From contig NZ_CP147737.1 of NCBI RefSeq assembly GCF_037265215.1, positions 2,264,001 to 2,328,000 of the forward strand: a stretch of DNA of 64,000 bases, read 5' to 3'. This document shows, in pieces, positions 1 through 64,000 of the stretch (positions are counted from its first letter, which is position 1; each line of letters begins with the position of its first letter). The notes below the pieces were generated by a model, which was not told the origin of the DNA, ran no database searches, and saw only the letters and a list, made by a program, of their open reading frames with translations. The position numbers were made by a program, and so were the translations under genes. The DNA is from Xenorhabdus griffiniae (GTDB taxonomy: Bacteria > Pseudomonadota > Gammaproteobacteria > Enterobacterales > Enterobacteriaceae).

Positions 1-1073
1 GCATGACGGGGGTGACAGTGTCACGCGATGACTGGCAGCTAGAACAAGTACCTGATCATTTAAAGATCACATTCCGCATTATTGGAGAGAAGAAAACGGG
101 TGAAAAAAATAAATCGTTAGCGGAAGGCAAAGATCTGTCTGCATTGAAACTGAAATTGAAAGAAAAAGTTCAGGAAACGCTTTCCGCAGTTGCAGATGAT
201 GGTATAGAGCAAAATGGATTGCATATCTGGAGTTTTGGAACATTGCCTGAATGTTATGAGCAGAAGCGTGGGGGCTATTCTGTTAAGGCATTTCCGGCAT
301 TGGTGGATGAGAAAGACAGTATCGGTATTAAACTATTCGAAACCGAGTCCGAACAACAGAATGCTATGTGGGAAGGAACGCGCCGCCTGTTATTGCTGAA
401 TATTCCATCGCCGATTAAATACTTGCATGAAAAATTACCAAACAAATCTAAACTGGGGCTGTATTTCAATCCATATGGAAAAGTATTGGATTTGATTGAT
501 GATTGTATTTCCTGTGGTGTTGATAGATTGATCGCAGAAAATGGTGGACCAGCTTGGGATGAACAGGCATTTTCCAGTTTGCATGATAAAGTTCGTGCTA
601 ATTTGAATGACGCCGTGGTTGATATTGCCAAACAAGTTGAGCAAATCCTGACTGCGGTCTTTAATATCAACAAGCGCCTGAAAGGGCGGGTGGATATCTC
701 TCTCGCACTGGCGTTATCTGATATTAAAGAACAAATTTCTGGTCTGGTATTTAATGGATTTGTGACTTCCCACGGTTGGAAACGTCTGGCAGATGTCTTG
801 CGCTATTTGAATGGTATCGAACGTCGATTGGAAAAATTGGCGGTAGATCCTAATAAGGATAGGGCGCATATGAGCAGAGTTGAACATATCCAGCGTCAAT
901 GGCAACAATGGTTGGCAAAACTGTCTGTGCAGCAGAAGCAGTTAACGGAAGTAAAAGAAATTCGTTGGATGATTGAAGAACTTCGGATCAGTCTGTTTGC
1001 CCAACAATTGGGTACTGCGTATCCAATATCGGATAAACGTATTTTACAGGCGATGGAAAATATCGCGTCGTGA
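1..1073 (+). CDS. hrpA: ATP-dependent RNA helicase HrpA, C-terminal part (5' truncated by window edge)
   Basis: The reading frame is open from the left edge and ends at TGA 1071-1073, giving about 356 residues. The sequence matches the C-terminal DUF3418 region of the DEAH-box helicase HrpA, including the stretches LVDEKDSIGIKLF, LLLLNIPSPIKYLHEKLPNK and LYFNPYGKVLDLIDDC, which I recognise from the E. coli protein. HrpA is about 1300 residues long, so the helicase core with Walker A and DEAH motifs lies outside the window. The family acts in the cytoplasm in RNA metabolism and in rescue of stalled ribosomes. The first ATG, at position 3, is internal and not the start. A strong hairpin follows the stop by 7 bases, so the gene ends its transcription unit. 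Confidence 0.93.
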   Translation, partial: MTGVTVSRDDWQLEQVPDHLKITFRIIGEKKTGEKNKSLAEGKDLSALKLKLKEKVQETLSAVADDGIEQNGLHIWSFGTLPECYEQKRGGYSVKAFPALVDEKDSIGIKLFETESEQQNAMWEGTRRLLLLNIPSPIKYLHEKLPNKSKLGLYFNPYGKVLDLIDDCISCGVDRLIAENGGPAWDEQAFSSLHDKVRANLNDAVVDIAKQVEQILTAVFNINKRLKGRVDISLALALSDIKEQISGLVFNGFVTSHGWKRLADVLRYLNGIERRLEKLAVDPNKDRAHMSRVEHIQRQWQQWLAKLSVQQKQLTEVKEIRWMIEELRISLFAQQLGTAYPISDKRILQAMENIAS

Positions 1074-1080
1074 TAAATAG

Positions 1081-1105
1081 GGGCAGTTGTGGCTTACAAC
1101 TGCCC
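1081..1105 (+). terminator. Terminator hairpin after hrpA
   Basis: A perfect 10-bp stem, GGGCAGTTGT / ACAACTGCCC, with a 5-base loop starts 7 bases after the hrpA stop. The bases after it are AAAATACG, so there is no T-run on the plus strand; it may end transcription with Rho help or act as an mRNA 3' end. Confidence 0.6.
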
Positions 1106-1133
1106 AAAATACGCTTAAAAGGATCCATTACTG

Positions 1134-1151
1134 TTTTAGTTACAACATACT
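1134..1151. repeat. Left copy of 18-bp direct repeat flanking the fimbrial operon
   Basis: TTTTAGTTACAACATACT occurs here and again, exactly and in the same orientation, at 6899-6916. The two copies are 5765 bp apart and enclose only the four fimbrial genes and their upstream region. This is the pattern left by insertion of a block with target duplication or by site-specific recombination, but no recombinase lies inside. Confidence 0.75.
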
Positions 1152-1213
1152 AATTTAACTCACTAACATCCCCCACTTAACAACATTACTATCAAATAGG
1201 GGATAACTATCAT

Positions 1214-2209
1214 TTACTGATATGTAAAAGTGATTGTTGCTGTTGCATCTGCTTTGCCCGGCTTAATTTCTGCTTCCGTTTGGATATAACGGGCAATTAA
1301 TGGAATGGTTATATTTCCACCAGACTGTGTGGAGCCAAATACAACGGGAGTACGCATCGTTACGGGGCGGTTTTGATACAAAATTTGTAAACCAACTCCT
1401 TTTGCGACGTTGTCAATATTGTCCAAGGCCCAGATATCTTGGGCATTCCAGCTTACCGAACTGCCATCCAGCATCAACCCAACATCGACATTAGCATCGC
1501 AATTTATATTGATATCAAAACGTTGCATTCCCGCTGTACTATGAATACCCCGAAAATCACTTTTTTTAATATCTCCCATATTGACTAAAATCATTTCTTG
1601 ATTGAGAGAACAACCTTTAGTCACGATATAGGTATTCGATAAATTGAAAGTGTGAACAGGAATGTTGTGACCTAATGTAGCACGAGTCAGTTTCGCCGAG
1701 TTAACGGCTCCAGAACCCGTTGTTGATGCAATCTTGATTAGCTGTACCGTCAAATAACCCCATGACTCACCGCAATATTGTTTTTTCCATCGAGATTGCG
1801 GCGATGAAGGGCAAGTGAATGGATAGGTCGCTGTTCTGGGTAGCCAATCAATACCATAACCGTATCCCCAGGTATTAATGCGGATGCCAACTCCCGGAAC
1901 ACCGGATTCATAAATGGCATCCTGATTATAGTTTGCAGGTTTAAGGTCAGGTTGTTCCCATATTGTAGGCAAGGAAGTGTCGCAGAGGGCGATATTACCT
2001 TTTTCATTCACCTGCTCCAGACGTATTTCTTTGATAGTTGTTCCGATAGGATGGTTTCTGGGAATTGTAATCGAACCAAAAGAAACTGGAGTCATACCAG
2101 GTACAAAACCCGCAGAATATTGGCAATGGTATTTAGCTAAGCTAGAAAAACTACTCATCGTGCCGATGAGAAATGTACTTGCCAATAATAATTTTAATTT
2201 GTTGGCCAT
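1214..2209 (-). CDS. Fimbrial tip adhesin / minor fimbrial subunit (FimH-like)
   Basis: This last gene of the fimbrial operon encodes a two-domain adhesin of about 331 residues. An N-terminal signal peptide (MANKLKLLLASTFLIGTM, then a cleavage region near SLAK) is followed by a Cys-containing lectin-like domain and a C-terminal pilin domain from about residue 195 that ends in TITFTYQ, the penultimate aromatic pattern used for donor-strand exchange and chaperone recognition. Length and architecture fit FimH/MrpH-type tip adhesins; the receptor cannot be told from sequence. I chose the ATG at 2207-2209 because the upstream ATG at 2242 lies inside an intergenic repeat and would put 11 residues before the signal peptide; GTGGAA sits a fitting distance upstream. 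Confidence 0.8.
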   Translation of the reverse strand: MANKLKLLLASTFLIGTMSSFSSLAKYHCQYSAGFVPGMTPVSFGSITIPRNHPIGTTIKEIRLEQVNEKGNIALCDTSLPTIWEQPDLKPANYNQDAIYESGVPGVGIRINTWGYGYGIDWLPRTATYPFTCPSSPQSRWKKQYCGESWGYLTVQLIKIASTTGSGAVNSAKLTRATLGHNIPVHTFNLSNTYIVTKGCSLNQEMILVNMGDIKKSDFRGIHSTAGMQRFDININCDANVDVGLMLDGSSVSWNAQDIWALDNIDNVAKGVGLQILYQNRPVTMRTPVVFGSTQSGGNITIPLIARYIQTEAEIKPGKADATATITFTYQ

Positions 2210-2234
2210 AGAATAATTTCCACTATTTTTATAT

Positions 2235-2338
2235 ATATGCATTAAACTTCAAGTTGCTATTTACAACACTATGTGAAGCTTGATGTCTTCCCGCGAAGCG
2301 GGAAGACATCACACGCATCTTGAAGTTAGATTGGTATA
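2235..2338 (-). repeat. Intergenic palindromic repeat, copy 1 (subtype A)
   Basis: One of about 14 copies of the family. It runs on the minus strand from TATACCAATCTAACTTCAAG through the core CCCGC-gaa-GCGGG to the end GCATATA. This copy lies between the usher and the adhesin gene inside the fimbrial operon, so it would be transcribed as a long hairpin. Confidence 0.85.
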
Positions 2339-2354
2339 TGCCATTTGCAAGAGA

Positions 2355-4910
2355 TTATTCGCAAGAAGCTTCAACCATATACAAACCTGAAGCAGGTTCG
2401 TCATCAGAGAGTTGATAGTTGGCATAACACTCTTGTATTTCTTTATATCCCCATTTAACCCATATCCGGCCAGATTTAGGTATACCACTGAGATAAACTT
2501 GCCCATCATTACTGACAATTGCGCTGTTGGAAGCATCAATATCATGCTGTTTTTCCAGTGTCGCAGTTGCACCAAATGGGATCGCTTTACCTTGATGAGA
2601 AAGTATCAGTAAAGCACGATAACCAATACGAGTCTGGAAATTGGCCAGTGTCAATGAGCCTTGGGTTGGAATAATAGTTTGCGTATTGATATCAATATCA
2701 ACATTGTTACCCATTGAATGCGTATCTAGGGCAATACGGTTTTTCCGATAACTACTGGCATAAGGCACAATGGCATAGCCTTTCCAGTCAGTTTTGATAC
2801 CGATATGGTTTTGCACTTTGACTTCTGAAGCACCATTGGCGCGTACTAATACCGATGTATCCCCTAAAGGTTGGGAAAGGGTGATACCATAAGGATGGGC
2901 AACAATCCCGCCATTTAAACCATAAGTAAGTTGCCTGGTATATTTGTCATAATTGTAACCAGCGCTGACCTGGCCATATGTTCCTTTATATTCAGCGTTG
3001 ATATTTCCGCCAACGCTTTGATTACGGTCAGTATAACTTTGCTGAATGCTATAAATCAGATTGTTATCTTCAAAAGCTGTACCATTTAAGCTGACTTGAT
3101 GAGACGTGTCACTGCTTTTGTTGCTGGTCATGCTATAGCTTACCCAACTATTTTTCAGCCAACGATCAAAGGGAACCTGCACACTGAATGAAACGATTTG
3201 CTCACTACGATTTGATCCAGGGAAAGCGCTGTGAGAATAATTCAAGCTATAATTAAACGAATTGTAACTTGTGTTATAACCCGCACTGACATTTTTTTCG
3301 TAGCCTTTTTGATGCCAATAATCTTGTTGAAAAGCCGATAAATAAATGGTTCCCCAATCCCCAAGGGATTGATTGATATGTAATTGCAATTTACTGCGCT
3401 TATTGCTGCTCCTTCCATCGATTGCAGGATTTAACTCATTCGCTTCTTTAAAATCGTAAAAATTTTGTGTCGAGTAACGATAGCCTGCGAGAGTGAGGTT
3501 AGTGCCTGTCTGAGAGAGATCTTTGGCATATTGGAAACGGTAAGATTGGCCATAATTGTTGGAGTTCGACATTAAATTGGTTTTGGCGTAAGTCACATCA
3601 AAAGAAAGGGAACCCCAGTCAGACAGACTATAGCCTGTCCCCAAAGCAACGGATTGATAATCTTTTGCAATTGTGCTTCCCCCATAGGCAGTGACACGAT
3701 TGGAGATACCATAAATCACCGTACCTTGCATGAAATAGGGGGTTTTTCCGCGGTGAGAATTAGACTGGTATTTCCCCAAAGTCAGTGAATGTCGCAGGCT
3801 ATTTTCCCGTAACATAATCGGCACAGTGGAAAAATTTTGCACAGAACGATGTTCTTTCCCATTAGCTTCTTTGACAATAACCTCTATATCTCCGGTTGAG
3901 GTTGTTGGATAGAGGTCATTGATAACAAAAGGGCCGGGTGAAACGTAGGATTCATAGATAATGTAACCATTTTGTTTGATGGTGACTTGAGCATTGCTTT
4001 GGGCAATCCCTCTAATTATTGGTGCAAAACCTTTTAGACTATCGGGCAACATATTGTCATCGGAAGACAATTGCATTCCGCGAAACTGAAAGCTATCAAA
4101 TATAAGTGAAGGTGTGTAACTGTCTCCAAATATTAATTGGCTTTTCAATGCATGAATATCTCGTTGCAGATATATATTAATATTCTGCCATTTTTTATTT
4201 TGACTACTGTAAGTGGAATAGTTGCGCAAACGCCACGCATCCCAATTAACGCCCGTTCTAAGGTTGAGAAAATGGTTTTTTGTCGAACCTACTTGATCAT
4301 CCTGCCAAGTCATGGAGCCACTATAGCTATAGTTGACTAACAGAGACGTTAATCCCTGATCCCACAAATGAGGTGGCACGTAGTCTCTTGCCTGACTCTT
4401 TAAGGCTGCTTGGGGAATACTGATATCCAGCCGTTGATGTTTGAAATCGAAAGACGTCGATGCAGATGGAATATATTGACTGAGATCAACAAGCTCCGTT
4501 TCTGGCGGCAAAGTAAGTAGCGTAGGGGATGACTCAATATTCACCCCCATTTCTCTGAGTTGTTGTATCTTAATTTTGGGAAATAGCTTGTTATTAACGA
4601 TAATAAAATCGACATTTCCCGTATCTACTTTTTCTCGATTAAGATAAATATCTACCCAATAACGTCCGGGAGGTTGCTGATCATCTTGAGTAAAGATAGA
4701 GAGATCAATATCTTCAAAACCTGAATGGTTTTCCAGTGCATTGATATTGAAATACTCTTCTGCGTAAGCCTTATTGTTATACATCCAAAGAGAAGTGGTT
4801 AACAATGCACAAATCGGCACCTTACAATATAGACAACGCAAGCGTAGCTTGATAAGTAACGCCCAATTACCAGAACTATTTTGTTGAAGATAATGACGAT
4901 AGCTATTCAT
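2355..4910 (-). CDS. Outer membrane fimbrial usher (FimD/PapC family)
   Basis: The 851-residue protein has the usual usher length. After a signal region ending near KAYAEEYFN it shows the N-terminal usher domain (FNINALENH), a large beta-barrel with plug (GFAPIIRGIAQSNAQVTIKQNG, typical of ushers, read here in part), and C-terminal domains with VPYASSYRKNRIALDT and FGATATLEKQ. Ushers form the outer membrane pore that receives chaperone-subunit complexes and assembles the pilus. It starts 32 bp after the chaperone gene. Translation starts at ATG 4908-4910. No frameshift is visible. Confidence 0.95.
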   Translation of the reverse strand: MNSYRHYLQQNSSGNWALLIKLRLRCLYCKVPICALLTTSLWMYNNKAYAEEYFNINALENHSGFEDIDLSIFTQDDQQPPGRYWVDIYLNREKVDTGNVDFIIVNNKLFPKIKIQQLREMGVNIESSPTLLTLPPETELVDLSQYIPSASTSFDFKHQRLDISIPQAALKSQARDYVPPHLWDQGLTSLLVNYSYSGSMTWQDDQVGSTKNHFLNLRTGVNWDAWRLRNYSTYSSQNKKWQNINIYLQRDIHALKSQLIFGDSYTPSLIFDSFQFRGMQLSSDDNMLPDSLKGFAPIIRGIAQSNAQVTIKQNGYIIYESYVSPGPFVINDLYPTTSTGDIEVIVKEANGKEHRSVQNFSTVPIMLRENSLRHSLTLGKYQSNSHRGKTPYFMQGTVIYGISNRVTAYGGSTIAKDYQSVALGTGYSLSDWGSLSFDVTYAKTNLMSNSNNYGQSYRFQYAKDLSQTGTNLTLAGYRYSTQNFYDFKEANELNPAIDGRSSNKRSKLQLHINQSLGDWGTIYLSAFQQDYWHQKGYEKNVSAGYNTSYNSFNYSLNYSHSAFPGSNRSEQIVSFSVQVPFDRWLKNSWVSYSMTSNKSSDTSHQVSLNGTAFEDNNLIYSIQQSYTDRNQSVGGNINAEYKGTYGQVSAGYNYDKYTRQLTYGLNGGIVAHPYGITLSQPLGDTSVLVRANGASEVKVQNHIGIKTDWKGYAIVPYASSYRKNRIALDTHSMGNNVDIDINTQTIIPTQGSLTLANFQTRIGYRALLILSHQGKAIPFGATATLEKQHDIDASNSAIVSNDGQVYLSGIPKSGRIWVKWGYKEIQECYANYQLSDDEPASGLYMVEASCE

Positions 4911-4942
4911 AATAAATTTTTAATTTTGATATACCTACTATC

Positions 4943-5647
4943 CTACAACTCACGTCTTTCTTCTGGTGTTACGCCACCAAAATCATTAATCGTTTTCCAG
5001 GTTACTCGATTGATATTTTTAATAGGGATATCCCAACTCTCTTGTTGAAACGGTGGGATCATTCCCGCAGATTTAATCTCGTAACTTTCTACATTATTGC
5101 CGGTGGTTAGCTCAGAAAAAGAGATATAGTAAGGCGTTGGGTTTTCTGCCATGAGTTTGTGTCCATCGGTTTTGAACTTTAGAGCCTTATAAGCAATACC
5201 GGCATTACCGGCGAGGTTGGCAGGGCGATAGAATAACTTAAATCGAGATTTTACCGTGATTTGCAATTGATTCTGTTCTGATTTAGTTGTGGCAGGAATA
5301 GACTTAATATTGAGCCAAAACAAAGATTCTTTGTCATCAGGTAATCCATTGCCAATTTTAACTATTCGTAAAATATTCTCATTCTCTGCTGTTAATTTAA
5401 AAAGTGGGGGAGTGATAATAAAAGGGGTTTTAGTTTCATCACCTTCACCTTCAACCCATGATTGAATGAGGTAAGAGATGCCAGCTTCTGGATTGTTAAT
5501 AGAAATAGAGGCTTCTTTCTGGTCACTAATATAAACAACACGTGTGCCGCCAATAACGACGCCAGCAAAAGAGATATTCGTATTGAAAATGCAGATAAAG
5601 ATAAAAATTAAAATGCGAAAGTATTTCAAAGCGGTCGCTCCAAACAA
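4943..5647 (-). CDS. Periplasmic fimbrial chaperone (PapD/FimC family)
   Basis: The 234-residue protein starts with a hydrophobic signal peptide (ILIFIFICIFNTNISFAGVV) and has two immunoglobulin-like domains. Family hallmarks are GGTRVVYIS at the start of domain 1, the ALVxxxxxxx-like strand LFWLNIKSIP, and SRFKLFYRPANL leading into domain 2. Such chaperones donate a beta strand to fimbrial subunits and deliver them to the usher in the outer membrane. It lies between the major subunit gene (62 bp upstream) and the usher gene (32 bp downstream) and belongs to the same transcript. Confidence 0.93.
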   Translation of the reverse strand: MFGATALKYFRILIFIFICIFNTNISFAGVVIGGTRVVYISDQKEASISINNPEAGISYLIQSWVEGEGDETKTPFIITPPLFKLTAENENILRIVKIGNGLPDDKESLFWLNIKSIPATTKSEQNQLQITVKSRFKLFYRPANLAGNAGIAYKALKFKTDGHKLMAENPTPYYISFSELTTGNNVESYEIKSAGMIPPFQQESWDIPIKNINRVTWKTINDFGGVTPEERREL

Positions 5648-5709
5648 TATTTAGACCAGAGTGATATTGTTTTGGCTTCCCTGCCATAACTTCCTTTGGT
5701 TATAGGTAG

Positions 5710-6240
5710 TTAGTTATAGACAATAGTGAAGTTAGCGACGGCGTCACCCGCACCTGGAGTTACGGTTTCAGCTGTTGCTATGTATTTGGCAACAAATTTC
5801 AACTCTTCTGTCTTTCCATTTGAGAAATATTGAGGGCGTGAATTTTTTGCCAAATTGATCAAGGTATTACTGTCATCTTCATAAAGGGCAATTGCGACAC
5901 CTTGAGCTGGATTATCTCCACCATTACTGTTTAACGCCAAAAGTCGGTTACTGGCTCTGTCTGGTTGGCCGTCAAATTTGACCTGTGCTTGTTGATAATC
6001 TTTCGGGCAATCAGTCAATTTGATACTAAAGCGAGTAGCGGCAGAAGTGCTATAAGCCCCAGCAAATGAACTTGAGCTGATAGTTCCCATATTTACGGTT
6101 TGATTAGCCGAATTTGAATCAACTTTACACGCAGTGGCGGTAATTTTGCCCGTAAATTTAATTTGACCATCAGCAGCATGAGCTGCGGACATAAATACAG
6201 ATGAAACAAATAAAGATGAAATAATTAGCTTGATTTTCAT
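5710..6240 (-). CDS. Major fimbrial subunit (type 1/MR-P-like pilin)
   Basis: This is the first gene of the leftward operon and encodes a 176-residue pilin. It has a signal peptide (MKIKLIISSLFVSSVFMSAAHA), two cysteines spaced as in type 1 pilins (TACKVD and TDCPKD), an N-terminal extension G-x-I-x-F-x-G-x-I used for donor-strand exchange, and the C-terminal penultimate tyrosine (FTIVYN). The ATG at 6238-6240 is followed by a textbook signal peptide, which fixes the start. The gene is preceded by a long AT-rich control region. Confidence 0.93.
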   Translation of the reverse strand: MKIKLIISSLFVSSVFMSAAHAADGQIKFTGKITATACKVDSNSANQTVNMGTISSSSFAGAYSTSAATRFSIKLTDCPKDYQQAQVKFDGQPDRASNRLLALNSNGGDNPAQGVAIALYEDDSNTLINLAKNSRPQYFSNGKTEELKFVAKYIATAETVTPGAGDAVANFTIVYN

Positions 6241-7078
6241 TTTTTAATATATCCCACCTCTGAAGAACGTATTCGACAGAGAAACCGATTATTGAGTTAA
6301 TGTTTGTTGCGTATATGAATACAACAACGGATTACTTAGTTTACTTCTGAAAATAGCAAAGGGCTTTCTCATCAACAGATGAGATAAAAATATAGTAGCG
6401 AATAATTAACAAAGTTCAAAATAATAACTTGACTAATCTCATAATTTGAAGTTTTAAGCTATTAAGAAAAAAATAATAGCATTGTTATGCATAACATAGA
6501 TTTTTTTCTAAACATCAATGAGTTTTTGTTCTGTTTTATAAGATTAATTATTAATTGCTGACATTCTGTAAAAATAAAAGTTATGCAATACATATAATAT
6601 GTTCGAATTTTGCTTTTTTGTTAAAGTTTTAACTAAATATTATGTATTTATTATTTGTTTGTAACGTGTGTTTTATTTTTCAAATTTTGTATCTAATTAT
6701 TTTAATTATGTAAGAGGTTAAACCTATTCATAAGGCAAATGAAAATGAATTGCATTTGCTTTAAGTTAATTTTTTGTTAATAAAGTCTTTGTGATAAATA
6801 CCCAGACATAGTTTAAGTTCTATATATTTGAAGAATGTGTCAGCATAAAAACAAAATTAATTCTTATGATTTGATTGAAAAATGATCTATATTTTAATTT
6901 TTAGTTACAACATACTTCTAGTAAGCACAAAAAAATAAACTCTCTACAACATCATCAATATCAAAAAGAAAACTAAACAGCACAATTTTTATAAACGATG
7001 AAAACATCAAAGAAATACAAATTCTCTCTCAAATTACCTGTTTTTATAAATCAGTAACGGATAATAGTCTGTCGCAAA
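6241..7078. other. Long AT-rich control region of the fimbrial operon
   Basis: About 840 bases without a credible gene. The half next to the major subunit gene should hold the fimbrial promoter; the base composition is far richer in A/T than the flanking genes, which suggests H-NS-type silencing (inference). I looked for a fim-type invertible element with matched inverted repeats and a recombinase gene and found neither. The right copy of the 18-bp direct repeat lies at 6899-6916. Confidence 0.5.
6899..6916. repeat. Right copy of 18-bp direct repeat flanking the fimbrial operon
   Basis: Exact match of the 18-mer at 1134-1151 in the same orientation. Beyond the 18 bases the flanks diverge on both sides, apart from one extra T. 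Confidence 0.75.
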
Positions 7079-7100
7079 TAAAAACCGGCACAAAGGCCGG
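7079..7100 (-). terminator. Rho-independent terminator of ydgI
   Basis: On the minus strand CCGGC-CTTTGT-GCCGG is followed by a run of T. It lies 21 bases after the ydgI stop. Confidence 0.85.
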
Positions 7101-7120
7101 ATTCTTTGGAGTGATTGATA

Positions 7121-8512
7121 TTAGTGCATTAATTGCCATGTAGACGGGAGCGCTATCAAGAATAAAACCACAATTATCGATTTTTCTATAACAGTTAATG
7201 GTACTTTTTCCTGATTTTGTCTGCGTGCGTACAGAAAAACCAGCAATCCAGGAACATATAACACTACCGAAAGTAAGAGGTTCATTAGCCCCGAAGCATA
7301 GAGTAGCCATAACCCATAAGTACAAGAACCCAACGCAATAAAGAGTAAAGCACGGCTACCACGTTGAAAGGAAACTTTCACTAAAAATGCACCGACAAGA
7401 AAGTAGGGGACAAGGATCATCTCAGAAGCAATAGAGAGTAATGTATTGTAATTACTGCCACTTAACCAAATTAAAATCAAAGAGAGTTGAACCGCGCCAT
7501 TTGTGATCCAAAGTGATGATTCAGGTGCTTTCTTACAATTTTGTTTTTTGAATACCTTAGGGAATGAACCGTGTAAGGAAGCGATAAAGGGGACTTCTGC
7601 TGCCATGATTGTCCAGCTTAGGTAAGCACCACAAACAGAAACAATCAAGCCAGCTACAATCACAATTTCACCCGCCGAACCCATTAACCCAACCATTAAA
7701 GTTGCCATAGAAGGGTTACGCATAGCCGCTAACTCAGGTCTGGTGACTAATCCTAGTGAAAGCAGGGTAACCAGCACATACACCCCTAATGCTGAAATAA
7801 CAGCCAGCACAGTTGCGATACCAATATCCTGGCGTCTTCTGGCTCTGGCTGAAACAACAACTGCGCCTTCTACGCCGATGAAAACCCACAGTGTAATTAG
7901 CATCGTATCTTTCACTTGCTGCCAAACAGGAACGCCCATTTCAATGCCGCTGAAATCAAAAGAAAATACATCCATTTTGAACGCGATGACAGCTAAGATA
8001 ATAAATAGGGTTAATGGTAATAATTTTGCCATTGTCGCCAGCAGGTTAACCCCCGCAGCTGTTTGTACACCACGCAATACCAGCCAATGCACGAACCAAA
8101 GTAAAATAGACTCACCGATTAACGATTGCCAGGTATTGCCATCACCAAAAATTACTGCGTGTTCGGTATCGGTGAAAAAACTTAACGCGGCAAAGACAAT
8201 AACTAAATAAGAAACATTGGCAATAATGGCACAGAACCAATATCCCCATGCAGAACAGAATCCAACTAACTCACCGAAACCTTCTCTTGCATAAGTAAAA
8301 ATCCCGCTATCCAAATCAGGGCGCAGTCGTGAGAGTAAAAGTAAGGAAGTGGCCAAAAAGAGAATACCTATACCCGTTATTCCCCAACCAATCATTAATG
8401 CAGCAGGGCTACCTGCTTGCGCCATATTTTGCGGTAAACTGAATACGCCGGCACCGACCATAGAACTGAATACCAGTGCGGTCAAAGACGTAAGGCCTAA
8501 TTTCTTTTCCAA
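7121..8512 (-). CDS. ydgI: Basic amino acid antiporter, YdgI/ArcD family
   Basis: The 463-residue inner-membrane protein has about 12 hydrophobic segments and the APC-superfamily start SSMVGAGVFSLPQNMAQAG. It resembles YdgI and ArcD arginine/ornithine antiporters, including DLDSGIFTYAREGFGELVGF. Such carriers exchange arginine for ornithine across the inner membrane; the substrate is inferred from family. Proximity to ydgH and pntAB matches the E. coli neighbourhood of ydgI. The start is a TTG (8510-8512) with AGGAA seven bases upstream; the first residues MEKKLGLTSL fit the family N-terminus. A terminator follows directly. Confidence 0.82.
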   Translation of the reverse strand: MEKKLGLTSLTALVFSSMVGAGVFSLPQNMAQAGSPAALMIGWGITGIGILFLATSLLLLSRLRPDLDSGIFTYAREGFGELVGFCSAWGYWFCAIIANVSYLVIVFAALSFFTDTEHAVIFGDGNTWQSLIGESILLWFVHWLVLRGVQTAAGVNLLATMAKLLPLTLFIILAVIAFKMDVFSFDFSGIEMGVPVWQQVKDTMLITLWVFIGVEGAVVVSARARRRQDIGIATVLAVISALGVYVLVTLLSLGLVTRPELAAMRNPSMATLMVGLMGSAGEIVIVAGLIVSVCGAYLSWTIMAAEVPFIASLHGSFPKVFKKQNCKKAPESSLWITNGAVQLSLILIWLSGSNYNTLLSIASEMILVPYFLVGAFLVKVSFQRGSRALLFIALGSCTYGLWLLYASGLMNLLLSVVLYVPGLLVFLYARRQNQEKVPLTVIEKSIIVVLFLIALPSTWQLMH

Positions 8513-9105
8513 AGATACGTTCCTAAAAAAATATAATCGACACGATTAGCCAGAACATTTGTTCTGAATATCGAACACATATTGGACATTTATTGCATCC
8601 ATGCGATGGATTGCGAACGGATTTAGTCGATAAAGCTAAAAACAGGGCGATTCTACGGAGTGAAAGGATTGTATGCAATGGTTGACTATGCAAAAAAATA
8701 TAAATTTTATGCATAAAATTCTGTAGAGGAGTAAGAAAACAAATTACGGATAATTTTTCTAATGTGTGTTATTGCCTGAATAAACATAGAGATGATCACA
8801 AGATAAGCACCTTAGATAATATTAGTCATATATTTTACTCTATTGAAACAAATAACAAACAATTATGTATACCAATCCAACCTCAAAATGCGTGCGATGT
8901 CCCCCCGCAAAGCGGGAGAGACATCAGGTTTTATATAGTGTTGTAAATTGCAACTTGAAGTTACATGCGTATAAACAGTATTAATGAAAAGGAAGGATAA
9001 ACAGGATAATTTGCAAATCAAGCCGCAATATAACGTTATTGAGTTGTTAATTTTTAAGAAGTTAAAAAAGTAAATAAATTATGAACTAGCAAAAAAATTC
9101 GATAA
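8513..9105. other. Intergenic region upstream of ydgI
   Basis: About 590 bases holding the ydgI promoter side and one intergenic palindromic repeat (8868-8973). No gene is supported; the short open frames here overlap the repeat or lack ribosome binding sites. Confidence 0.5.
8868..8973 (+). repeat. Intergenic palindromic repeat, copy 2 (subtype A)
   Basis: TATACCAATCCAACCTCAAA starts the copy, the core is CCCCGC-aaa-GCGGGA, and it ends in TTGCAACTTGAAGTTACATG then CGTATA. Plus orientation. Confidence 0.85.
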
Positions 9106-9134
9106 AAAAGGCACAAATGTTCTTTGTGCCTTTT
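9106..9134 (-). terminator. Terminator of ydgH
   Basis: GGCACAAA (9110-9117) pairs with TTTGTGCC (9123-9130), with A-runs and T-runs outside both arms, so it can work in both directions. It lies 28 bases after the ydgH stop. Confidence 0.85.
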
Positions 9135-9161
9135 CCAAAAATGACAGAACTATCTATATGA

Positions 9162-10115
9162 TTATTTGAATAAATCTGCACTGATGGTAACGTTACCACC
9201 ATTAGACTGCCACTCTCGTGTGATATGGTAGTATTTTGCGCCTTTCTCTGCTGCACGTTTAGCAACCTGGTAAGAAACCTCTGGTGCGGTAGTGTAATAA
9301 CCAGAAAAAGTAACGGAATCGAATGGTGCCATCAAAGCGGCGGAGGCTTTATTCAACTCTTGAATTTTTGTACCATCAGGTAAAGTTACAGTGTAACGAC
9401 CACCTTTTGATGACTGGGTTTCAAAAAAGCGACCAACTACATTGCTTGTTGACGTTGAAGAAGCAACGCCTGGAATCTCAACTTTCTTGGCTTCCTCTCC
9501 GCCTTGAGCCAGAGCTTGGCGTCCTGCATCAGAATCGGCTGGGATCACCGCTTCACTAGACTGAACCTTACGTTTTGGTGCGTCTTCTTTATAAACATAG
9601 GCTGTGACGACTTGGTTTCCGCCATTATTCGGTGCAATATCACGGACGATAAAGAAAGAGGCTGCATCTTTCTTTTTAGCTGCCTTAGCGAGAGCTTCTT
9701 TCAGATCAGGATCAGTCGGGAAATAACCATTTACTGTCACAGTATCGAAAGGCTCTAAAGTGATAGCCTCAGCTTTAGGTAACTCTTTGATGCCACGATA
9801 GATACGATAGTTAGGTGTTTTATCTGCTTTTTCCGCATCTTTGTGGTACAAATCGGCGACAACACGCAAATTACCTCGTCCATTAAGATCATCAAGACTT
9901 TGAATATAAAAACTGTCAGCGCCTTTTTTATCGGCCTGACGGGAAACCGCATCCGCAGCTTCATAAATTGCATTAAAACGACCAGTAACTGAGATCCGCT
10001 CAAAAGGTTTAAGCTCTGCCGCTTGTTCTGGAGTTAATTCTTTAGCTGCATGTGCAGCGGTCATCGTGGTTAGTGCGAACACCGCAGTCGCGATGATCGT
10101 TGTCTTCAGCTTCAT
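9162..10115 (-). CDS. ydgH: YdgH, periplasmic protein with three BhsA/McbA-type domains
   Basis: The 317-residue protein has a clear signal peptide (MKLKTTIIATAVFALTTMTAAHA) and three repeats of the DUF1471 (BhsA/McbA) fold, at about residues 35-100, 110-180 and 250-317; each carries an F-x-x-[IV]-[ST]-[FV]-x-G-x-[FY] strand, for example PFERISVTGRF, PFDTVTVNGYF and PFDSVTFSGYY. The family is linked to envelope stress and biofilm, and YdgH has this triple form in E. coli. I chose the ATG at 10113-10115 because AAGGA precedes it by six bases and the signal peptide begins there; the frame is open 35 codons further upstream without support. Confidence 0.9.
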   Translation of the reverse strand: MKLKTTIIATAVFALTTMTAAHAAKELTPEQAAELKPFERISVTGRFNAIYEAADAVSRQADKKGADSFYIQSLDDLNGRGNLRVVADLYHKDAEKADKTPNYRIYRGIKELPKAEAITLEPFDTVTVNGYFPTDPDLKEALAKAAKKKDAASFFIVRDIAPNNGGNQVVTAYVYKEDAPKRKVQSSEAVIPADSDAGRQALAQGGEEAKKVEIPGVASSTSTSNVVGRFFETQSSKGGRYTVTLPDGTKIQELNKASAALMAPFDSVTFSGYYTTAPEVSYQVAKRAAEKGAKYYHITREWQSNGGNVTISADLFK

Positions 10116-10501
10116 AAAAAATCCTTTCGCCTTGCGCATTAAAATATTTATAACGTGCTGAACATTGTTATGCATCACATAGAACGCAATTATTACATGT
10201 AATAATGCCAATTGTCGCAAGAAATTATGCCCTCTAAAGAAACGATTGCTAGCTTTTAGTATATGACACTAAGAATTTTAATAAATATAGTAAGTTATAC
10301 GAGCTAAATAATTGTTTACATTAACAGGTCATTTTGTTTTTCTGATTTTATGATAATTCGTTGACATTATTTTCATTAAGTTACTATTTGGTATTCTATT
10401 GATAGGTTTTGCTGATAGCAGCGATAAAGTCAATCTAATCGTTAAATAGGCATCAACAAGGTAATAATCAGCCATATTTCATTCTTAAAGAAGGAAACAT
10501 T
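10116..10501. other. Divergent promoter region between ydgH and pntA
   Basis: About 385 AT-rich bases separate the divergent ydgH and pntA starts and must hold both promoters. AAGGA precedes pntA. I see no repeat or RNA gene here. Confidence 0.5.
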
Positions 10502-12037
10502 ATGCGTATTGGTGTACCAAAAGAGCGACTTTCCAATGAAGCACGCGTTGCTGCCACACCATCAACCGTGGAGCAATTGCAGAAATTGGGGTTTGACGTC
10601 ACAGTTGAGACAGGCGCAGGGCAACTTGCAAGTTTTGGTGATATTGCTTATCAAAAAGCAGGCGCTGATGTAGCAGAAATCCACCAGGTTTGGCAATCAG
10701 ATATCATTTTGAAAGTAAACGCCCCTGAAGATGATGAAATTGCCTTAATGAAAGAAGGTGCTGCGCTGATTAGTTTTATTTGGCCAGCGCAAAATCCAGC
10801 ATTAATGGCAAAATTAGCCGAACGTAAGGTCACTGTTTTTGCTATGGACGCCGTTCCACGAATTTCCCGCGCACAATCTTTAGATGCCCTCAGTTCAATG
10901 GCCAACATTGCGGGTTATCGTGCCATTGTTGAATCCGCCCACGAATTTGGTCGTTTTTTCACGGGACAAATTACAGCAGCAGGCAAAATACCACCAGCTA
11001 AGGTTATGATTATTGGCGCAGGGGTTGCCGGATTAGCGGCAATTGGTGCAGCGGGTAGTCTTGGTGCGATTGTCCGTGCTTTTGATACACGACCGGAAGT
11101 GAAGGAACAAGTACAAAGCATGGGGGCTGAATTCCTGGAATTAAATTTCAAAGAAGAAGCGGGCAGTGGTGATGGTTATGCAAAAGTGATGTCAGAAGCT
11201 TTTATCAAAGCAGAAATGGAACTATTTGCTGCACAAGCAAAAGAAGTTGATATTATCGTGACAACTGCATTAATTCCGGGGAAACCGGCACCACGGCTTA
11301 TCACAAAAGAAATGGTTGATTCCATGAAACCTGGTAGCGTGATTGTCGATCTGGCTGCTCAAAATGGCGGCAACTGTGAATACACGCAAGCCAATCAATT
11401 GGTTGTGACAGAAAATGGAGTAAAAATTATCGGTTACACAGATTTACCCAGCCGATTGCCGACTCAATCATCACAACTTTATGGATCAAACCTGGTCAAT
11501 TTGCTGAAACTACTGTGCAAAGAAAAAAATGGCGAAATCACCATTGATTTTGATGATGTTGTTGTTCGTGGTGTTACTGTCATTAAAGAAGGTGAAATCA
11601 CCTGGCCAGCTCCACCTATCCAAGTTTCAGCCCAACCAGCAACGACCAAACCGACGTCAGTAAAAAAAGAAGAGAAACCAGCAGAAAAGCCTAAATCTCC
11701 GTGGCTGAAATATGGAGCACTCGCACTGGCGATAATTTTATATGGTTGGTTAGCACATATTGCGCCAAAAGAATTTTTATCTCATTTTACGGTTTTTGCC
11801 TTGTCCTGTGTGGTGGGTTATTACGTTGTCTGGAATGTCAGTCACTCATTGCATACACCATTAATGTCCGTCACCAACGCGATTTCCGGGATCATTGTGG
11901 TTGGCGCCGTACTGCAAATTGGGGAAGGGGGATGGGTAAGTTTCTTCTCATTCATTGCCGTGTTAATTGCCAGCATCAATATTTTCGGTGGCTTTACAGT
12001 CACTCAACGTATGCTGAAAATGTTTCGTAAAGGATAG
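10502..12037 (+). CDS. pntA: NAD(P) transhydrogenase subunit alpha
   Basis: PntA, 511 residues, is nearly the length of the E. coli protein. It carries the NAD(H)-binding domain I at residues 1 to about 380 (start MRIGVPKER, Rossmann glycine-rich [21 protein letters not shown] read in part, and the conserved [20 protein letters not shown] loop region), a linker rich in P and K, and about four membrane helices of domain II at the C-terminus. With PntB it forms the inner-membrane proton-translocating enzyme that reduces NADP+ with NADH, driven by the proton gradient. AAGGA lies a normal distance before the ATG, and pntB begins 10 bases after the stop. Confidence 0.97.
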
Positions 12038-12047
12038 GGGGTAACTT

Positions 12048-13436
12048 ATGTCGAACGGAATAGTTACAGCTGCCTATATTGTTGCTGCCATTTTGTTTAT
12101 TTTCAGTCTTGCTGGACTTTCCCGTCACGAAAGTTCCAGACGCGGTAACATTTTGGGTATCGTGGGTATGGCGATTGCCCTGATTGCCACGATATTAGGG
12201 CCTGATACTGGCAAAATTGGCTGGATTATTTTAGCGATGGTCATCGGTGCGGTTATTGGTATTCGTCTTGCCAAAAAAGTGGAGATGACTGAAATGCCAG
12301 AATTGGTGGCTATCCTGCACAGTTTTGTCGGTTTAGCGGCGGTTCTGGTTGGGTTCAATAGTTTTATCACTCATGATAATTTTGCCAGCGCTATTATGGA
12401 AAACATTCATCTGACAGAAGTTTTCCTTGGGGTATTTATTGGTGCTGTAACCTTTACTGGCTCAGTTGTCGCATTTGGTAAATTACGTGGGAAAATTTCT
12501 TCCAAGCCATTGATGTTGCCACATCGTCACAAACTTAATTTGGCAGCATTGATCGTCTCCTTGCTCTTAATGTTCACCTTTATCAAAACAGAAACTGTTG
12601 GCTTACAAGTTTTCACCTTGCTGGTGATGACAGTTATCGCGCTCGCTTTTGGCTGGCATTTAGTGGCCTCAATTGGCGGGGCAGATATGCCAGTCGTTAT
12701 TTCCATGCTGAACTCATATTCAGGCTGGGCGGCTGCGGCAGCCGGTTTTATGTTAAGTAATGATTTGCTGATCGTCACGGGTGCCTTAGTGGGTTCTTCG
12801 GGGGCAATCCTTTCTTATATTATGTGTAAGGCGATGAACCGTTCCTTTATCAGTGTCATCGCGGGTGGTTTCGGTACAGATGGCAATTCTTCAGGTGATG
12901 ATCAAGAGCTAGGCGAGTACAGAGAAACAACTGCGGAAGACGTCGCTGAACTGTTAAAAAACTCCACCTCAGTCATCATTACCCCAGGCTACGGTATGGC
13001 AGTTGCGCAAGCTCAGTATCCTGTTCATGACATTACCGCCAAATTACGAGAGAAGGGTATAAATGTTCGCTTTGGCATTCACCCCGTTGCGGGACGGTTG
13101 CCAGGTCATATGAACGTATTACTTGCCGAAGCTAAAGTTCCTTATGATATTGTCTTGGAAATGGATGAAATTAATGACGATTTTGCTGAAACGGACACGG
13201 TTTTAGTTATAGGAGCCAATGACACCGTAAACCCAGCCGCTCAGGAAGATCCTTCAAGCCCTATTGCCGGAATGCCAGTTTTGGAAGTCTGGAAAGCACA
13301 AAACGTTATTGTATTTAAACGTTCGATGAATACGGGATATGCCGGAGTACAAAATCCATTATTCTTTAAAGACAATACACAAATGCTGTTTGGCGATGCG
13401 AAAGAAAGTGTAGAAGCCATCCTTCGGGCTTTATAA
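12048..13436 (+). CDS. pntB: NAD(P) transhydrogenase subunit beta
   Basis: PntB, 462 residues, has the family's usual length. About nine membrane helices (domain II) come first, with [20 protein letters not shown] as a signature, then the NADP(H)-binding domain III from about residue 290 with [34 protein letters not shown] and [12 protein letters not shown]. It pairs with PntA in the proton-pumping transhydrogenase. It is cotranscribed with pntA and followed by a strong terminator. Confidence 0.97.
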
Positions 13437-13457
13437 CTGAACGGGGACCAGTTTCCA

Positions 13458-13490
13458 AAGAGCTTCGGGTTATAAATCCGAAGCTCTTTT
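13458..13490 (+). terminator. Rho-independent terminator of pntAB
   Basis: AAGAGCTTCGG pairs with CCGAAGCTCTT around a 9-base loop and is followed by TTTCTTT. Confidence 0.9.
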
Positions 13491-13559
13491 CTTTAAAAAA
13501 GATAGATAGATTCTTTTGTCTACTAACATTGATGAGTCCTTTCAAAGATTAAATATCTG

Positions 13560-14237
13560 CTATGTAAAGTAAAGAGGTGGGAATTTGGATATATGATTGT
13601 CTGGTCCTTTTCTTACAGTACCATCGTCATTTACAGTAATATCATTATAATGTTGATAAAAGGTTCTGCGGGGATATCCCTTTTCATATCTGAATGCGTT
13701 TTCTGAAAGGCTTCCAGCAGAGTATTTCCCTAAGCCAACAGTTTTTGCTTCTTCAAGCAGAAGAGGGTGGAAACCTTGGTTTAACTCGCTGTTCACGAGA
13801 CGTTTTCCTTCTAGATTATGAAGGACATGGAGCAGCTCATGAAATACAATACATGCATTTTCTTTTACCCTTTCGTCCTTGCGCATTTGATTATTTTGTC
13901 TAAGATTGCAATAAAAATCAGATTTCGTTCCCAGATAACTGCCAGCGTAATGATCTTCTTGTGCTTTAACGCCTGTATATTGGGTATTGAGATGAATAGA
14001 TAACTTAAGTTGTTTACTTCTTAATGCTGCGTCGATACGCTGAAGCAACTGACGGCCTGTTAACGATGATTTTATTTCTTCCATTGCCTCATTAAGCCAC
14101 TTCATTTGTTCACTATTATAGCTAACAAAAGAAACACCTTGATTATTATAAAACCACTTCATCCTGAAGTTTTCTTGATAATGAATTTCATTCTTGTGCG
14201 GTTGCAATGATAATGTCAAAACAGTAGGACGTAGCAT
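13560..14237 (-). CDS. M91-family zinc metalloprotease, NleD-like effector candidate
   Basis: The 225-residue protein carries the zinc motif HELLH (about residues 133-137 from the chosen start) within CIVFHELLHVLHN. It is followed by LLEEAKTVGLG, which offers the downstream acidic ligand, and SENAFRYEKGYPRRTFY, a block typical of peptidase family M91 (NleD of attaching-effacing E. coli and related Pseudomonas effectors). NleD is a type III effector that cleaves host MAP kinases; the target here is unknown. No signal peptide is visible, as expected for an effector. The start at 14237 is preceded by AAGGAGACAC; the upstream GTG or ATG choices lack this. No secretion genes are adjacent. Confidence 0.72.
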   Translation of the reverse strand: MLRPTVLTLSLQPHKNEIHYQENFRMKWFYNNQGVSFVSYNSEQMKWLNEAMEEIKSSLTGRQLLQRIDAALRSKQLKLSIHLNTQYTGVKAQEDHYAGSYLGTKSDFYCNLRQNNQMRKDERVKENACIVFHELLHVLHNLEGKRLVNSELNQGFHPLLLEEAKTVGLGKYSAGSLSENAFRYEKGYPRRTFYQHYNDITVNDDGTVRKGPDNHISKFPPLYFT

Positions 14238-14520
14238 ATGTGTCTCCTTAACTAACCCCAATTTGGGGTGGATCGAAATTTTCTTTTATTTGTTTGATAT
14301 TTAAGTTTTTTGTTATAAAATGGTCAGAAATACTAGCTAGAATGTCATAGGTGTGTAACTTTTACTTAGACCCAGTTCAAAAAAATTGGTGTGACCAAAA
14401 AATATTAGCTCTGTTCAGCCATCAAAATCGTTTGGGTATCTAGTGTTACTCTGTGAATGGAGTTTTTTTTATAAGAGTTGAAACGTAATGCGCTGCATTC
14501 ATATATTGAATGCAGCGCAT
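14238..14520. other. Intergenic region with perfect hairpin
   Basis: This holds the promoter side of the M91 gene and, at 14488-14520, a perfect inverted repeat with 14-bp arms (ATGCGCTGCATTCA) and a 5-base loop. The hairpin lies downstream of the small secreted protein gene and may end its transcript, although no T-run follows at once. Confidence 0.55.
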
Positions 14521-14595
14521 ATTACATATATTAACAAAAGCATCTTGAGGATTAACTACATACCTCAAATATACCAAGCCATTGTATGATTTTTT
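14521..14595 (-). pseudogene. Fossil third copy of the small secreted protein gene
   Basis: Read on the minus strand, this stretch encodes KSYNGLVYLRYVVNPQDAFV, which lines up with KSHNGRVYLRYVVNPYNSFA of the protein at 15446-15730. A TAG lies directly upstream (14596-14598) and the reading runs into the hairpin at 14488-14520, so only about 24 codons of the middle of the gene remain. It shows that the tandem array once held at least three copies. Confidence 0.7.
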
Positions 14596-14608
14596 CTAGA
14601 TAATTAAC

Positions 14609-14890
14609 TTATTTTCTTCCTTCATAATAAGCTTGATAGGCTTTCTTTCCATTATATTCACACGCCCCATTTTGTCCGACTTTTCCTTTAAAATACCATT
14701 TAATACCATACTTTTCAAAGTAATTTGCAAAATTACTTGTAGGATTAACAACATACATTTGATACAGGTTACCACCAATATTTACTGGTCTTTCTGCATT
14801 CTCACATTTACTTAATGCCATAGCATTACTACTCAACAAAGCACCTGCGGCTAATGCCCCAACCGCCAATAATTTCTTAAACATAAACAT
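14609..14890 (-). CDS. Small secreted two-cysteine protein, copy 1
   Basis: This unrecognised 93-residue protein starts MFMFKKLLAVGALAAGALLSSNAM, a clear signal peptide, and leaves a mature part of about 65 residues with two cysteines (SKCENAE and GACEYNG) that could form one disulphide. It is a paralogue of the protein at 15446-15730: both share YVVNPxxxFAN, GIKWYF.G and C.YNG. Start chosen at 14890, where TACAGGAGAATGTTT gives AGGAGA just upstream and the paralogue has the same start. It is encoded divergently from a tripartite export operon, which suggests, but does not prove, that the mature protein is a secreted factor. Confidence 0.75.
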   Translation of the reverse strand: MFMFKKLLAVGALAAGALLSSNAMALSKCENAERPVNIGGNLYQMYVVNPTSNFANYFEKYGIKWYFKGKVGQNGACEYNGKKAYQAYYEGRK

Positions 14891-15186
14891 TCTCCTGTAA
14901 TATTTCAAAATTTGCTATTTAAATATATTGCTTATAAAGTCTTATTTGATAACGCACGCTAAATCTAAATCACCATCTGATGAAGTTGCAATTTCAAAAT
15001 TTAAAAACTTATTATATTTTTATATCCTGGATTAGAAATACAACCTCCATTATCATCATTTGTAATCAATAATTATTTATCTATTATTTTCAAGATGGAA
15101 ATAAATTATTGTAAATTGCAATATAATGCATAATAACAATATTGATTTAATGCAATCTAATTATCCACTTATTAATTAAGTTTGAA
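14881..15186 (-). repeat. Duplicated upstream region, copy 1
   Basis: These roughly 306 bases recur at 15721-16026 with an offset of exactly 840 bases and only scattered substitutions and no visible indels. The duplicated unit is the 5' end plus the upstream region of the small secreted protein gene. The upstream DNA is much better conserved between the copies than the mature coding parts. Confidence 0.85.
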
Positions 15187-15346
15187 TATATTTTATGAAA
15201 GGTTAACATGTAGTTATCAACAAGATGAAGAGAACTTATATGGTCATGACTATAATTTGAATTTTAGGGTAATTCTTTTACTTCATGTGCAATCCTGCTC
15301 ATCTATTTTCACAATGGACAACTACTTCTATGCCAAGAAATAGATC
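15187..15346. other. Spacer between the duplicated small-protein units
   Basis: This joins copy 1's upstream region to the terminator of copy 2. No gene or repeat was recognised. Confidence 0.4.
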
Positions 15347-15382
15347 AAAAAAAGCACAAACCCCGTTAAAATAACGAGGTTT
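15347..15382 (-). terminator. Rho-independent terminator of small secreted protein copy 2
   Basis: On the minus strand AAACCTCGTTA pairs with TAACGGGGTTT (one G-T pair) and is followed by GTGCTTTTTTTGA, 63 bases beyond the gene's stop. Confidence 0.75.
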
Positions 15383-15445
15383 GTCAATGCTCTGAAAGCC
15401 TTATAAATAAGATGGTCTTTAGTTGGATTTTAATGCTTGTTACTT

Positions 15446-15730
15446 TTAGTTACCTTTATATTGAGCAGCCCAAGCTGCAGTTCCATTATATGAGCATTGG
15501 AATGAAGGACCTTGAAAATACCATTTAATTCCATCACTTGTAAATGTATTAGCAAAAGAATTATAAGGATTAACTACATATCTCAAATATACTCGTCCAT
15601 TATGTGATTTATCTTGAGATGGGCATTTAGCAAGTGCCGTAGTTCCTGCCGATGCACTCCCAATTCCTCCAGTTAATGCAATACCTGCGGCTAATGCCCC
15701 AACTGTCAATAATTTCTTAAACATAAACAT
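15446..15730 (-). CDS. Small secreted two-cysteine protein, copy 2
   Basis: This 94-residue protein starts MFMFKKLLTVGALAAGIALTGG, nearly the same signal peptide as copy 1, and has a mature part with two cysteines (AKCPSQD and FQCSYNG). Shared blocks with copy 1 are YLRYVVNP, SFAN, GIKWYFQG and YNGTAAWAAQYKG. The family is not one I recognise. The signal peptide and 5' region are nearly identical to copy 1 while the mature parts differ widely, a pattern seen in diversifying secreted peptides. The gene is read away from the export operon, which starts about 340 bases away on the other strand. Confidence 0.78.
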   Translation of the reverse strand: MFMFKKLLTVGALAAGIALTGGIGSASAGTTALAKCPSQDKSHNGRVYLRYVVNPYNSFANTFTSDGIKWYFQGPSFQCSYNGTAAWAAQYKGN

Positions 15731-16026
15731 TCTCCTGTAATATTTCAGAATTTGCTATTTAAATATATTGCTTATAAAGTCTTATTTGATAACGCACGAT
15801 AAATCTAAACCACCACCTAACGACATTGCAATTTCAAAATTTGGAAACTTATTATATTTTTATATTCTGGATTAGAAATATAATCTCCATTATCATCATT
15901 TGTGATCAATAATTATTTTTCTATTATTTTCAAGGTGGAAGTAAATTATTGGAAATTGCAATATCATGCATAATAACAATATTGATTTAATGCAATCTAA
16001 TTATCCACTTATTAATTAAGTTGGAA
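15721..16026 (-). repeat. Duplicated upstream region, copy 2
   Basis: Second copy of the repeat at 14881-15186. It forms the divergent control region between small secreted protein copy 2 and the export operon, so regulation of both may be shared. Confidence 0.85.
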
Positions 16027-16072
16027 ATATTTGATAAAGATAGATATTAAAAAAGGGGATATTATAAAAATA

Positions 16073-16810
16073 ATGGATACTATAAATTCGATTCATCCCA
16101 CAATACCGATATCACCTGTTATTAATATGCAGCGGTTAACCCGTGTTTATCAACAGGGTGGAGAGAACCCAATACCCGTTCTAAAAAATATAACGACACA
16201 AATTTATGCTGGTCAGAGTTGCGCTATTGTCGGAACATCAGGTTCAGGTAAAAGCACCTTACTAAACATCCTTGGTTTGCTGGATAAACCCACCACCGGT
16301 GAGTATTTTCTTTGCGGTGTTGATATGTCAACAGCTGATACTGATCTCAGAGCCAGAATGCGCAATAAAGAAATTGGTTTTGTTTTTCAAAGCTTCCATT
16401 TATTAGCCGGAATGACAGCTACAGAGAATGTCGCTTTGCCGCTTCTTTACCGCGGTATTCCTGCCTCACAAGCTCATAAAATTGCCAAAGAAAAACTGCA
16501 TTTGGTTGGTCTCTCACATCGTGCTACTCACTATCCGGCAGACTTATCTGGCGGACAGCGACAACGCGTTGCGCTCGCCAGAGCATTGGCCGGAGACCCC
16601 TCGTTATTACTGGCTGATGAACCTACCGGCAATCTGGATCGCCAAACCGCAGAAGAAATTTTATTGCTACTTTCTTCTCTTCATACAGATAAGGCGATGA
16701 CGCTGGTCGTAATAACCCATGATGCTATGGTTGCGAACCATATGCAGCGTGAATTACGCATCATTGACGGCCAATTACATGAAACCAGAGGGATAACAAT
16801 ACATGCATGA
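16073..16810 (+). CDS. ABC transporter ATPase, MacB/LolD type
   Basis: This is the first gene of a four-gene export operon. The 245-residue ATPase shows Walker A GTSGSGKST, the Q-loop FVFQSFHLL, the signature LSGGQRQRVALARAL, Walker B LLLADEPTGNLD and the H-loop VITHD. It belongs to the MacB/LolD group that powers periplasmic extrusion through a TolC-type channel. The start is uncertain: ATG 16073 (chosen) has GGGG 14 bases upstream, and the frame is open back to a TTG at 16031. It overlaps the permease gene by 8 bases. Confidence 0.88.
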   Translation: MDTINSIHPTIPISPVINMQRLTRVYQQGGENPIPVLKNITTQIYAGQSCAIVGTSGSGKSTLLNILGLLDKPTTGEYFLCGVDMSTADTDLRARMRNKEIGFVFQSFHLLAGMTATENVALPLLYRGIPASQAHKIAKEKLHLVGLSHRATHYPADLSGGQRQRVALARALAGDPSLLLADEPTGNLDRQTAEEILLLLSSLHTDKAMTLVVITHDAMVANHMQRELRIIDGQLHETRGITIHA

Positions 16811-17999
16811 TAGCAACTATGGCATGTCGATATTAATGATCTGGAGAGAAGCCTGGCGTAACTTAATGGCAACAGGGAGAAGCACTCTGCTGGCTTTATC
16901 GGGTATTGCTATTGGTTGCGCTTCTGTTGTGGCATTTGTGAATACCGGACATAACGCGACACTGGCTGCGTTGAAAATGTTCAGCGGGCTGGATATCAAT
17001 GTCATTACAGCAGATCTGAATTCCTATAATCATGGGATTGGTAGTGAGTCAATTACAATGGCCGATCTGACAACTGCTATTCCGGGGTTATCTTCTGCAG
17101 CCCCCTGGATTTATTATCCTTCGCCCGGTCGCTATAACGGGAAAACAGAAACCTTTACCATGATAGGCTCCTCTGCGGAACTTGAGGAGGTTATGCAATT
17201 GCGACTTCGTTATGGCCGATTTATCACAGATTATGATCAGCATTCTCCTTATGTGGTCATTGGTAATGAAGTCGCGGTTACCCTGGGTGAAGGGGAGCCA
17301 TCCCGTATACTTGGCAAACAGATTCAGCTTGGCAACTATTTATATACCGTCATTGGTATTTTCGCTATAAAAGGGCAAAACCCTATCTTTCCTTTTTCGC
17401 TAGATTCAGTGGTGATTGCGCCCATCAATGCCATGCGTAAAATCTCACCCAATACCGATTTAAATGGCATCATTGCTCGCACGATAACGACCGCAACCAC
17501 AGAAAGTGATGCGAAGGATTTATTGGCCTTGCTCAAGCGCAAGTTTCCGGCAGTTGATATTAATGTTCGGGTAGCCCAACAATTACTAAAAGGGCAGACA
17601 GAACAAAGCAAAACCTTTTCTTTTATGTTGATCGGGCTAGCGGGTATTTCGCTGCTCACCGGCGGTATTGCAATTTCCAATGTGATGCTGATGAACGTTT
17701 CCGCCCGACGAAAAGAGATCGGGTTACGTATGGCTTTGGGAGCAAGAACTCAGGATATCCGGCGGCTTTTTTTGTATGAAGCAGCAGCCTTGACTTTAGC
17801 CGGCGCCATTCTTGGGACACTGGCAGGTATTATCGTCGCTTTTCTTTTTGTCCTTTATTCTGGCTGGTCATTTTCTTTAGCCCCTTTATCTATTCCTTTA
17901 GGGATAGGTAGTTCAATCATGGCGGGACTTATCTCCGGTTTTTATCCCGCACATAAAGCCTCTCAAATGGAACCCGTACAGGCATTACGTGATGATTAA
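16803..17999 (+). CDS. ABC transporter permease, MacB/FtsX type
   Basis: The 398-residue permease has the MacB topology: one membrane helix near the N-terminus (about residues 18-45), a periplasmic domain of about 230 residues, and three C-terminal helices including GLAGISLLTGGIAISNVMLM and the motif SARRKEIGLRMALGARTQDI that couples to the ATPase. In MacB ATPase and permease are fused; here they are separate genes, as in PvdT-like relatives and LolCDE. It overlaps the ATPase gene and the next gene, which indicates translational coupling. A second ATG at 16824 is a possible start. Confidence 0.88.
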   Translation: MHDSNYGMSILMIWREAWRNLMATGRSTLLALSGIAIGCASVVAFVNTGHNATLAALKMFSGLDINVITADLNSYNHGIGSESITMADLTTAIPGLSSAAPWIYYPSPGRYNGKTETFTMIGSSAELEEVMQLRLRYGRFITDYDQHSPYVVIGNEVAVTLGEGEPSRILGKQIQLGNYLYTVIGIFAIKGQNPIFPFSLDSVVIAPINAMRKISPNTDLNGIIARTITTATTESDAKDLLALLKRKFPAVDINVRVAQQLLKGQTEQSKTFSFMLIGLAGISLLTGGIAISNVMLMNVSARRKEIGLRMALGARTQDIRRLFLYEAAALTLAGAILGTLAGIIVAFLFVLYSGWSFSLAPLSIPLGIGSSIMAGLISGFYPAHKASQMEPVQALRDD

Positions 18000-19443
18000 A
18001 AAATATTTTCTTTATGGCGCTCTGACCTTGTTTTTCTTTTTTCCTCAAACAGTGCTCTCTGCATCTGAACAGGAACGAGAACCTGATTACAGTTTGCATC
18101 GGAAAGCCTCAGAAAAGGCTATAGGCTTATCGTTGAGTGATGCAATATCACTGGGTTTAAGAAACAACTACGCAATACGTAGTGTTTATCTGGATCGTAT
18201 CGCCCAAAAATTTGATTTACGGGTAGCAGAAGATCGATTTACACCAAAGCTACAGCTAAGTGGGCGTTACATTGCGGGTAAAAATCAGGATGCAAATTTC
18301 AGGAAAACTAACCTTTCACCGAATGCCACACTATTCACTCCGTTGGGAACACGTTTTACTCTTTCCTGGACGCGTGAAAACACGAGATCTGGGATTAACA
18401 ATTTTCATAATGATGGCGCAAGTATTACTGTAGTACAGCCTCTCTTACGAGGAGCAGGAACCGATGTTAACAATGCTCCGATCTTATTGGCTAAACTCCA
18501 GGAACAAACCAATAGGTTGAATTTAAAAGCGACTATTTCCGATTCCATCACGCAAATTATTTTTGCATACCATGCATTACTTCGTGCTCAGGAACAACAA
18601 TCATTATCTATCGCTTCCCTTAAGCGGATGCGGAAATTAGTCGAGATTAACAAAGAGTTGATTGATGCAGGCAGAATGGCCCAGACAGATATCATACAAA
18701 CACAGGCTGATTTAGCGATGCAGGAACTTTCGGCCAAAGAAGCGGAAAACAATGTGCATTCCACCAGGCTGGCATTACTCAAGTTACTTGCCCTAAACCA
18801 TAAAACTCCCATCTATGCTACAGATACGCTAAAAGGAACGCATGTTAATCTGAATATTGAACAATCAATTGCCAAGGCACAGGCCCAGCAACCTGATTAC
18901 CTTATTCAATTACTTTCTGCAAAAACAGCCGATATTCAATTATTGCAGGCCCGAAATGACCGGCTTTGGGATTTATCATTGGTTGGTGGCACATCGCAGA
19001 ATCGTTCATCCTCTTCTGAAACCCGAAACTGGGAAAATTTTGTGGGTATACGATTAGATATTCCAATCGGAGATATGACTCAGAAACAAGCAGAAGTTCA
19101 GGCGAAAGTCAATGTCCAGAAGCAAGCCTTACGCTTGGAAGAGGCAAAAACGAATCTGGAGCAAAAGATAATCAATGCAATCCGCGATACAGAATCACGC
19201 TGGCAGGAATATCAATTAGCGATAAAAGCCAGTTCACTTTCTCAAAAGAAACTCGAAATTGAACAGGAAAAATTACAGGCTGGCCTATCCAGCAACTTTC
19301 AGGTTCTGAGTTTTGAAACTGACCTAAGAAATGCTGAAAATGCACGCCTGAACACACTTATTCAGTATCTCAATGCTCAGGCTGAACTCGATCAAATTCT
19401 GGGTACTACACTGGAAAGCTGGGAGATAACACTCAATGATTAA
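17992..19443 (+). CDS. Outer membrane efflux channel, TolC family
   Basis: The protein of about 483 residues begins with a signal peptide (FLYGALTLFFFFPQTVLSAS) and shows the two-fold TolC arrangement: the LSDAISLGLRNNYAIRS start of the first repeat, a central beta part with RFTLSWTREN, and a second long coiled region around QKQAEVQAKVNVQKQALRLE. It provides the outer membrane exit duct of the tripartite exporter. The ATG at 17992 overlaps the permease stop by 8 bases; a GTG lies three bases before it. Confidence 0.88.
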   Translation: MIKKYFLYGALTLFFFFPQTVLSASEQEREPDYSLHRKASEKAIGLSLSDAISLGLRNNYAIRSVYLDRIAQKFDLRVAEDRFTPKLQLSGRYIAGKNQDANFRKTNLSPNATLFTPLGTRFTLSWTRENTRSGINNFHNDGASITVVQPLLRGAGTDVNNAPILLAKLQEQTNRLNLKATISDSITQIIFAYHALLRAQEQQSLSIASLKRMRKLVEINKELIDAGRMAQTDIIQTQADLAMQELSAKEAENNVHSTRLALLKLLALNHKTPIYATDTLKGTHVNLNIEQSIAKAQAQQPDYLIQLLSAKTADIQLLQARNDRLWDLSLVGGTSQNRSSSSETRNWENFVGIRLDIPIGDMTQKQAEVQAKVNVQKQALRLEEAKTNLEQKIINAIRDTESRWQEYQLAIKASSLSQKKLEIEQEKLQAGLSSNFQVLSFETDLRNAENARLNTLIQYLNAQAELDQILGTTLESWEITLND

Positions 19444-20671
19444 ACGTTATCGATGGGCCATTGCTGGCATATTTATTGTGGCGGCTTGTTTTTTAGTCTT
19501 TTTATCCTTAAAGCAATCACCAGCTCAGGAGTCAGTACAATGGATTAAAGTAAAACAAACCGTTATAGAAAAACAACTTGGTTTGGTCGGCAATCTACAA
19601 TCTGCACGTCTTGAAACTATACCTGCTCCATTTGATGCGATTATCAAACAAGTTTCGGCCAAAGAAGGGCAGTGGGTGAAAGCTGGCCAAACATTAGTGA
19701 CGCTTGATACCCGAAAGATTGATATTGATCTTCGGCAAGCGCAAGTTGAGATGATCAAAGCCTCATCAGTCGTTGACCAATTGCATGACTGGGAAAACAG
19801 CCAGGAAGTTATCCGCGCCAGAAGAAACGTTGAAAGTGCCAACCATATGGTTATGGAGCTGAAAAATAATCTCGCCAAAACTCAGGCTCTGTTTTCACGG
19901 GGCATCGTGCCAAAAATGGAAGTGGAAAACCTCCAGCAACAACTTCGCCGACAATTAACGGAACTTGCTTCAGTACAGGACGATCTTGCATCCATCCGAC
20001 AAAAAGGAAGCATGAATAACGTGCGTGTTGCAGAGATGGAGCTTCAGAATGCAACAAGCCGCTATCAGACATTACAAGAACAATATTTACATAAAGAAAT
20101 CAAAGCGCCATTTTCGGGTGTCGTACTTAGGGCAACACAGGGAGAAAGTAAGAAGCTATTAACGATTCAAACAGGCGTTAGAGTGACCGAAGGTATGCCA
20201 TTACTGGAAATTATGGACACAACCCAATATCAGGTATTGGCACAGGTAGAAGAAACCGATCTCGCCAAACTTAAAGAAGGGCAGGCAGTAAAAATTACTG
20301 GAGAGGGATTTTCTCAACATCCTCTGGATGGAGAAATTGAGACTATTGCGATGCAAAGTGTGAGTACGGATAAACCAGGATCAGCAATTTATTATGATAT
20401 TGTGATTAAAGTGATTTCATCTATGAATCAAAGTTATCCCATCAGACCTGGAATGAGCGCCAAAGTCAACATTGTTATTTATCGCAATGAACAGGGAATT
20501 GTTGTACCCGAAGCAGCGCTAACTCGCGCTAACAATGGACAATTAACCGTAAACTGGCGCCCGGATTTAAAACAGCAGGCCATAACTCGTCAGGTCACTG
20601 TTGGCGAAGCTATGCCGGAAGGGATAGAGGTTCATGGTCTGGAAGAGGGATTTATCGCACTGCCACGTTAA
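19436..20671 (+). CDS. Periplasmic adaptor (membrane fusion protein), HlyD/MacA type
   Basis: The 411-residue adaptor has one N-terminal membrane anchor (WAIAGIFIVAACFLVFLSL), a split lipoyl domain (FDAIIKQVSAKEGQWVKAGQ and APFSGVVLRATQGE), a long alpha-hairpin between them (about residues 85-215) and beta-barrel parts after residue 250. It links the MacB-type pump to the TolC-like channel. It overlaps the channel gene by 8 bases and ends the operon; the following gene is convergent with a gap of about 40 bases. Confidence 0.9.
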   Translation: MIKRYRWAIAGIFIVAACFLVFLSLKQSPAQESVQWIKVKQTVIEKQLGLVGNLQSARLETIPAPFDAIIKQVSAKEGQWVKAGQTLVTLDTRKIDIDLRQAQVEMIKASSVVDQLHDWENSQEVIRARRNVESANHMVMELKNNLAKTQALFSRGIVPKMEVENLQQQLRRQLTELASVQDDLASIRQKGSMNNVRVAEMELQNATSRYQTLQEQYLHKEIKAPFSGVVLRATQGESKKLLTIQTGVRVTEGMPLLEIMDTTQYQVLAQVEETDLAKLKEGQAVKITGEGFSQHPLDGEIETIAMQSVSTDKPGSAIYYDIVIKVISSMNQSYPIRPGMSAKVNIVIYRNEQGIVVPEAALTRANNGQLTVNWRPDLKQQAITRQVTVGEAMPEGIEVHGLEEGFIALPR

Positions 20672-20712
20672 AAATAATCACTCAACTTTCTATCTGGTAA
20701 GGGATAAGCATA

Positions 20713-22374
20713 TCACTGCGCGTCATCTTTGCTAAGAAGTTGGCCATTTTCCAGCTTGATGCAATGATCAGCCAGGTGGAAAAAACGATCGTCGTGTGTA
20801 ATAGCCAATACCGCTTTACCGCGTGCTGCTAATTCGGGCAATAATTCCCGATAGAATACCGTTTTAAACTGCGGATCTTGATCTGCCGCCCACTCATCAA
20901 ACAGATAAAATGGCCGGTCTTCCAAATAAGCAACCACCAAGGCAAGACGTTTCCGTTGTCCTAATGATAAATCACGGGTTGAAAAACAACCGTTTTCAAT
21001 CTTTACCTTGTGATCTAAATGTAGTTTAGCAAGTAACTCATTAGCACGTGCATCCAATGTTGAATCCGAGTCACCCAAACCGACCAAAGTTTCGAAAAGG
21101 TGGAAATCAGCAAAAATCGCTGAAAATAATTGTCGGTAGTTTGTTCTGTTGTGGTCAGTGATGACATGTTCATCAACGGTCATGACTCCACTTTCTGGTG
21201 TATAAAGACCGGTTAACAGCTTGGCGAGAGTCGTTTTACCACTGCCATTACCACCGATCAGGAAAGTAATTTCTCCTCTTTTGAGTTCCATATCAATGGG
21301 GCCAAGTTGGAATACTTCATCCTCTCTTTCTCGATAATAACTGTGGGTGATACCAGACAGACGTAGTGAATGAACTTTCCCGAATTCGTTAGCAGATATT
21401 TGTTGATCAAAGTTATCTTGTTCATTCAATTCAGAAAGTACATTTCCAATGCGGTCCAGCGACACACGGGCAGCATTCAATGCTGGAATGTTGTTTAGTA
21501 ACCCATCCAGAGGCATCAACATAAACAGAAAGATAATCAAATAACCAGACAAAGTCGCTGTTGCAAGAGAAGGTATCACTATCGGGGAGAATATCACCAC
21601 ACCCAGGAACACATAAAATAAGAAGAGGATCCAACCAGTGCCGAAGGCATAAACACTGAAAGCACGAGTACGATGTTGGCGTACCGCATCAATCTCACTA
21701 TTAAGCGAGTTGGTAAAAAAAGACTGAGCGCGTGCGAAATGTAACTTTAACTCTTTTGCACCAGAAAATAAGGCGTTGAAGTGATTGAAGAGACGATCTT
21801 GCGCCTTGCCAGCTGCTTTGAACGCAGAGATTGCCTGAGTTCCCCCTAAGCTATAACCAAGTGAGCCAATGATCACGACAATCAATGCTAAGGAGAATAT
21901 AGGCCAGGACAACCAAGCCAGATAACCGAGGCAGCCTAGTACAATAGATCCCTGCATGATGATATTGGGTAAGGCGAAGAATAAGATTGATACATTATTG
22001 GTATCATCAGTAATAATGGATTGACCTTGAGAGGAGCTAAGTAGCTCAATCTGGCGAAAAGGTGCACGAACAATGCGCTCTGAAATAAGTTGGCGCATCT
22101 TCGCTATTGTGTTCTGACTTAATTTGGCGAAAATCACACCACTTAATATGCGACAAGTAATAGCCAGCACAGCCAGGGCACCGAAATACCAAGCGAGCAA
22201 AGCGTAATTTTCTTTAGGAATCGTCACTGCTCTATTAATTAATGTAACCAATGAGACACTGGAAATACCATTGGCAATACTGGCAAAGATAGCAATGATT
22301 AATGCCCAGCGTGAACGGAACAAAAGTGATAATAAAATCTGATAGGCTGGTTTTTTTATTGTCGAAATGTTCAT
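20713..22374 (-). CDS. Cyclic-peptide-type ABC exporter (PvdE/SyrD/YojI family)
   Basis: The 553-residue protein fuses six membrane helices (about residues 1-320) to an ATPase domain with Walker A GGNGSGKTT, signature LSLGQRKRL and the Walker B variant FYLFDEWAADQDP, which is diagnostic of the PvdE/SyrD/YojI group. Members move siderophore precursors, lipopeptides or the lasso peptide microcin J25 across the inner membrane. Together with the convergent MacB-TolC-type operon it recalls the pyoverdine pair PvdE and PvdRT-OpmQ, but no peptide synthetase lies in the window. Substrate unknown. Confidence 0.85.
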   Translation of the reverse strand: MNISTIKKPAYQILLSLLFRSRWALIIAIFASIANGISSVSLVTLINRAVTIPKENYALLAWYFGALAVLAITCRILSGVIFAKLSQNTIAKMRQLISERIVRAPFRQIELLSSSQGQSIITDDTNNVSILFFALPNIIMQGSIVLGCLGYLAWLSWPIFSLALIVVIIGSLGYSLGGTQAISAFKAAGKAQDRLFNHFNALFSGAKELKLHFARAQSFFTNSLNSEIDAVRQHRTRAFSVYAFGTGWILFLFYVFLGVVIFSPIVIPSLATATLSGYLIIFLFMLMPLDGLLNNIPALNAARVSLDRIGNVLSELNEQDNFDQQISANEFGKVHSLRLSGITHSYYREREDEVFQLGPIDMELKRGEITFLIGGNGSGKTTLAKLLTGLYTPESGVMTVDEHVITDHNRTNYRQLFSAIFADFHLFETLVGLGDSDSTLDARANELLAKLHLDHKVKIENGCFSTRDLSLGQRKRLALVVAYLEDRPFYLFDEWAADQDPQFKTVFYRELLPELAARGKAVLAITHDDRFFHLADHCIKLENGQLLSKDDAQ

Positions 22375-22844
22375 TGATGGACCCGTCCCGTAAGGCTAGC
22401 TAAGGTGACGGCATTGTATCACTCTGTTTCATGAAGCACCCTCAACACACCTTAAATACATTAATATTATTAATTTAATCCCATTTCCCCATAACCAACG
22501 GGAAAACAGTTAACTGGTGAGTTTCTCGCATTAATCAGATGACCGAAAATCTTTATAGAGGGTAGGCTGCATGTAGTTTAGTGACAATATCACAAAGTAA
22601 ATCAACAAAATAATCACCAGATTGATATTTAATCTACTTTAATAAATTTTCATTAAATTCAATTCGTTATCATGGATCATATTTAACGTTTTTTCTTCAA
22701 AATGTTTCTACTTATTAAAATAGCCATTTGAAAAAGTAAGATTTATTGCATAAGATGAGCAAGGGGAAATACCGTGATTTTTACAGAGCGCAACCATCAA
22801 ACCCTCACCAAATTGAACAAAAATAAACCATAAGGAAAATGGAA
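22375..22844. other. Intergenic region between the ABC exporter and the recombinase
   Basis: About 470 AT-rich bases hold the divergent promoters of the ABC exporter and the recombinase. I searched by eye for paired inverted repeats that the recombinase might invert and saw none that were convincing. Confidence 0.4.
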
Positions 22845-23849
22845 ATGCCTATTCCGTTCAACCACGAAAATAGCAATGATGAAAAATCACTGATTGTACC
22901 GATCGATTCCCAACAAGAAACAGGGATGCTGATGTCGCTATCAGCAGCGGGAAAACAGATCCATAACAATCCCGCCATTGCCTATCTTGTCAGTCTTAGT
23001 TCAAAACGCAGTCGCCAAACTATGAAATCATTTCTGGATATCGTGGCAAAAATGTTGGGATATCAAAATGTACAGGACTGTACCTGGCATGCACTTCGTC
23101 GTCACCATGTTCAAGCCATTATGGAAATGCTTTCAGATTCGGGTAAAGCTCCGGCAACAATCAATACCTATCTTTCTGCCTTGAAAGGGGTGGCATTGGA
23201 AGCATGGACAATGAAACAGCTCGATACCGACAATTTTCAGCATATAAAACAGGTGCGATCTGTCAGAGGAAATCGATTACCAAAAGGCAGGGCGCTTGAG
23301 CGTTATGAAATAAAAACTTTATTCTTTACCTGCGAAAATGATATCAGCACAAAAGGGTTACGTGATGCAGCTATCATTGGTGTGCTTGTGGGGTGCGGGC
23401 TTCGTCGTTCAGAAATTGTTTCACTCGATATGAAGCACATCATTCGTCGCGAGCAAGCATTAAGAGTGATGGGAAAGGGTAATAAAGAGCGGTTGTCCTA
23501 TATGCCGGAAGGAACCTGGGAACGTTTAAATCGTTGGGTAGATGAAGTGCGCGGTGATCACCCCGGCCCACTTTTTACCCGAATTCGCCGCCATGATGAT
23601 GTCACTGATAACCGTTTATCAGATCAAGCTATCTATCACATTCTTGAAATACGCAGAATAGAAAGCGGATTGGAAAAATTTGCCCCACATGATCTGCGCA
23701 GGACTTTTGCGTCAGCCATGCTGGACAATGGTGAAGATATCGTGACTGTCAAAGATGCGATGGGGCATTCAAGCATCACGACAACTCAAAAGTACGATCG
23801 ACGTGGAGATGAACGTCTAAGAAATGCTGCCAGAAATCTGAATTTTTAA
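22845..23849 (+). CDS. Tyrosine recombinase (XerC-like integrase), orphan
   Basis: The protein of 334 residues has an N-terminal SAM-like DNA-binding domain (about 40-130) and a catalytic domain with the full set of residues: Arg in CGLRRSEIV, Lys in MGKGNKER, His-Arg in APHDLRRTF, His in MGHSSI and the nucleophile Tyr in TTQKYDRRG. It is therefore probably active. XerC and XerD of the host are normally encoded elsewhere; this is an additional member, perhaps a phase-variation or island recombinase. I prefer the ATG at 22845 because AAGGA lies 8 bases before it; the ATG at 22839 is only 2 bases from that site. No attachment site or partner mobile gene is visible. Confidence 0.88.
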   Translation: MPIPFNHENSNDEKSLIVPIDSQQETGMLMSLSAAGKQIHNNPAIAYLVSLSSKRSRQTMKSFLDIVAKMLGYQNVQDCTWHALRRHHVQAIMEMLSDSGKAPATINTYLSALKGVALEAWTMKQLDTDNFQHIKQVRSVRGNRLPKGRALERYEIKTLFFTCENDISTKGLRDAAIIGVLVGCGLRRSEIVSLDMKHIIRREQALRVMGKGNKERLSYMPEGTWERLNRWVDEVRGDHPGPLFTRIRRHDDVTDNRLSDQAIYHILEIRRIESGLEKFAPHDLRRTFASAMLDNGEDIVTVKDAMGHSSITTTQKYDRRGDERLRNAARNLNF

Positions 23850-23853
23850 CAGG

Positions 23854-23883
23854 AAATAGCGCTGTTATCCTGCGCTATTTTTG
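23854..23883 (+). terminator. Terminator after the tyrosine recombinase
   Basis: AAATAGCGC pairs with GCGCTATTT around a 9-base loop, with TTTTT at the 3' side. It starts 4 bases after the stop. Confidence 0.8.
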
Positions 23884-23964
23884 CAATCAAATATTATTCG
23901 ACAGATTGCTTCATTCAGTGTTAATTATGAACCTCTCATAAATAACTATGACAGGTGTATTTGT

Positions 23965-24846
23965 ATGACCTCAAAAACAACACATTGGAGCACTTACGGT
24001 TCAACTTCCCTTTTCGTTTTATTATGGAGTAGCGGCGCAATCTTTTCTCGTTGGGGACTGGATCATAGTTCTTCTTTTGCTATTTTGACGGTGCGTTTTG
24101 CGATTGCATTTCTATTTTTGTTAGCACTCTGCATGTTCAAAAAACATTTCCTGCCGGCGTCTGAAAGTAGGAATAAAATTGCTGCAGTTGGATTACTGAT
24201 CATTGGCGGGTATTCGATTTTTTATTTTCTGGCGTTAGAAAGTGGAATCACCCCCGGTATCTTGGCTACAGTGATGGGAATTCAGCCAATTATTACACTT
24301 TGGGTGATGGAAAGAAATTTCACAGCTCGTCGTTTAATAGGTTTGTTTCTGTCGTTCATCGGATTAATGCTTGTTGTATTTCAAGGGTTGGTTTTGACAA
24401 AGTTTTCCTTCTCAGGCACTCTTTTTGCTTTAGCTGCTCTGGCTTGTATGAGCATCGGAGCCATCTTTCAGAAGCAAATCCAGCAAGCTCCCTCCGAAGT
24501 ATTACCATTACAATATGGTGTCAGCTTATTGCTTTGCCTGTTATTTATACCTTTCAAACCTTTCCATATTGAACCTGTCATCGGTTTTATTGTACCTGCC
24601 TTATGGCTTGGTTTAGTGATTTCTGTAGTTGCGCAATTATTACTTTATAGACTCATCAGAGCAGGTAATTTAGTTAATGTCACTAGTTTGTTTTACCTTG
24701 TTCCAGGAGTAACAGCAATAATGGATTACTTATTTTTAGGTAATGCATTATCTATTTTAAGTATCATTGGAATGTTCGCGATAATAACCGGTTTGGCTCT
24801 GGTTTTTCGTAAAAAAAAGACAAAGGAAATTAATAATCTCAAATAA
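23965..24846 (+). CDS. EamA/DMT-family metabolite exporter
   Basis: The 293-residue inner-membrane protein has about ten hydrophobic segments in two EamA repeats (first around SLFVLLWSSGAIFSRWGLDH, second around ALAALACMSIGAIFQKQ). The family exports amino acids, amines and other small metabolites by proton exchange; the substrate is unknown. The ATG at 23965 is chosen because the MTSKTTHWSTYG start and ACAGGTG eight bases upstream fit; the frame is open 28 codons further. It directly precedes the amidinotransferase gene in the same direction and could export that pathway's product (inference). Confidence 0.85.
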   Translation: MTSKTTHWSTYGSTSLFVLLWSSGAIFSRWGLDHSSSFAILTVRFAIAFLFLLALCMFKKHFLPASESRNKIAAVGLLIIGGYSIFYFLALESGITPGILATVMGIQPIITLWVMERNFTARRLIGLFLSFIGLMLVVFQGLVLTKFSFSGTLFALAALACMSIGAIFQKQIQQAPSEVLPLQYGVSLLLCLLFIPFKPFHIEPVIGFIVPALWLGLVISVVAQLLLYRLIRAGNLVNVTSLFYLVPGVTAIMDYLFLGNALSILSIIGMFAIITGLALVFRKKKTKEINNLK

Positions 24847-25006
24847 ATTCAATTGGCTAAAATCATTGTGATTTATATGGATTATAATGTTTCAGGTTTA
24901 CAATAATAAAATAACCAAGGATCACCGGAGTTGCTAATTTTTAAAATCTGATTAATCTCAACAGGCGGGAATAATGAATAACATTGAATAAAAAATGGGA
25001 GGCAAC

Positions 25007-26098
25007 ATGAAAAAATCATCTCATTTAGAATCACCTAAGTCACCCGTTAATGCATTTACTGAATGGGATCCACTTGAAGAAGTGATTGTTGGTATTGTCG
25101 ATGGTGCCAGGTTTCCTGCATGGCATATGGCACTGGAACCTGTATTACCAGATGATCAAGTCATTAATTTCCAAAGGAATGCGGGACGTTCTTTTCCTAA
25201 AGAACGTATTGAAGCAGCGTCGAGAGAGTTAGAAGAATTTGTGCATATTCTTGCAAGTGAAGGCGTCAAAGTTCGTCGCCCTGACGCTCAAGATCAATCA
25301 CAAATATTTGGTGCACCAGGATGGGCAAGTACAGGATTATATTGTGCCATGCCCAGGGATATACTTTTTGTTATTGGTGATAATATTATCGAATGCCCGT
25401 TGGCATGGCGCTCTCGTTATTTTGAAACGTCAGCCTATAAGTCTTTACTGAAAGAATATTTTAAGGCTGGCGCTAAATGGAGCGCCGCGCCTAAACCGCA
25501 ATTGACTGATGAACAATATAATTTTAATTGGGAGAAAGAAAGTATAGAACAACAGAAAGTTGTTCTTGCAGTAACAGAGTTTGAACCCACTTTTGACGCG
25601 GCTGATTTTTATCGTTGTGGCAGAGATATCATTGCTCAGAAAAGTCATGTAACAAATGATTTTGGCATTGAATGGTTAAGAAGACATATTGGAGATGAAT
25701 ATCGTATACATGTTTTTGAATTTGATGATCCAAACCCAATGCATATTGACGCCACTTTTGTTCCTATTGCGCCAGGGAAGTTACTGATTAACCCTGAAAA
25801 GGTATCGAAAATTCCAAAGTTATTTAAAGGCTGGGATGTATTACATGCACCAAAACCGATTATTCCAGATTCTCATCCTTTATATATGACCAGTAAATGG
25901 ATTAATATGAATATCTTAATGCTGGATGAAAATAGAGTAATTGTAGAAAAACAAGATGAGCCCATGATAGCCGCCATGAAGCGTTGGGGATTCACGCCTA
26001 TCCCATGTAATTTTAGGAATTTCAACAGCTTTGGCGGTTCTTTCCATTGTGCAACATTAGATGTCAGACGCCGAGGCAGCTTGCAATCTTATTTTTAA
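25007..26098 (+). CDS. Glycine amidinotransferase-like enzyme (animal AGAT/CyrA type)
   Basis: The 363-residue protein is strikingly like animal L-arginine:glycine amidinotransferase: shared blocks are STGLYCAMPRDILFVIGDNI, CPLAWRSRYFE, AKWSAAPKP, TEFEPTFDAADFYRCGRDI, DPNPMHIDATF and the C-terminal RRRGSLQSYF. The catalytic Asp (FDAADF), His (MHIDATF) and nucleophile Cys (GGSFHC, near residue 348) are all present. The reaction moves the amidino group of arginine to an amine acceptor, giving a guanidino compound and ornithine; the acceptor here is unknown. GGGAGG six bases before ATG 25007 sets the start. It is followed by desaturase-like and oxygenase genes in the same direction. Confidence 0.88.
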   Translation: MKKSSHLESPKSPVNAFTEWDPLEEVIVGIVDGARFPAWHMALEPVLPDDQVINFQRNAGRSFPKERIEAASRELEEFVHILASEGVKVRRPDAQDQSQIFGAPGWASTGLYCAMPRDILFVIGDNIIECPLAWRSRYFETSAYKSLLKEYFKAGAKWSAAPKPQLTDEQYNFNWEKESIEQQKVVLAVTEFEPTFDAADFYRCGRDIIAQKSHVTNDFGIEWLRRHIGDEYRIHVFEFDDPNPMHIDATFVPIAPGKLLINPEKVSKIPKLFKGWDVLHAPKPIIPDSHPLYMTSKWINMNILMLDENRVIVEKQDEPMIAAMKRWGFTPIPCNFRNFNSFGGSFHCATLDVRRRGSLQSYF

Positions 26099-26170
26099 TA
26101 ATCAATAAAAGTCTAATAAAAAATCATTAACAGTGAATATCTGGAAAGTTAGTTATCATATTTCACATAC

Positions 26171-26276
26171 TATACCAATTCCACTTCAAGTTGCAGATTG
26201 CAAATCAATGTAGTTGTTTATATCTCCCCGCTACACGGGGGAGATATAAGACGCACCTTGAAAGGCGATTGGTATA
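26171..26276 (-). repeat. Intergenic palindromic repeat, copy 3 (subtype B, complete)
   Basis: TATACCAATT at one end and GGTATA at the other, with core CCCCGC-tac-ACGGGGG. Read on the minus strand it starts TATACCAATCGCCTTTCAAG and shows the full subtype B form, with ATATAAACAACTACATTGAT after the core. Confidence 0.85.
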
Positions 26277-26330
26277 AAAACATTAACTTCAAATTATATT
26301 CACTGTTGAAATTTTAACAATGAGGTAAAT

Positions 26331-27290
26331 ATGAAGATATGGAAATATTCCACTAAAGATTCCATCATGTTTATTTTTAGCTTGTTAAATATCATTATAA
26401 GTATAATGATGGCATCATATTGGCATGATTTTTCAATTTCAAATTGGCTATTTAATATAGCTATTCTCTCATTTCTAGCCACATACAATATTATAGTCAT
26501 TTCACATTTCTTTAGTCATACTCCATGGTTTATATCGCCAACTATGAATGGTTTCGTTTCTATGCTCAACTCTATCAATATAGGGCAATCAATCCAAGCT
26601 TATCAATTTACACATGTCAGAAACCATCATAAATATCATAATGATAACGGCAATCCTATTAAGGATAGTTCGTCAACCTTTTTGGGTGGTAAAGATGGGA
26701 AACATAATACATTATTGAATTATGCTATCTTAGGCGGACTCAATACCCTTTATAAAATGATCCCTCACATGTTATGGGCAGTATTTTTATGGGGGAAACC
26801 TTTCAGCCAATATGATCATGGTTTTGAAAAATTAATTTCAAAAATTGAGGTTAATAAGAAGAAAGAACTTATCCAATTACGTTTGGATCGGCTTGCTATG
26901 TTTGTTGGACTCGTTTTTTTCTTTATCTTATCTTGGCAATGGACATTACTCTGTTATTTACCATCGTTATTAGTTGCTTTTATTCTGGTGAATGTTCAAA
27001 ACTATTATGAACATTATGGTGCAAATCCAGAAAATCAATTTTCCAATTCAGTCAGTTATTACGGAAAACTGTACAATTTATTAACTTTTAATGATGGTTA
27101 CCACCAAGAACACCATATTTCAGGTAACACACACTGGAGTCTTCTGCCTAAATTGCGGGAAAGATATGCTTCTAAGTTTAAAGAGCAGGAGAGAATAGTA
27201 AGTCCCGTGCCTGCAATTGTAGGTTTTTTGCATAACAAACGGAAAATGTTACATAAAGATCAAGAGATAAAAATAAGAACCCCAAAATAA
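26331..27290 (+). CDS. Membrane fatty acid desaturase / hydroxylase-like enzyme
   Basis: The 319-residue integral membrane protein has about four to six hydrophobic stretches and the three histidine boxes of the membrane di-iron superfamily: HFFSH (59-63), HVRNHHKYH (95-103) and HQEHH (258-262), plus an extra HYGANPENQF region and NTHW. Enzymes of this group desaturate or hydroxylate acyl chains or other hydrophobic substrates using oxygen. The position between an amidinotransferase and a 2OG oxygenase suggests a tailoring role in a small pathway, not housekeeping membrane lipid synthesis. GAGGT precedes the ATG. Confidence 0.83.
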   Translation: MKIWKYSTKDSIMFIFSLLNIIISIMMASYWHDFSISNWLFNIAILSFLATYNIIVISHFFSHTPWFISPTMNGFVSMLNSINIGQSIQAYQFTHVRNHHKYHNDNGNPIKDSSSTFLGGKDGKHNTLLNYAILGGLNTLYKMIPHMLWAVFLWGKPFSQYDHGFEKLISKIEVNKKKELIQLRLDRLAMFVGLVFFFILSWQWTLLCYLPSLLVAFILVNVQNYYEHYGANPENQFSNSVSYYGKLYNLLTFNDGYHQEHHISGNTHWSLLPKLRERYASKFKEQERIVSPVPAIVGFLHNKRKMLHKDQEIKIRTPK

Positions 27291-27310
27291 ATTAAACGAA
27301 ATATGATTTA

Positions 27311-27368
27311 GAGAGAAATCAGGTTTCATATCGTGTTGTCAATGGCAACTTGAAGTTTAATGCGTATA
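27311..27368 (+). repeat. Intergenic palindromic repeat, copy 4 (right half only)
   Basis: Only the right half of subtype A remains: GAGAAATCAGGTTTCATATC through AACTTGAAGTTTAATGCGTA. The left half and core are missing. Confidence 0.75.
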
Positions 27369-27394
27369 AATAGCGTTTCAAAATGATAGGAGTA

Positions 27395-27427
27395 TTCCTT
27401 ACCCCGCGCGGCGCGCGGGGTAAGGAA
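27395..27427. other. Very GC-rich perfect palindrome upstream of the 2OG oxygenase gene
   Basis: Two 15-base arms, TTCCTTACCCCGCGC and its exact complement, are separated by three bases. In an AT-rich setting this makes a very stable hairpin 35 bases before the oxygenase start. It has no T-run. It resembles an altered core of the nearby repeat family, or may act as an attenuating or mRNA-protecting structure. Confidence 0.7.
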
Positions 27428-27462
27428 CATGAAAACCTATTTAATATATTGAAGGAATAATC

Positions 27463-28317
27463 ATGATGCAAAAAAAATTATCGCTCACAGGAGTGAAGCT
27501 AGAAGAATCAGAATTTGTTATACATGAAACTGAAGGCCGCATAGAAAAAAGTGCTGTTGATACTCTGCTAGATGGTCATCTTGCCGCATACCGAATCCGT
27601 CATTTTTTACCGTGGGAACAACGAAAAAAAATCATTGATAATTTTTGGCGTTCTACAGCCAGAAAACCCCGATATGGTGACGGGATAGATGGCGTAGAGG
27701 GATATTTCCTTGGGGCTTCTCACATAGAAAAAACAACGCCTGAGTATTTCAACGAGGTTGAATATTTTCGGCCAGCCATTTCTCAACTCTTTCAGGGGAC
27801 GGTTAATCCTTTGACACATTTTATAGCGCAATTAAATGGTTCACAGTCAAAGGTGCGGCCAGCCATGTATCAAGGAGCGCCTGCTGGTGATGCCAAAGCT
27901 GTCTATTGGAATAATTCAGGAGAATTTTTGTTATTACCCCATGATGATTTAGCCCAACTAAGCGATCCTCGACAAAATGACTTTGAGATTCAGAGTGTCA
28001 AGCGAGTCATGGCAGTCAATTTTTATGCGGAAGTTCCACAAGGGGGAGGACAATTAAAAGTGTGGAATATTGCCCCTGATATGGAATCTCGTTCTGCTCT
28101 TGGACTCACCCATAGTGGTTTTCCTTATCCTACAGATCGACTCAAAGAACATGAGAGTATGATCATTGATATTGCTCCAGGGGATTTAATCCTACTAAAT
28201 GGCAACTTGATACATGCTGTGTTAACTGGAAATGCCAATCAATTGCAGGAAAAACGGCTACTCATTACATGCTTTATGGGACGTCACAAAGATGGTGATC
28301 TCATTTGGTGGACATAA
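27463..28317 (+). CDS. 2-oxoglutarate/Fe(II)-dependent oxygenase
   Basis: The 284-residue soluble protein has the facial triad of the family: HDD (His160, Asp162) and His251 in LLNGNLIHAV, followed by Arg265 in EKRLLI for 2-oxoglutarate binding. The strand pattern VMAVNFYAEVPQGGGQLKVW leading to the second half also fits a double-stranded beta-helix. The substrate is unknown; hydroxylation of an amino-acid-like or guanidino product of the amidinotransferase is a reasonable guess. Two ATGs in a row (27463, 27466) follow AAGGAA. Confidence 0.8.
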   Translation: MMQKKLSLTGVKLEESEFVIHETEGRIEKSAVDTLLDGHLAAYRIRHFLPWEQRKKIIDNFWRSTARKPRYGDGIDGVEGYFLGASHIEKTTPEYFNEVEYFRPAISQLFQGTVNPLTHFIAQLNGSQSKVRPAMYQGAPAGDAKAVYWNNSGEFLLLPHDDLAQLSDPRQNDFEIQSVKRVMAVNFYAEVPQGGGQLKVWNIAPDMESRSALGLTHSGFPYPTDRLKEHESMIIDIAPGDLILLNGNLIHAVLTGNANQLQEKRLLITCFMGRHKDGDLIWWT

Positions 28318-28372
28318 TTTCTGAAAAATATGACGATATGACATGAGACTATCCGATGAAATTCGGGCAATC

Positions 28373-28456
28373 TATACCAATCGCCTTTCAAGATGCGTCT
28401 TATATCTCCCCGCGACGCGGGGAGATATAAACAATCGGCAAAGTTGGATTGGTATA
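28373..28456 (+). repeat. Intergenic palindromic repeat, copy 5 (subtype B, shortened)
   Basis: TATACCAATCGCCTTTCAAG at the left, core CCCCGC-gac-GCGGGG, and GATTGGTATA at the right. The right half is shortened. It abuts the end of uspE, 6 bases before its stop. Confidence 0.85.
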
Positions 28457-28462
28457 AGCACA

Positions 28463-29407
28463 TCACTCTACATCGATCTTGATTGGGCAAACAAAACCAT
28501 CAGGCTTTATAGCCAGCAAATCACATCTTAGGCGATCGATGACATGTTCGGCGGTATTGCCAAGAAACGCAGCTGATAACCCAGTTCGACCAAGAATACC
28601 TAAAACAACCACACCCGCATTGAGTTCATCGCATATTTCAGGGATGACTTTTTCCGGTATACCTTCATGAACGTGAGTTTGCTGTTCATCAATATAGAAT
28701 TTCTGCCTCAACTCTTTCATGGCGATCAGATGTTGGCCACGCAACGCCTGGTTATACACATTAGGATCAAAGTCAGGTAATTCAGTGGCAATATTTAAAG
28801 GCGCAACTGGATAAGCACTAACAAGATGGATCAGAGGGTCTTTCACAATTCGATTGGCAAGCTCTTGTGTTTCACGCACCAATTTCAGATTCAATTCATT
28901 ATGGTAAGGTTCTTCATTGGATAAATTGACAGCAACAACCGCAGAACCATTTTCTGGCCATATTTGATCTTTTACCATCCAGACTGGGCAGGGGCATTTA
29001 CGTAACAGATGCCAGTCAAGTGGGGTAAAAATCATCGATTCCAATCGGGAATGTTGATGTGCCATTTTCAATAATAAGTCGTGATTTCCGGTAATAACTT
29101 CTTGAATGATGGCTTCATAAGGGCGATTATGCCAAACCACTTTGATTTCAATATTGATGCCTGATTCAAGGTAGTAATGAGCTTGCTGTTTTATCCAAGC
29201 GATTCGTTGGCCTATGACACCTTTTCGCATCGCATTTCTTTCTTCTGGAGAAAGTAAGGTGGTCATTTCGTATGAAAAGTCATAAATAGGTAAAAATGCT
29301 TTAATCTGCCCACCACTGCGTTGCACGATATAGACTGCGCGTCTTAATGCGGGCTGATCATCCTGATTAGGGTCAATTGCAACCAAGAGGTTTTGGTAGT
29401 TTGCCAT
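28463..29407 (-). CDS. uspE: Universal stress protein E
   Basis: The 314-residue protein carries two tandem Usp domains, as UspE does ([21 protein letters not shown] at the start of the first; [20 protein letters not shown] with the G-x-x-G-x9-G-type site in the second). UspE is a cytoplasmic stress protein that affects motility and adhesion in E. coli. Adjacent fnr is the standard enterobacterial neighbour. ATG 29405-29407 has GAGGA upstream; the longer frame to a TTG at 29473 runs into a repeat copy and is not supported. Confidence 0.95.
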
Positions 29408-29455
29408 ATTGAGTTCCTCACAGAGTCTGAATGCCTCTTTCGTACAGAAGATAAA

Positions 29456-29552
29456 TATATACGCAAGCTGCAATTTACAACACGATATGAAACCTGATAT
29501 CTCCCCGCTTCTCGGGGAAATATCACACGCATCTTGAAGTTAGATTGGTATA
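29456..29552 (-). repeat. Intergenic palindromic repeat, copy 6 (subtype A)
   Basis: Minus-strand copy lying between fnr and uspE, with core CCCCGC-ttc-TCGGGG. Copies 5 and 6 bracket uspE in opposite orientation. Confidence 0.85.
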
Positions 29553-29577
29553 AACAACTATAACAGGATAAGAGTCA

Positions 29578-29606
29578 GCCAGATCAGCAAAATATAGTGA
29601 TCTGGC
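29578..29606 (-). terminator. Hairpin after fnr
   Basis: GCCAGATCA pairs perfectly with TGATCTGGC around an 11-base loop, 18 bases after the fnr stop. There is no T-run on the minus strand. Confidence 0.6.
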
Positions 29607-29623
29607 CTAAAATTTAACTAACG

Positions 29624-30379
29624 TTAGGACGCATTAGCAGGAGACTTGCCAACCAACTCTGTCAATTTATTCATATCTTCGATTGCAATATACTTACCTT
29701 TGACAGCTAAAATTCCACTTTTCTGGAAGCGGCCAAGCAGACGGCTAATTGTTTCAACAGTCAGGCCCAAGTAATTACCAATGTCGCCGCGTGTCATGGT
29801 AAGGCGGAATTCACGAGGTGAAAAGCCGCGCTGTGAAAAGCGGCGTGACAGGTTGTAAATAAAAGCAGCTAATCTCTCTTCTGCGTTCTTTTTGGAAAGC
29901 AGCAAGATCATCTCCTGGTCACCTTTGATTTCTCCACTCATCAAACGCATCATTTGCTGACGGAGATTAGGCATTTTTCCAGAAAGGTCATCCAGCGTTT
30001 CAAATGGGATTTCACAGACCATTGACGTTTCCAAAGCCTGGGCAAAGCTTGGATGCTCAGTATTAATGATGGCGTCAAATCCGACTAAATCACCAGCAAG
30101 GTGGAAACCTGTAATTTGTTCATCACCTTCTTCAGTAATCGTATAGCTTTTGATGGTCCCAGAGCGGATGGCGTAGAGTGATTTAAGTGCATCACCGGCC
30201 TTAAATAACGTTTGTCCTTTCTGGATAGGTTTCTTACGCTCAATGATGTTATCAAGCTGATCAAGTTCGTGCTCATTTAAGGTGAAAGGAATGCAAAGCT
30301 GGCTAATGCTACAATCCTGACAGTGGATTGCACAACCACCAGATTGAATCCGACGAATAATACGTTTTTCCGGGATCAT
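29624..30379 (-). CDS. fnr: Fumarate/nitrate reduction regulator FNR
   Basis: FNR, 251 residues, has the expected N-terminal cysteines Cys20, Cys23 and Cys29 (CQDC and QLC) and the internal Cys in SMVCEIPF, which bind the oxygen-sensitive 4Fe-4S cluster. A cyclic-nucleotide-binding-like domain, dimer helix and C-terminal helix-turn-helix ([23 protein letters not shown], read in part) follow. It controls anaerobic gene expression in the cytoplasm. The order fnr-uspE is conserved in Enterobacterales. Confidence 0.97.
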
Positions 30380-30644
30380 AGGGAATGCTCATTAGAAGTG
30401 ATTGATATGTGTAAACTTAACACATTTAGGTTGCTCTGATAAGAGCAAGATACTGCCATCAATCGCGGTATTTATCATCACGAGTAGAAAAAATAAAATT
30501 TTTTTGTATTAACGTTGAACTTGCGTAAAATTTTAGCCATTCAATATAATATCTCAATCAAACTGAAATTGAGTGAATAATATATGGATGTAATACGCAT
30601 CGATGATGTTATTTGGTTACATATAGATGGAATAGGGTTATGAC

Positions 30645-31532
30645 ATGAGTGAATGGTTATTAATTGCATTTACGATGATAGTACAGAGCTCGGTGGGGCT
30701 TGTATTGATGAGCGGGCTTTATACTTACTGGATTAAGCATGAGTTAAACACCTGGCAACATTCAGTGACCATGTTTGTGCAAAAAATATTACTAAGAACA
30801 TTAATAGTCAGCAGTGCATTGGCAGGGATAGGGTTGGCTGCTTCTTTGAACATCATAGAATACCCATTTAGTGTTTATCACACATTGCAGAACATAATAC
30901 ATGAATGGGTAAACATAGAAACAATTTTTGCTGTTATCTATTTCGCTTTGCTGGTCTTATACACACTTTTTTTTATGATCACAAAACGCGCGCATGTTTA
31001 TATTATTCTAGTAATTGGGGTTATTGGTTTAATTGATCTTTATTATATGGCAATTATTTATGTTAATAGCGCCATGATTACTTGGGCAAATATTAATACC
31101 TATTTTTTATTTTATAGTGCAGTATTTACGTTAGGGCCTGCATTGGCACTGTCACTTATTTCCTATCCATTAGGAAAATATCTTAGCGGAATATTGCCTA
31201 TCAAATTAGTGATGGCTGCTTTGCTGGTTGTTTTCATTAGCGTCACCATGCGATTGGTTGAACAACCTGCTTATATGGAGTGGCTATCGGAAATCACAAT
31301 CGTTAATGATAATGTTATTTTTCCACATCGAGCTGAATTCAATATCAACAGCGCCTTTGGATTAAGAATGATTTCATGGTGTTTGTATATTATTGCCATG
31401 GTCATCTGGACTTACTCTCTCTGGAGAACAAGAGTTAACCAATTTATTAATAACAACTATCCTATTCTCATCGGTGCAACCATCATGTTTTTCGCTGAAG
31501 TGATCAATCAATATACATTTTTTATTATGTGA
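30645..31532 (+). CDS. DmsC-like anaerobic reductase membrane anchor, orphan
   Basis: The 295-residue protein has about eight membrane helices and resembles DmsC/YnfH anchor subunits that bind menaquinol for DMSO-type reductases (LIAFTMIVQSSVGLVLMSGL at the start, then LALSLISYPLGKYL and EVINQYTFF near the end). Catalytic and iron-sulphur partners (DmsA and DmsB) are absent from both sides. It is divergent from fnr across 265 bases, so FNR control is plausible, but I could not find a clear TTGAT-N4-ATCAA site. Confidence 0.72.
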   Translation: MSEWLLIAFTMIVQSSVGLVLMSGLYTYWIKHELNTWQHSVTMFVQKILLRTLIVSSALAGIGLAASLNIIEYPFSVYHTLQNIIHEWVNIETIFAVIYFALLVLYTLFFMITKRAHVYIILVIGVIGLIDLYYMAIIYVNSAMITWANINTYFLFYSAVFTLGPALALSLISYPLGKYLSGILPIKLVMAALLVVFISVTMRLVEQPAYMEWLSEITIVNDNVIFPHRAEFNINSAFGLRMISWCLYIIAMVIWTYSLWRTRVNQFINNNYPILIGATIMFFAEVINQYTFFIM

Positions 31533-31538
31533 AACGTA

Positions 31539-31629
31539 TATACCAATCTAACTTCAAGATGCATGTGATTTTTCCCCGCTTTGCGGGGAGAAATTACGTT
31601 TCATATAGACTTAAAGTTTAATGCGTATA
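31539..31629 (+). repeat. Intergenic palindromic repeat, copy 7 (subtype A)
   Basis: TATACCAATCTAACTTCAAG at the left, core CCCCGC-ttt-GCGGGG, ATGCGTATA at the right. It starts 6 bases after the DmsC-like gene. Confidence 0.85.
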
Positions 31630-32166
31630 GTAGATAATTCATACTGTTCCAGCTAATTATCCTGACACTCTTCTCTCGACATAACGCAAGCTGTGACAAC
31701 GTCACGGTTCACGTTATACTTGAAAGTAACTTACTTTATAATTTCAATGGATATATTTTCATTGTAATACTATGGGGTATTATTTTCATTTTTTTGTGGT
31801 AGCGCACAAAATTAAAGTTAATTATTAACTTATTATTAATATTCTAAGGATTATGTTTTATATCTATACCAACCTAACTTCTCCCCGCGTCGCGGGGAGA
31901 AGTTAGGTTTCATATCGTGCTGTAAATTGCAACATGAAGTTTAATGCGTATCTATAAAATAGATTTATTCGGCATAATATTGCAGAATGATTTTTATGCA
32001 ATTGTAGTGATCGAAAATCAAACAATTATTTTCAGTGCGTTATTGTGGGGGTTTTATCACCTCCGCAAGACATTTGCCGTTAAAGCAGAAAATAAAAACA
32101 AATCTATTAATAATTTTATAAATATTTAATTTAAGACAAGACAAAAAGAATCAATTAAAAGGTTAC
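31630..32166. other. Intergenic region upstream of the PLP decarboxylase
   Basis: About 540 AT-rich bases with repeat copy 8 (31865-31951) inside. The 61-codon open frame starting at 31944 begins within the repeat and is not a credible gene. The decarboxylase promoter should lie in the last 200 bases. Confidence 0.4.
31865..31951 (+). repeat. Intergenic palindromic repeat, copy 8 (subtype A, short left half)
   Basis: TATACCAACCTAACTT runs directly into CTCCCCGCGTCGCGGGGAG, then AGTTAGGTTTCATATCGTGC and GAAGTTTAATGCGTA. The left arm lacks about 15 bases. Confidence 0.82.
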
Positions 32167-34116
32167 ATGATCATGACTAAACCATTTCATCCTAATTTAA
32201 ATGTAGATGCATTGTTTTTGGGACCAAAATCAGAAAACGCTGTTTTTTTTAGAGAGATGATGGATTATGCAGTGAGCGAACATTTACATTGGCGTTCAGG
32301 TTTTCATCCCGAAGATTCAACTTTAGTCACATCCGTTGCTCGCTATGAGCATAACTATAGAGAAACGCTTTATCGTACAGAAGGGATCTTAAATCAGCTG
32401 TCAGCAAAACTGAAAAACACGTCTATTCCTTTCTTTTCTCCTCGTTACCTTGGTCATATCAGTAGTGATACCTTAATGGTTTCTAATCTTGCCTACGTTA
32501 TGGCCATGATGTATAACCCAAATAACTGTAGTTATGAAGCATCCCCGACAACAACAGAACTAGAGCTTGAATCAGGATTAGATCTCTGCCGCATGTTTGG
32601 CTATGACCCACAGAAATCCTGGGGGCATATTACTTCTGGTGGCACAGTTGCTAATTATGAAGGTCTATGGGTAGCCAGGAATTTAAAAACATTGCCTTTT
32701 GCTATATCTCAGCATCCTAAAGCAAAAGATCTCATCGAACATAAAACATCCCGGCAATTGAAAAATATGCCAACCGCTGAACTTTTGGATCTTATTACCG
32801 CACTACAAGAACGTGGGCTGTTTGAAGAAATTCGCGATATGACATGCCGTGGTATGGGAGTGAAAGGGGAAGTTCTAGGCAAATTACTGGTTCCACAATC
32901 CAAACACTATTCTTGGATGAAAGCCGCCGATATTTTTGGTATTGGTCAAGAAAACATTATTCCATTACCTGTAAATGATAACTATCAAACTGACATTGCT
33001 CAAATGCGGAAAATCACCTTGGAATTAATTGAACAAGGTGAACCCATTCTGGCAATGATTGCCGTAGTGGGCACAACTGAAGTAGGAGCGATTGATCGGA
33101 TTGATGAAATCATTGCATTGAGGAAAGAGTGTGAGGAACGTTATGGCGAATCATTCTACATTCACGTTGATGCTGCTTATGCAGGATATGCGTGTTCCAT
33201 GCTCCTGAATGAGCAGGGTGAATTTGTAGAATATGATGAGTTGGCCAGTTACCACCGTTCGGTGGGGATCATGCCGGAAAATATCAGTTGGCCAAAACCG
33301 GAAGTTTACCAAAGCTTCAAGGCATTGAAAGAAGTCGACTCGATTACTGTCGATCCGCATAAAGTTGGTTTCATTCAATATGCAGCGGGTGCTGTCTGCA
33401 TGAAAGACAAGCGCATTCTCGAATTGATCTCTTCACATGCAGCCTATGTGTTTGAAGACCACGATGAAAAAACAAATAGCGTCAGTCGGGGAATTCTTGG
33501 TTCATCCATCATGGAAGGTTCAAAATCGGGAGCAACAGCTGCGGCACTTTGGGCTGCTCATCGTCTGTTACCTTTGAATATTAATGGATATGGTAAAATA
33601 ATTGCGGCGGGTATCGTCACAGCACAAAGATTGTTGAATAAATTGGCGAACTTACCGCCAATAGAAATCGGTAAACATCAATTTGAAGTACATATCTTTC
33701 CATCCCCTGATTTCCATATGATCAACTTTACGTTCAAAGAAATTGGCAGCGAAAGCCTGAGCAATCATAATGCGCTTAACAAGCGTCTATACGAGCTTTG
33801 CTCATACTCCACAGGACGTGCTTATGCCAATGATTTTCTCACCTCCTCAACCATATTAGATTATAAAGAATATGGTGATACGCCGTGGCATTATGCAGAG
33901 AAATGTGGTTTTAGCCGTAATGAATGGGAAAAAGTACGCAATATCTATGTACTACGCGCAGCGGTAATGACTTATTGCTTACGCAATGAAGAGCACTTTG
34001 AAGAGTTTTGGCAGCAACTTCAAGCTATCTTTGTGAAGAAATTGAACCAGATTGTTGATGAAGAAGAGAAAAAATATCGGTTAAAATTAGAACTAGACAT
34101 ACCATTTATTGGTTAA
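32167..34116 (+). CDS. PLP-dependent decarboxylase, bacterial tyrosine decarboxylase type
   Basis: The 649-residue cytoplasmic enzyme belongs to PLP decarboxylase group II. Key blocks are HITSGGTVANYEGLWVARN, HVDAAYAGYACSMLL (PLP-binding Asp-x-Ala) and the PLP lysine in TVDPHKVGFIQYAAG. Length and motifs match enterococcal-type tyrosine decarboxylase rather than the shorter glutamate decarboxylases. It would turn an aromatic or related amino acid into its amine with release of CO2; the exact substrate is inferred only. No tyrosine/tyramine antiporter is adjacent. AAAAGG precedes the ATG; a second ATG lies two codons in. Confidence 0.85.
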   Translation: MIMTKPFHPNLNVDALFLGPKSENAVFFREMMDYAVSEHLHWRSGFHPEDSTLVTSVARYEHNYRETLYRTEGILNQLSAKLKNTSIPFFSPRYLGHISSDTLMVSNLAYVMAMMYNPNNCSYEASPTTTELELESGLDLCRMFGYDPQKSWGHITSGGTVANYEGLWVARNLKTLPFAISQHPKAKDLIEHKTSRQLKNMPTAELLDLITALQERGLFEEIRDMTCRGMGVKGEVLGKLLVPQSKHYSWMKAADIFGIGQENIIPLPVNDNYQTDIAQMRKITLELIEQGEPILAMIAVVGTTEVGAIDRIDEIIALRKECEERYGESFYIHVDAAYAGYACSMLLNEQGEFVEYDELASYHRSVGIMPENISWPKPEVYQSFKALKEVDSITVDPHKVGFIQYAAGAVCMKDKRILELISSHAAYVFEDHDEKTNSVSRGILGSSIMEGSKSGATAAALWAAHRLLPLNINGYGKIIAAGIVTAQRLLNKLANLPPIEIGKHQFEVHIFPSPDFHMINFTFKEIGSESLSNHNALNKRLYELCSYSTGRAYANDFLTSSTILDYKEYGDTPWHYAEKCGFSRNEWEKVRNIYVLRAAVMTYCLRNEEHFEEFWQQLQAIFVKKLNQIVDEEEKKYRLKLELDIPFIG

Positions 34117-34142
34117 TAAATATCAATCTAAATCTAAATGTT

Positions 34143-34242
34143 TATACCAACCTAACTTCAAAATGCGTGTGATTTCTCCCCGCAAGCGGGGAGAAATCAA
34201 GTTTCAGATTCAGAAATTGCAACTTGCAGTTTATCGAGTATA
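34143..34242 (+). repeat. Intergenic palindromic repeat, copy 9 (subtype A)
   Basis: TATACCAACCTAACTTCAAA at the left, core CCCCGC-aa-GCGGGG, TTTATCGAGTATA at the right. It lies between the decarboxylase stop and its terminator. Confidence 0.85.
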
Positions 34243-34270
34243 ACTAATTGAAAAACTGCCTATTAATTAA

Positions 34271-34303
34271 AAAAGAGCTTAGATAAAGATAAGCTCTTTT
34301 TTA
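34271..34303 (+). terminator. Rho-independent terminator of the decarboxylase
   Basis: AAAAGAGCTTA pairs with TAAGCTCTTTT around an 8-base loop, then TTTATTT. Confidence 0.88.
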
Positions 34304-34709
34304 TTTCAAAAACCCACAATAAATACGTAACCAATTGAAAAATAAAACAATACATAAAAACAACAATCTATCAACATAATAATGTGATTGTTATCACAAA
34401 ATAAAGATATTCTCAATGCGAACTGAAGTTATTGATGTTTAAATCATAAATCATCGCGATTATTTTTATCCTAAATAAAAGCATAATATTTATTAATTAA
34501 AAAATAGAAATTAAATATAAATTCACGCCTTCTATTATTTAAAGGTGATTTTATTACACATAAAATAAATTAACCAAACCATGAAAGAATAAAGATTAAT
34601 GTGATTAAAGAAAATTAAATTAAAGTTTAAAGCTTTTTATCATTTTTATATTGATTTATTAGAAAATATAGAATCACCAATAATCTTTAACTAAAGAAGG
34701 AATTAATAT
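34304..34709. other. Control region of the dioxygenase/radical SAM cassette
   Basis: About 400 very AT-rich bases without a gene. Its composition contrasts with the coding regions on both sides and hints at transferred, possibly silenced DNA. No clear promoter or operator could be picked by eye. Confidence 0.4.
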
Positions 34710-35555
34710 ATGTCGATTACAATCGAGCCTGTCAAGGGAAATTTTGGTGCTTATATAACCTGCCAAAGTCTTTCAGAGCTATCATCAGAAGAATATAAAA
34801 AAATAAAGGTATACTTATCAGAATACGCTTTATTGATTTTCAAAAACCAAAAGATGGATGATGAGGCACTAGTGAATTTTGCACAGCATATAGGAAGCGG
34901 AAGACTCGAAGAACCAGCCAGAAAAATTTCATTATCAGACAATCGAAAATACATCGCTTATTTGACAAATATTCGTGATAGTCATGGTGAACAATTAGGT
35001 TTTGCCGGAAATGATACCGATTTTTGGCATTCTGATCAGGAGTTTAGGATTAATCCCGCCTCCGTTAGCATCTTATATGGTGAAGTTGTGCAGTTTAGTG
35101 GTGGCAATACATCCTTTGCTTCAACAGCGGTAAACCACCTTGGTTTAACCCATGATGAAATATCGATGATGAATGATTTGTATTCCACCCGCCAGCCAGC
35201 AGCTTCACATGACAATGTGCCTCATATTACCGTTGCTCATCCGGTCATGCTCGAAAATATACAAACGAAACGACGGTTTGTTTATGTTAGTGAAAATACT
35301 ATCGCATTTTTTCTCGATAAGAAAATATTACCAAACTCAGACATACTCAAAAACGCCATTTTAGATAAGATCTTGTCACCAAAAAATATTTATTCCCATC
35401 AATGGGAAGAAGGCGATTTGTTGCTATATGACAATAGCCAACTTTTACATCGCCGCGAATGTTTTACCGGAAATAGATTTATCAAAGGATTGAAAATATA
35501 TCCTGATACATCCTACCAACCGGAAATACCTGGTTGGACTGTTGGGGGAATTTGA
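34710..35555 (+). CDS. TauD/clavaminate-synthase-like 2OG-Fe(II) dioxygenase
   Basis: First gene of a three-gene cassette. The 281-residue protein has the iron ligands His107 and Asp109 (FWHSDQEF) and His247 (QLLHRRECFTGNRF), with Arg256 placed to bind 2-oxoglutarate; the N-terminal LLIFKNQKMDDEALVNFAQ block is typical of TauD/TfdA relatives. Members hydroxylate, desaturate or cyclise small acids in catabolism and in antibiotic pathways. AAGAAGGAA precedes the ATG. The next start lies one base after the stop, so the genes are translationally coupled. Substrate unknown. Confidence 0.85.
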   Translation: MSITIEPVKGNFGAYITCQSLSELSSEEYKKIKVYLSEYALLIFKNQKMDDEALVNFAQHIGSGRLEEPARKISLSDNRKYIAYLTNIRDSHGEQLGFAGNDTDFWHSDQEFRINPASVSILYGEVVQFSGGNTSFASTAVNHLGLTHDEISMMNDLYSTRQPAASHDNVPHITVAHPVMLENIQTKRRFVYVSENTIAFFLDKKILPNSDILKNAILDKILSPKNIYSHQWEEGDLLLYDNSQLLHRRECFTGNRFIKGLKIYPDTSYQPEIPGWTVGGI

Positions 35556-35556
35556 T

Positions 35557-36555
35557 ATGAACCTATCAAGAGAAAAAGAGAAATCCATTACTCAATTGAT
35601 TAGAGATAGTAATAAAAAATATATTCATGGGCGTAATCTTAGTCCTGCCGAACCTATGTTAATCAGGGCAGGAATAGCGGGTGATTTGCCATTTAATAGC
35701 TTAACCACAGATGTCGTAACTGGTTGTTTACCTGAAAGTATGGCTTGTTATGGTATGTGTTTTTCCGCTATCTCTAGTTGGGAAAATGGGATCGACTTTG
35801 GTAAACGTATCGATAATCACTTGGATGAAGATATTTTTTCCGGCGATCTACAAGCATTACCTGATTCACAAAAATACGTCAGATGCGGGTGGAATAGTGA
35901 TCCTTCATGGAATTGGGCCGTATCTACGCGAATGGCTGAATTGGCACGAGAAACTGGGATCTTAATGATTTTCATCACCAAATTCTTTAAAAAGATGACT
36001 GATGATATTGCGCAGCGTTTAATCACGGTAAAGGCTGAGATGAGAGTTTCGGTTAGTGCATTAGATACCAATGAGCAATTAAAGAAACGGCTCGCTTTTA
36101 TTGAGTATTATCGCAACGCAGGAGGGATCGTGATCCCCATTGTGTTAACAACATTTTTTAAAGATATTGGATTGATGGAACGACAACAAAATATTGTCGA
36201 TTGGATGGTTATTCATGACTATCCGGCAGCCGAAAACAGCCTGCGATTCCCTAACAATGCTAAAATTTCTGAAATTGTTGATCCTGATATGGTTAAGCCA
36301 TTGGATAAAGGCGACGAATTTTGGAGTGGTCGGCTATACCCTGATCAGCTCGTATTTCCTACCACAACCACTGTTCCAGAAAATTATCAAGGGATTAATA
36401 GTGGTTATCTTTCCGAACTGGATATGGATGAAATCCATCAATTATTCCTCGATCCCGTTAAAACACATCAAGAAGTCATGCAATCTAACTTGCCGTTGTC
36501 CAGTCCAAAAATGTGCGGAGTCTCTGATATGCATCGCCGTGCCCAAGAATATTGA
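35557..36555 (+). CDS. Cys-rich protein, candidate divergent radical SAM-like enzyme
   Basis: I do not recognise this 332-residue protein with certainty. It has a C-x6-C-x3-C cluster (TGCLPESMACYGMC, about residues 57-68) after VTG, which resembles the cluster context of atypical radical SAM proteins such as the Gp37/Gp68 (DUF5131) group with C-x6-C-x2-C. Alternating strands and helices follow (RVSVSALDT, GGIVIPIVLTTFF), as in a partial TIM barrel. Two more cysteines occur (RCGW and KMCGV). ATG 35557, one base after the upstream stop and preceded by GGGGGAATT, is the likely start. The third cassette gene follows by 12 bases. Role unknown. Confidence 0.55.
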   Translation: MNLSREKEKSITQLIRDSNKKYIHGRNLSPAEPMLIRAGIAGDLPFNSLTTDVVTGCLPESMACYGMCFSAISSWENGIDFGKRIDNHLDEDIFSGDLQALPDSQKYVRCGWNSDPSWNWAVSTRMAELARETGILMIFITKFFKKMTDDIAQRLITVKAEMRVSVSALDTNEQLKKRLAFIEYYRNAGGIVIPIVLTTFFKDIGLMERQQNIVDWMVIHDYPAAENSLRFPNNAKISEIVDPDMVKPLDKGDEFWSGRLYPDQLVFPTTTTVPENYQGINSGYLSELDMDEIHQLFLDPVKTHQEVMQSNLPLSSPKMCGVSDMHRRAQEY

Positions 36556-36567
36556 GAAGGTGTAAAA

Positions 36568-37452
36568 ATGAAAATCAGCGAAATAGTAGAGTCAGAAAAT
36601 GGCTCCAAGAAATATTTGCTATCAGCAAGTGACTCAGATTTAAGAAAAAGCGTTGAATCGACTTTCTTTATGCATACAGATCAACATTTGCCTTATCTCT
36701 GCATATCCAGCCAATACGGTTGTGCGGTTGGTTGCGTGTTTTGTGAAACAGGCAGGCAACAACCATTGGGAAATATGACAACAGAACAAATAGTACAGCA
36801 AGTCTTGTTATGTCATGAACATTTATTGCATTCAGGAGCATTGGGTGACAGCCAAAGGCTTAATACGATATTGTTTGCAGGAATGGGTGAGCCAATGTTG
36901 AATCTGAAAGAGATCAGCGGGGCAATAACTGAGTTCAAAAAACAAACATTAGCAAATAGGGTTACCCTGACAACAGTGGGTATTCGCCACGCTGGAGATA
37001 AAATTTATGAGCTTCCGCTTGATATGATTTCCATTTCTCTTCATGCCACCACAGACGAACAGCGTGACATGCTCATTCCATCAAAAGCAAAATTTGGTAT
37101 CAAAGACCTTCTTGACCATTTTTCAACATATCATCACCATACAGGTGTACCTGTTATCGTCAATTATCTGATGATAGAGGGAATCAATGATTCCCAAGAG
37201 GATTTGGCACGGTTAAAAGATCTGGTGGATAAAGACACATTCATTATCAAGTTAAAGTACTTGAATGAAGTAAGTGATATCAATGGCATAACATTGAATC
37301 CTTCAGAAAATATGCCGTTTTTTGCCCGATCACTTACCGAAGCCGGTTTTCGGTGTATATCAGATAAAAGTGATGGAACAGAAATTTGGGGAGGTTGTGG
37401 ACAATTAAAATCTCAAGTCAGGGATATTCGCAGTAAGTATCGAATTATGTAA
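36568..37452 (+). CDS. RlmN/Cfr-like radical SAM methyltransferase lacking the N-terminal domain
   Basis: The 294-residue protein has the radical SAM motif CAVGCVFC (Cys52, 56, 59), GMGEP for SAM binding, SLHA and the C-terminal GGCGQLKSQ. Both cysteines used by RlmN/Cfr for methyl transfer are present: Cys45 in LCISSQ and Cys277 in GGCGQL. RlmN is about 384 residues; here about 70-90 N-terminal residues that form the RNA-handling domain are missing. RlmN itself normally sits near ispG, so this is an extra paralogue. It may methylate a small molecule made by its neighbours, or rRNA or tRNA as self-protection (both inference). Confidence 0.85.
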   Translation: MKISEIVESENGSKKYLLSASDSDLRKSVESTFFMHTDQHLPYLCISSQYGCAVGCVFCETGRQQPLGNMTTEQIVQQVLLCHEHLLHSGALGDSQRLNTILFAGMGEPMLNLKEISGAITEFKKQTLANRVTLTTVGIRHAGDKIYELPLDMISISLHATTDEQRDMLIPSKAKFGIKDLLDHFSTYHHHTGVPVIVNYLMIEGINDSQEDLARLKDLVDKDTFIIKLKYLNEVSDINGITLNPSENMPFFARSLTEAGFRCISDKSDGTEIWGGCGQLKSQVRDIRSKYRIM

Positions 37453-37483
37453 TATGTCACTATTACGTCATCATTTGGCTCGT

Positions 37484-37525
37484 GCGATGGATGCTCCACA
37501 AGACATCCATCGCAGATATTTTTTT
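37484..37525 (+). terminator. Rho-independent terminator of the cassette
   Basis: GCGATGGATG pairs with CATCCATCGC around a 10-base loop and is followed by AGATATTTTTTTATTTT. The T-run overlaps the end of the opposing fragment gene. Confidence 0.85.
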
Positions 37526-37808
37526 ATTTTATTCCCATCCATACAGTCCAAAAATCTTTCTCAACGATATCCGTATCATTACCCAGCGATTTTTCAATAT
37601 GCTTGATTAGATAAGCTATCTCTTCATCACTTAATTCATGCAATATAGAGCGCCCTTTACGCGCCTGAAACTCTACGGCTAATTGTGAAAAATTTTTATA
37701 GACAGTCTTCTTTTCCAGAAGAGAAAATGCCTTAACTTGTTTAAAACCAATGGATTGTAAGCCATCAATCACTTCAATACCTAATAATGGTACAAGATAT
37801 GACCGAGA
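37524..37808 (-). pseudogene. C-terminal fragment of a probable SAM methyltransferase
   Basis: The minus-strand frame from a TAA at 37809-37811 to the stop at 37524 encodes about 94 residues including VPLLGIEVIDGLQSIGFKQV and ending DFWTVWMGIK, the kind of end seen in class I methyltransferases. No SAM-binding motif remains and there is no good start, so this looks like the tail of a gene whose 5' part has been lost. Confidence 0.5.
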
Positions 37809-37948
37809 TTATTGCCTTATATCCCGACAAGGAAATTTGATCCACTTCCCAATAATTCAGGAAATTTAAAGAAAAAATAGTTGAGTCCGATAAGATATGA
37901 GACAAAATGTCAATAAATTATCAGGTTATGTAGTTTTGGAGGTGTCAA

Positions 37949-38038
37949 ATGGGCAGAAGCATTTCAGATGAGTTTATGGATGGACAGTTAGTATTTGATA
38001 ATGGAAGATTAAAACCTCTTAGCCATATGAAAGCGTAA
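37949..38038 (+). CDS. Tiny ORF of 29 codons before the toxin-like gene
   Basis: ATG 37949 is preceded by GGAGGTGTCAA, a very good ribosome binding site, and the frame encodes MGRSISDEFMDGQLVFDNG and ten more residues before TAA. It ends four bases before the next open frame, in another phase. It may be a leader peptide, or the start of a gene now shifted out of frame relative to 38043-38489. Confidence 0.4.
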   Translation: MGRSISDEFMDGQLVFDNGRLKPLSHMKA

Positions 38039-38042
38039 AGTT

Positions 38043-38489
38043 TTGGTATTAAAGCTAAAGAATATAAAGGGAGAGGAGGAGCTAAACATAGGAAGTGGTT
38101 CAAAAAGCCTAGTAAATGGTATAGTTACTGGAGTTAAGGTTAGTATAGTTTTCTCTCTTGCTTATAGAACTATCGAATTTATGACAAAAGATGAATATGC
38201 GCTTGCCGATTTTCTGGGTAATATAACAGTTGATGCGGCCAAGACATTGGTTACTGTGTTAGCTATTGCCGCTGTTGGTGAAATAGCGTCTGGGTATTTT
38301 TTAGCAGCGGGGGTGAGTGTAATAGGGCTTTCTGTTGGATTGTTTTTTATTGGTGTTGGTATAGCGGCACTTTTATATTATCTTGATAATGAATTAGGGA
38401 TAACAAATAGCGTTATTGAAGCAATTAAAGAAGTAGATAAAAAATACCAGGTGATCATTATGAGATTAATCGCCAAGCCATGGGCGTAA
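38043..38489 (+). CDS. Hydrophobic toxin-like membrane protein, orphan
   Basis: The 148-residue frame starts with a weak TTG and has three to four long hydrophobic stretches (VSIVFSLAYRTIEF, TLVTVLAIAAVGEI, GVSVIGLSVGLFFIGVGIAALLYY) after a polar 30-residue head. The pattern recalls membrane-active C-terminal domains of polymorphic or type VI effectors (inference). The lack of a normal start and the short frame upstream suggest an orphaned tip of a larger toxin gene. The DUF1240-like membrane gene just downstream could be its immunity partner. Toxic activity is not shown. Confidence 0.45.
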   Translation: MVLKLKNIKGEEELNIGSGSKSLVNGIVTGVKVSIVFSLAYRTIEFMTKDEYALADFLGNITVDAAKTLVTVLAIAAVGEIASGYFLAAGVSVIGLSVGLFFIGVGIAALLYYLDNELGITNSVIEAIKEVDKKYQVIIMRLIAKPWA

Positions 38490-38565
38490 GTACGCCAGTT
38501 ATTTGGCCTTGGAATTAAATATGGAAATGTGTTTTTATTTTATGATTATTAAATGAGAGAGCCTT

Positions 38566-39020
38566 ATGTCAAATAAAATTGAAAACAAAAACGAGAAACC
38601 GGTAATTTTTTCTTTATGGCGTAGGATTTTTTACATATCAATATTGATGCTGATTATGTTATCAATGTGTTCGGTAGTTTTTTTTCATGGCGTGATTTCA
38701 TTTCATTAATTAATTAATTAATTAATTTAAATGATAGAGTTTATTTTTCTTGGAGGGTGTTTTTTATTTCCTTTGGATTTCCAATAAGTATTCATATGTT
38801 GTATTCTCTTATGATTGCTTGTTTCTTAGATAAACCTCGACCATATCAAGGTCGTATGGTTAATTTCTTAGTGTGGTTATTTTTCTTGGCGTTTATTTTT
38901 AGTATTCCTGTGTCTTTATATGTTGATAATAAATTGAAACATTTTGGTTATGTAACGTGTAGCAAAAAATCTTTAATTGCACCAAATGAATATGTTAGAA
39001 ATATAAATTTATGTCACTAA
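38566..39020 (+). pseudogene. DUF1240-like membrane protein gene split at an ATTA microsatellite
   Basis: The first frame (ATG 38566, AGAGAGCC upstream) encodes 47 residues ending in a membrane helix and stops at TAA 38707-38709 inside an (ATTA)5 tract. Past the tract another phase continues NDRVYFSWRVFFISFGFPIS and runs to 39020, ending YVTCSKKSLIAPNEYVRN then INLCH, a block I associate with DUF1240 membrane proteins. Together the parts give about 145 residues, the family's usual size. An ATTA run of three or more units has a stop in every phase, so the present allele makes no full protein. It follows the toxin-like gene and may be its immunity gene (inference). Confidence 0.5.
38705..38727. 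repeat. Tetranucleotide microsatellite (ATTA)5 plus ATT
   Basis: Five full ATTA units and three further bases lie exactly at the break between the two halves of the DUF1240-like gene. Such tracts can gain or lose units by strand slippage. Confidence 0.85.
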
Positions 39021-39048
39021 GCATATATTAAATATATGCTTAGTTTTT
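39017..39048 (+). terminator. Rho-independent terminator after the DUF1240-like gene
   Basis: CTAAGCATATAT pairs perfectly with ATATATGCTTAG around a 3-base loop, then TTTTTAC. It begins inside the stop codon. Confidence 0.85.
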
Positions 39049-39469
39049 ACTATGACTTTAGCCAGTTTAAGTAGCGTCATCTGCTTAAATCATAACCACC
39101 CGCATAGCGGGTGATTATGATTTATTTAGTACATTCTGTCTTCCCATATACTATAGGCAGATGTACCTGCTGTTACATGATTCCATGAGACTCAGATGCG
39201 CCTTACTGATATTTGTCGTCATTATCATTTAATATCAATATGATACATAATTTAACTCTATTAAAAAAAGAGGAAATTATTTATATTTATACGCATTAAA
39301 CTTCAAGTTGCCATTTTCAACACGATATGAAATCTGATATCTCCCCGCTGCGCAGAGGGACGTCACACGCATCTTGAAGTTAGATTGGTATAGATATCGT
39401 CTTACTATCTGAATCTATCGCTTACCGATTTACCAGGTAATAATTAAATGGCATATAAGGAGCCACCTT
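39049..39469. other. Intergenic region with a second hairpin
   Basis: It holds an inverted repeat at 39086-39124 (AATCATAACCACCCGC with its near-complement, loop ATA) and repeat copy 10. No gene is supported. The ribosome binding site of the dioxygenase gene, AAGGAGCC, lies at its right end. Confidence 0.45.
39288..39392 (-). repeat. Intergenic palindromic repeat, copy 10 (subtype A)
   Basis: TATACGCATTAAACTTCAAG at the left and AGATTGGTATA at the right; the core CCCCGC-tgc-GCAGAGG is partly decayed. Confidence 0.82.
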
Positions 39470-40291
39470 ATGAAAAATGAAAGAAGACTTTTCCTGAAAC
39501 AGGCGAGTATTACTGGTGCAGTATTTTCATTATTACCGCTGGTTCCAACAGCAGCTTTTGCCTCTTCACATAATCAATCAAAGAAAGAGAATGGTATTGA
39601 TATAGGCGTTTGCGAGATGACACCAGAGGAAATGTCAGGTCCATATTTTATAAATAACAAATTGCTAAGAAGGAATATAACAGAAGATGAACCAGGGATC
39701 CCTCTGTTATTGACAATGAAAGTCATTGATTCGGTAACCTGTAAGCCGCTGAATGATATCCTTATTGATATATGGCATTGCAATGCAATGGGAAAGTATT
39801 CAGGTTGGAAATACATAAACCCAGACCTTGAGGCTCCATCCGATCATATAGGAACGATTTCGAGAACTGATGAAAGCACATTTCTTCGTGGAGCACAAAG
39901 GACAGACAAAGAAGGCATCGTCAGATTCACCACCATTTTCCCCGGTTTTTATGCTGGAAGAGCGATACATATTCATTTATCAGCAAGGAATGCGAATGTA
40001 CAAAAAAGACAGGAAGATAAATTCTATTTTGTCGGCCAACTATATTTCCCTGAGGATATCTCTAAAGAAGTGATGAGTAATGATATGTATTCTCCAAGGG
40101 AGGTCAATAGACTTAAAAATGAAGATGATTCCATCTTTTCTGGAGTTAAAAATAGGGCTGCTATTTTGACAATAAATAAAATAGGCGATAATCCTTTGGA
40201 TGGATTACACGGAAAGATAGTTTTATCTATTAATAAAGACAATGTATCTAAGAAAATAACACCTAACGACTTAGCTAAATACACTGTATAA
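39470..40291 (+). CDS. Exported intradiol ring-cleavage dioxygenase-like protein
   Basis: The 273-residue protein has an N-terminal RRLFLKQASITGAVFSL segment, a Tat-like or Sec signal with twin arginine, ending near AAFAS. The mature part carries GPYF near the start, IDIWHCNAMGKYSG with a ligand Tyr, and TIFPGFYAGRAIHIHL with the Tyr and two His that bind Fe(III) in protocatechuate 3,4-dioxygenase relatives. Those enzymes cleave catechol rings between the hydroxyls. Export is unusual for aromatic catabolism, and no pathway genes are nearby; exported single-gene members are known as a separate group. AAGGAG precedes the ATG. Confidence 0.83.
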   Translation: MKNERRLFLKQASITGAVFSLLPLVPTAAFASSHNQSKKENGIDIGVCEMTPEEMSGPYFINNKLLRRNITEDEPGIPLLLTMKVIDSVTCKPLNDILIDIWHCNAMGKYSGWKYINPDLEAPSDHIGTISRTDESTFLRGAQRTDKEGIVRFTTIFPGFYAGRAIHIHLSARNANVQKRQEDKFYFVGQLYFPEDISKEVMSNDMYSPREVNRLKNEDDSIFSGVKNRAAILTINKIGDNPLDGLHGKIVLSINKDNVSKKITPNDLAKYTV

Positions 40292-40393
40292 GAAAATCTC
40301 CCATAACCGGAGTTTGAAATAGTGGTTATATATTATTACTCCGGTGAAACAGGGCTAAAGAAGAGGTAAAGTTCAAAGGCGCAGTTAGTGGCC

Positions 40394-41566
40394 TCAACTA
40401 AGTGACGTTGTCACCAATAAATCTTTCAGTGTTAGCACAATTGCCACGATAAAACCGCTTCCCAGTATCATCACCGTTACCACAGTGCCGTATTGTGACA
40501 ACAGCATAGTCGCTATTGGAAGTAAAAACAGAATGGTTAGATTATTCAAACTCTCTGAGATAGCCAATATTTTCCCTTTATCCTGTTTTGCCCGCTTTGC
40601 CAGAAGCGAAGTGCTTATCGGCGCAGCAAGGCCGAGTGTACATCCCCATAACATCAGACAAGCCAAACTAAAAAGTAAAGACAGGGGCAATAACATAAAT
40701 GCAGAACTGGTGATGAAAAGTAAAATTATTGCTAACAAAAGCACACATTCATCTCTGATATTCAGGTGCTTCACGATACTTACAGATAAGTTACCCAACC
40801 CAAGCCCGATCCCAAATACAGAAACAGAAATACCAACAGCTCCTGTTCCCATCGCGTAATGATGTCTTAAAACCTCTCCGGTTAATATAAAAGCAGATAC
40901 TGCTGTACCGTTCCAAAATCCTTTCGCAATAAGGGGGCGTATTAGGTTGCTTTGCCATCCAAATTGAAACTTCACTGTTTGGTGAACTGTTTTCAGAATA
41001 TTAATCTGGTTTGGAATGTATTTTTTACTTAAAAAATAGAGCAAAAGGCATCCTGCTACACTCACTAAAAATGGTACTTGCCAGTAAAATAATTCTGTCA
41101 AAACACCGGCAACAATAGGACCTCCCGCAATTCCTGCTGTCATACCAAGCATAACAATGCCCATTGCCGATGCCTGTTTATGAGATGGAAAAAGTTCTGC
41201 GACCAGCGCAAATATGGTCGGAATTAAAGCGGCAGAAGCAATGCCACCCAAAATACGTAACCCCATTGCAATCTCCAAGTTGGGAGCTATCGTTAATGCT
41301 AATCCATCAAGGAACAGAAACAGCAAAGATATCCGCAATAATTTGTGTCGATTGATCCGATCAGATAACCAACCGAAAATTGGTGCTGCAAGTGCGTAGG
41401 CGAGGGCATAACCAGATACCAGCCAAGTGACCTTGTCTATTGTTGTCCTGAATGCATCAGCCAAGGGATTGAGCATAGGTGATAACATGAATTCCATCGC
41501 ACCAATGAAAAATAAAATAAGTGAAAATATCAGTAGTATCGTAGATAAAACAGCACGTGGCGGCAT
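40394..41566 (-). CDS. MFS drug efflux transporter (12-helix)
   Basis: The 390-residue protein has about 12 membrane helices, the loop 2-3 motif GWLSDRINRHKLL and motif C-like GMTAGIAGGPIVAG in helix 5, which marks drug/proton antiporters. It would expel a small toxic compound across the inner membrane. The ATG is preceded by AAGGAG. It is convergent with the dioxygenase gene and divergent from the methyltransferase gene. Confidence 0.86.
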   Translation of the reverse strand: MPPRAVLSTILLIFSLILFFIGAMEFMLSPMLNPLADAFRTTIDKVTWLVSGYALAYALAAPIFGWLSDRINRHKLLRISLLFLFLDGLALTIAPNLEIAMGLRILGGIASAALIPTIFALVAELFPSHKQASAMGIVMLGMTAGIAGGPIVAGVLTELFYWQVPFLVSVAGCLLLYFLSKKYIPNQINILKTVHQTVKFQFGWQSNLIRPLIAKGFWNGTAVSAFILTGEVLRHHYAMGTGAVGISVSVFGIGLGLGNLSVSIVKHLNIRDECVLLLAIILLFITSSAFMLLPLSLLFSLACLMLWGCTLGLAAPISTSLLAKRAKQDKGKILAISESLNNLTILFLLPIATMLLSQYGTVVTVMILGSGFIVAIVLTLKDLLVTTSLS

Positions 41567-41585
41567 ATTTAAGTCTCCTTAGATA

Positions 41586-41677
41586 TATACCAATCGCTTT
41601 TCAAGATGCGTTTTATATCTCCCCGCTTCGCGGGGAGATATAAACAAGACATTGATTTGTAAGCTACAATTTGAAGT
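41586..41677 (+). repeat. Intergenic palindromic repeat, copy 11 (subtype B)
   Basis: TATACCAATCGCTTTTCAAG at the left, core CCCCGC-ttc-GCGGGG, then ATATAAACAAGACATTGATT. The right end fades at TTTGAAGT without a terminal GGTATA. Confidence 0.82.
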
Positions 41678-41738
41678 AAGAAAAATAAAGGGGGAATCAG
41701 TACGATGATATTAAGTAAGATACTAAGGATTATTAAAT

Positions 41739-42485
41739 ATGGCAATTGATCGACTCTACCAAGACAGTCACTTAGCTCAATTTTATGATTTCGATAACGA
41801 ATTGGTATCAGGTTATGACTATTATGTCGGACTTGCTAAAGATGCACATGCTATTTTAGATCTGGGTTGTGGCACTGGAACGCTCACGAATAAAATTGCC
41901 TTCACTTATCCCGATAAAGTGGTATTTGGTTGTGATATTGCCAGCGCCATGTTGGATATCGCGAAATCAAAATCAGCAGGATCACGAGTTACTTGGATAC
42001 AATCTGATGCTAAACAGTTGGCGTTATTTCAGAAATTCGACTTAATCATTTTATCCGGCCACGTTTTTCAAGTGTTCTTAACCCATCAAGATCGCGTTAC
42101 CGTGCTTAAACGGATTTATGAACACTTGGCAGAAGGGGGACAATGTATCTTTGACAGCCGTAATCCTTTAGCAAAAGAGTGGTTGACTTGGACAAAAGCT
42201 GATTCTAAACGTGAGTTTATTCATCCAACATTTGGCTCTGTCTTGGCATGGAATGATTTTCGAGTTCACAATACGACGATTACTTACGGCACTTACTATC
42301 AAATTCTAAACAACAAGCAGGAATACCAGGCATTTTCAGCAATTACATTTGCCAGTTTTGCTGAGATCCAGCAAGCACTAGCTGACGCGAATTTAATTGC
42401 GACAAATGTATTCGGTAACTGGCAAGGAGAAACTTATCATGATCAGTCAGAAGAAATGATTTTTATCGTACGAAAGAATAAATGA
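41739..42485 (+). CDS. Class I SAM-dependent methyltransferase
   Basis: The 248-residue protein has motif I ILDLGCGTGTLT (about residues 40-51), motif II VFGCDIASAML and FDLIILSGHVFQVF, as in methyltransferase family 11/25 proteins. The substrate cannot be told. The gene stands alone between two inverted repeat copies (41586-41677 and 42489-42589), facing away from the MFS gene. Confidence 0.83.
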   Translation: MAIDRLYQDSHLAQFYDFDNELVSGYDYYVGLAKDAHAILDLGCGTGTLTNKIAFTYPDKVVFGCDIASAMLDIAKSKSAGSRVTWIQSDAKQLALFQKFDLIILSGHVFQVFLTHQDRVTVLKRIYEHLAEGGQCIFDSRNPLAKEWLTWTKADSKREFIHPTFGSVLAWNDFRVHNTTITYGTYYQILNNKQEYQAFSAITFASFAEIQQALADANLIATNVFGNWQGETYHDQSEEMIFIVRKNK

Positions 42486-42488
42486 GAC

Positions 42489-42589
42489 TATACGCATTAA
42501 ACTTCAGGTTGCAATTTCTGATCCTGAAACTTGATTTCTTCCCGCTTCGCGGGAAAAAATCACACGCATCTTAAAGTTAGATTGGTATA
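42489..42589 (-). repeat. Intergenic palindromic repeat, copy 12 (subtype A)
   Basis: TATACGCATTAAACTTCAGG at the left, core CCCGC-ttc-GCGGG, AGATTGGTATA at the right. It starts 4 bases after the methyltransferase stop. Confidence 0.85.
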
Positions 42590-42595
42590 TAAAGG

Positions 42596-42629
42596 AAAAC
42601 CCACTGCTAGCTTTTGCCAACAGTGAGTT
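42596..42629 (-). terminator. Terminator of the trypsin-like protease gene
   Basis: On the minus strand ACTCACTG and CAGTGGGT form the stem with TTTTCC after it, 11 bases past the stop. Confidence 0.75.
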
Positions 42630-42639
42630 TATTTACATT

Positions 42640-44124
42640 TTACTTAGTAGTCGTTGCTTCAATATCAAGGACATTAATCGGGCCAGCATTTCCTGCCATA
42701 TCTTCACCATATGCGCAAACACGCCATGGTGCTTCAGATTTTGCCAACATTGTTAGCCTCCAGGGATAGCTATAACCTGTTTTATCGTCACAATTTGTTG
42801 TTGCTTTAGGTCCATATTTAATTTGTACACTTGAGATGTCATACGGACGAGTGTGAGCGGTTATACGCCAAACATCCCCATAATCATCCTTATTTAACGC
42901 GGGCTTAATTGATGGAGGAGTATTATCAATTTCTCGCAACATGACAGAAGCATCTTTTGTCTTTTGCCATTGGCCATCATTATTCTGGTGAATAACACAG
43001 AGTTTATAGATGCCTTCTTTATTAGGAAGTAGCATGTTTTGCAGCGGGCTTTGGCTTGCAGGAATAGAAACACTGTATCCTGCTTCAGCAGAGCAATCGA
43101 CATCACTGATTAATCCTGTTTTATATCGAATATTCTTAACGTTAGCATTTTCCTTGATAACAATGTCCCATTTTGCTTTCTTGCCGTCCACAGGATTAAC
43201 GCTCTGAGTTATCCAGCGTGACCAAAGAGGACTTCTTTCCAGAATATTACCGCGGTTATTTTCCAGTTTAGATAGATCTAATTTGCTATCCTTTGTCAAC
43301 GCATTGGCAATACTATCGACAGGGATAAAATAGCTGGCGCCTTCTGTTGGAAGGCCTTTATTGTTTTCGATAGTACAAGGTCTGCCAAGTCCACAGCCGG
43401 TCATTCCTGGTGTTACTGTTGTATTTAGCACACCAATCACGTCTGTTTTGTCTTTTTCAAAAACAGGGGAACCAGACGTTCCACCAGCGACACCATCACA
43501 ATTTACGGAGAAAACTGGAGTCCAAATCCATGGTGAGCCGCCTTCATATAAAACGGGTGATTTTCCGGTGATATTACACTCAGATTTTCTGAGATAAGCG
43601 TAATTGTAATCAACGTTATCGACAGGAATATGAGTCAACACAATAGGTTGATGTTTCATATTAAGGTTTTTTTTCAACTTCAAAGGATGATAGCCTTTTT
43701 TTGCTAAATCACCATAAGTTGCATCCAATTGTAATACCGCAATATCTTCGTATTTCATCGTTGAATATAAAATACGGTTGACTTTTATTGGTGATAGCGT
43801 CTCTTTTTTATCAATGAAATAATCCGGGGTATATCGCCAAAATTCAGGCGCCAGTTGATCAACAATGACATCATTTGTGCCTACATTGCTATCTACACAA
43901 TGTCCTGCGGTAAGTATCAATGCTGGAGTATCCTTATTCGGTGTATTTTCACCAGAAATCAGGGTTGCAGTACAGTGTGAGATTCCATTTAATTTACCAA
44001 CAGTTCTAAATTTTTCAGCGCCAGGATCGGTTGATTTCATCAACGGAGCACCATTATTACTTGCTGCTAAAGAACCTGTTGAAACAGAAAATAAACTGAT
44101 TAATAGGATTTTACGATAAGCCAC
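42640..44124 (-). CDS. Secreted trypsin-like serine protease (S1) with C-terminal Ig-like region
   Basis: The 494-residue protein begins with a signal peptide (ILLISLFSVSTGSLAAS) and has an S1 protease domain with His75 (LTAGHC), Asp127 (YEDIAVLQLD) and Ser217 (GGTSGSPVF). From about residue 310 two repeated segments of about 85 residues follow; each has an SVQIKYG- or NIRYKTG-like strand and a Trp-Arg-x-Cys or Lys-Leu-Cys end, suggesting two beta-sandwich domains for binding. All catalytic residues are present. The start is GTG 44122-44124 with GGAGGAAAATT before it. It is tandem to the autotransporter protease but has its own terminator. Confidence 0.85.
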   Translation of the reverse strand: MAYRKILLISLFSVSTGSLAASNNGAPLMKSTDPGAEKFRTVGKLNGISHCTATLISGENTPNKDTPALILTAGHCVDSNVGTNDVIVDQLAPEFWRYTPDYFIDKKETLSPIKVNRILYSTMKYEDIAVLQLDATYGDLAKKGYHPLKLKKNLNMKHQPIVLTHIPVDNVDYNYAYLRKSECNITGKSPVLYEGGSPWIWTPVFSVNCDGVAGGTSGSPVFEKDKTDVIGVLNTTVTPGMTGCGLGRPCTIENNKGLPTEGASYFIPVDSIANALTKDSKLDLSKLENNRGNILERSPLWSRWITQSVNPVDGKKAKWDIVIKENANVKNIRYKTGLISDVDCSAEAGYSVSIPASQSPLQNMLLPNKEGIYKLCVIHQNNDGQWQKTKDASVMLREIDNTPPSIKPALNKDDYGDVWRITAHTRPYDISSVQIKYGPKATTNCDDKTGYSYPWRLTMLAKSEAPWRVCAYGEDMAGNAGPINVLDIEATTTK

Positions 44125-44247
44125 AATTTTCCTCCTTTGGATTGGTTTAATGACTTAAATTCATTATCTACTTTAATCATTACCCAGTACTACCAAGGTG
44201 GCTTGTGCCAAAACGGATACAAAAACCTAAAAATCTTACGAGATAAA

Positions 44248-44281
44248 AAACTCACTGCCAACCATTGCCAGCAGTGAGTTT
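44248..44281 (-). terminator. Rho-independent terminator of the autotransporter gene
   Basis: On the minus strand AAACTCACTGC pairs with GCAGTGAGTTT around a 12-base loop, then TTTTATC. Its stem resembles that of the terminator at 42596-42629. Confidence 0.85.
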
Positions 44282-44302
44282 CTGTTATCAAAAATTGATT
44301 AA

Positions 44303-47300
44303 CTAGAACTTCCAATTGGCATTCAGGAATACACCATTATCCTTATGGCTGCCTGATAAAACACCATTATACCCCAGTGATAGTTTAGTATTTTTATTAA
44401 TTTCCAATTCCGTGCCTGCCTTAACTACAGCAGCATCACGTGCGGCTGCAACACTATTGACAGTAAACGTGGCATCGCTATTGTTAAAACTTAATTTAGT
44501 ACCCCGATCTACATTGCCAAACTGATGTTGCCAACCCAATTCACCATATGCCCCTACAGTGATGTCATTTTCAGTCTGCCATTTTTGATCGACACGTAAA
44601 CCTAATGTAGAGAAGGTGGCATTTTTCGATTGTTTCTTGCCGTTCAATGCAGCAGCACCGCCATGTTCATTGATACCTTCATTACGGAAATTAACATAAG
44701 ACAGGTTGGCGAATGGTTCCAGGTTCAGCCAGGAAGTATTTATTCCGTAAGCGGCTTCTGTAAACAGTTGACCAGTTTGAGCACCATATTTCGCTTTCAG
44801 GTTGTCGGATTGACGGCCAAAAGCCACCGAACGTTTGGTATCAAAACGATGCCAACTGTAAGTAGCGCCGGCACGTAATGCCAAAGCATCAATCTGTTTA
44901 CTACCGTATAGCGCCAAATGGAAATTGTTACTGCGGGCTGAAGTGTTATATCCACCATTCAAAGAAGAGCGGGTATATCCGGTAGCGACACCAAGCCGCC
45001 AATCATCACCTAACTCTTTATCTGCCCCTAATAACACGCCATAGTTGGATACACGATAACCGTTGACTTCACTGTTACCATTAGCACGTTGCCAGTTACC
45101 TATGATTTGTCCCCAGGCACCATTTCTATCAACTTTGATATCCTGTTCAATGCTTCCACCATTAGCCTGACGCAAACGGGTATTCAGCGTATCGCGCAGA
45201 TGGTGGCTATTATTGATTTGTGCCGCAGCAATATCAGCATGGATCTGGCCGGAAGAGAGTTGCTGGAATGCCTGACTGGCTTGCGCTGCTGTATCAAACA
45301 TCAAGATACTCTCATAAACCGGATGTCCCAAACTTAGCTTATCAGCAGCATCAGCCACAGCACGTTCATTAGCGGTCATTCCTAAACTGGCAAATGTGGT
45401 GGAATTACGTTTTATATCCAACATTACCTGATTAGGGCGAGAACTAGATTGAGTATGAGGTTGGTAACTAAGCTCAGTACCAATAAACAGATAGTTTGGC
45501 ACTACGGTAGTAAATTGGCCGTTGATACCCCGATTTGCTTGCAGAATATTATATTGTTGCCCAAGCAAACTACGGACTTCTTGCTTCGATAACAGGTTAC
45601 TACTATTTTCCAGAGTGACTTGTACTTCACCGCCTTTCAGCGTAACCAAGCCATTACTGATAATGCGATCACTATACCCTTGGCTATTTGGTGCAACTTT
45701 TACCCGATAACGTGAACCTGCTTGAAAGGTCACATCATGAGTAACGTTCAGCGTGCCGCTAGAACTGACGGAGTCAGAACTTAAGTTGCCTGGGGCAATA
45801 CTGGCTCCAGCGTTGGCCATGATTGAACCGACAGTACCATTCCCGCCAAGAATGGCATTATCTTGCACAGTAACATCCGAAGTTATGGAACCACTAACCA
45901 ATAAGTGACCTTGTTCGACCAACGTTGGGCCTTTATAGGTACTATTTTTACCGGCCAGTTCAAGTATACCGTTACCAATTTTCGTCAATCCACCATGACC
46001 GGAGATATCATTGGCCCAACTGTCATAAGCACATTCAATACTATTACAGACCCGTTCTACAGTAGTACCTTTCTCAACGATGCCACCAATACCTGGAATA
46101 TTGGCGATAAACTGAGTTTCAGAATAAGAACCTGGAATATAGTATTTCTTCGGAATATCCTTTTCAGTGATGAACATCTTAGGACCATCAATAGCATCTT
46201 TCAGGTTCAGCATTCCCCAACCATACATATCATCCAAACCAGGTTTACCTAAATCGGTTGCTGTGGTTTTAAGGACATCTGCGATTTGTCCGGCAGTCAT
46301 ATAAGGGAAGCGTTGCATCAAGACGGCAGCGGCGCCAGCCACATGTGGTGATGCCATTGATGTCCCTGTGTAGGCATCATAGGTGGGATCAATCGTCAAC
46401 TCACCATTTTCGAAAGCATCTTCGTCGATCTCTCCGTTAACTTTAGAAACGAATTCCCCCGTACTACTGTAAATTTTTGTACCTGGTGCCGACAAACAGT
46501 AACTGGCTGTATAACCACAACTCGTTGATGAAACGTTAATTTCGTTTTCCCTGGTCAGATTGGCAACGCTGAGGTAATTTTTCAAGGTATCAGGGAAGAA
46601 ATAGGGCATACCCGCATGTAACCAGGTGATGTTATAGTTATTTGCATTCCCCGCAGCAAAAACAACTAATTTTCCATGACGCGCTGCACGCAATAGGCCC
46701 GCGGTTCTCGTTGTATAGTCATCGAGTTCTGGAATTGGGGAGCGGCTTAACCGATCCAAATCATCCTTAATCGGTGTGACATAGTTAATAAGCTCTTGCA
46801 ACGTCACTTTGTCATACTTGATCGTACCGTTTTCCCATCGTTTTGGCCGGCCATATTCATCGGTTTCATAAGAAGGGCGCACACCCCAACTGTTATTGAT
46901 GACACGTGCATTGCTTTGGATCAGGGCTTCTGTGCGGTTATAGGGAGTCTGTAAATATTTCCCTGTAATCAAACCTGCATCAAATGCTACACCATGCATT
47001 TCCTTGCCATCCCGATTTGCTGCAATGATCCCAGAAACATGGTTACCGTGAGCCCCAAAACTGATAATCCCAGTGTAGAGGTTTTCATCGTAATTCCAGG
47101 GGTCATCTGGGCTTAGAATTTTCAGCTTGCCTGCAAATTCAGGATGGTTGGTAACGGCTTCATCCAATACACCAACATTAATGCCTTTTCCCGTGTAACC
47201 ACGAGCATAGGCATAATGAGCACCAATAGCAGCTAACCCCCACTGATGATTAAATTCATCTGATAACCAACTATCTGGTGAGTTTTTTTTACCCTGTTCC

Positions 47301-47395
47301 TGATATTCAGTCGCCATTGAAGCACTGACAGGTAATAATCCCCAAAATAATGTCATCCACAAAAATATCGGTCGTGCCGAATTGTTTTTTTTCAT
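44303..47395 (-). CDS. Subtilisin-like serine protease autotransporter
   Basis: The 1030-residue protein has a signal peptide (SARPIFLWMTLFWGLLPVSA), an S8 protease domain with Asp78 (VGVLDEAV), His116 (GAHGNHVSG) and Ser346 (GTSMASPHVAG), a passenger repeat of the PATR type near residues 470-540 (GGLTKIGNGILELAGKN), and a C-terminal autotransporter beta-barrel of about 270 residues ending ANWKF. It is a type Va-secreted protease like the Serratia SSP family. The start at 47395 fits the signal peptide; the ATG at 47458 would add 21 polar residues without a ribosome binding site. Confidence 0.93.
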   Translation of the reverse strand: MKKNNSARPIFLWMTLFWGLLPVSASMATEYQEQGKKNSPDSWLSDEFNHQWGLAAIGAHYAYARGYTGKGINVGVLDEAVTNHPEFAGKLKILSPDDPWNYDENLYTGIISFGAHGNHVSGIIAANRDGKEMHGVAFDAGLITGKYLQTPYNRTEALIQSNARVINNSWGVRPSYETDEYGRPKRWENGTIKYDKVTLQELINYVTPIKDDLDRLSRSPIPELDDYTTRTAGLLRAARHGKLVVFAAGNANNYNITWLHAGMPYFFPDTLKNYLSVANLTRENEINVSSTSCGYTASYCLSAPGTKIYSSTGEFVSKVNGEIDEDAFENGELTIDPTYDAYTGTSMASPHVAGAAAVLMQRFPYMTAGQIADVLKTTATDLGKPGLDDMYGWGMLNLKDAIDGPKMFITEKDIPKKYYIPGSYSETQFIANIPGIGGIVEKGTTVERVCNSIECAYDSWANDISGHGGLTKIGNGILELAGKNSTYKGPTLVEQGHLLVSGSITSDVTVQDNAILGGNGTVGSIMANAGASIAPGNLSSDSVSSSGTLNVTHDVTFQAGSRYRVKVAPNSQGYSDRIISNGLVTLKGGEVQVTLENSSNLLSKQEVRSLLGQQYNILQANRGINGQFTTVVPNYLFIGTELSYQPHTQSSSRPNQVMLDIKRNSTTFASLGMTANERAVADAADKLSLGHPVYESILMFDTAAQASQAFQQLSSGQIHADIAAAQINNSHHLRDTLNTRLRQANGGSIEQDIKVDRNGAWGQIIGNWQRANGNSEVNGYRVSNYGVLLGADKELGDDWRLGVATGYTRSSLNGGYNTSARSNNFHLALYGSKQIDALALRAGATYSWHRFDTKRSVAFGRQSDNLKAKYGAQTGQLFTEAAYGINTSWLNLEPFANLSYVNFRNEGINEHGGAAALNGKKQSKNATFSTLGLRVDQKWQTENDITVGAYGELGWQHQFGNVDRGTKLSFNNSDATFTVNSVAAARDAAVVKAGTELEINKNTKLSLGYNGVLSGSHKDNGVFLNANWKF

Positions 47396-47814
47396 AAAAG
47401 AGGTTCCATTTTCCAAAAAAGTGGCAATTTTCAATTCGCTATTTGGTACATCGCTCATTGAAAAGTCTTTATTAATAAAACCAATTATTGAACTTAAATA
47501 AGTAGGCCATGGTGGGATCGATCTATATTTTTAGAACAGCTATAGAACAATGCAGACCATATTATTTTCTGCTCACAAGGTGCTATAGCATAATAATTAA
47601 ACCCAAAATGCAAGAATAATAATTAACTTTTTTATAACCATTTTATAACAATGGAGAGATCATATAAATAACACACTTTTGTTTAACATCCCGTTTAAGT
47701 GGCATGATTCTGGCATGATTTGAATTAATTACATATCAATTGTTATTTATATGTTATTTTTTGTGGTGCTTTATTAAATGTTAATATAAACATTATTATT
47801 AGAGGTTTTTTTGT
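47396..47814. other. Promoter region of the autotransporter gene
   Basis: About 420 AT-rich bases upstream of the autotransporter. The left part could encode a short N-terminal extension but has no ribosome binding site. No structured RNA or repeat was recognised before copy 13. Confidence 0.4.
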
Positions 47815-47908
47815 GATTCAAGATGCGTTTTATATCTCCACTCTTCACGGGGAGATATAAAAAATTACATTGATTTTCAAGTTGTAACTTGAAATTGGAT
47901 TGGGTATA
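47815..47908 (+). repeat. Intergenic palindromic repeat, copy 13 (subtype B, decayed)
   Basis: ATTCAAGATGCGTTTTATAT, core CTCCACTC-ttc-ACGGGGAG, then ATTACATTGATTTTCAAGTT and TTGGATTGGGTATA. The left TATACCAAT end is missing. It touches the stop of the regulator gene. Confidence 0.75.
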
Positions 47909-48691
47909 TTATCTTTTTACATAAACAATCAAACGCAAATGCCTTTCTAAATCAGTGACCATTGATGTGTAATCGAAAATAGTTTCCTGTCCATTCACAT
48001 TTAATTCCCGTATTCCATTACAAGGTTCATAGATTTCATGTCGATGCCACATTTCACAAAAGTCAGGTGATATCTTAATCAATTTATTCACAATTTCTTG
48101 AATATAACTGTCTTTAGCGGCAAGAGCATAATCACGTCTAAAGCTAGCAAGTAAACGATAAGCATCTCGTTCCCAATGACACAAGAGTTCACGATAATAC
48201 TCATTGGTAAATAATAACCACAAAAAATTACGTTGTTCTCCTGCAAATTGACTGAAACGAAAGCATTCATCTGCTGGTTGATTAAAAGCTAAAACATCCC
48301 AATGCAAGTTCAGCACATAAGTTAAATGAGGCGATAAATCATCCATAATCTTTTTGATCAATGGAGAAACAACACACTGGGTTTGTCCCGTTTCAACAGG
48401 CTCGCGCATGTGTGCCAGTAGGTATAAATGCCTGCGTTCAGCGGTAGTCAGTTTTAATATTTTGGCGAGATTGTCTAAAAAAACAACGGATACGCCAATT
48501 TCCCGACCCTGTTCAAGCCATGTATACCAGGTCAAGCCAACACCCGCCAAAGCAGCTATTTCTTCGCGCCTTAATCCAGGAGTACGACGACGTCCAATAT
48601 GGGGCAATCCAACGGATTCAGGGCTGATACTTTCTCTCTTGGTGCGTAAAAAGTTGGCTAACTCAGTACGGGATCTTTTCATTTTTGTCAT
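47909..48691 (-). CDS. HTH regulator with MmyB-like ligand domain
   Basis: The 260-residue regulator has an XRE-type helix-turn-helix (RTPGLRREEIAALAGVGLTW then YTWLEQGR, about residues 37-65) and a MmyB-like sensory domain (LNLHWDVLAFNQPADECF, WERDAYRLLASFRRDYA). This architecture is typical of repressors encoded next to, and controlling, a divergent efflux or oxidoreductase gene. Here the divergent neighbour is an MFS pump, and a small perfect palindrome lies between them. Confidence 0.88.
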   Translation of the reverse strand: MTKMKRSRTELANFLRTKRESISPESVGLPHIGRRRTPGLRREEIAALAGVGLTWYTWLEQGREIGVSVVFLDNLAKILKLTTAERRHLYLLAHMREPVETGQTQCVVSPLIKKIMDDLSPHLTYVLNLHWDVLAFNQPADECFRFSQFAGEQRNFLWLLFTNEYYRELLCHWERDAYRLLASFRRDYALAAKDSYIQEIVNKLIKISPDFCEMWHRHEIYEPCNGIRELNVNGQETIFDYTSMVTDLERHLRLIVYVKR

Positions 48692-48703
48692 TTATTTCAA
48701 CCC

Positions 48704-48718
48704 ATTACTTTTAGTAAT
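48704..48718. promoter_or_regulatory. Candidate operator between regulator and MFS gene
   Basis: ATTACT-TTT-AGTAAT is a perfect palindrome 13 bases upstream of the regulator start within the 105-base divergent gap. Confidence 0.4.
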
Positions 48719-48796
48719 AGTAAAAATGGTTAAATTGTAACAGGCTAATGGGGTGATTAAAATCTGTTTATCTCAAACATGGTGAGGATTTTTATC

Positions 48797-50191
48797 ATGA
48801 CTAAAAGGGACTATTTAGCCTTGTCGGTTTTGTTATCAGCTGGATTTGTGACTATTTTTGATCTTTTTGTTGTCAACGTTGCTATCGCCAATATTCAATT
48901 ACACTTACAAGCCAGTTTGTTCCAAATTACACTGATTATCGTAACCTATGAAATTGGGTTTGGTTTGTTACTGATTACAGGAGGACGCTTAGGGGATCTA
49001 TTTGGACGGAGGCGATTGTTTCAGTTAGGTATGCTCGCTTTTACTTTAACATCATTGCTTTGCGGTTTTGCACCTACAGCAACTTTTTTGGTTTTTGCCC
49101 GGTTTTTACAAGGATTATCAGCAGCTCTGCTATTTCCGCAAGTTTATGCCAGTATCCGTGTCAGATTTGACGAAGAAAATAGCCGTCGGGCATTTGGTTT
49201 ATTAGGGATGACCTTAGGCTTAGCTGCCATTGCAGGTCAAACGCTGGGAGGATGGATGATTTTCGCCAATTTATTGGATTTACAATGGCGCTCAATTTTC
49301 TTAGTTAATGTTCCAATCGGTTTATTAGCTTTAATTTTCTCAGGTTATCTCAACGAGAGCATCGCTCAAGAAAAAACGGAATTAGATTTAACTGGGGTGG
49401 TACTTTCCAGTATTGGTATTTCTGCTTTGTTGCTACCACTTTTGGTTGGGCCAACATTGAATTGGCCAATGTGGTGCTGGGTATCTCTCTTTTTAGCCAG
49501 CCTGACACTGCTGCAATTTTTCCATCATGAAAAATGTTATGTTGCTAAAGGAAAAACACCATTATTCAATTTTGATTTATTGAAAATAAAGCCCTTTAGT
49601 TTAGGTTGTTTATTGGTTCTATTTATCTATTCCACCTCCAGTTCATTTTTCCTTGTTTTCGCCTTACTTTTACAAAATGGTTTGGGTTTCAATCCATTCG
49701 ATGCTGGATTGATTTTTGCTCCAGCAAGCATAGGATTTGTTTTGTCTTCACTTAATGCCCCTTATTGGGTGAAACGTTTTGGCAGCAAAGCTATCATTGC
49801 CGGAAGCTTACTTTATATGCTTTCTTTCATTACTTTGATTGTTGCCATTAGCACATTATCACCAGCCAATTCACCCATATTTGTGATAGTGCCAATTCTA
49901 ATACTCCTTGGATATGGTCAAGGTTTTGTCATGACACCATTGCTTAATATTGTTTTGGCTTTTGTGAACGTGAGATTCGCAGGTATGGCATCAGGGGTGA
50001 TTGCAACTTTGCAACAAATTGGAGCCGCTTTTGGTGTGGCCGTGGTTAGCATATTAGTTCAATGGCACTTTAATGAAATAGAGACATTGCTTTTTGTTAC
50101 ATACCAAAAGGCCTTTGTTCACAGTATGCTTTACAATGTTATGGCTGCTTTTATTGCATTTTACTTCTTGAAAAGATTACATCGAAAGTAG
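48797..50191 (+). CDS. MFS efflux transporter, DHA2 (14-helix) type
   Basis: The protein of 464 residues has about 14 membrane helices, DxFVVNVAIANIQ in helix 1, motif A GGRLGDLFGRRRLF, and a helix 5 motif C-like LGLAAIAGQTLGGW. These mark the DHA2 drug/proton antiporters. GGTGAGGAT lies before ATG 48797; the ATG at 48779 adds six residues. Probably repressed by the divergent MmyB-type regulator. The acetyltransferase gene follows by 23 bases. Confidence 0.88.
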   Translation: MTKRDYLALSVLLSAGFVTIFDLFVVNVAIANIQLHLQASLFQITLIIVTYEIGFGLLLITGGRLGDLFGRRRLFQLGMLAFTLTSLLCGFAPTATFLVFARFLQGLSAALLFPQVYASIRVRFDEENSRRAFGLLGMTLGLAAIAGQTLGGWMIFANLLDLQWRSIFLVNVPIGLLALIFSGYLNESIAQEKTELDLTGVVLSSIGISALLLPLLVGPTLNWPMWCWVSLFLASLTLLQFFHHEKCYVAKGKTPLFNFDLLKIKPFSLGCLLVLFIYSTSSSFFLVFALLLQNGLGFNPFDAGLIFAPASIGFVLSSLNAPYWVKRFGSKAIIAGSLLYMLSFITLIVAISTLSPANSPIFVIVPILILLGYGQGFVMTPLLNIVLAFVNVRFAGMASGVIATLQQIGAAFGVAVVSILVQWHFNEIETLLFVTYQKAFVHSMLYNVMAAFIAFYFLKRLHRK

Positions 50192-50214
50192 AGTAAATCA
50201 CGAGGATATCAAAA

Positions 50215-50652
50215 GTGATCAGACCATTTACAAAAGCAGATATGGATGCGGTGCTATCTATTTGGTTGGAAGCTTCTATCAAAGCTCACAATTTTGTGGC
50301 AGCTGAATTTTGGCAATCACAACGAGAAAACATGAGAAGCATCTATATTCCGGCTTCAGAAGTTTATGTCTATGTACAAGGTGCTAACGTTGTTGGCTTT
50401 TATGCGCTTCACGAAAATAGTTTGGCTGCGATTTTTGTATCACCCGATAAACAAGGGCAGGGAATTGGCAAGGCATTAGTGAGTGATGCCAAAAATAGAA
50501 GGACTGAACTCACGTTATCTGTTTATCAGCAAAATCAGGCAAGTTATGAGTTTTACTTATCACAAGGTTTTTATGTTGTCAGCGAAGAAGTCGATGAACA
50601 CACTGGATGCCAAGAGTATTTTATGTGCTTAGATACCGGTATCATAATCTAA
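50215..50652 (+). CDS. GNAT acetyltransferase, YjaB-like
   Basis: The 145-residue protein has the GNAT acetyl-CoA loop VSPDKQGQGIGKAL and resembles E. coli YjaB along its length (IRPFTKADMDAVLSIWLEAS, AHNFVAAEFW, ASYEFYLSQGF). The acceptor is unknown. GTG start with GAGGA upstream. It may be cotranscribed with the MFS pump. Confidence 0.85.
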   Translation: MIRPFTKADMDAVLSIWLEASIKAHNFVAAEFWQSQRENMRSIYIPASEVYVYVQGANVVGFYALHENSLAAIFVSPDKQGQGIGKALVSDAKNRRTELTLSVYQQNQASYEFYLSQGFYVVSEEVDEHTGCQEYFMCLDTGIII

Positions 50653-50848
50653 GGGTTTGGTTGAGTTGCGTGATGCACGTTAACCAAAGGATTCTTTTCA
50701 ATCAAATTGAGCGCAAAAGTATCAACCTGTGTTTCTTTATTAAACAAAAATGCCAAAAATACGATGCCCTGTATTTTTATACAGTACAACTAATAATGAG
50801 TAACTTTCTCGATGAAACTACTCAATAGAAACAAAGAAGGGAAATGCT

Positions 50849-50872
50849 CTCGGCTCCACTAGTGGAGCCGAG
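50849..50872. terminator. Perfect 24-base palindrome between convergent genes
   Basis: CTCGGCTCCACT followed directly by its exact complement; it lies 32 bases before the end of the FMN reductase gene and after the acetyltransferase gene. No T-run is present, but the position suits a bidirectional transcript end. Confidence 0.5.
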
Positions 50873-50903
50873 GTTTATGTATAAAGAAGTGGATATTGTT
50901 TAT

Positions 50904-51500
50904 TCACATACCATACAGATAATTTTCACTTTCTTCGCCAACGTCATCACGAACTTGTTCCAGTGCTTTGGCATAAGATTTCAGCAAATTCAGCGTATAG
51001 TGAACACGGCTTTCAAATTTCTCATCGTTACAAATCAGATCCTTTGAAATCAAACTTTCACTTTGACGGAAAACTAAATGGTCAGGCAAGAAACAGACAT
51101 GGTTATTTTTAAAACCTGTCATGCGTAATTCGCAAAGAGGATAAACACCGTTAATTCCACTTGATACACTCGCCAATAATGCTGGTTTATGGCCTAATTC
51201 TGCTATAGAACAATACAATAGAAAATTCTTCAATGCCGGAGTTGACATTCCATGCCATTCTGGAGTCACGAAGATAAATGCTTCACTCTCTCTTAAATGT
51301 TGTGCAATTGGCTGCCAGGGATGAGATTCCGCTGATATATCTGTTGTATAACCATCATGTAATGGCAATTCTACATTGGAGAGTTCCAAAAGCTCTATCT
51401 CAGCAAATCCATATTCGCTACTTAATTTTTGTAAATAACGAGCTACACGTTGGCTGCGAGAATCTGGACGTTGGCTACCTGAAATTATAGTAAGTTTCAT
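50904..51500 (-). CDS. NADPH-dependent FMN reductase-family flavoprotein
   Basis: The 198-residue flavodoxin-fold protein has the phosphate loop ISGSQRPDSRSQRVA at the N-terminus and the block FVTPEWHGMSTPALKNFLLY typical of the NADPH-dependent FMN reductase family. It likely reduces FMN, quinones or azo compounds in the cytoplasm. AGGAAAATC precedes the ATG. It reads in the same direction as the EamA gene upstream with a 31-base gap. Confidence 0.87.
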   Translation of the reverse strand: MKLTIISGSQRPDSRSQRVARYLQKLSSEYGFAEIELLELSNVELPLHDGYTTDISAESHPWQPIAQHLRESEAFIFVTPEWHGMSTPALKNFLLYCSIAELGHKPALLASVSSGINGVYPLCELRMTGFKNNHVCFLPDHLVFRQSESLISKDLICNDEKFESRVHYTLNLLKSYAKALEQVRDDVGEESENYLYGM

Positions 51501-51531
51501 TGATTTTCCTGTTATTCATTAGGTTGAAGAA

Positions 51532-52407
51532 TTATCGGATTTTTTTGTCTGATTCCCGCGGAATCGAAAGCCAAACAGCAATAATGATGGTGCATACCCC
51601 AAGCATTTGTGGCAAGGAAAATGTTTGTTTTAGAAACAAATATCCTAAAATACAAGCAGATAGTGCACTAAGGAATCCCAAAAACGAGATTGTCACAACG
51701 GGTAACTTTTCAATTCCTCGAAACCAAATAATATAAGAAAACACCGCACCAATTATACATAAATAGCTATAGCCGAAAATATTGGTTACAGTAAGGTGTT
51801 GTGGTAAACCTTCTATAGAAATGGCAACAGGCAATAACATTAACCCTCCAAGAGTTAATTGCCAGCCGGTAAAACTGAGTAATGATAAATTGGTGGGGCG
51901 GTTCCAATATTTAGTAAGCACAACCCCTAAAGCCATACAACTGCACCCCGCGAACCCCGTAATAACGCCTTGCCAATTTAAACTACTGGCTGAGTTTAAT
52001 ACTAATAAGCCAATCCCGACAACGCCCAATATTGCCGAAATAATATGTTTGATTGTGAGAGAAGTTTTCAATATGTAAGTACTTAACAAGATAACAATTA
52101 TGGGTTGGCAAGCCATAATTAATGATGCCGTACCACCAGGTAGATATCCTGCCGTAACAAAGAGAAAATAGAAGAAGGCACTGATATTGAGCAAGCTCAA
52201 TACCATAATACGTAACCACCAAATTCCTTTGGGCATAGTACGACAAATCAACAGTAATAATATACCAGCAGGTAATGCTCTAATAGTAGAAGCTAGCAAA
52301 GGCACATTGGGTGGTAATACTTCTGTCGTAATAATGTAAGTACTTCCCCAAACAATTGGGGCTAATGCAGTCAATAACATATTATGGATAGATCTAATTT
52401 CTAGCAT
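51532..52407 (-). CDS. EamA-family metabolite exporter
   Basis: The 291-residue protein has ten hydrophobic segments in two EamA repeats (APIVWGSTYIITTEVLPPN in the first; GFAGCSCMALGVVLTKYW in the second). It exports an unknown metabolite. It is divergent from a MarR regulator across about 185 bases and followed by the FMN reductase gene, which suggests one MarR-controlled unit. Confidence 0.86.
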   Translation of the reverse strand: MLEIRSIHNMLLTALAPIVWGSTYIITTEVLPPNVPLLASTIRALPAGILLLLICRTMPKGIWWLRIMVLSLLNISAFFYFLFVTAGYLPGGTASLIMACQPIIVILLSTYILKTSLTIKHIISAILGVVGIGLLVLNSASSLNWQGVITGFAGCSCMALGVVLTKYWNRPTNLSLLSFTGWQLTLGGLMLLPVAISIEGLPQHLTVTNIFGYSYLCIIGAVFSYIIWFRGIEKLPVVTISFLGFLSALSACILGYLFLKQTFSLPQMLGVCTIIIAVWLSIPRESDKKIR

Positions 52408-52450
52408 GTTTCTGCCCTTCTGATTTGTTCGTTTTTTGTTCTTAACATCA

Positions 52451-52492
52451 CTTTTTTTAGTACTCCTTTTTAGTGCTTACTACCTAAAAAAA
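52451..52492. promoter_or_regulatory. AT-rich imperfect inverted repeat, candidate MarR operator
   Basis: TTTTTTTAGTA near the left and TACTACCTAAAAAAA near the right form an imperfect inverted repeat inside the divergent gap between the EamA and marR-like genes. Confidence 0.35.
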
Positions 52493-52594
52493 TCACCAAC
52501 AAAAGTATCTTTATGTAAAGATAAATTAAAATAATAGCCTAATTGATTTTTATCAAGTATCTTTCCATCAAAATAAATGAATAGGGGGAAAAAC

Positions 52595-53098
52595 ATGAAA
52601 TACGATCACGTTGACCGATTACTGAGACAGTGGGAACAACAGCGTCCAGATCTTGATCCGTCGTCAATAGGCGTCATTGGGCGGTTATGTCGCATTCACA
52701 AAATTATTGAACAACGCTTGCAACATGCTTTCAAAGAACATGACCTAAGTGGTATCGAGTTTGATATCCTTGCGACACTACGACGTAATAACAGACCAAT
52801 TACACCTACTGAGCTATATCAATCCGTTATGCTAACTTCTGGAGCAATGAGCACTCGTATTGAACATATGGTACAGCGAGGGTTGATTGGGCGTATTGCT
52901 AACGAAGAAGACCGACGTAGCTGTAAGGTTTTTCTGACACCAGAAGGAAGGACCTTGATAGACAAAGCAGTGGAAAGTCATTTAGAGAACCAAAAAGCCA
53001 TTCTCGAACCACTAACGACAACTCAGCAAGAGCAACTTGCAACACTGCTGCGGCATTGGTTGCTGGATAATGAGTCAACGAGTAGTGATTCGCCCTGA
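52595..53098 (+). CDS. MarR-family transcriptional regulator
   Basis: The protein of 167 residues has a winged helix with LSGIEFDILATLRRNN, TPTELYQSVMLTSGAMSTRI and the wing GLIGRIANEEDRRSCKVFLT, all MarR hallmarks. ATG 52595 has AGGGGGAAA before it; ATG 52577 is too close to nothing useful. Divergent from EamA and tandem-convergent with the copper receptor. Ligand unknown. Confidence 0.9.
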   Translation: MKYDHVDRLLRQWEQQRPDLDPSSIGVIGRLCRIHKIIEQRLQHAFKEHDLSGIEFDILATLRRNNRPITPTELYQSVMLTSGAMSTRIEHMVQRGLIGRIANEEDRRSCKVFLTPEGRTLIDKAVESHLENQKAILEPLTTTQQEQLATLLRHWLLDNESTSSDSP

Positions 53099-53113
53099 TA
53101 TAAATCAGGGCGA
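53090..53113. terminator. Hairpin between convergent marR-like and copper receptor genes
   Basis: TCGCCCTGAT pairs with ATCAGGGCGA around a 4-base loop; it overlaps the marR-like stop. No T-run. Confidence 0.6.
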
Positions 53114-53133
53114 GATAGATCTAGGAGAAGATA

Positions 53134-55134
53134 TTAGAACTTAATATTAACTCTTGCCCAATAAGTACGTCCAGGTTCATTGACTGCCGTATTACCGGAA
53201 TAACCAAAGCCTTGATTCCCCGCTAAGTTAAGGTGTTCGCTATAGGTTTTATCAAAAATATTGTCAACCCCAGCACTGATTTGAACGTTTTTGGTCACCT
53301 GATAGGCTGTATTAGCAGATAGGGTGGCGAAGTCTTTGCTACGATCAAAGTCTTTACCTACAACGTTACCTTCATTGATTGCCACTCGGTGCTGGCTACT
53401 TACCAGACGCAGCAAACCACTGCTAGTCCAATCGCCATGCTCCCAGGTCAAGCCGAAACGCGCTTCCAAAGGTGGGATCTGCGGCAATGGGCGATGATGA
53501 GTGGTATTTTGCGCCCAGGAATACGCCAGGCTGGCATCAGTTTTCCAGTTTTCGTTAAACTTATAAGCGACTCCTGTTTCTCCGCCCATAATGGTGGCAT
53601 CCACGTTACCAGCCACCGCATTCTTGCTACGATAATCGAACAAGATAAAGTCATTCACTTTACCCACATACGCTGATATCCAACCTTTCAGGCGGTTATC
53701 ATTATATTGTGCGCCGATATCCAATTGGGTTGTTTTTTCGGGCTTGATATTAGTGAAAGCATTACTGCCCGCTTTACCCGAAACCAGCTCCCAGTAATCA
53801 GGAAAACGCTCGGTATAACCAATGCCGGCATAGAGCATTACCGGAGATTCTTTCAGGTCATGTTCAAGCCGAATAAAGCCAGCGGGCAGGGTTTCTTTAC
53901 GTTCTTGTTGAGTAGCATATTTATACGCTGTTGCACGATCTAATCGTACACCACCGATCACTTTATTCTGTGTAGTTGCATCCCAGGTTAATTCACCAAA
54001 AATACCGTAATCACGGAAGCGGACATTTTTTACCCAGCCATTTCTTTCAGCTTCAGCCATCCTGCGATCGGTATTGGTACGGTGAATATTAGTTTGCATA
54101 TCCACTCCGCTCTGTAACTTGAAATCTTCCCACAACCAAGTTCCCATCATACGGCCACCCATTGTCAGGCGGTCAGGTTCTGAGGCCATTTTCATTTTTG
54201 AACGTCGCATGGAATAGTTATCCATTACATGGTCGGTGTAGTTGTAATAAAAATTGGATTCGAATTTGTCAAACACTTCGCCAATGTTGGATTTCTCAAA
54301 ACGCACACCAAAACTTTTGCGCTTAAATTGTGTGCCGTCCATACCTCGCGTGGCATAACGTGCTTCACCATCACCTTGTCCAGCGCTTAACTCCAGTAAC
54401 GTATTTTCATCTGGTGTCCAACCCAAGGCGATATCGGTATTCCATTTATCCCAGCGGGAAGGAACGCGTTTGCCATCACCATCTTTATAATCATTAGAAT
54501 GGGATTTATTGCCGATCAAACGGATATAGCCCAATTCATTGCCAATACTGAGATCGGCATTACCATCCCAACGACCATGAGAACCCATCACTGTGCTGAT
54601 ATTGCCTTGAGCGCCAGCTTGCTCAAACTGAGGGCGAATACGTTCGAAACGAATAGTTCCCGCTGAATTACCTGGCCCCCAAAGTACGGTTTGTGGGCCT
54701 TTGACTAAACTCAAAACATCATAACTTTCTGGTGAAATATAAGAGCTTGGCGCATCCATACGTCCGCCACAAGAGCCCAGTATTTCACTGTCATCAATTA
54801 ACATTCTCAGACGAGAACCAAACATGCCACGGAATACAGGATCACCGTTAGTGCCGCCGTTACGGATCTGTGAAAACCCTGGAATGGTTTTCAGGTAATC
54901 AGAACCATCACTAGCAGGTATTGGTTGACGAGGTGTTTTTAATGAAGAAACTACTTCAAGAGGTGAAACTGCCGGTGCAGTTACCGTGATCACAGTTTCA
55001 TTATCGTGATCATGAGCAATGTGTTTTTCTTTTGTTTCTTTGGTATTGGCAGCCCAGCCACTGCTTGGCATGATGAGTGCGATAGTCAAAGCTGCTGTCA
55101 GAGGTGATATACGAAATAGTTGTGTAGTAAACAT
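53134..55134 (-). CDS. TonB-dependent copper receptor (OprC/NosA family)
   Basis: The 666-residue outer membrane receptor has a signal peptide (SPLTAALTIALIMPSSGWAA), a His-rich start (HIAHDHDNE), a TonB box-like ETVITVTAP, a plug domain with GGTNGDPVFRGMFGSRLRML and MDAPSSYISPESYD, both typical of the copper receptor subfamily, and a 22-strand barrel ending in WARVNIKF. It imports or binds copper with TonB energy. AAGGGA precedes ATG 55134. The DUF2946 gene lies 81 bases upstream in the same direction. Confidence 0.9.
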   Translation of the reverse strand: MFTTQLFRISPLTAALTIALIMPSSGWAANTKETKEKHIAHDHDNETVITVTAPAVSPLEVVSSLKTPRQPIPASDGSDYLKTIPGFSQIRNGGTNGDPVFRGMFGSRLRMLIDDSEILGSCGGRMDAPSSYISPESYDVLSLVKGPQTVLWGPGNSAGTIRFERIRPQFEQAGAQGNISTVMGSHGRWDGNADLSIGNELGYIRLIGNKSHSNDYKDGDGKRVPSRWDKWNTDIALGWTPDENTLLELSAGQGDGEARYATRGMDGTQFKRKSFGVRFEKSNIGEVFDKFESNFYYNYTDHVMDNYSMRRSKMKMASEPDRLTMGGRMMGTWLWEDFKLQSGVDMQTNIHRTNTDRRMAEAERNGWVKNVRFRDYGIFGELTWDATTQNKVIGGVRLDRATAYKYATQQERKETLPAGFIRLEHDLKESPVMLYAGIGYTERFPDYWELVSGKAGSNAFTNIKPEKTTQLDIGAQYNDNRLKGWISAYVGKVNDFILFDYRSKNAVAGNVDATIMGGETGVAYKFNENWKTDASLAYSWAQNTTHHRPLPQIPPLEARFGLTWEHGDWTSSGLLRLVSSQHRVAINEGNVVGKDFDRSKDFATLSANTAYQVTKNVQISAGVDNIFDKTYSEHLNLAGNQGFGYSGNTAVNEPGRTYWARVNIKF

Positions 55135-55215
55135 AAAAAATCCCTTAATTAGCAACGTTGCCATACAAATTGCGTAAGGCAAGGAAAATAAAATGGTTTA
55201 TTTTAAGCAGACCGA

Positions 55216-55620
55216 CTAAATAAGGGGTGGGGCGCGTGGTTGTGATTCGCCATAAAACAGCCGAATAACAGGGCCAAAGAAACGCGATATTGGTAGTGCC
55301 CTGAACACAATGAGTGTCAATAGAATGAAAGGAACAAAACCACCTGCTAATAATGGCAGATTAATCAGAAGTTGACAGTAACCACAAGCGATATCGTCCA
55401 TTAAGCCCATATGAATATGATCGACACCATGATGATTCATCGTGTGTGTCGCAGGCATACAGTGATTTATTTCACTTTTTATTTCTTCACGGTGGTGCTC
55501 CAGTGTTTTTGATACCACCGGTGCAATGAACAACATCAAAATCGCCAGTAAGGCGATGATAGCGGGTGTTCGGCTTTGTGAGAGGCGAAAAAGCGATAAC
55601 AAGCTAATGATCCGGATCAA
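55216..55620 (-). CDS. DUF2946 family membrane protein
   Basis: The 134-residue protein has one N-terminal helix (IIALLAILMLFIAPVV), a Cys/His/Met-rich middle (INHCMPATHTMNHHG, then IACGYCQLL) and a second helical pair. This is the DUF2946 pattern; such genes sit next to TonB-dependent copper receptors, as here, and the Cys-Met-His region suggests copper binding. Function unproven. Confidence 0.83.
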   Translation of the reverse strand: MIRIISLLSLFRLSQSRTPAIIALLAILMLFIAPVVSKTLEHHREEIKSEINHCMPATHTMNHHGVDHIHMGLMDDIACGYCQLLINLPLLAGGFVPFILLTLIVFRALPISRFFGPVIRLFYGESQPRAPPLI

Positions 55621-55923
55621 TTTCTACGATTGAGGGCTAATCTTACTGCATTTAGGCTGAGGTTGTTAAAATATTTTGGGATTGTGTATCAGTCACCAGC
55701 GTTCCAGCACATCATAATTTCACTGGAACTCTGGATTTATCTGTTTTCTTCCAAGAAGACCCGCTTATGGCCTGCACCTTCTCCTACCCATATCACTGTA
55801 ACCCATTCGCCATTACATTGTATTTCCATTTTGTCCTTTAATATCGCCATAATCATAATTTTTGATTATTGATTTATCTGGCGTATTTTTATCAATCTTA
55901 AACTATACGATTGATTATTCATA
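55621..55923. other. Intergenic region upstream of the copper unit
   Basis: About 300 bases holding the promoter of the DUF2946/copper receptor unit. The open frame of 80 codons on the plus strand has no ribosome binding site or family similarity and is not called. Confidence 0.4.
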
Positions 55924-56811
55924 TTATGACTCAGTATTTGAACACATTCTTATGACAAATTCTTCTTGAGGTGAAAGATGTATATCGTTAATGGTAAAAG
56001 CATCTTCCTCGCCGTTAGTCCTAATCAAGTCGTTGATATATTCAAATGTGTTATTTCTATACATAAGCCTAGGCGTTACCCCATCATATAATGATATATA
56101 ATAAATTTCTGGAGAATACCAAGGTACATTATTACCAAATAAATTAACCATTGGATTATCAGGAACGAAACCGAGCGCATAACCAAAATGACGTACTAAT
56201 AATATATACATATATCTTTTTACTGCTTCATATGGATTATGAATATCACCAAATGTTCTCATTATCGTTGTTATTCTTTCATCACTCATTCCTGCAAGGA
56301 AATTATCAACATATATACCATATTGTCCTGCAAGATTAGTATTCCCTAATGCTAATGTATTTATATATCCAGTTTGTGGTATGTAAGCGATAGCAGGTTC
56401 AAGACCAGGTCTTCCTGCTAACATATTTAATGCCGAAGAATAACCAATCCTGAAGTTTGCTTCCTGAGAACTATTTGCGCGCCTAATAGTTAATTGTGGA
56501 TATGCATCACGAGCGACATTTCGCCAAAAATCTACAGCAGCCTCAATTTCTGCGGAGTAATCAATTCTTCTCGTAGCACCATAAATTTCAGCATGAATTA
56601 CAGCTCCATTAGGCGGTATAGTATAGCGAATCTCTCCTCCATAAGCTTCCACTGGGTTATAATGAACTCCATCTCGATCAGGTTGTGTTATACTGGCTCT
56701 ATATTTTATTGTCACATTAGCGTTAACCCCCATTGAATTTAAAAGAAATAAAAAACAAATCACCCTTGCAAACATTAATAATATAAATCTAAAACGTGTT
56801 CTATCATTCAT
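55924..56811 (-). CDS. Secreted matrixin-like protein with lost zinc site
   Basis: The 295-residue protein has a signal peptide (FARVICFLFLLNSMGVNANV) and a fold pattern like matrixin (M10) metalloproteases: AVDFWRNVARDAYPQLTIRR, EANFRIGYSS and then VRHFGYALGFVPDNPMVNLF. In active matrixins this last block reads HExGHxxGxxH with a Met turn; here the His, Glu, His and third His positions are Arg, His, Tyr and Pro, so zinc binding and catalysis should be lost. It may be a binding or decoy protein. The gene is AT-rich and stands alone. Confidence 0.6.
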   Translation of the reverse strand: MNDRTRFRFILLMFARVICFLFLLNSMGVNANVTIKYRASITQPDRDGVHYNPVEAYGGEIRYTIPPNGAVIHAEIYGATRRIDYSAEIEAAVDFWRNVARDAYPQLTIRRANSSQEANFRIGYSSALNMLAGRPGLEPAIAYIPQTGYINTLALGNTNLAGQYGIYVDNFLAGMSDERITTIMRTFGDIHNPYEAVKRYMYILLVRHFGYALGFVPDNPMVNLFGNNVPWYSPEIYYISLYDGVTPRLMYRNNTFEYINDLIRTNGEEDAFTINDIHLSPQEEFVIRMCSNTES

Positions 56812-57191
56812 AACATTATCCTATTTTTAATAATTAAGGTTAATGGATGTATATAATTTGATATAGAATGAATAATGTTTGATATATTTAACTCACTGTG
56901 TGATCTTACTCTCATTCATTAAATTGAATCGCTCCGGATGTGCATAATTAAAAACAATTATCAATTAATAACCAAATGTTATCGGTTGATAATTAATTAG
57001 TTTATCAGCCCTCATAATAAAATCAATCAGCGGATGGAAAACATCATATATTTATGATTATATCTATTTTTAAATTTGTGAATTTCATTTGCGTGAGTAA
57101 ACTCATCACTAATGATTAGATAATTGAGGTTTAACTTGAGTAGAGTTTCATTGCAAACTCTTGGCTACAACCTTGTGCGAGGGACTATAAA
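56812..57191. other. Divergent intergenic region with a spaced inverted repeat
   Basis: About 380 bases separate the matrixin-like and aminotransferase genes. AATTATCAA (56956-56964) and its complement TTGATAATT (56986-56994) form an inverted repeat with a 21-base spacer that could bind a dimeric regulator. GCGAGGGAC precedes the aminotransferase start. Confidence 0.45.
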
Positions 57192-58523
57192 ATGCCAGAT
57201 AGAAATTATTTCCAAAAATTGAACTTTAAAGCCCACTGGATGCCGTTCAGCGCTAATCGTCATTTTCAACAAGATCCACGTTTGATTGTTTCAGCAGAAG
57301 GAAGTTGGCTATTTGATGATCAAGGCCGTCGAATTTATGACAGTTTATCAGGATTATGGACGTGTGGAGCAGGCCATTCACGCGCTGAAATTCGTCAGGC
57401 TGTTTCAGATCAACTGGGGACATTGGATTATTCCCCAGGTTTCCAATATGGACACCCTTTGTCATTTAAATTAGCAGATAAAATTGCCAGCCTTATGCCT
57501 GGTGATTTAAATCATGTATTTTTTACCAGTTCAGGTTCAGAAGCTACCGATACCGCAGTAAAAATGGCTCGTGCTTACTGGCGGATTCAAGGACAACCTG
57601 CAAAAACTAAATTTATCGGTCGGGCACGGGGTTACCATGGTGTCAATATCGCAGGAACCAGCCTTGGCGGTATTGGGGGTAATCGCAAAATGTTTGGTCA
57701 GTTTATGGATGTTGACCATCTTTCGCATACATTACAACCTAATATGGCTTTTACTAAAGGGATGCCAGCGGCTGGTGGCCCCGAACTGGCAGATGAATTA
57801 CTAAAACTCATTGAATTGCATGATGCCAGTAATATCGCTGCTGTTATTGTCGAACCACTTTCTGGATCTGCCGGCGCTATTATCCCACCACAAGGTTACT
57901 TACAACGCTTACGGGAAATTTGTACTCAATATGATATCTTGCTGATTTTTGATGAAGTAATTACCGGTTTCGGGCGTTTGGGAAGCTGGAGTGGTGCTGA
58001 ATATTTCGGTGTAACCCCAGATATCCTTAACTTTGCTAAACAAATTACCAACGGTGCAATTCCTCTGGGTGGTGTAATTGCGTCCAGCAAGATCTACGAT
58101 GCCTTTATGTCACAATCTCTGTCCGAACATATGATTGAATTCAGCCACGGTTATACCTATTCAGGTCATCCGGTTGCTTGTGCCGCGGGATTGGCTTCAT
58201 TGGAACTGCTGGAAAAAGAAAATTTGCTTCAACAAGCTGCGGAATTGGCATCACATTTTGAACAAAAATTACATGCACTAAGTCACTGCCCAAATGTCGT
58301 GGATATTCGTAACTGCGGGCTAGTGGGGGCCATCCAAATTGCTCCACGGGATGGAGATGCCGTTGTCCGGCCTTTTGATGCTGGTATTGCATTATGGAAA
58401 GCGGGTTTTTATGTCCGTTTTGGTGGTGACACGTTACAATTTGGTCCCATGTTCAATGCTAAAATTGATGATCTTGATCGTCTGTTCAATGCGGTTGGTG
58501 ATGTTCTATACCAAATCAAATAA
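57192..58523 (+). CDS. Class III aminotransferase, beta-alanine:pyruvate type
   Basis: The 443-residue PLP enzyme matches omega-amino acid:pyruvate aminotransferases: KAHWMPFSANRHF at the start, FTSSGSEATDTAVKMARAYW for the PLP phosphate, IFDEVITGFGR and the PLP lysine in ILNFAKQITNGAIPLGGV. The reaction moves an amino group from beta-alanine or a similar omega-amine to pyruvate in the cytoplasm. The length is typical. The ASCH gene follows by 35 bases. Confidence 0.9.
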   Translation: MPDRNYFQKLNFKAHWMPFSANRHFQQDPRLIVSAEGSWLFDDQGRRIYDSLSGLWTCGAGHSRAEIRQAVSDQLGTLDYSPGFQYGHPLSFKLADKIASLMPGDLNHVFFTSSGSEATDTAVKMARAYWRIQGQPAKTKFIGRARGYHGVNIAGTSLGGIGGNRKMFGQFMDVDHLSHTLQPNMAFTKGMPAAGGPELADELLKLIELHDASNIAAVIVEPLSGSAGAIIPPQGYLQRLREICTQYDILLIFDEVITGFGRLGSWSGAEYFGVTPDILNFAKQITNGAIPLGGVIASSKIYDAFMSQSLSEHMIEFSHGYTYSGHPVACAAGLASLELLEKENLLQQAAELASHFEQKLHALSHCPNVVDIRNCGLVGAIQIAPRDGDAVVRPFDAGIALWKAGFYVRFGGDTLQFGPMFNAKIDDLDRLFNAVGDVLYQIK

Positions 58524-58558
58524 AATCTTCATTAATGAGGGGGAATCTGTAAGATAAC

Positions 58559-58978
58559 ATGAAAGCTATTGAAATCATAAAGTTAATTGAAAACAAATAT
58601 CCAAAAGCAGGGCATTGGGTATTTGGTGATTCTCCTTCCATGCATGATGAGTTGGCTAAGTTAGTTGCTAAGGGTATAAAAACAGCAACAACTTGCTCAT
58701 TTCACTCTTATGAGTCGGACGATAGCAAAATTACAGTTGGTAATCACTATATTGTCTTCGGCAGTAAAGGAAATCCAACTTGTATTGTCAGAGCCACAGC
58801 TATGCACTTGATGCGATTTTCTGAAATGACCGAGGAACTGGCAAGGAAAGAAGGTGAGGGTGATAGGAGCTTGGCTCATTGGCAATTAGAACATCAACGT
58901 TTTTTTGAAGAGAGCGGTGAGTTTTCACCAAATATGGAAATTGTTGTGATCGAATTTAAGGTGGTAAAACTGACATAA
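58559..58978 (+). CDS. ASCH domain protein
   Basis: The 139-residue protein has WVFGDSPSMHDELAKLVAKG, TATTCSFHSYES and ATAMHLMRFSEMTEELARKEGEGDRSLAHW (read in part), which fit bacterial ASCH domain proteins of the YqfB-distant, PUA-like group. Members bind or modify RNA or act as amidohydrolases on acetylcytidine; the role here is open. Confidence 0.82.
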   Translation: MKAIEIIKLIENKYPKAGHWVFGDSPSMHDELAKLVAKGIKTATTCSFHSYESDDSKITVGNHYIVFGSKGNPTCIVRATAMHLMRFSEMTEELARKEGEGDRSLAHWQLEHQRFFEESGEFSPNMEIVVIEFKVVKLT

Positions 58979-59024
58979 TCATTCAAACCCACCCAGCATA
59001 TAACGCCATTTAAAGCTGTTTTTG

Positions 59025-59060
59025 TACCAATCGCCTTTCAAGATGTGTCTTATATCTCCC
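59025..59060 (+). repeat. Intergenic palindromic repeat, copy 14 (left half, subtype B)
   Basis: TACCAATCGCCTTTCAAG then ATGTGTCTTATATCTCCC; the core stops there. An ATTGGTATA end follows about 140 bases later (59199-59207), as if the element had been interrupted by other DNA. Confidence 0.65.
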
Positions 59061-59385
59061 TATATTCATAAGGCTTGCACTTATCCACTTTTTTATCTCA
59101 CATTTTATATGTGCAATACCAATAATTCTATTTGGAAATTGTTTCTGTATTTTATTTTTTTATTCATTGTACCGTGCAGTATTGTATGGAACAGTGAGAT
59201 TGGTATATAGCTGATTCACACCATTAACCCACGAATTTTTATTCAGGAAATACATCACATAAAGACATAATAAGTTGTTTGAGATAAATTAACTCTTCCG
59301 ACAATTACTTAAATTATATTTTCATAAAGTTATAATCTTATGTGTTGATCGAATCATTATATCAATATAAAAAATAGGAAATATT
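59061..59385. other. Intergenic region upstream of the OYE reductase
   Basis: AT-rich DNA lying between the broken repeat halves and the reductase start. The 62-codon frame from 59022 starts in the repeat and is not a gene. AATAGGAAAT precedes the reductase ATG. Confidence 0.4.
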
Positions 59386-60489
59386 ATGACTGATAATAGC
59401 ACTAGAACCGATCTTTTCTCGCCTACCAAATTAGGGGATATTGAACTTGCTAATCGTATTGTTATGGCTCCTTTAACACGTGCTCGTATGAATGAGGATG
59501 GTGTCCCAAACGAACTTAATGTTACATATTATGCTCAACGTGTGAGCGCCGGTTTAATCATTTCAGAAGCAACTAATATTTCAGCACAGGGATGCGGTTA
59601 TGCTATGACTCCTGGTATCTGGACAGAAGATCAGGTGGCAGGATGGAAAAAAGTCACAGATGTTATTCATGCTGCTGGTGGTAAGATTGTAATGCAATTG
59701 TGGCATGTCGGTCGTTTCTCACACGTTGATCTTCAACCAAATAAAGAAGCACCAGTAGCACCATCCGTTATTGAAACAGATGGTAATGTTTTTACCCGTC
59801 GTGGTATAGAGAAAGCGTCCATACCACGTGCACTTAGAACCGACGAGATCCCTGACATTATTAGGCAATATAGACATGCGGCAGAATGTGCTAAACGTGC
59901 AGGGTTTGATGGTGTAGAAATTCATGCTGCTAACAATTATCTATTGGAACAGTTTTTGCGTGATTCAACTAACCATCGCACCGATCAGTATGGTGGTTCA
60001 ATTGAAAACCGTGCCAGATTGATTATCGAAGTTATTGACGCTGTAACCCATATTTGGGGTGGTGGGCGGGTGGGTATTAGGCTGTCTCCAGTGACAACAG
60101 AAGTAGGAAATACTCCGCTTGATAGTAATGTGATGGCAACTTATGGCTATCTGATCCAGCAACTCAATAAATTCAAACTGGCTTATCTCCATTTTGTTGA
60201 AGGAACAACAGGAAAAAGCCGTGATATTCCCGCAGAAGTTGATTTGGATGAACTAAGATCGTTGTTCGATGGTGCTTATATCGGTAACAACAATTATGAC
60301 CTTGAAATGGCGATTTCTCGTCGTGTGGAAGGTAAGGTGGATGCCGTTGCATTCGGTCGTCCATTTATTTCTAATCCAGATTTGGTAGAACGTTTACGCT
60401 ACGGGATTGAACTGACTGATCTCAATAATGATGCTTATTACGGTAATGGAGAAAAAGGATATACCGATTGGTTGAAAGCGAATTATTAA
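59386..60489 (+). CDS. nemA: Old yellow enzyme, N-ethylmaleimide reductase type
   Basis: The 367-residue flavoprotein has the OYE pattern LFSPTKLGDIELANRIVMAP, LWHVGRFSHVDLQP, the active site block GVEIHAANNYLLEQFLRDST with NHRTDQYGGS, and VGIRLSPV. NemA reduces N-ethylmaleimide, nitro esters and other activated alkenes with NADPH in the cytoplasm. Where most members have H-x-x-N (EIHAANGYL), this one has the same His and Asn. A NemR repressor gene is not present in the window. A strong terminator follows. Confidence 0.88.
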   Translation: MTDNSTRTDLFSPTKLGDIELANRIVMAPLTRARMNEDGVPNELNVTYYAQRVSAGLIISEATNISAQGCGYAMTPGIWTEDQVAGWKKVTDVIHAAGGKIVMQLWHVGRFSHVDLQPNKEAPVAPSVIETDGNVFTRRGIEKASIPRALRTDEIPDIIRQYRHAAECAKRAGFDGVEIHAANNYLLEQFLRDSTNHRTDQYGGSIENRARLIIEVIDAVTHIWGGGRVGIRLSPVTTEVGNTPLDSNVMATYGYLIQQLNKFKLAYLHFVEGTTGKSRDIPAEVDLDELRSLFDGAYIGNNNYDLEMAISRRVEGKVDAVAFGRPFISNPDLVERLRYGIELTDLNNDAYYGNGEKGYTDWLKANY

Positions 60490-60543
60490 TTTTATAAGCG
60501 TCTTTTTCAGCAAAATGCAGATATTGATTTGAGCAAAAAAAGT

Positions 60544-60594
60544 GGCAGGTACTGTAGAGCACTATTAACGGCTCTATGTTACCTGCTTTTTTAG
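60544..60594 (+). terminator. Rho-independent terminator of the OYE reductase
   Basis: GCAGGTACTGTAGAGC pairs (two mismatches) with GCTCTATGTTACCTGC and is followed by TTTTTTA. Confidence 0.88.
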
Positions 60595-60671
60595 GTAAAA
60601 CCGACGGTGACCTGTGATTATCAGAGAAACCAGGTGGTGTGACAGAGAAGAGTAGATGTAAGGACGTAATT

Positions 60672-61694
60672 ATGAATAAAAATCCTGAGATCATTAAAGC
60701 ACTTAATGAACTTTTAACATCATTTGATAAACATGCTCCAGGTGTTGTCTACATGGCCAAGTATGACAACGGATTAACCTATCAAGGTTCTATAGGATTG
60801 GCTTGTTTAGAATCACATAAACCGCTTTCAATAGAAAGCGTATTTAATATAGCTTCAGTTTCAAAACAGTTCACTGCATTTACGCTCTTATTGTTAGAAA
60901 ATGACGGTTATTTGTCGTTAGATGATTCAATCACAAAGTTCCTGCCTGATTTAGGCAGCTATGCAAAACCTGTTACTCTGCGTCACTTAATCTATCATAC
61001 AGGTGGACTCGTTGATTATATGGAACTGGCTGAATCGATTGGTATTAATGAACAAGATCCGTTGACAATTGAACAATCATTACATCACTTATATGCGCAC
61101 TCTCAATCTGTATTTGCGCCAGGGACAGCATTTGAGTACAGCAATACTGGATATTTTTTATTAGCGCAAGTGGCTGAAAAAGCCAGTGGGATAAAACTGA
61201 GTGAATTCAGTCAAGAACGTATTTTCAAACCTCTCGGGATGAAAAATACGTTCATTGTTGATGAATATCCAATCGCTGTCGAATTTGCACGAGCATATAA
61301 CCCAAAAGGTCAACTTTTTGAATCGCCATGGACACATACAGGTGATGGGGCGGTACACTCAACTGTTGGAGACCTCATGTTATGGGGTGAAAATTTATCT
61401 CACGGTAGGGTTGGTGGAAGATCATTAGTCCAACGCATGACTCAAGCATTACCCAAGATAACATCTACTGGAGATATGGTTAAAAACTATGAAACTTATG
61501 CATTTGGCTTAGAACATCACAATCACTTGGCTGAGCCTAGTCTGGAACACTCCGGTGAATGGGCCGGTTACAGAGCTCATTTTATACGTTTGCCAAACTC
61601 ATGTTTAACTATTGCTGTACTAAGTAATCAAGTGGCCATTGATACTCAAGAATTAAGTTATAAGATTGCTGATATATTGCTAAAGGCAGCGTAA
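60672..61694 (+). CDS. Serine hydrolase of the beta-lactamase/class C esterase family
   Basis: The 340-residue protein has the SxxK motif (SVSKQFTAF), the Tyr-Ser-Asn motif (EYSNTGYFLLAQVAEKASG) and a late HSGEWAGYRAHF block in place of the KTG box. No signal peptide is seen, so it acts in the cytoplasm, more likely as an esterase or peptidase than a resistance enzyme. AAGGACG precedes ATG 60672; the upstream in-frame ATG at 60639 lies 11 codons away. Confidence 0.86.
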   Translation: MNKNPEIIKALNELLTSFDKHAPGVVYMAKYDNGLTYQGSIGLACLESHKPLSIESVFNIASVSKQFTAFTLLLLENDGYLSLDDSITKFLPDLGSYAKPVTLRHLIYHTGGLVDYMELAESIGINEQDPLTIEQSLHHLYAHSQSVFAPGTAFEYSNTGYFLLAQVAEKASGIKLSEFSQERIFKPLGMKNTFIVDEYPIAVEFARAYNPKGQLFESPWTHTGDGAVHSTVGDLMLWGENLSHGRVGGRSLVQRMTQALPKITSTGDMVKNYETYAFGLEHHNHLAEPSLEHSGEWAGYRAHFIRLPNSCLTIAVLSNQVAIDTQELSYKIADILLKAA

Positions 61695-62044
61695 CTTTTG
61701 CGTCAAAATTGCCTGTCTTTTATGAAAAGAGTCTCGCTAAAGTTTTGCAACGTTTGGGGGCCGAGAGCAGGGCGTACTCATCATTAATGCATTACCGGAT
61801 TTATCAAATACGAAGATGGTAATGAATGAAATTAAATGTTATTTAACATAATATAGATTATGCGAACCAAGAGATAACACCAGTTAATAATGCCATTTTT
61901 TGCGGCATAAAGGAGAAAACCTTTTGCCGCGATAAGAACATTCAGATGTTGGTTGTTGGTGACTATCATGCTTTAAGTGATGTTACTCGTGTCAGTTGCA
62001 CATACTCTTAATCTGTGACCATCAGGGGCTATCGCTACGAATAT
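61695..62044. other. Intergenic region with no recognised content
   Basis: About 350 bases between two convergent genes. Base composition is more balanced than in other gaps and short frames read like eroded coding DNA, but I could assign none of it. Confidence 0.35.
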
Positions 62045-63586
62045 TCAGAACGAAACCATATCTGCCGGATTAATCGTGCTTATTACTCCCAGAGCGCCTT
62101 TAATTAATGGGATAGCCACCGGAGAGAGATAGGAGCCTAGCGGGATCCTCGTGTGATCAATGCAGGTAAGCATAGCAAAGTCGCGGTTACGTCCGATGAG
62201 ATCGTCGCTGATGGCTTTGCCAACGCGTACCGTTTGTGCCACTCCATGTCCGCTCCAGCCATGCACCATATAGACAGGGATGTTGTCACCACTTTTGCGG
62301 GCATCGGTCGCACCGTTCAGGGTCAGATCGCTGATCCCACCCCAAGAGTATTCCAGTTCAGGTTTTTCCAAATACGGGAATACGGTTCTGATACGATCAA
62401 GCAAGTAGTTGTTCACATCGCGCGGCGACCAGGAGTTCCCCGTGCCCTGTCCACCAAATAACAGACGATTGCCACGCACCGCGCGATAATAGTCTATCTG
62501 TAACTGTGTATCGTAGACCGGCAGATCTGACGGAATCAGTTTTTTGATATCCACCGACAGCGGCGAGGTTACTGCTACATAGGTGAAAAAAGGCACTGTA
62601 GTAGAAGGACCGGAAATAAACTCATCCGTAGAGCCATGTACCCCCAGCACCACAGCTTTACTCGCTCTGATAAGTCCCCGCTCAGTTTCTATAACCGTGC
62701 TGCTGACATCCTGTCTAATGCCCTGCACCTTTGTACTGTCATAGACTCGTCCCCCCAGTCTGACAAAGCCATACACCAAGCCCCGCAGCAGCGCCAGAGG
62801 TTGAACCTGTCCACCGATGCTGTCGATATTAGCACCATGATAGATACTCGAACACACATACTCTTCCTGCAATTCGTGTGGCCCAATAACTTTCACTGCC
62901 CTATCCCCCAGCTGGCGTCGGGCATCAACATTAGCAACCAATGGCCCCATGTGACCTGGATGTATCGCCGCAGTAATGTGACCATATTTGCGGTCACATT
63001 CAAAGCTGTAACGTTCGCGGAGCTCATCCACAAGTTCCATTGCTTCAATCGATGCAAAACGCCATAAACGTTTGGCCTCATCAAGGGAAAATTTTTCCAG
63101 TATGGTTTCAGCTTCCCAGCGGGCAATGCCAGGTGTCATCTGTCCCCCATTACGGCCAGAGGCTCCAGAACCAATGTTATCCTTTTCAACCAGAATCACA
63201 TCGATGCCCTCTTCAGCAAGATGCAGCGCAGTAGATGCTCCCAGTAACCCACCACCAATAACTGCAACCTCACAGCTCTGATCTCTGGAGAAGCTTCCAA
63301 AAGCTGGCCAATCAGCCAGAGATGCCTCATAGTAGTTGGCAGGCATGGCGTTGGTAGTCATGTCTCTATGCCAATTCCAGATGCGCGGATCCAAACCCAA
63401 CCGGCTGGTTTTATACTGTGCATCCTGCAACAACGTCGGCCGGAATGGGTTAATATTGATGACCGGAGTATCAACCGCAGCTAATGCCTGAGCAAGCAGA
63501 GATGCAGAGGGAAGTATGGATGAAAGGACTCCCGCCCCTGCAAAAATTGCGGCAGTAGAGATAAAATCTCTTCTGTTCATTGCCAT
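62045..63586 (-). CDS. Tat-exported FAD-dependent amine/glycine oxidoreductase
   Basis: The 513-residue protein has a twin-arginine signal (NRRDFISTAAIFAGAGVLSS) and a DAO-family FAD domain with EVAVIGGGLLGASTALHLAE and the GRNGGQMTPG loop seen in gamma-glutamylputrescine oxidase-like (PuuB/OrdL) enzymes; MVHGWSGHGVAQT near the end binds the flavin tail. Family enzymes oxidise amines with oxygen; substrate unknown. Export to the periplasm is unusual for this group. Its ATG (63586, or the next one at 63580) overlaps the DUF805 stop, so the genes are coupled. Codon use and G/C content look higher than in the rest of the window. Confidence 0.85.
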   Translation of the reverse strand: MAMNRRDFISTAAIFAGAGVLSSILPSASLLAQALAAVDTPVININPFRPTLLQDAQYKTSRLGLDPRIWNWHRDMTTNAMPANYYEASLADWPAFGSFSRDQSCEVAVIGGGLLGASTALHLAEEGIDVILVEKDNIGSGASGRNGGQMTPGIARWEAETILEKFSLDEAKRLWRFASIEAMELVDELRERYSFECDRKYGHITAAIHPGHMGPLVANVDARRQLGDRAVKVIGPHELQEEYVCSSIYHGANIDSIGGQVQPLALLRGLVYGFVRLGGRVYDSTKVQGIRQDVSSTVIETERGLIRASKAVVLGVHGSTDEFISGPSTTVPFFTYVAVTSPLSVDIKKLIPSDLPVYDTQLQIDYYRAVRGNRLLFGGQGTGNSWSPRDVNNYLLDRIRTVFPYLEKPELEYSWGGISDLTLNGATDARKSGDNIPVYMVHGWSGHGVAQTVRVGKAISDDLIGRNRDFAMLTCIDHTRIPLGSYLSPVAIPLIKGALGVISTINPADMVSF

Positions 63587-63969
63587 TTCAGCTCTCCTTT
63601 AATGGAGTGAACCCGATTCTTTGAATCGTATTTATTACTACCCATCTGTCCTTTCAGAGCAGCGAGTATCAGTAAAATAACCGTGCCGACAAAGGGGATC
63701 AGATGTAACAATAGCCACCAGGCGCTACAATTAATATCGTGTAGGCGGCGGGCATTTACCGCCAATGCTGGCAAAAATGTGACCAGTAAATAGATAGCAC
63801 TAAGCCACCCCATATAAATTTCGGGGTTGGCAATAGCAAACAACCTTTCCAGGAAGGAAATGATGAGAACAGCAAGGATCTGAAACAGAAAAAAATGCCA
63901 GAACTCCTTACGCTTAGCCCTCCCCCTGAAACAGGTATAATTCTTTAATACGTTTAGATACCAGTGCAT
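63577..63969 (-). CDS. DUF805 family inner-membrane protein
   Basis: The 130-residue protein has the DUF805 start KNYTCFRGRAKRKEFWHFFLF and four membrane helices, with ARRLHDINCSAWWLLLHLIP as the second hallmark. Function unknown. It is the upstream partner of the FAD oxidoreductase gene, overlapping it by 10 bases; its promoter is at or beyond the window edge. Confidence 0.87.
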   Translation of the reverse strand: MHWYLNVLKNYTCFRGRAKRKEFWHFFLFQILAVLIISFLERLFAIANPEIYMGWLSAIYLLVTFLPALAVNARRLHDINCSAWWLLLHLIPFVGTVILLILAALKGQMGSNKYDSKNRVHSIKGELKWQ

Positions 63970-64000
63970 TGTTGTCCTCTATTATGAACCTGCTCAGGTT

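Follow-up and report, generated by a model that had tools for sequence, protein, structure and literature searches.

Three co-directional genes in Xenorhabdus griffiniae, encoding a TauD-like dioxygenase, a protein whose family carries no name in the libraries searched and an RlmN/Cfr-like enzyme, raise the question of whether they work together and, if so, on what. We examined them within a window of 64,000 nt, the whole stretch of DNA analysed here, which lies in a genome assembled as a single contig of 4.77 Mb. The features of the locus are as follows.

34117..34709, + strand: AT-rich leader, G+C 23.3% overall and 19.8% in the last 400 bases
34710..35555, + strand: TauD/TfdA-type Fe(II)/2-oxoglutarate oxygenase, 281 aa (PF02668 at 2e-31; H107xD109...H247 and R256 invariant)
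35557..36555, + strand: middle protein, 332 aa, with a radical-SAM-like predicted fold and C57-X6-C64-X3-C68 (AF2 pLDDT 94.9; fold matches)
36568..37452, + strand: RlmN/Cfr-like class A radical SAM methylase lacking the N-terminal domain, 294 aa (PF04055 at 7e-11; TIGR00048 166 bits against a cut-off of 290)
37483..37525, + strand: likely rho-independent terminator, hairpin 37483-37514 and T-run 37519-37525

The ORF coordinates and junctions bear out the layout proposed in a first-pass annotation, with gaps of 1 base between the TauD and middle genes (TGA-T-ATG) and 12 bases between the middle and RlmN-like genes (TGA-GAAGGTGTAAAA-ATG); we take the ATG at 35557 as the middle start, the automatic ORF call reaching back to a TTG at 35542. 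The AT-rich region of about 400 bases that it placed in front is there as well: at 19.8% G+C, against a window mean of 39.3%, the 400 bases 5' of the TauD gene equal the lowest 400-base value in the window (step 50). So is the terminator behind, where folding of 37450-37540 yields a hairpin followed by seven T (-22.7 kcal/mol, z -3.96), a structure absent from the output of a consensus terminator scan limited to loops of 3-8. Because all three proteins have close orthologues and dN is well below dS in all three genes wherever dS could be computed, the ORFs are not products of chance. An X. griffiniae contig matches the three proteins at 98 to 99%, and the middle protein at 99%.

Other genes in the window deserve mention in their own right. 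On the - strand at 37524-37772, an 82-aa ORF corresponds to part of a longer gene (259 aa in loci L050, L051 and L003; 277 aa in L005) and is likely a remnant. Another compact group with three enzyme-like proteins lies at 24995-28317 (+ strand): an amidinotransferase-like protein recognized by eye and unmatched in Pfam, a PF00487 fatty acid desaturase, and a PF22814 oxygenase of the WelO5 type whose H-D-D, read by eye, is not a halogenase motif. The ORF at 39470-40291 (+ strand) encodes a PF00775 protein resembling ring-cleavage dioxygenases; judged by eye, it probably has a twin-arginine signal.

The first protein is a TauD/TfdA family member, as had been proposed, with 110 bits against PF02668 (2e-31; cut-off 27). 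Its H107, D109, H247 and R256 are invariant in 39 aligned rows, comprising the window protein and 38 of its 73 homologues. While it shares the PF02668 fold family and the Fe(II) triad with TauD/TfdA dioxygenases such as the TfdA-like 5bke and ScoE, it stays below the equivalog cut-off for taurine dioxygenase (46 bits against 313) and below that for ScoE (57 bits against 400). The solved structures related to it by sequence, TfdA-like, ScoE and TauD enzymes, match at E 4e-14 or weaker and do not indicate a substrate.

The third protein carries a radical SAM core (PF04055, 7e-11) together with C45, C52/C56/C59 (CX3CX2C) and C277, all of which align with cysteines of the full-length RlmN encoded separately in the same genome (563 bits); we take C45, C277 and the CX3CX2C motif to have the catalytic roles of their counterparts. 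It thus retains the core, motif and both catalytic cysteines of RlmN/Cfr, yet it starts at the point that corresponds to the end of the N-terminal part in full-length RlmN, lacks the PF21016 domain, and falls well under the curated cut-offs for RlmN or Cfr proper (TIGR00048, 166 bits against 290; Cfr, 109 against 530). The label RlmN/Cfr-like therefore holds, for a protein with a shortened N-terminus. In a midpoint-rooted tree of 59 rows (a selection of third-protein homologues plus three), one part unites 13 full-length RlmN with six short rows, and the other contains 40 short rows (97/93), set apart from the full-length ones. All seven RlmN-like rows linked to the TauD and middle genes fall in a single 20-row clade (98/94) within those 40; linkage is thus indicated for seven of the 20, six by equal contig sizes alone, including one for which the shared contig is a 4.4 Mb replicon. 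A protein of Enterobacter asburiae (P0169) shares 54% identity with the third protein; the named middle-protein homologues, names existing for part of the matches, include none from that species.

The middle protein has no match in Pfam, NCBIfam or PHROGs. Its predicted structure, of high confidence (AF2 pLDDT 94.9), is a partial (beta/alpha)6 barrel as in the radical SAM superfamily, which supports by prediction the radical-SAM-like assignment of the first-pass annotation; the description Cys-rich was overstated, there being five cysteines in 332 residues. Three of these, C57, C64 and C68, are invariant in 76/76 rows and could ligate a putative SAM-binding cluster, in a CX6CX3C spacing that is not the usual CX3CX2C. 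Since the PF04055 profile matched 0/34 family members at E 0.5, we term the protein radical-SAM-like by fold. In one structure comparison the nearest fold was spore photoproduct lyase (4fhf and relatives), with which it shares 13% identity and from whose CX3CX2C cluster motif its own spacing differs. Foldseek against the PDB ranked SkfB first (E 1.1e-3, TM 0.41), with no match at or below 0.001 and with SuiB and PqqE also among the matches; PDB sequence searches gave chance-level matches (E 0.5 to 0.8). Neither these sequence searches nor the family searches identified the protein as a known catabolic enzyme. We also rejected two candidate kinships: with the RlmN-like radical SAM family (hhalign profile probability 0.2%) and with DUF5131 (PF07505), whose CX6CX2C and strand motifs resemble those of the middle protein by eye (0.1%, against a three-row DUF5131 profile). 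In L054, a short locus, a DUF5131 protein occurs together with an ORF of 425 aa, which judged by eye may be the three-Cys-motif partner. By its predicted fold, then, the middle protein is radical-SAM-like and belongs to a family unnamed in the profile libraries searched.

How constant is the trio? Across 30 Xenorhabdus genomes (the window's own and 29 others), the TauD protein occurs in 13, the middle protein in 13 (12/29 including the window's own genome, plus G426, the source of L001) and the RlmN-like protein in eight. TauD and middle proteins are both present in 12/30; G003 retains only part of the middle gene, and in G020 TauD survives only as pieces containing stops. All eight genomes with the RlmN-like gene fall among the 12 with the pair (p 8.5e-5, kinship ignored), and in six of them (G000, G426, G008, G011, G014 and G016) it adjoins the pair; in G004 and G005 it lies elsewhere, next to other genes. 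No RlmN-like copy was found in the remaining 4/12 pair genomes: G012, G024 (82% complete), G025 (where the pair runs off the contig) and G028. The conserved unit is accordingly the oxygenase and middle protein, with the RlmN-like gene optional: the trio proposed as a unit does recur elsewhere and moves as a block, but its core is the pair. Its distribution is very patchy, at 12/60 relatives including the window's own. Solitary RlmN-like genes occur away from the pair at L045 12522-13412 and L046 9782-10672, each next to an AraC-type regulator and with a phospholipase-like ORF of 760 aa close by (by eye); in L045 they are preceded by two large insecticidal-toxin-complex-like ORFs, also by eye.

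The cassette is mobile. At six of eight Xenorhabdus loci the pair is flanked, as in the window, by genes for a pyridoxal decarboxylase and an MFS protein, sometimes with extra genes intervening. In L049 (taken as X. cabanillasii) the whole trio occupies another chromosomal site, surrounded by flagellar genes identified by eye, and L052 (X. mauleonii) has a remnant, only part of the middle gene, at a third site. Synonymous sites of TauD are saturated in L002 and L006 (X. yunnanensis, X. japonica), against neighbours with dS of 0.48 to 0.75 (three genes for L002), a disparity that in L002 points to exchange by transfer; in L050 and L051 the dS of the cassette resembles that of its flanks, as expected of plain inheritance. 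The genes also decay: in L050 (X. doucetiae-like; 7875-10877) an inserted transposase-like ORF breaks TauD after residue 263, in L048 TauD lacks its first ~30 residues, and together with the partial middle gene of L052 these losses indicate a dispensable function. No scaffold synthase or carrier gene stands constantly beside the cassette at the eight loci, so that any pathway has to be fed by primary metabolism or by genes located elsewhere.

Outside Xenorhabdus adjacency is judged from contig sizes and one fusion protein: equal size of the longest contig among hits served as a test of linkage, with chance expectation obtained by offset. The 73 TauD and 90 middle-protein hits share 21 contig sizes where 0.23 are expected; four of these are megabase replicons, indicating the same replicon only, and two that were read (L048, L049) carry the genes adjacent. 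Middle and third proteins share five sizes (0.5 expected), one being the X. griffiniae contig and one a megabase replicon, and TauD and third proteins share five (0.37 expected). Sizes 40,181 and 45,231 recur in all three hit lists, 4,874 in those of the middle and third proteins, and 3,109 and 29,196 in those of TauD and the third; matches at 1513 (TauD/middle) and 1737 (TauD/third), too short for both genes, were counted as chance. The TauD and middle distance matrices correlate closely in a mirror-tree comparison of 19 pairs, namely the window's own together with 18 of the 21 size-matched ones (r 0.942; Mantel p 0.0001), and still do in 14 pairs without Xenorhabdus (r 0.902; Mantel p 0.0001); one TauD-middle fusion protein (P0078) also exists. 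The two homologues thus do co-occur, in 12/30 genomes within the genus, and, judged by their sequence distances, they are co-inherited beyond it.

Named homologues of at least one cassette protein come from Xenorhabdus, Paraburkholderia, Caballeronia, Streptomyces, Sphingobacterium and others. Middle-protein homologues are named from Francisella hispaniensis, Actinosynnema, Pseudoalteromonas and Aureivirga; for these organisms a word-based search, with names for part of its hits, names no TauD. A contig scan with one protein extended to six records of Xenorhabdus and a single MAG. Among 369 genomes of the class, the only match was the window's own, and there was none in 395 genomes of the family of G453 or in 393 of the order of G380, the taxa of both having been guessed from RlmN identity; as these searches of distant genomes had no known positive, their emptiness is only a hint of rarity. 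A search of plasmid sequences gave no match, and the 36 pattern matches in viral contigs included no relative. A match of a Burkholderia 16S probe in one genome was dismissed as chance, the surrounding stretch having no Rfam match. Among the hosts are leaf-nodule symbionts, Ca. P. kirkii and calva (TauD search) and Ca. B. verschuerenii (third-protein search). In the literature consulted on a link to their streptol, kirkamide or other products there was nothing on these genes, and literature searches for the trio or for small-molecule class A enzymes turned up no paper naming TauD.

Taken together, gene make-up, co-occurrence and mobility make a small pathway of an oxygenase, a radical enzyme and an optional methylase the most economical reading, and we lean, somewhat better than evenly, towards a mobile cassette that produces a small metabolite. 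The pair probably builds the molecule and the third gene is probably an optional finishing enzyme. The oxygenase and radical-SAM-like enzyme would act in succession on the same small substrate: the 2-oxoglutarate/Fe(II) oxygenase would hydroxylate or desaturate an unactivated carbon, and the middle protein would then use a 5'-deoxyadenosyl radical to rearrange or cleave it. The third protein, a class A-type methylase freed of its RNA-binding domain, might optionally methylate an sp2 carbon of the final product. Although the catalytic residues are present, this chemistry is a proposal because we infer it from the enzyme families, and binding of a cluster and SAM, the order of steps, the small-molecule substrate and the methylation are all putative.

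The enzymes might instead hypermodify a tRNA or rRNA nucleotide, the third still acting on adenine. To our knowledge all characterised class A radical SAM enzymes act on adenine in RNA, and spore photoproduct lyase, the nearest fold to the middle protein, works on thymine dimers; but the third protein is missing the PF21016 of its full-length relatives, TauD and the middle protein have no RNA-binding domain according to the family scans, and a distribution so patchy (12/60 relatives, with blank distant searches) is unlike that of a housekeeping modification, so that we consider an RNA-modifying unit unlikely. Maturation of a ribosomal peptide encoded elsewhere would suit the Foldseek matches to the peptide maturase SkfB, at rank 1 with E 1.1e-3, and to SuiB and PqqE. 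Yet a by-eye comparison of the leaders of ten loci (600 bases upstream, ATG starts, at least 20 aa) revealed no shared small ORF, such ORFs being common to the close pair L002/L006 only, and one of them being the tail of the decarboxylase gene; we regard this reading as rather improbable.

That the three are unrelated neighbours sharing merely a promoter would suit the finding that several species lack the RlmN-like gene at the site and two have it elsewhere; co-inheritance of the pair, the TauD-middle fusion and the nested presence of the third gene make it a distinctly poor prospect. The first-pass annotation had raised a ribosome-targeting compound with self-protection, and Cfr relatives do protect ribosomes. 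This proposal found no support: the third protein has no N-terminal domain and reaches 109 bits where the Cfr cut-off is 530, a full RlmN is encoded separately in the genome, no third-gene copy was found in 4/12 pair genomes, and a gene both optional and separable argues against a protective role, leaving an antibiotic cassette highly improbable. Our preferred reading of a metabolite cassette has its own counterpoint in the 0.2% hhalign probability between the middle and RlmN-like families and in a best Foldseek match of only E 1.1e-3, TM 0.41.

More tentatively, and with the odds somewhat against it, the middle protein may found a new CX6CX3C radical-SAM family paired with a 2-oxoglutarate oxygenase, accompanied by an optional class A methylase that left RNA for a small molecule. 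If true, this would reveal a radical-SAM family invisible to the sequence profiles searched, a pathway design in which two modes of C-H activation are coupled, and a class A methylase that works on a small molecule. With homologues in Xenorhabdus, Paraburkholderia, Caballeronia, Streptomyces and Sphingobacterium, the product may matter in several host-associated lifestyles.
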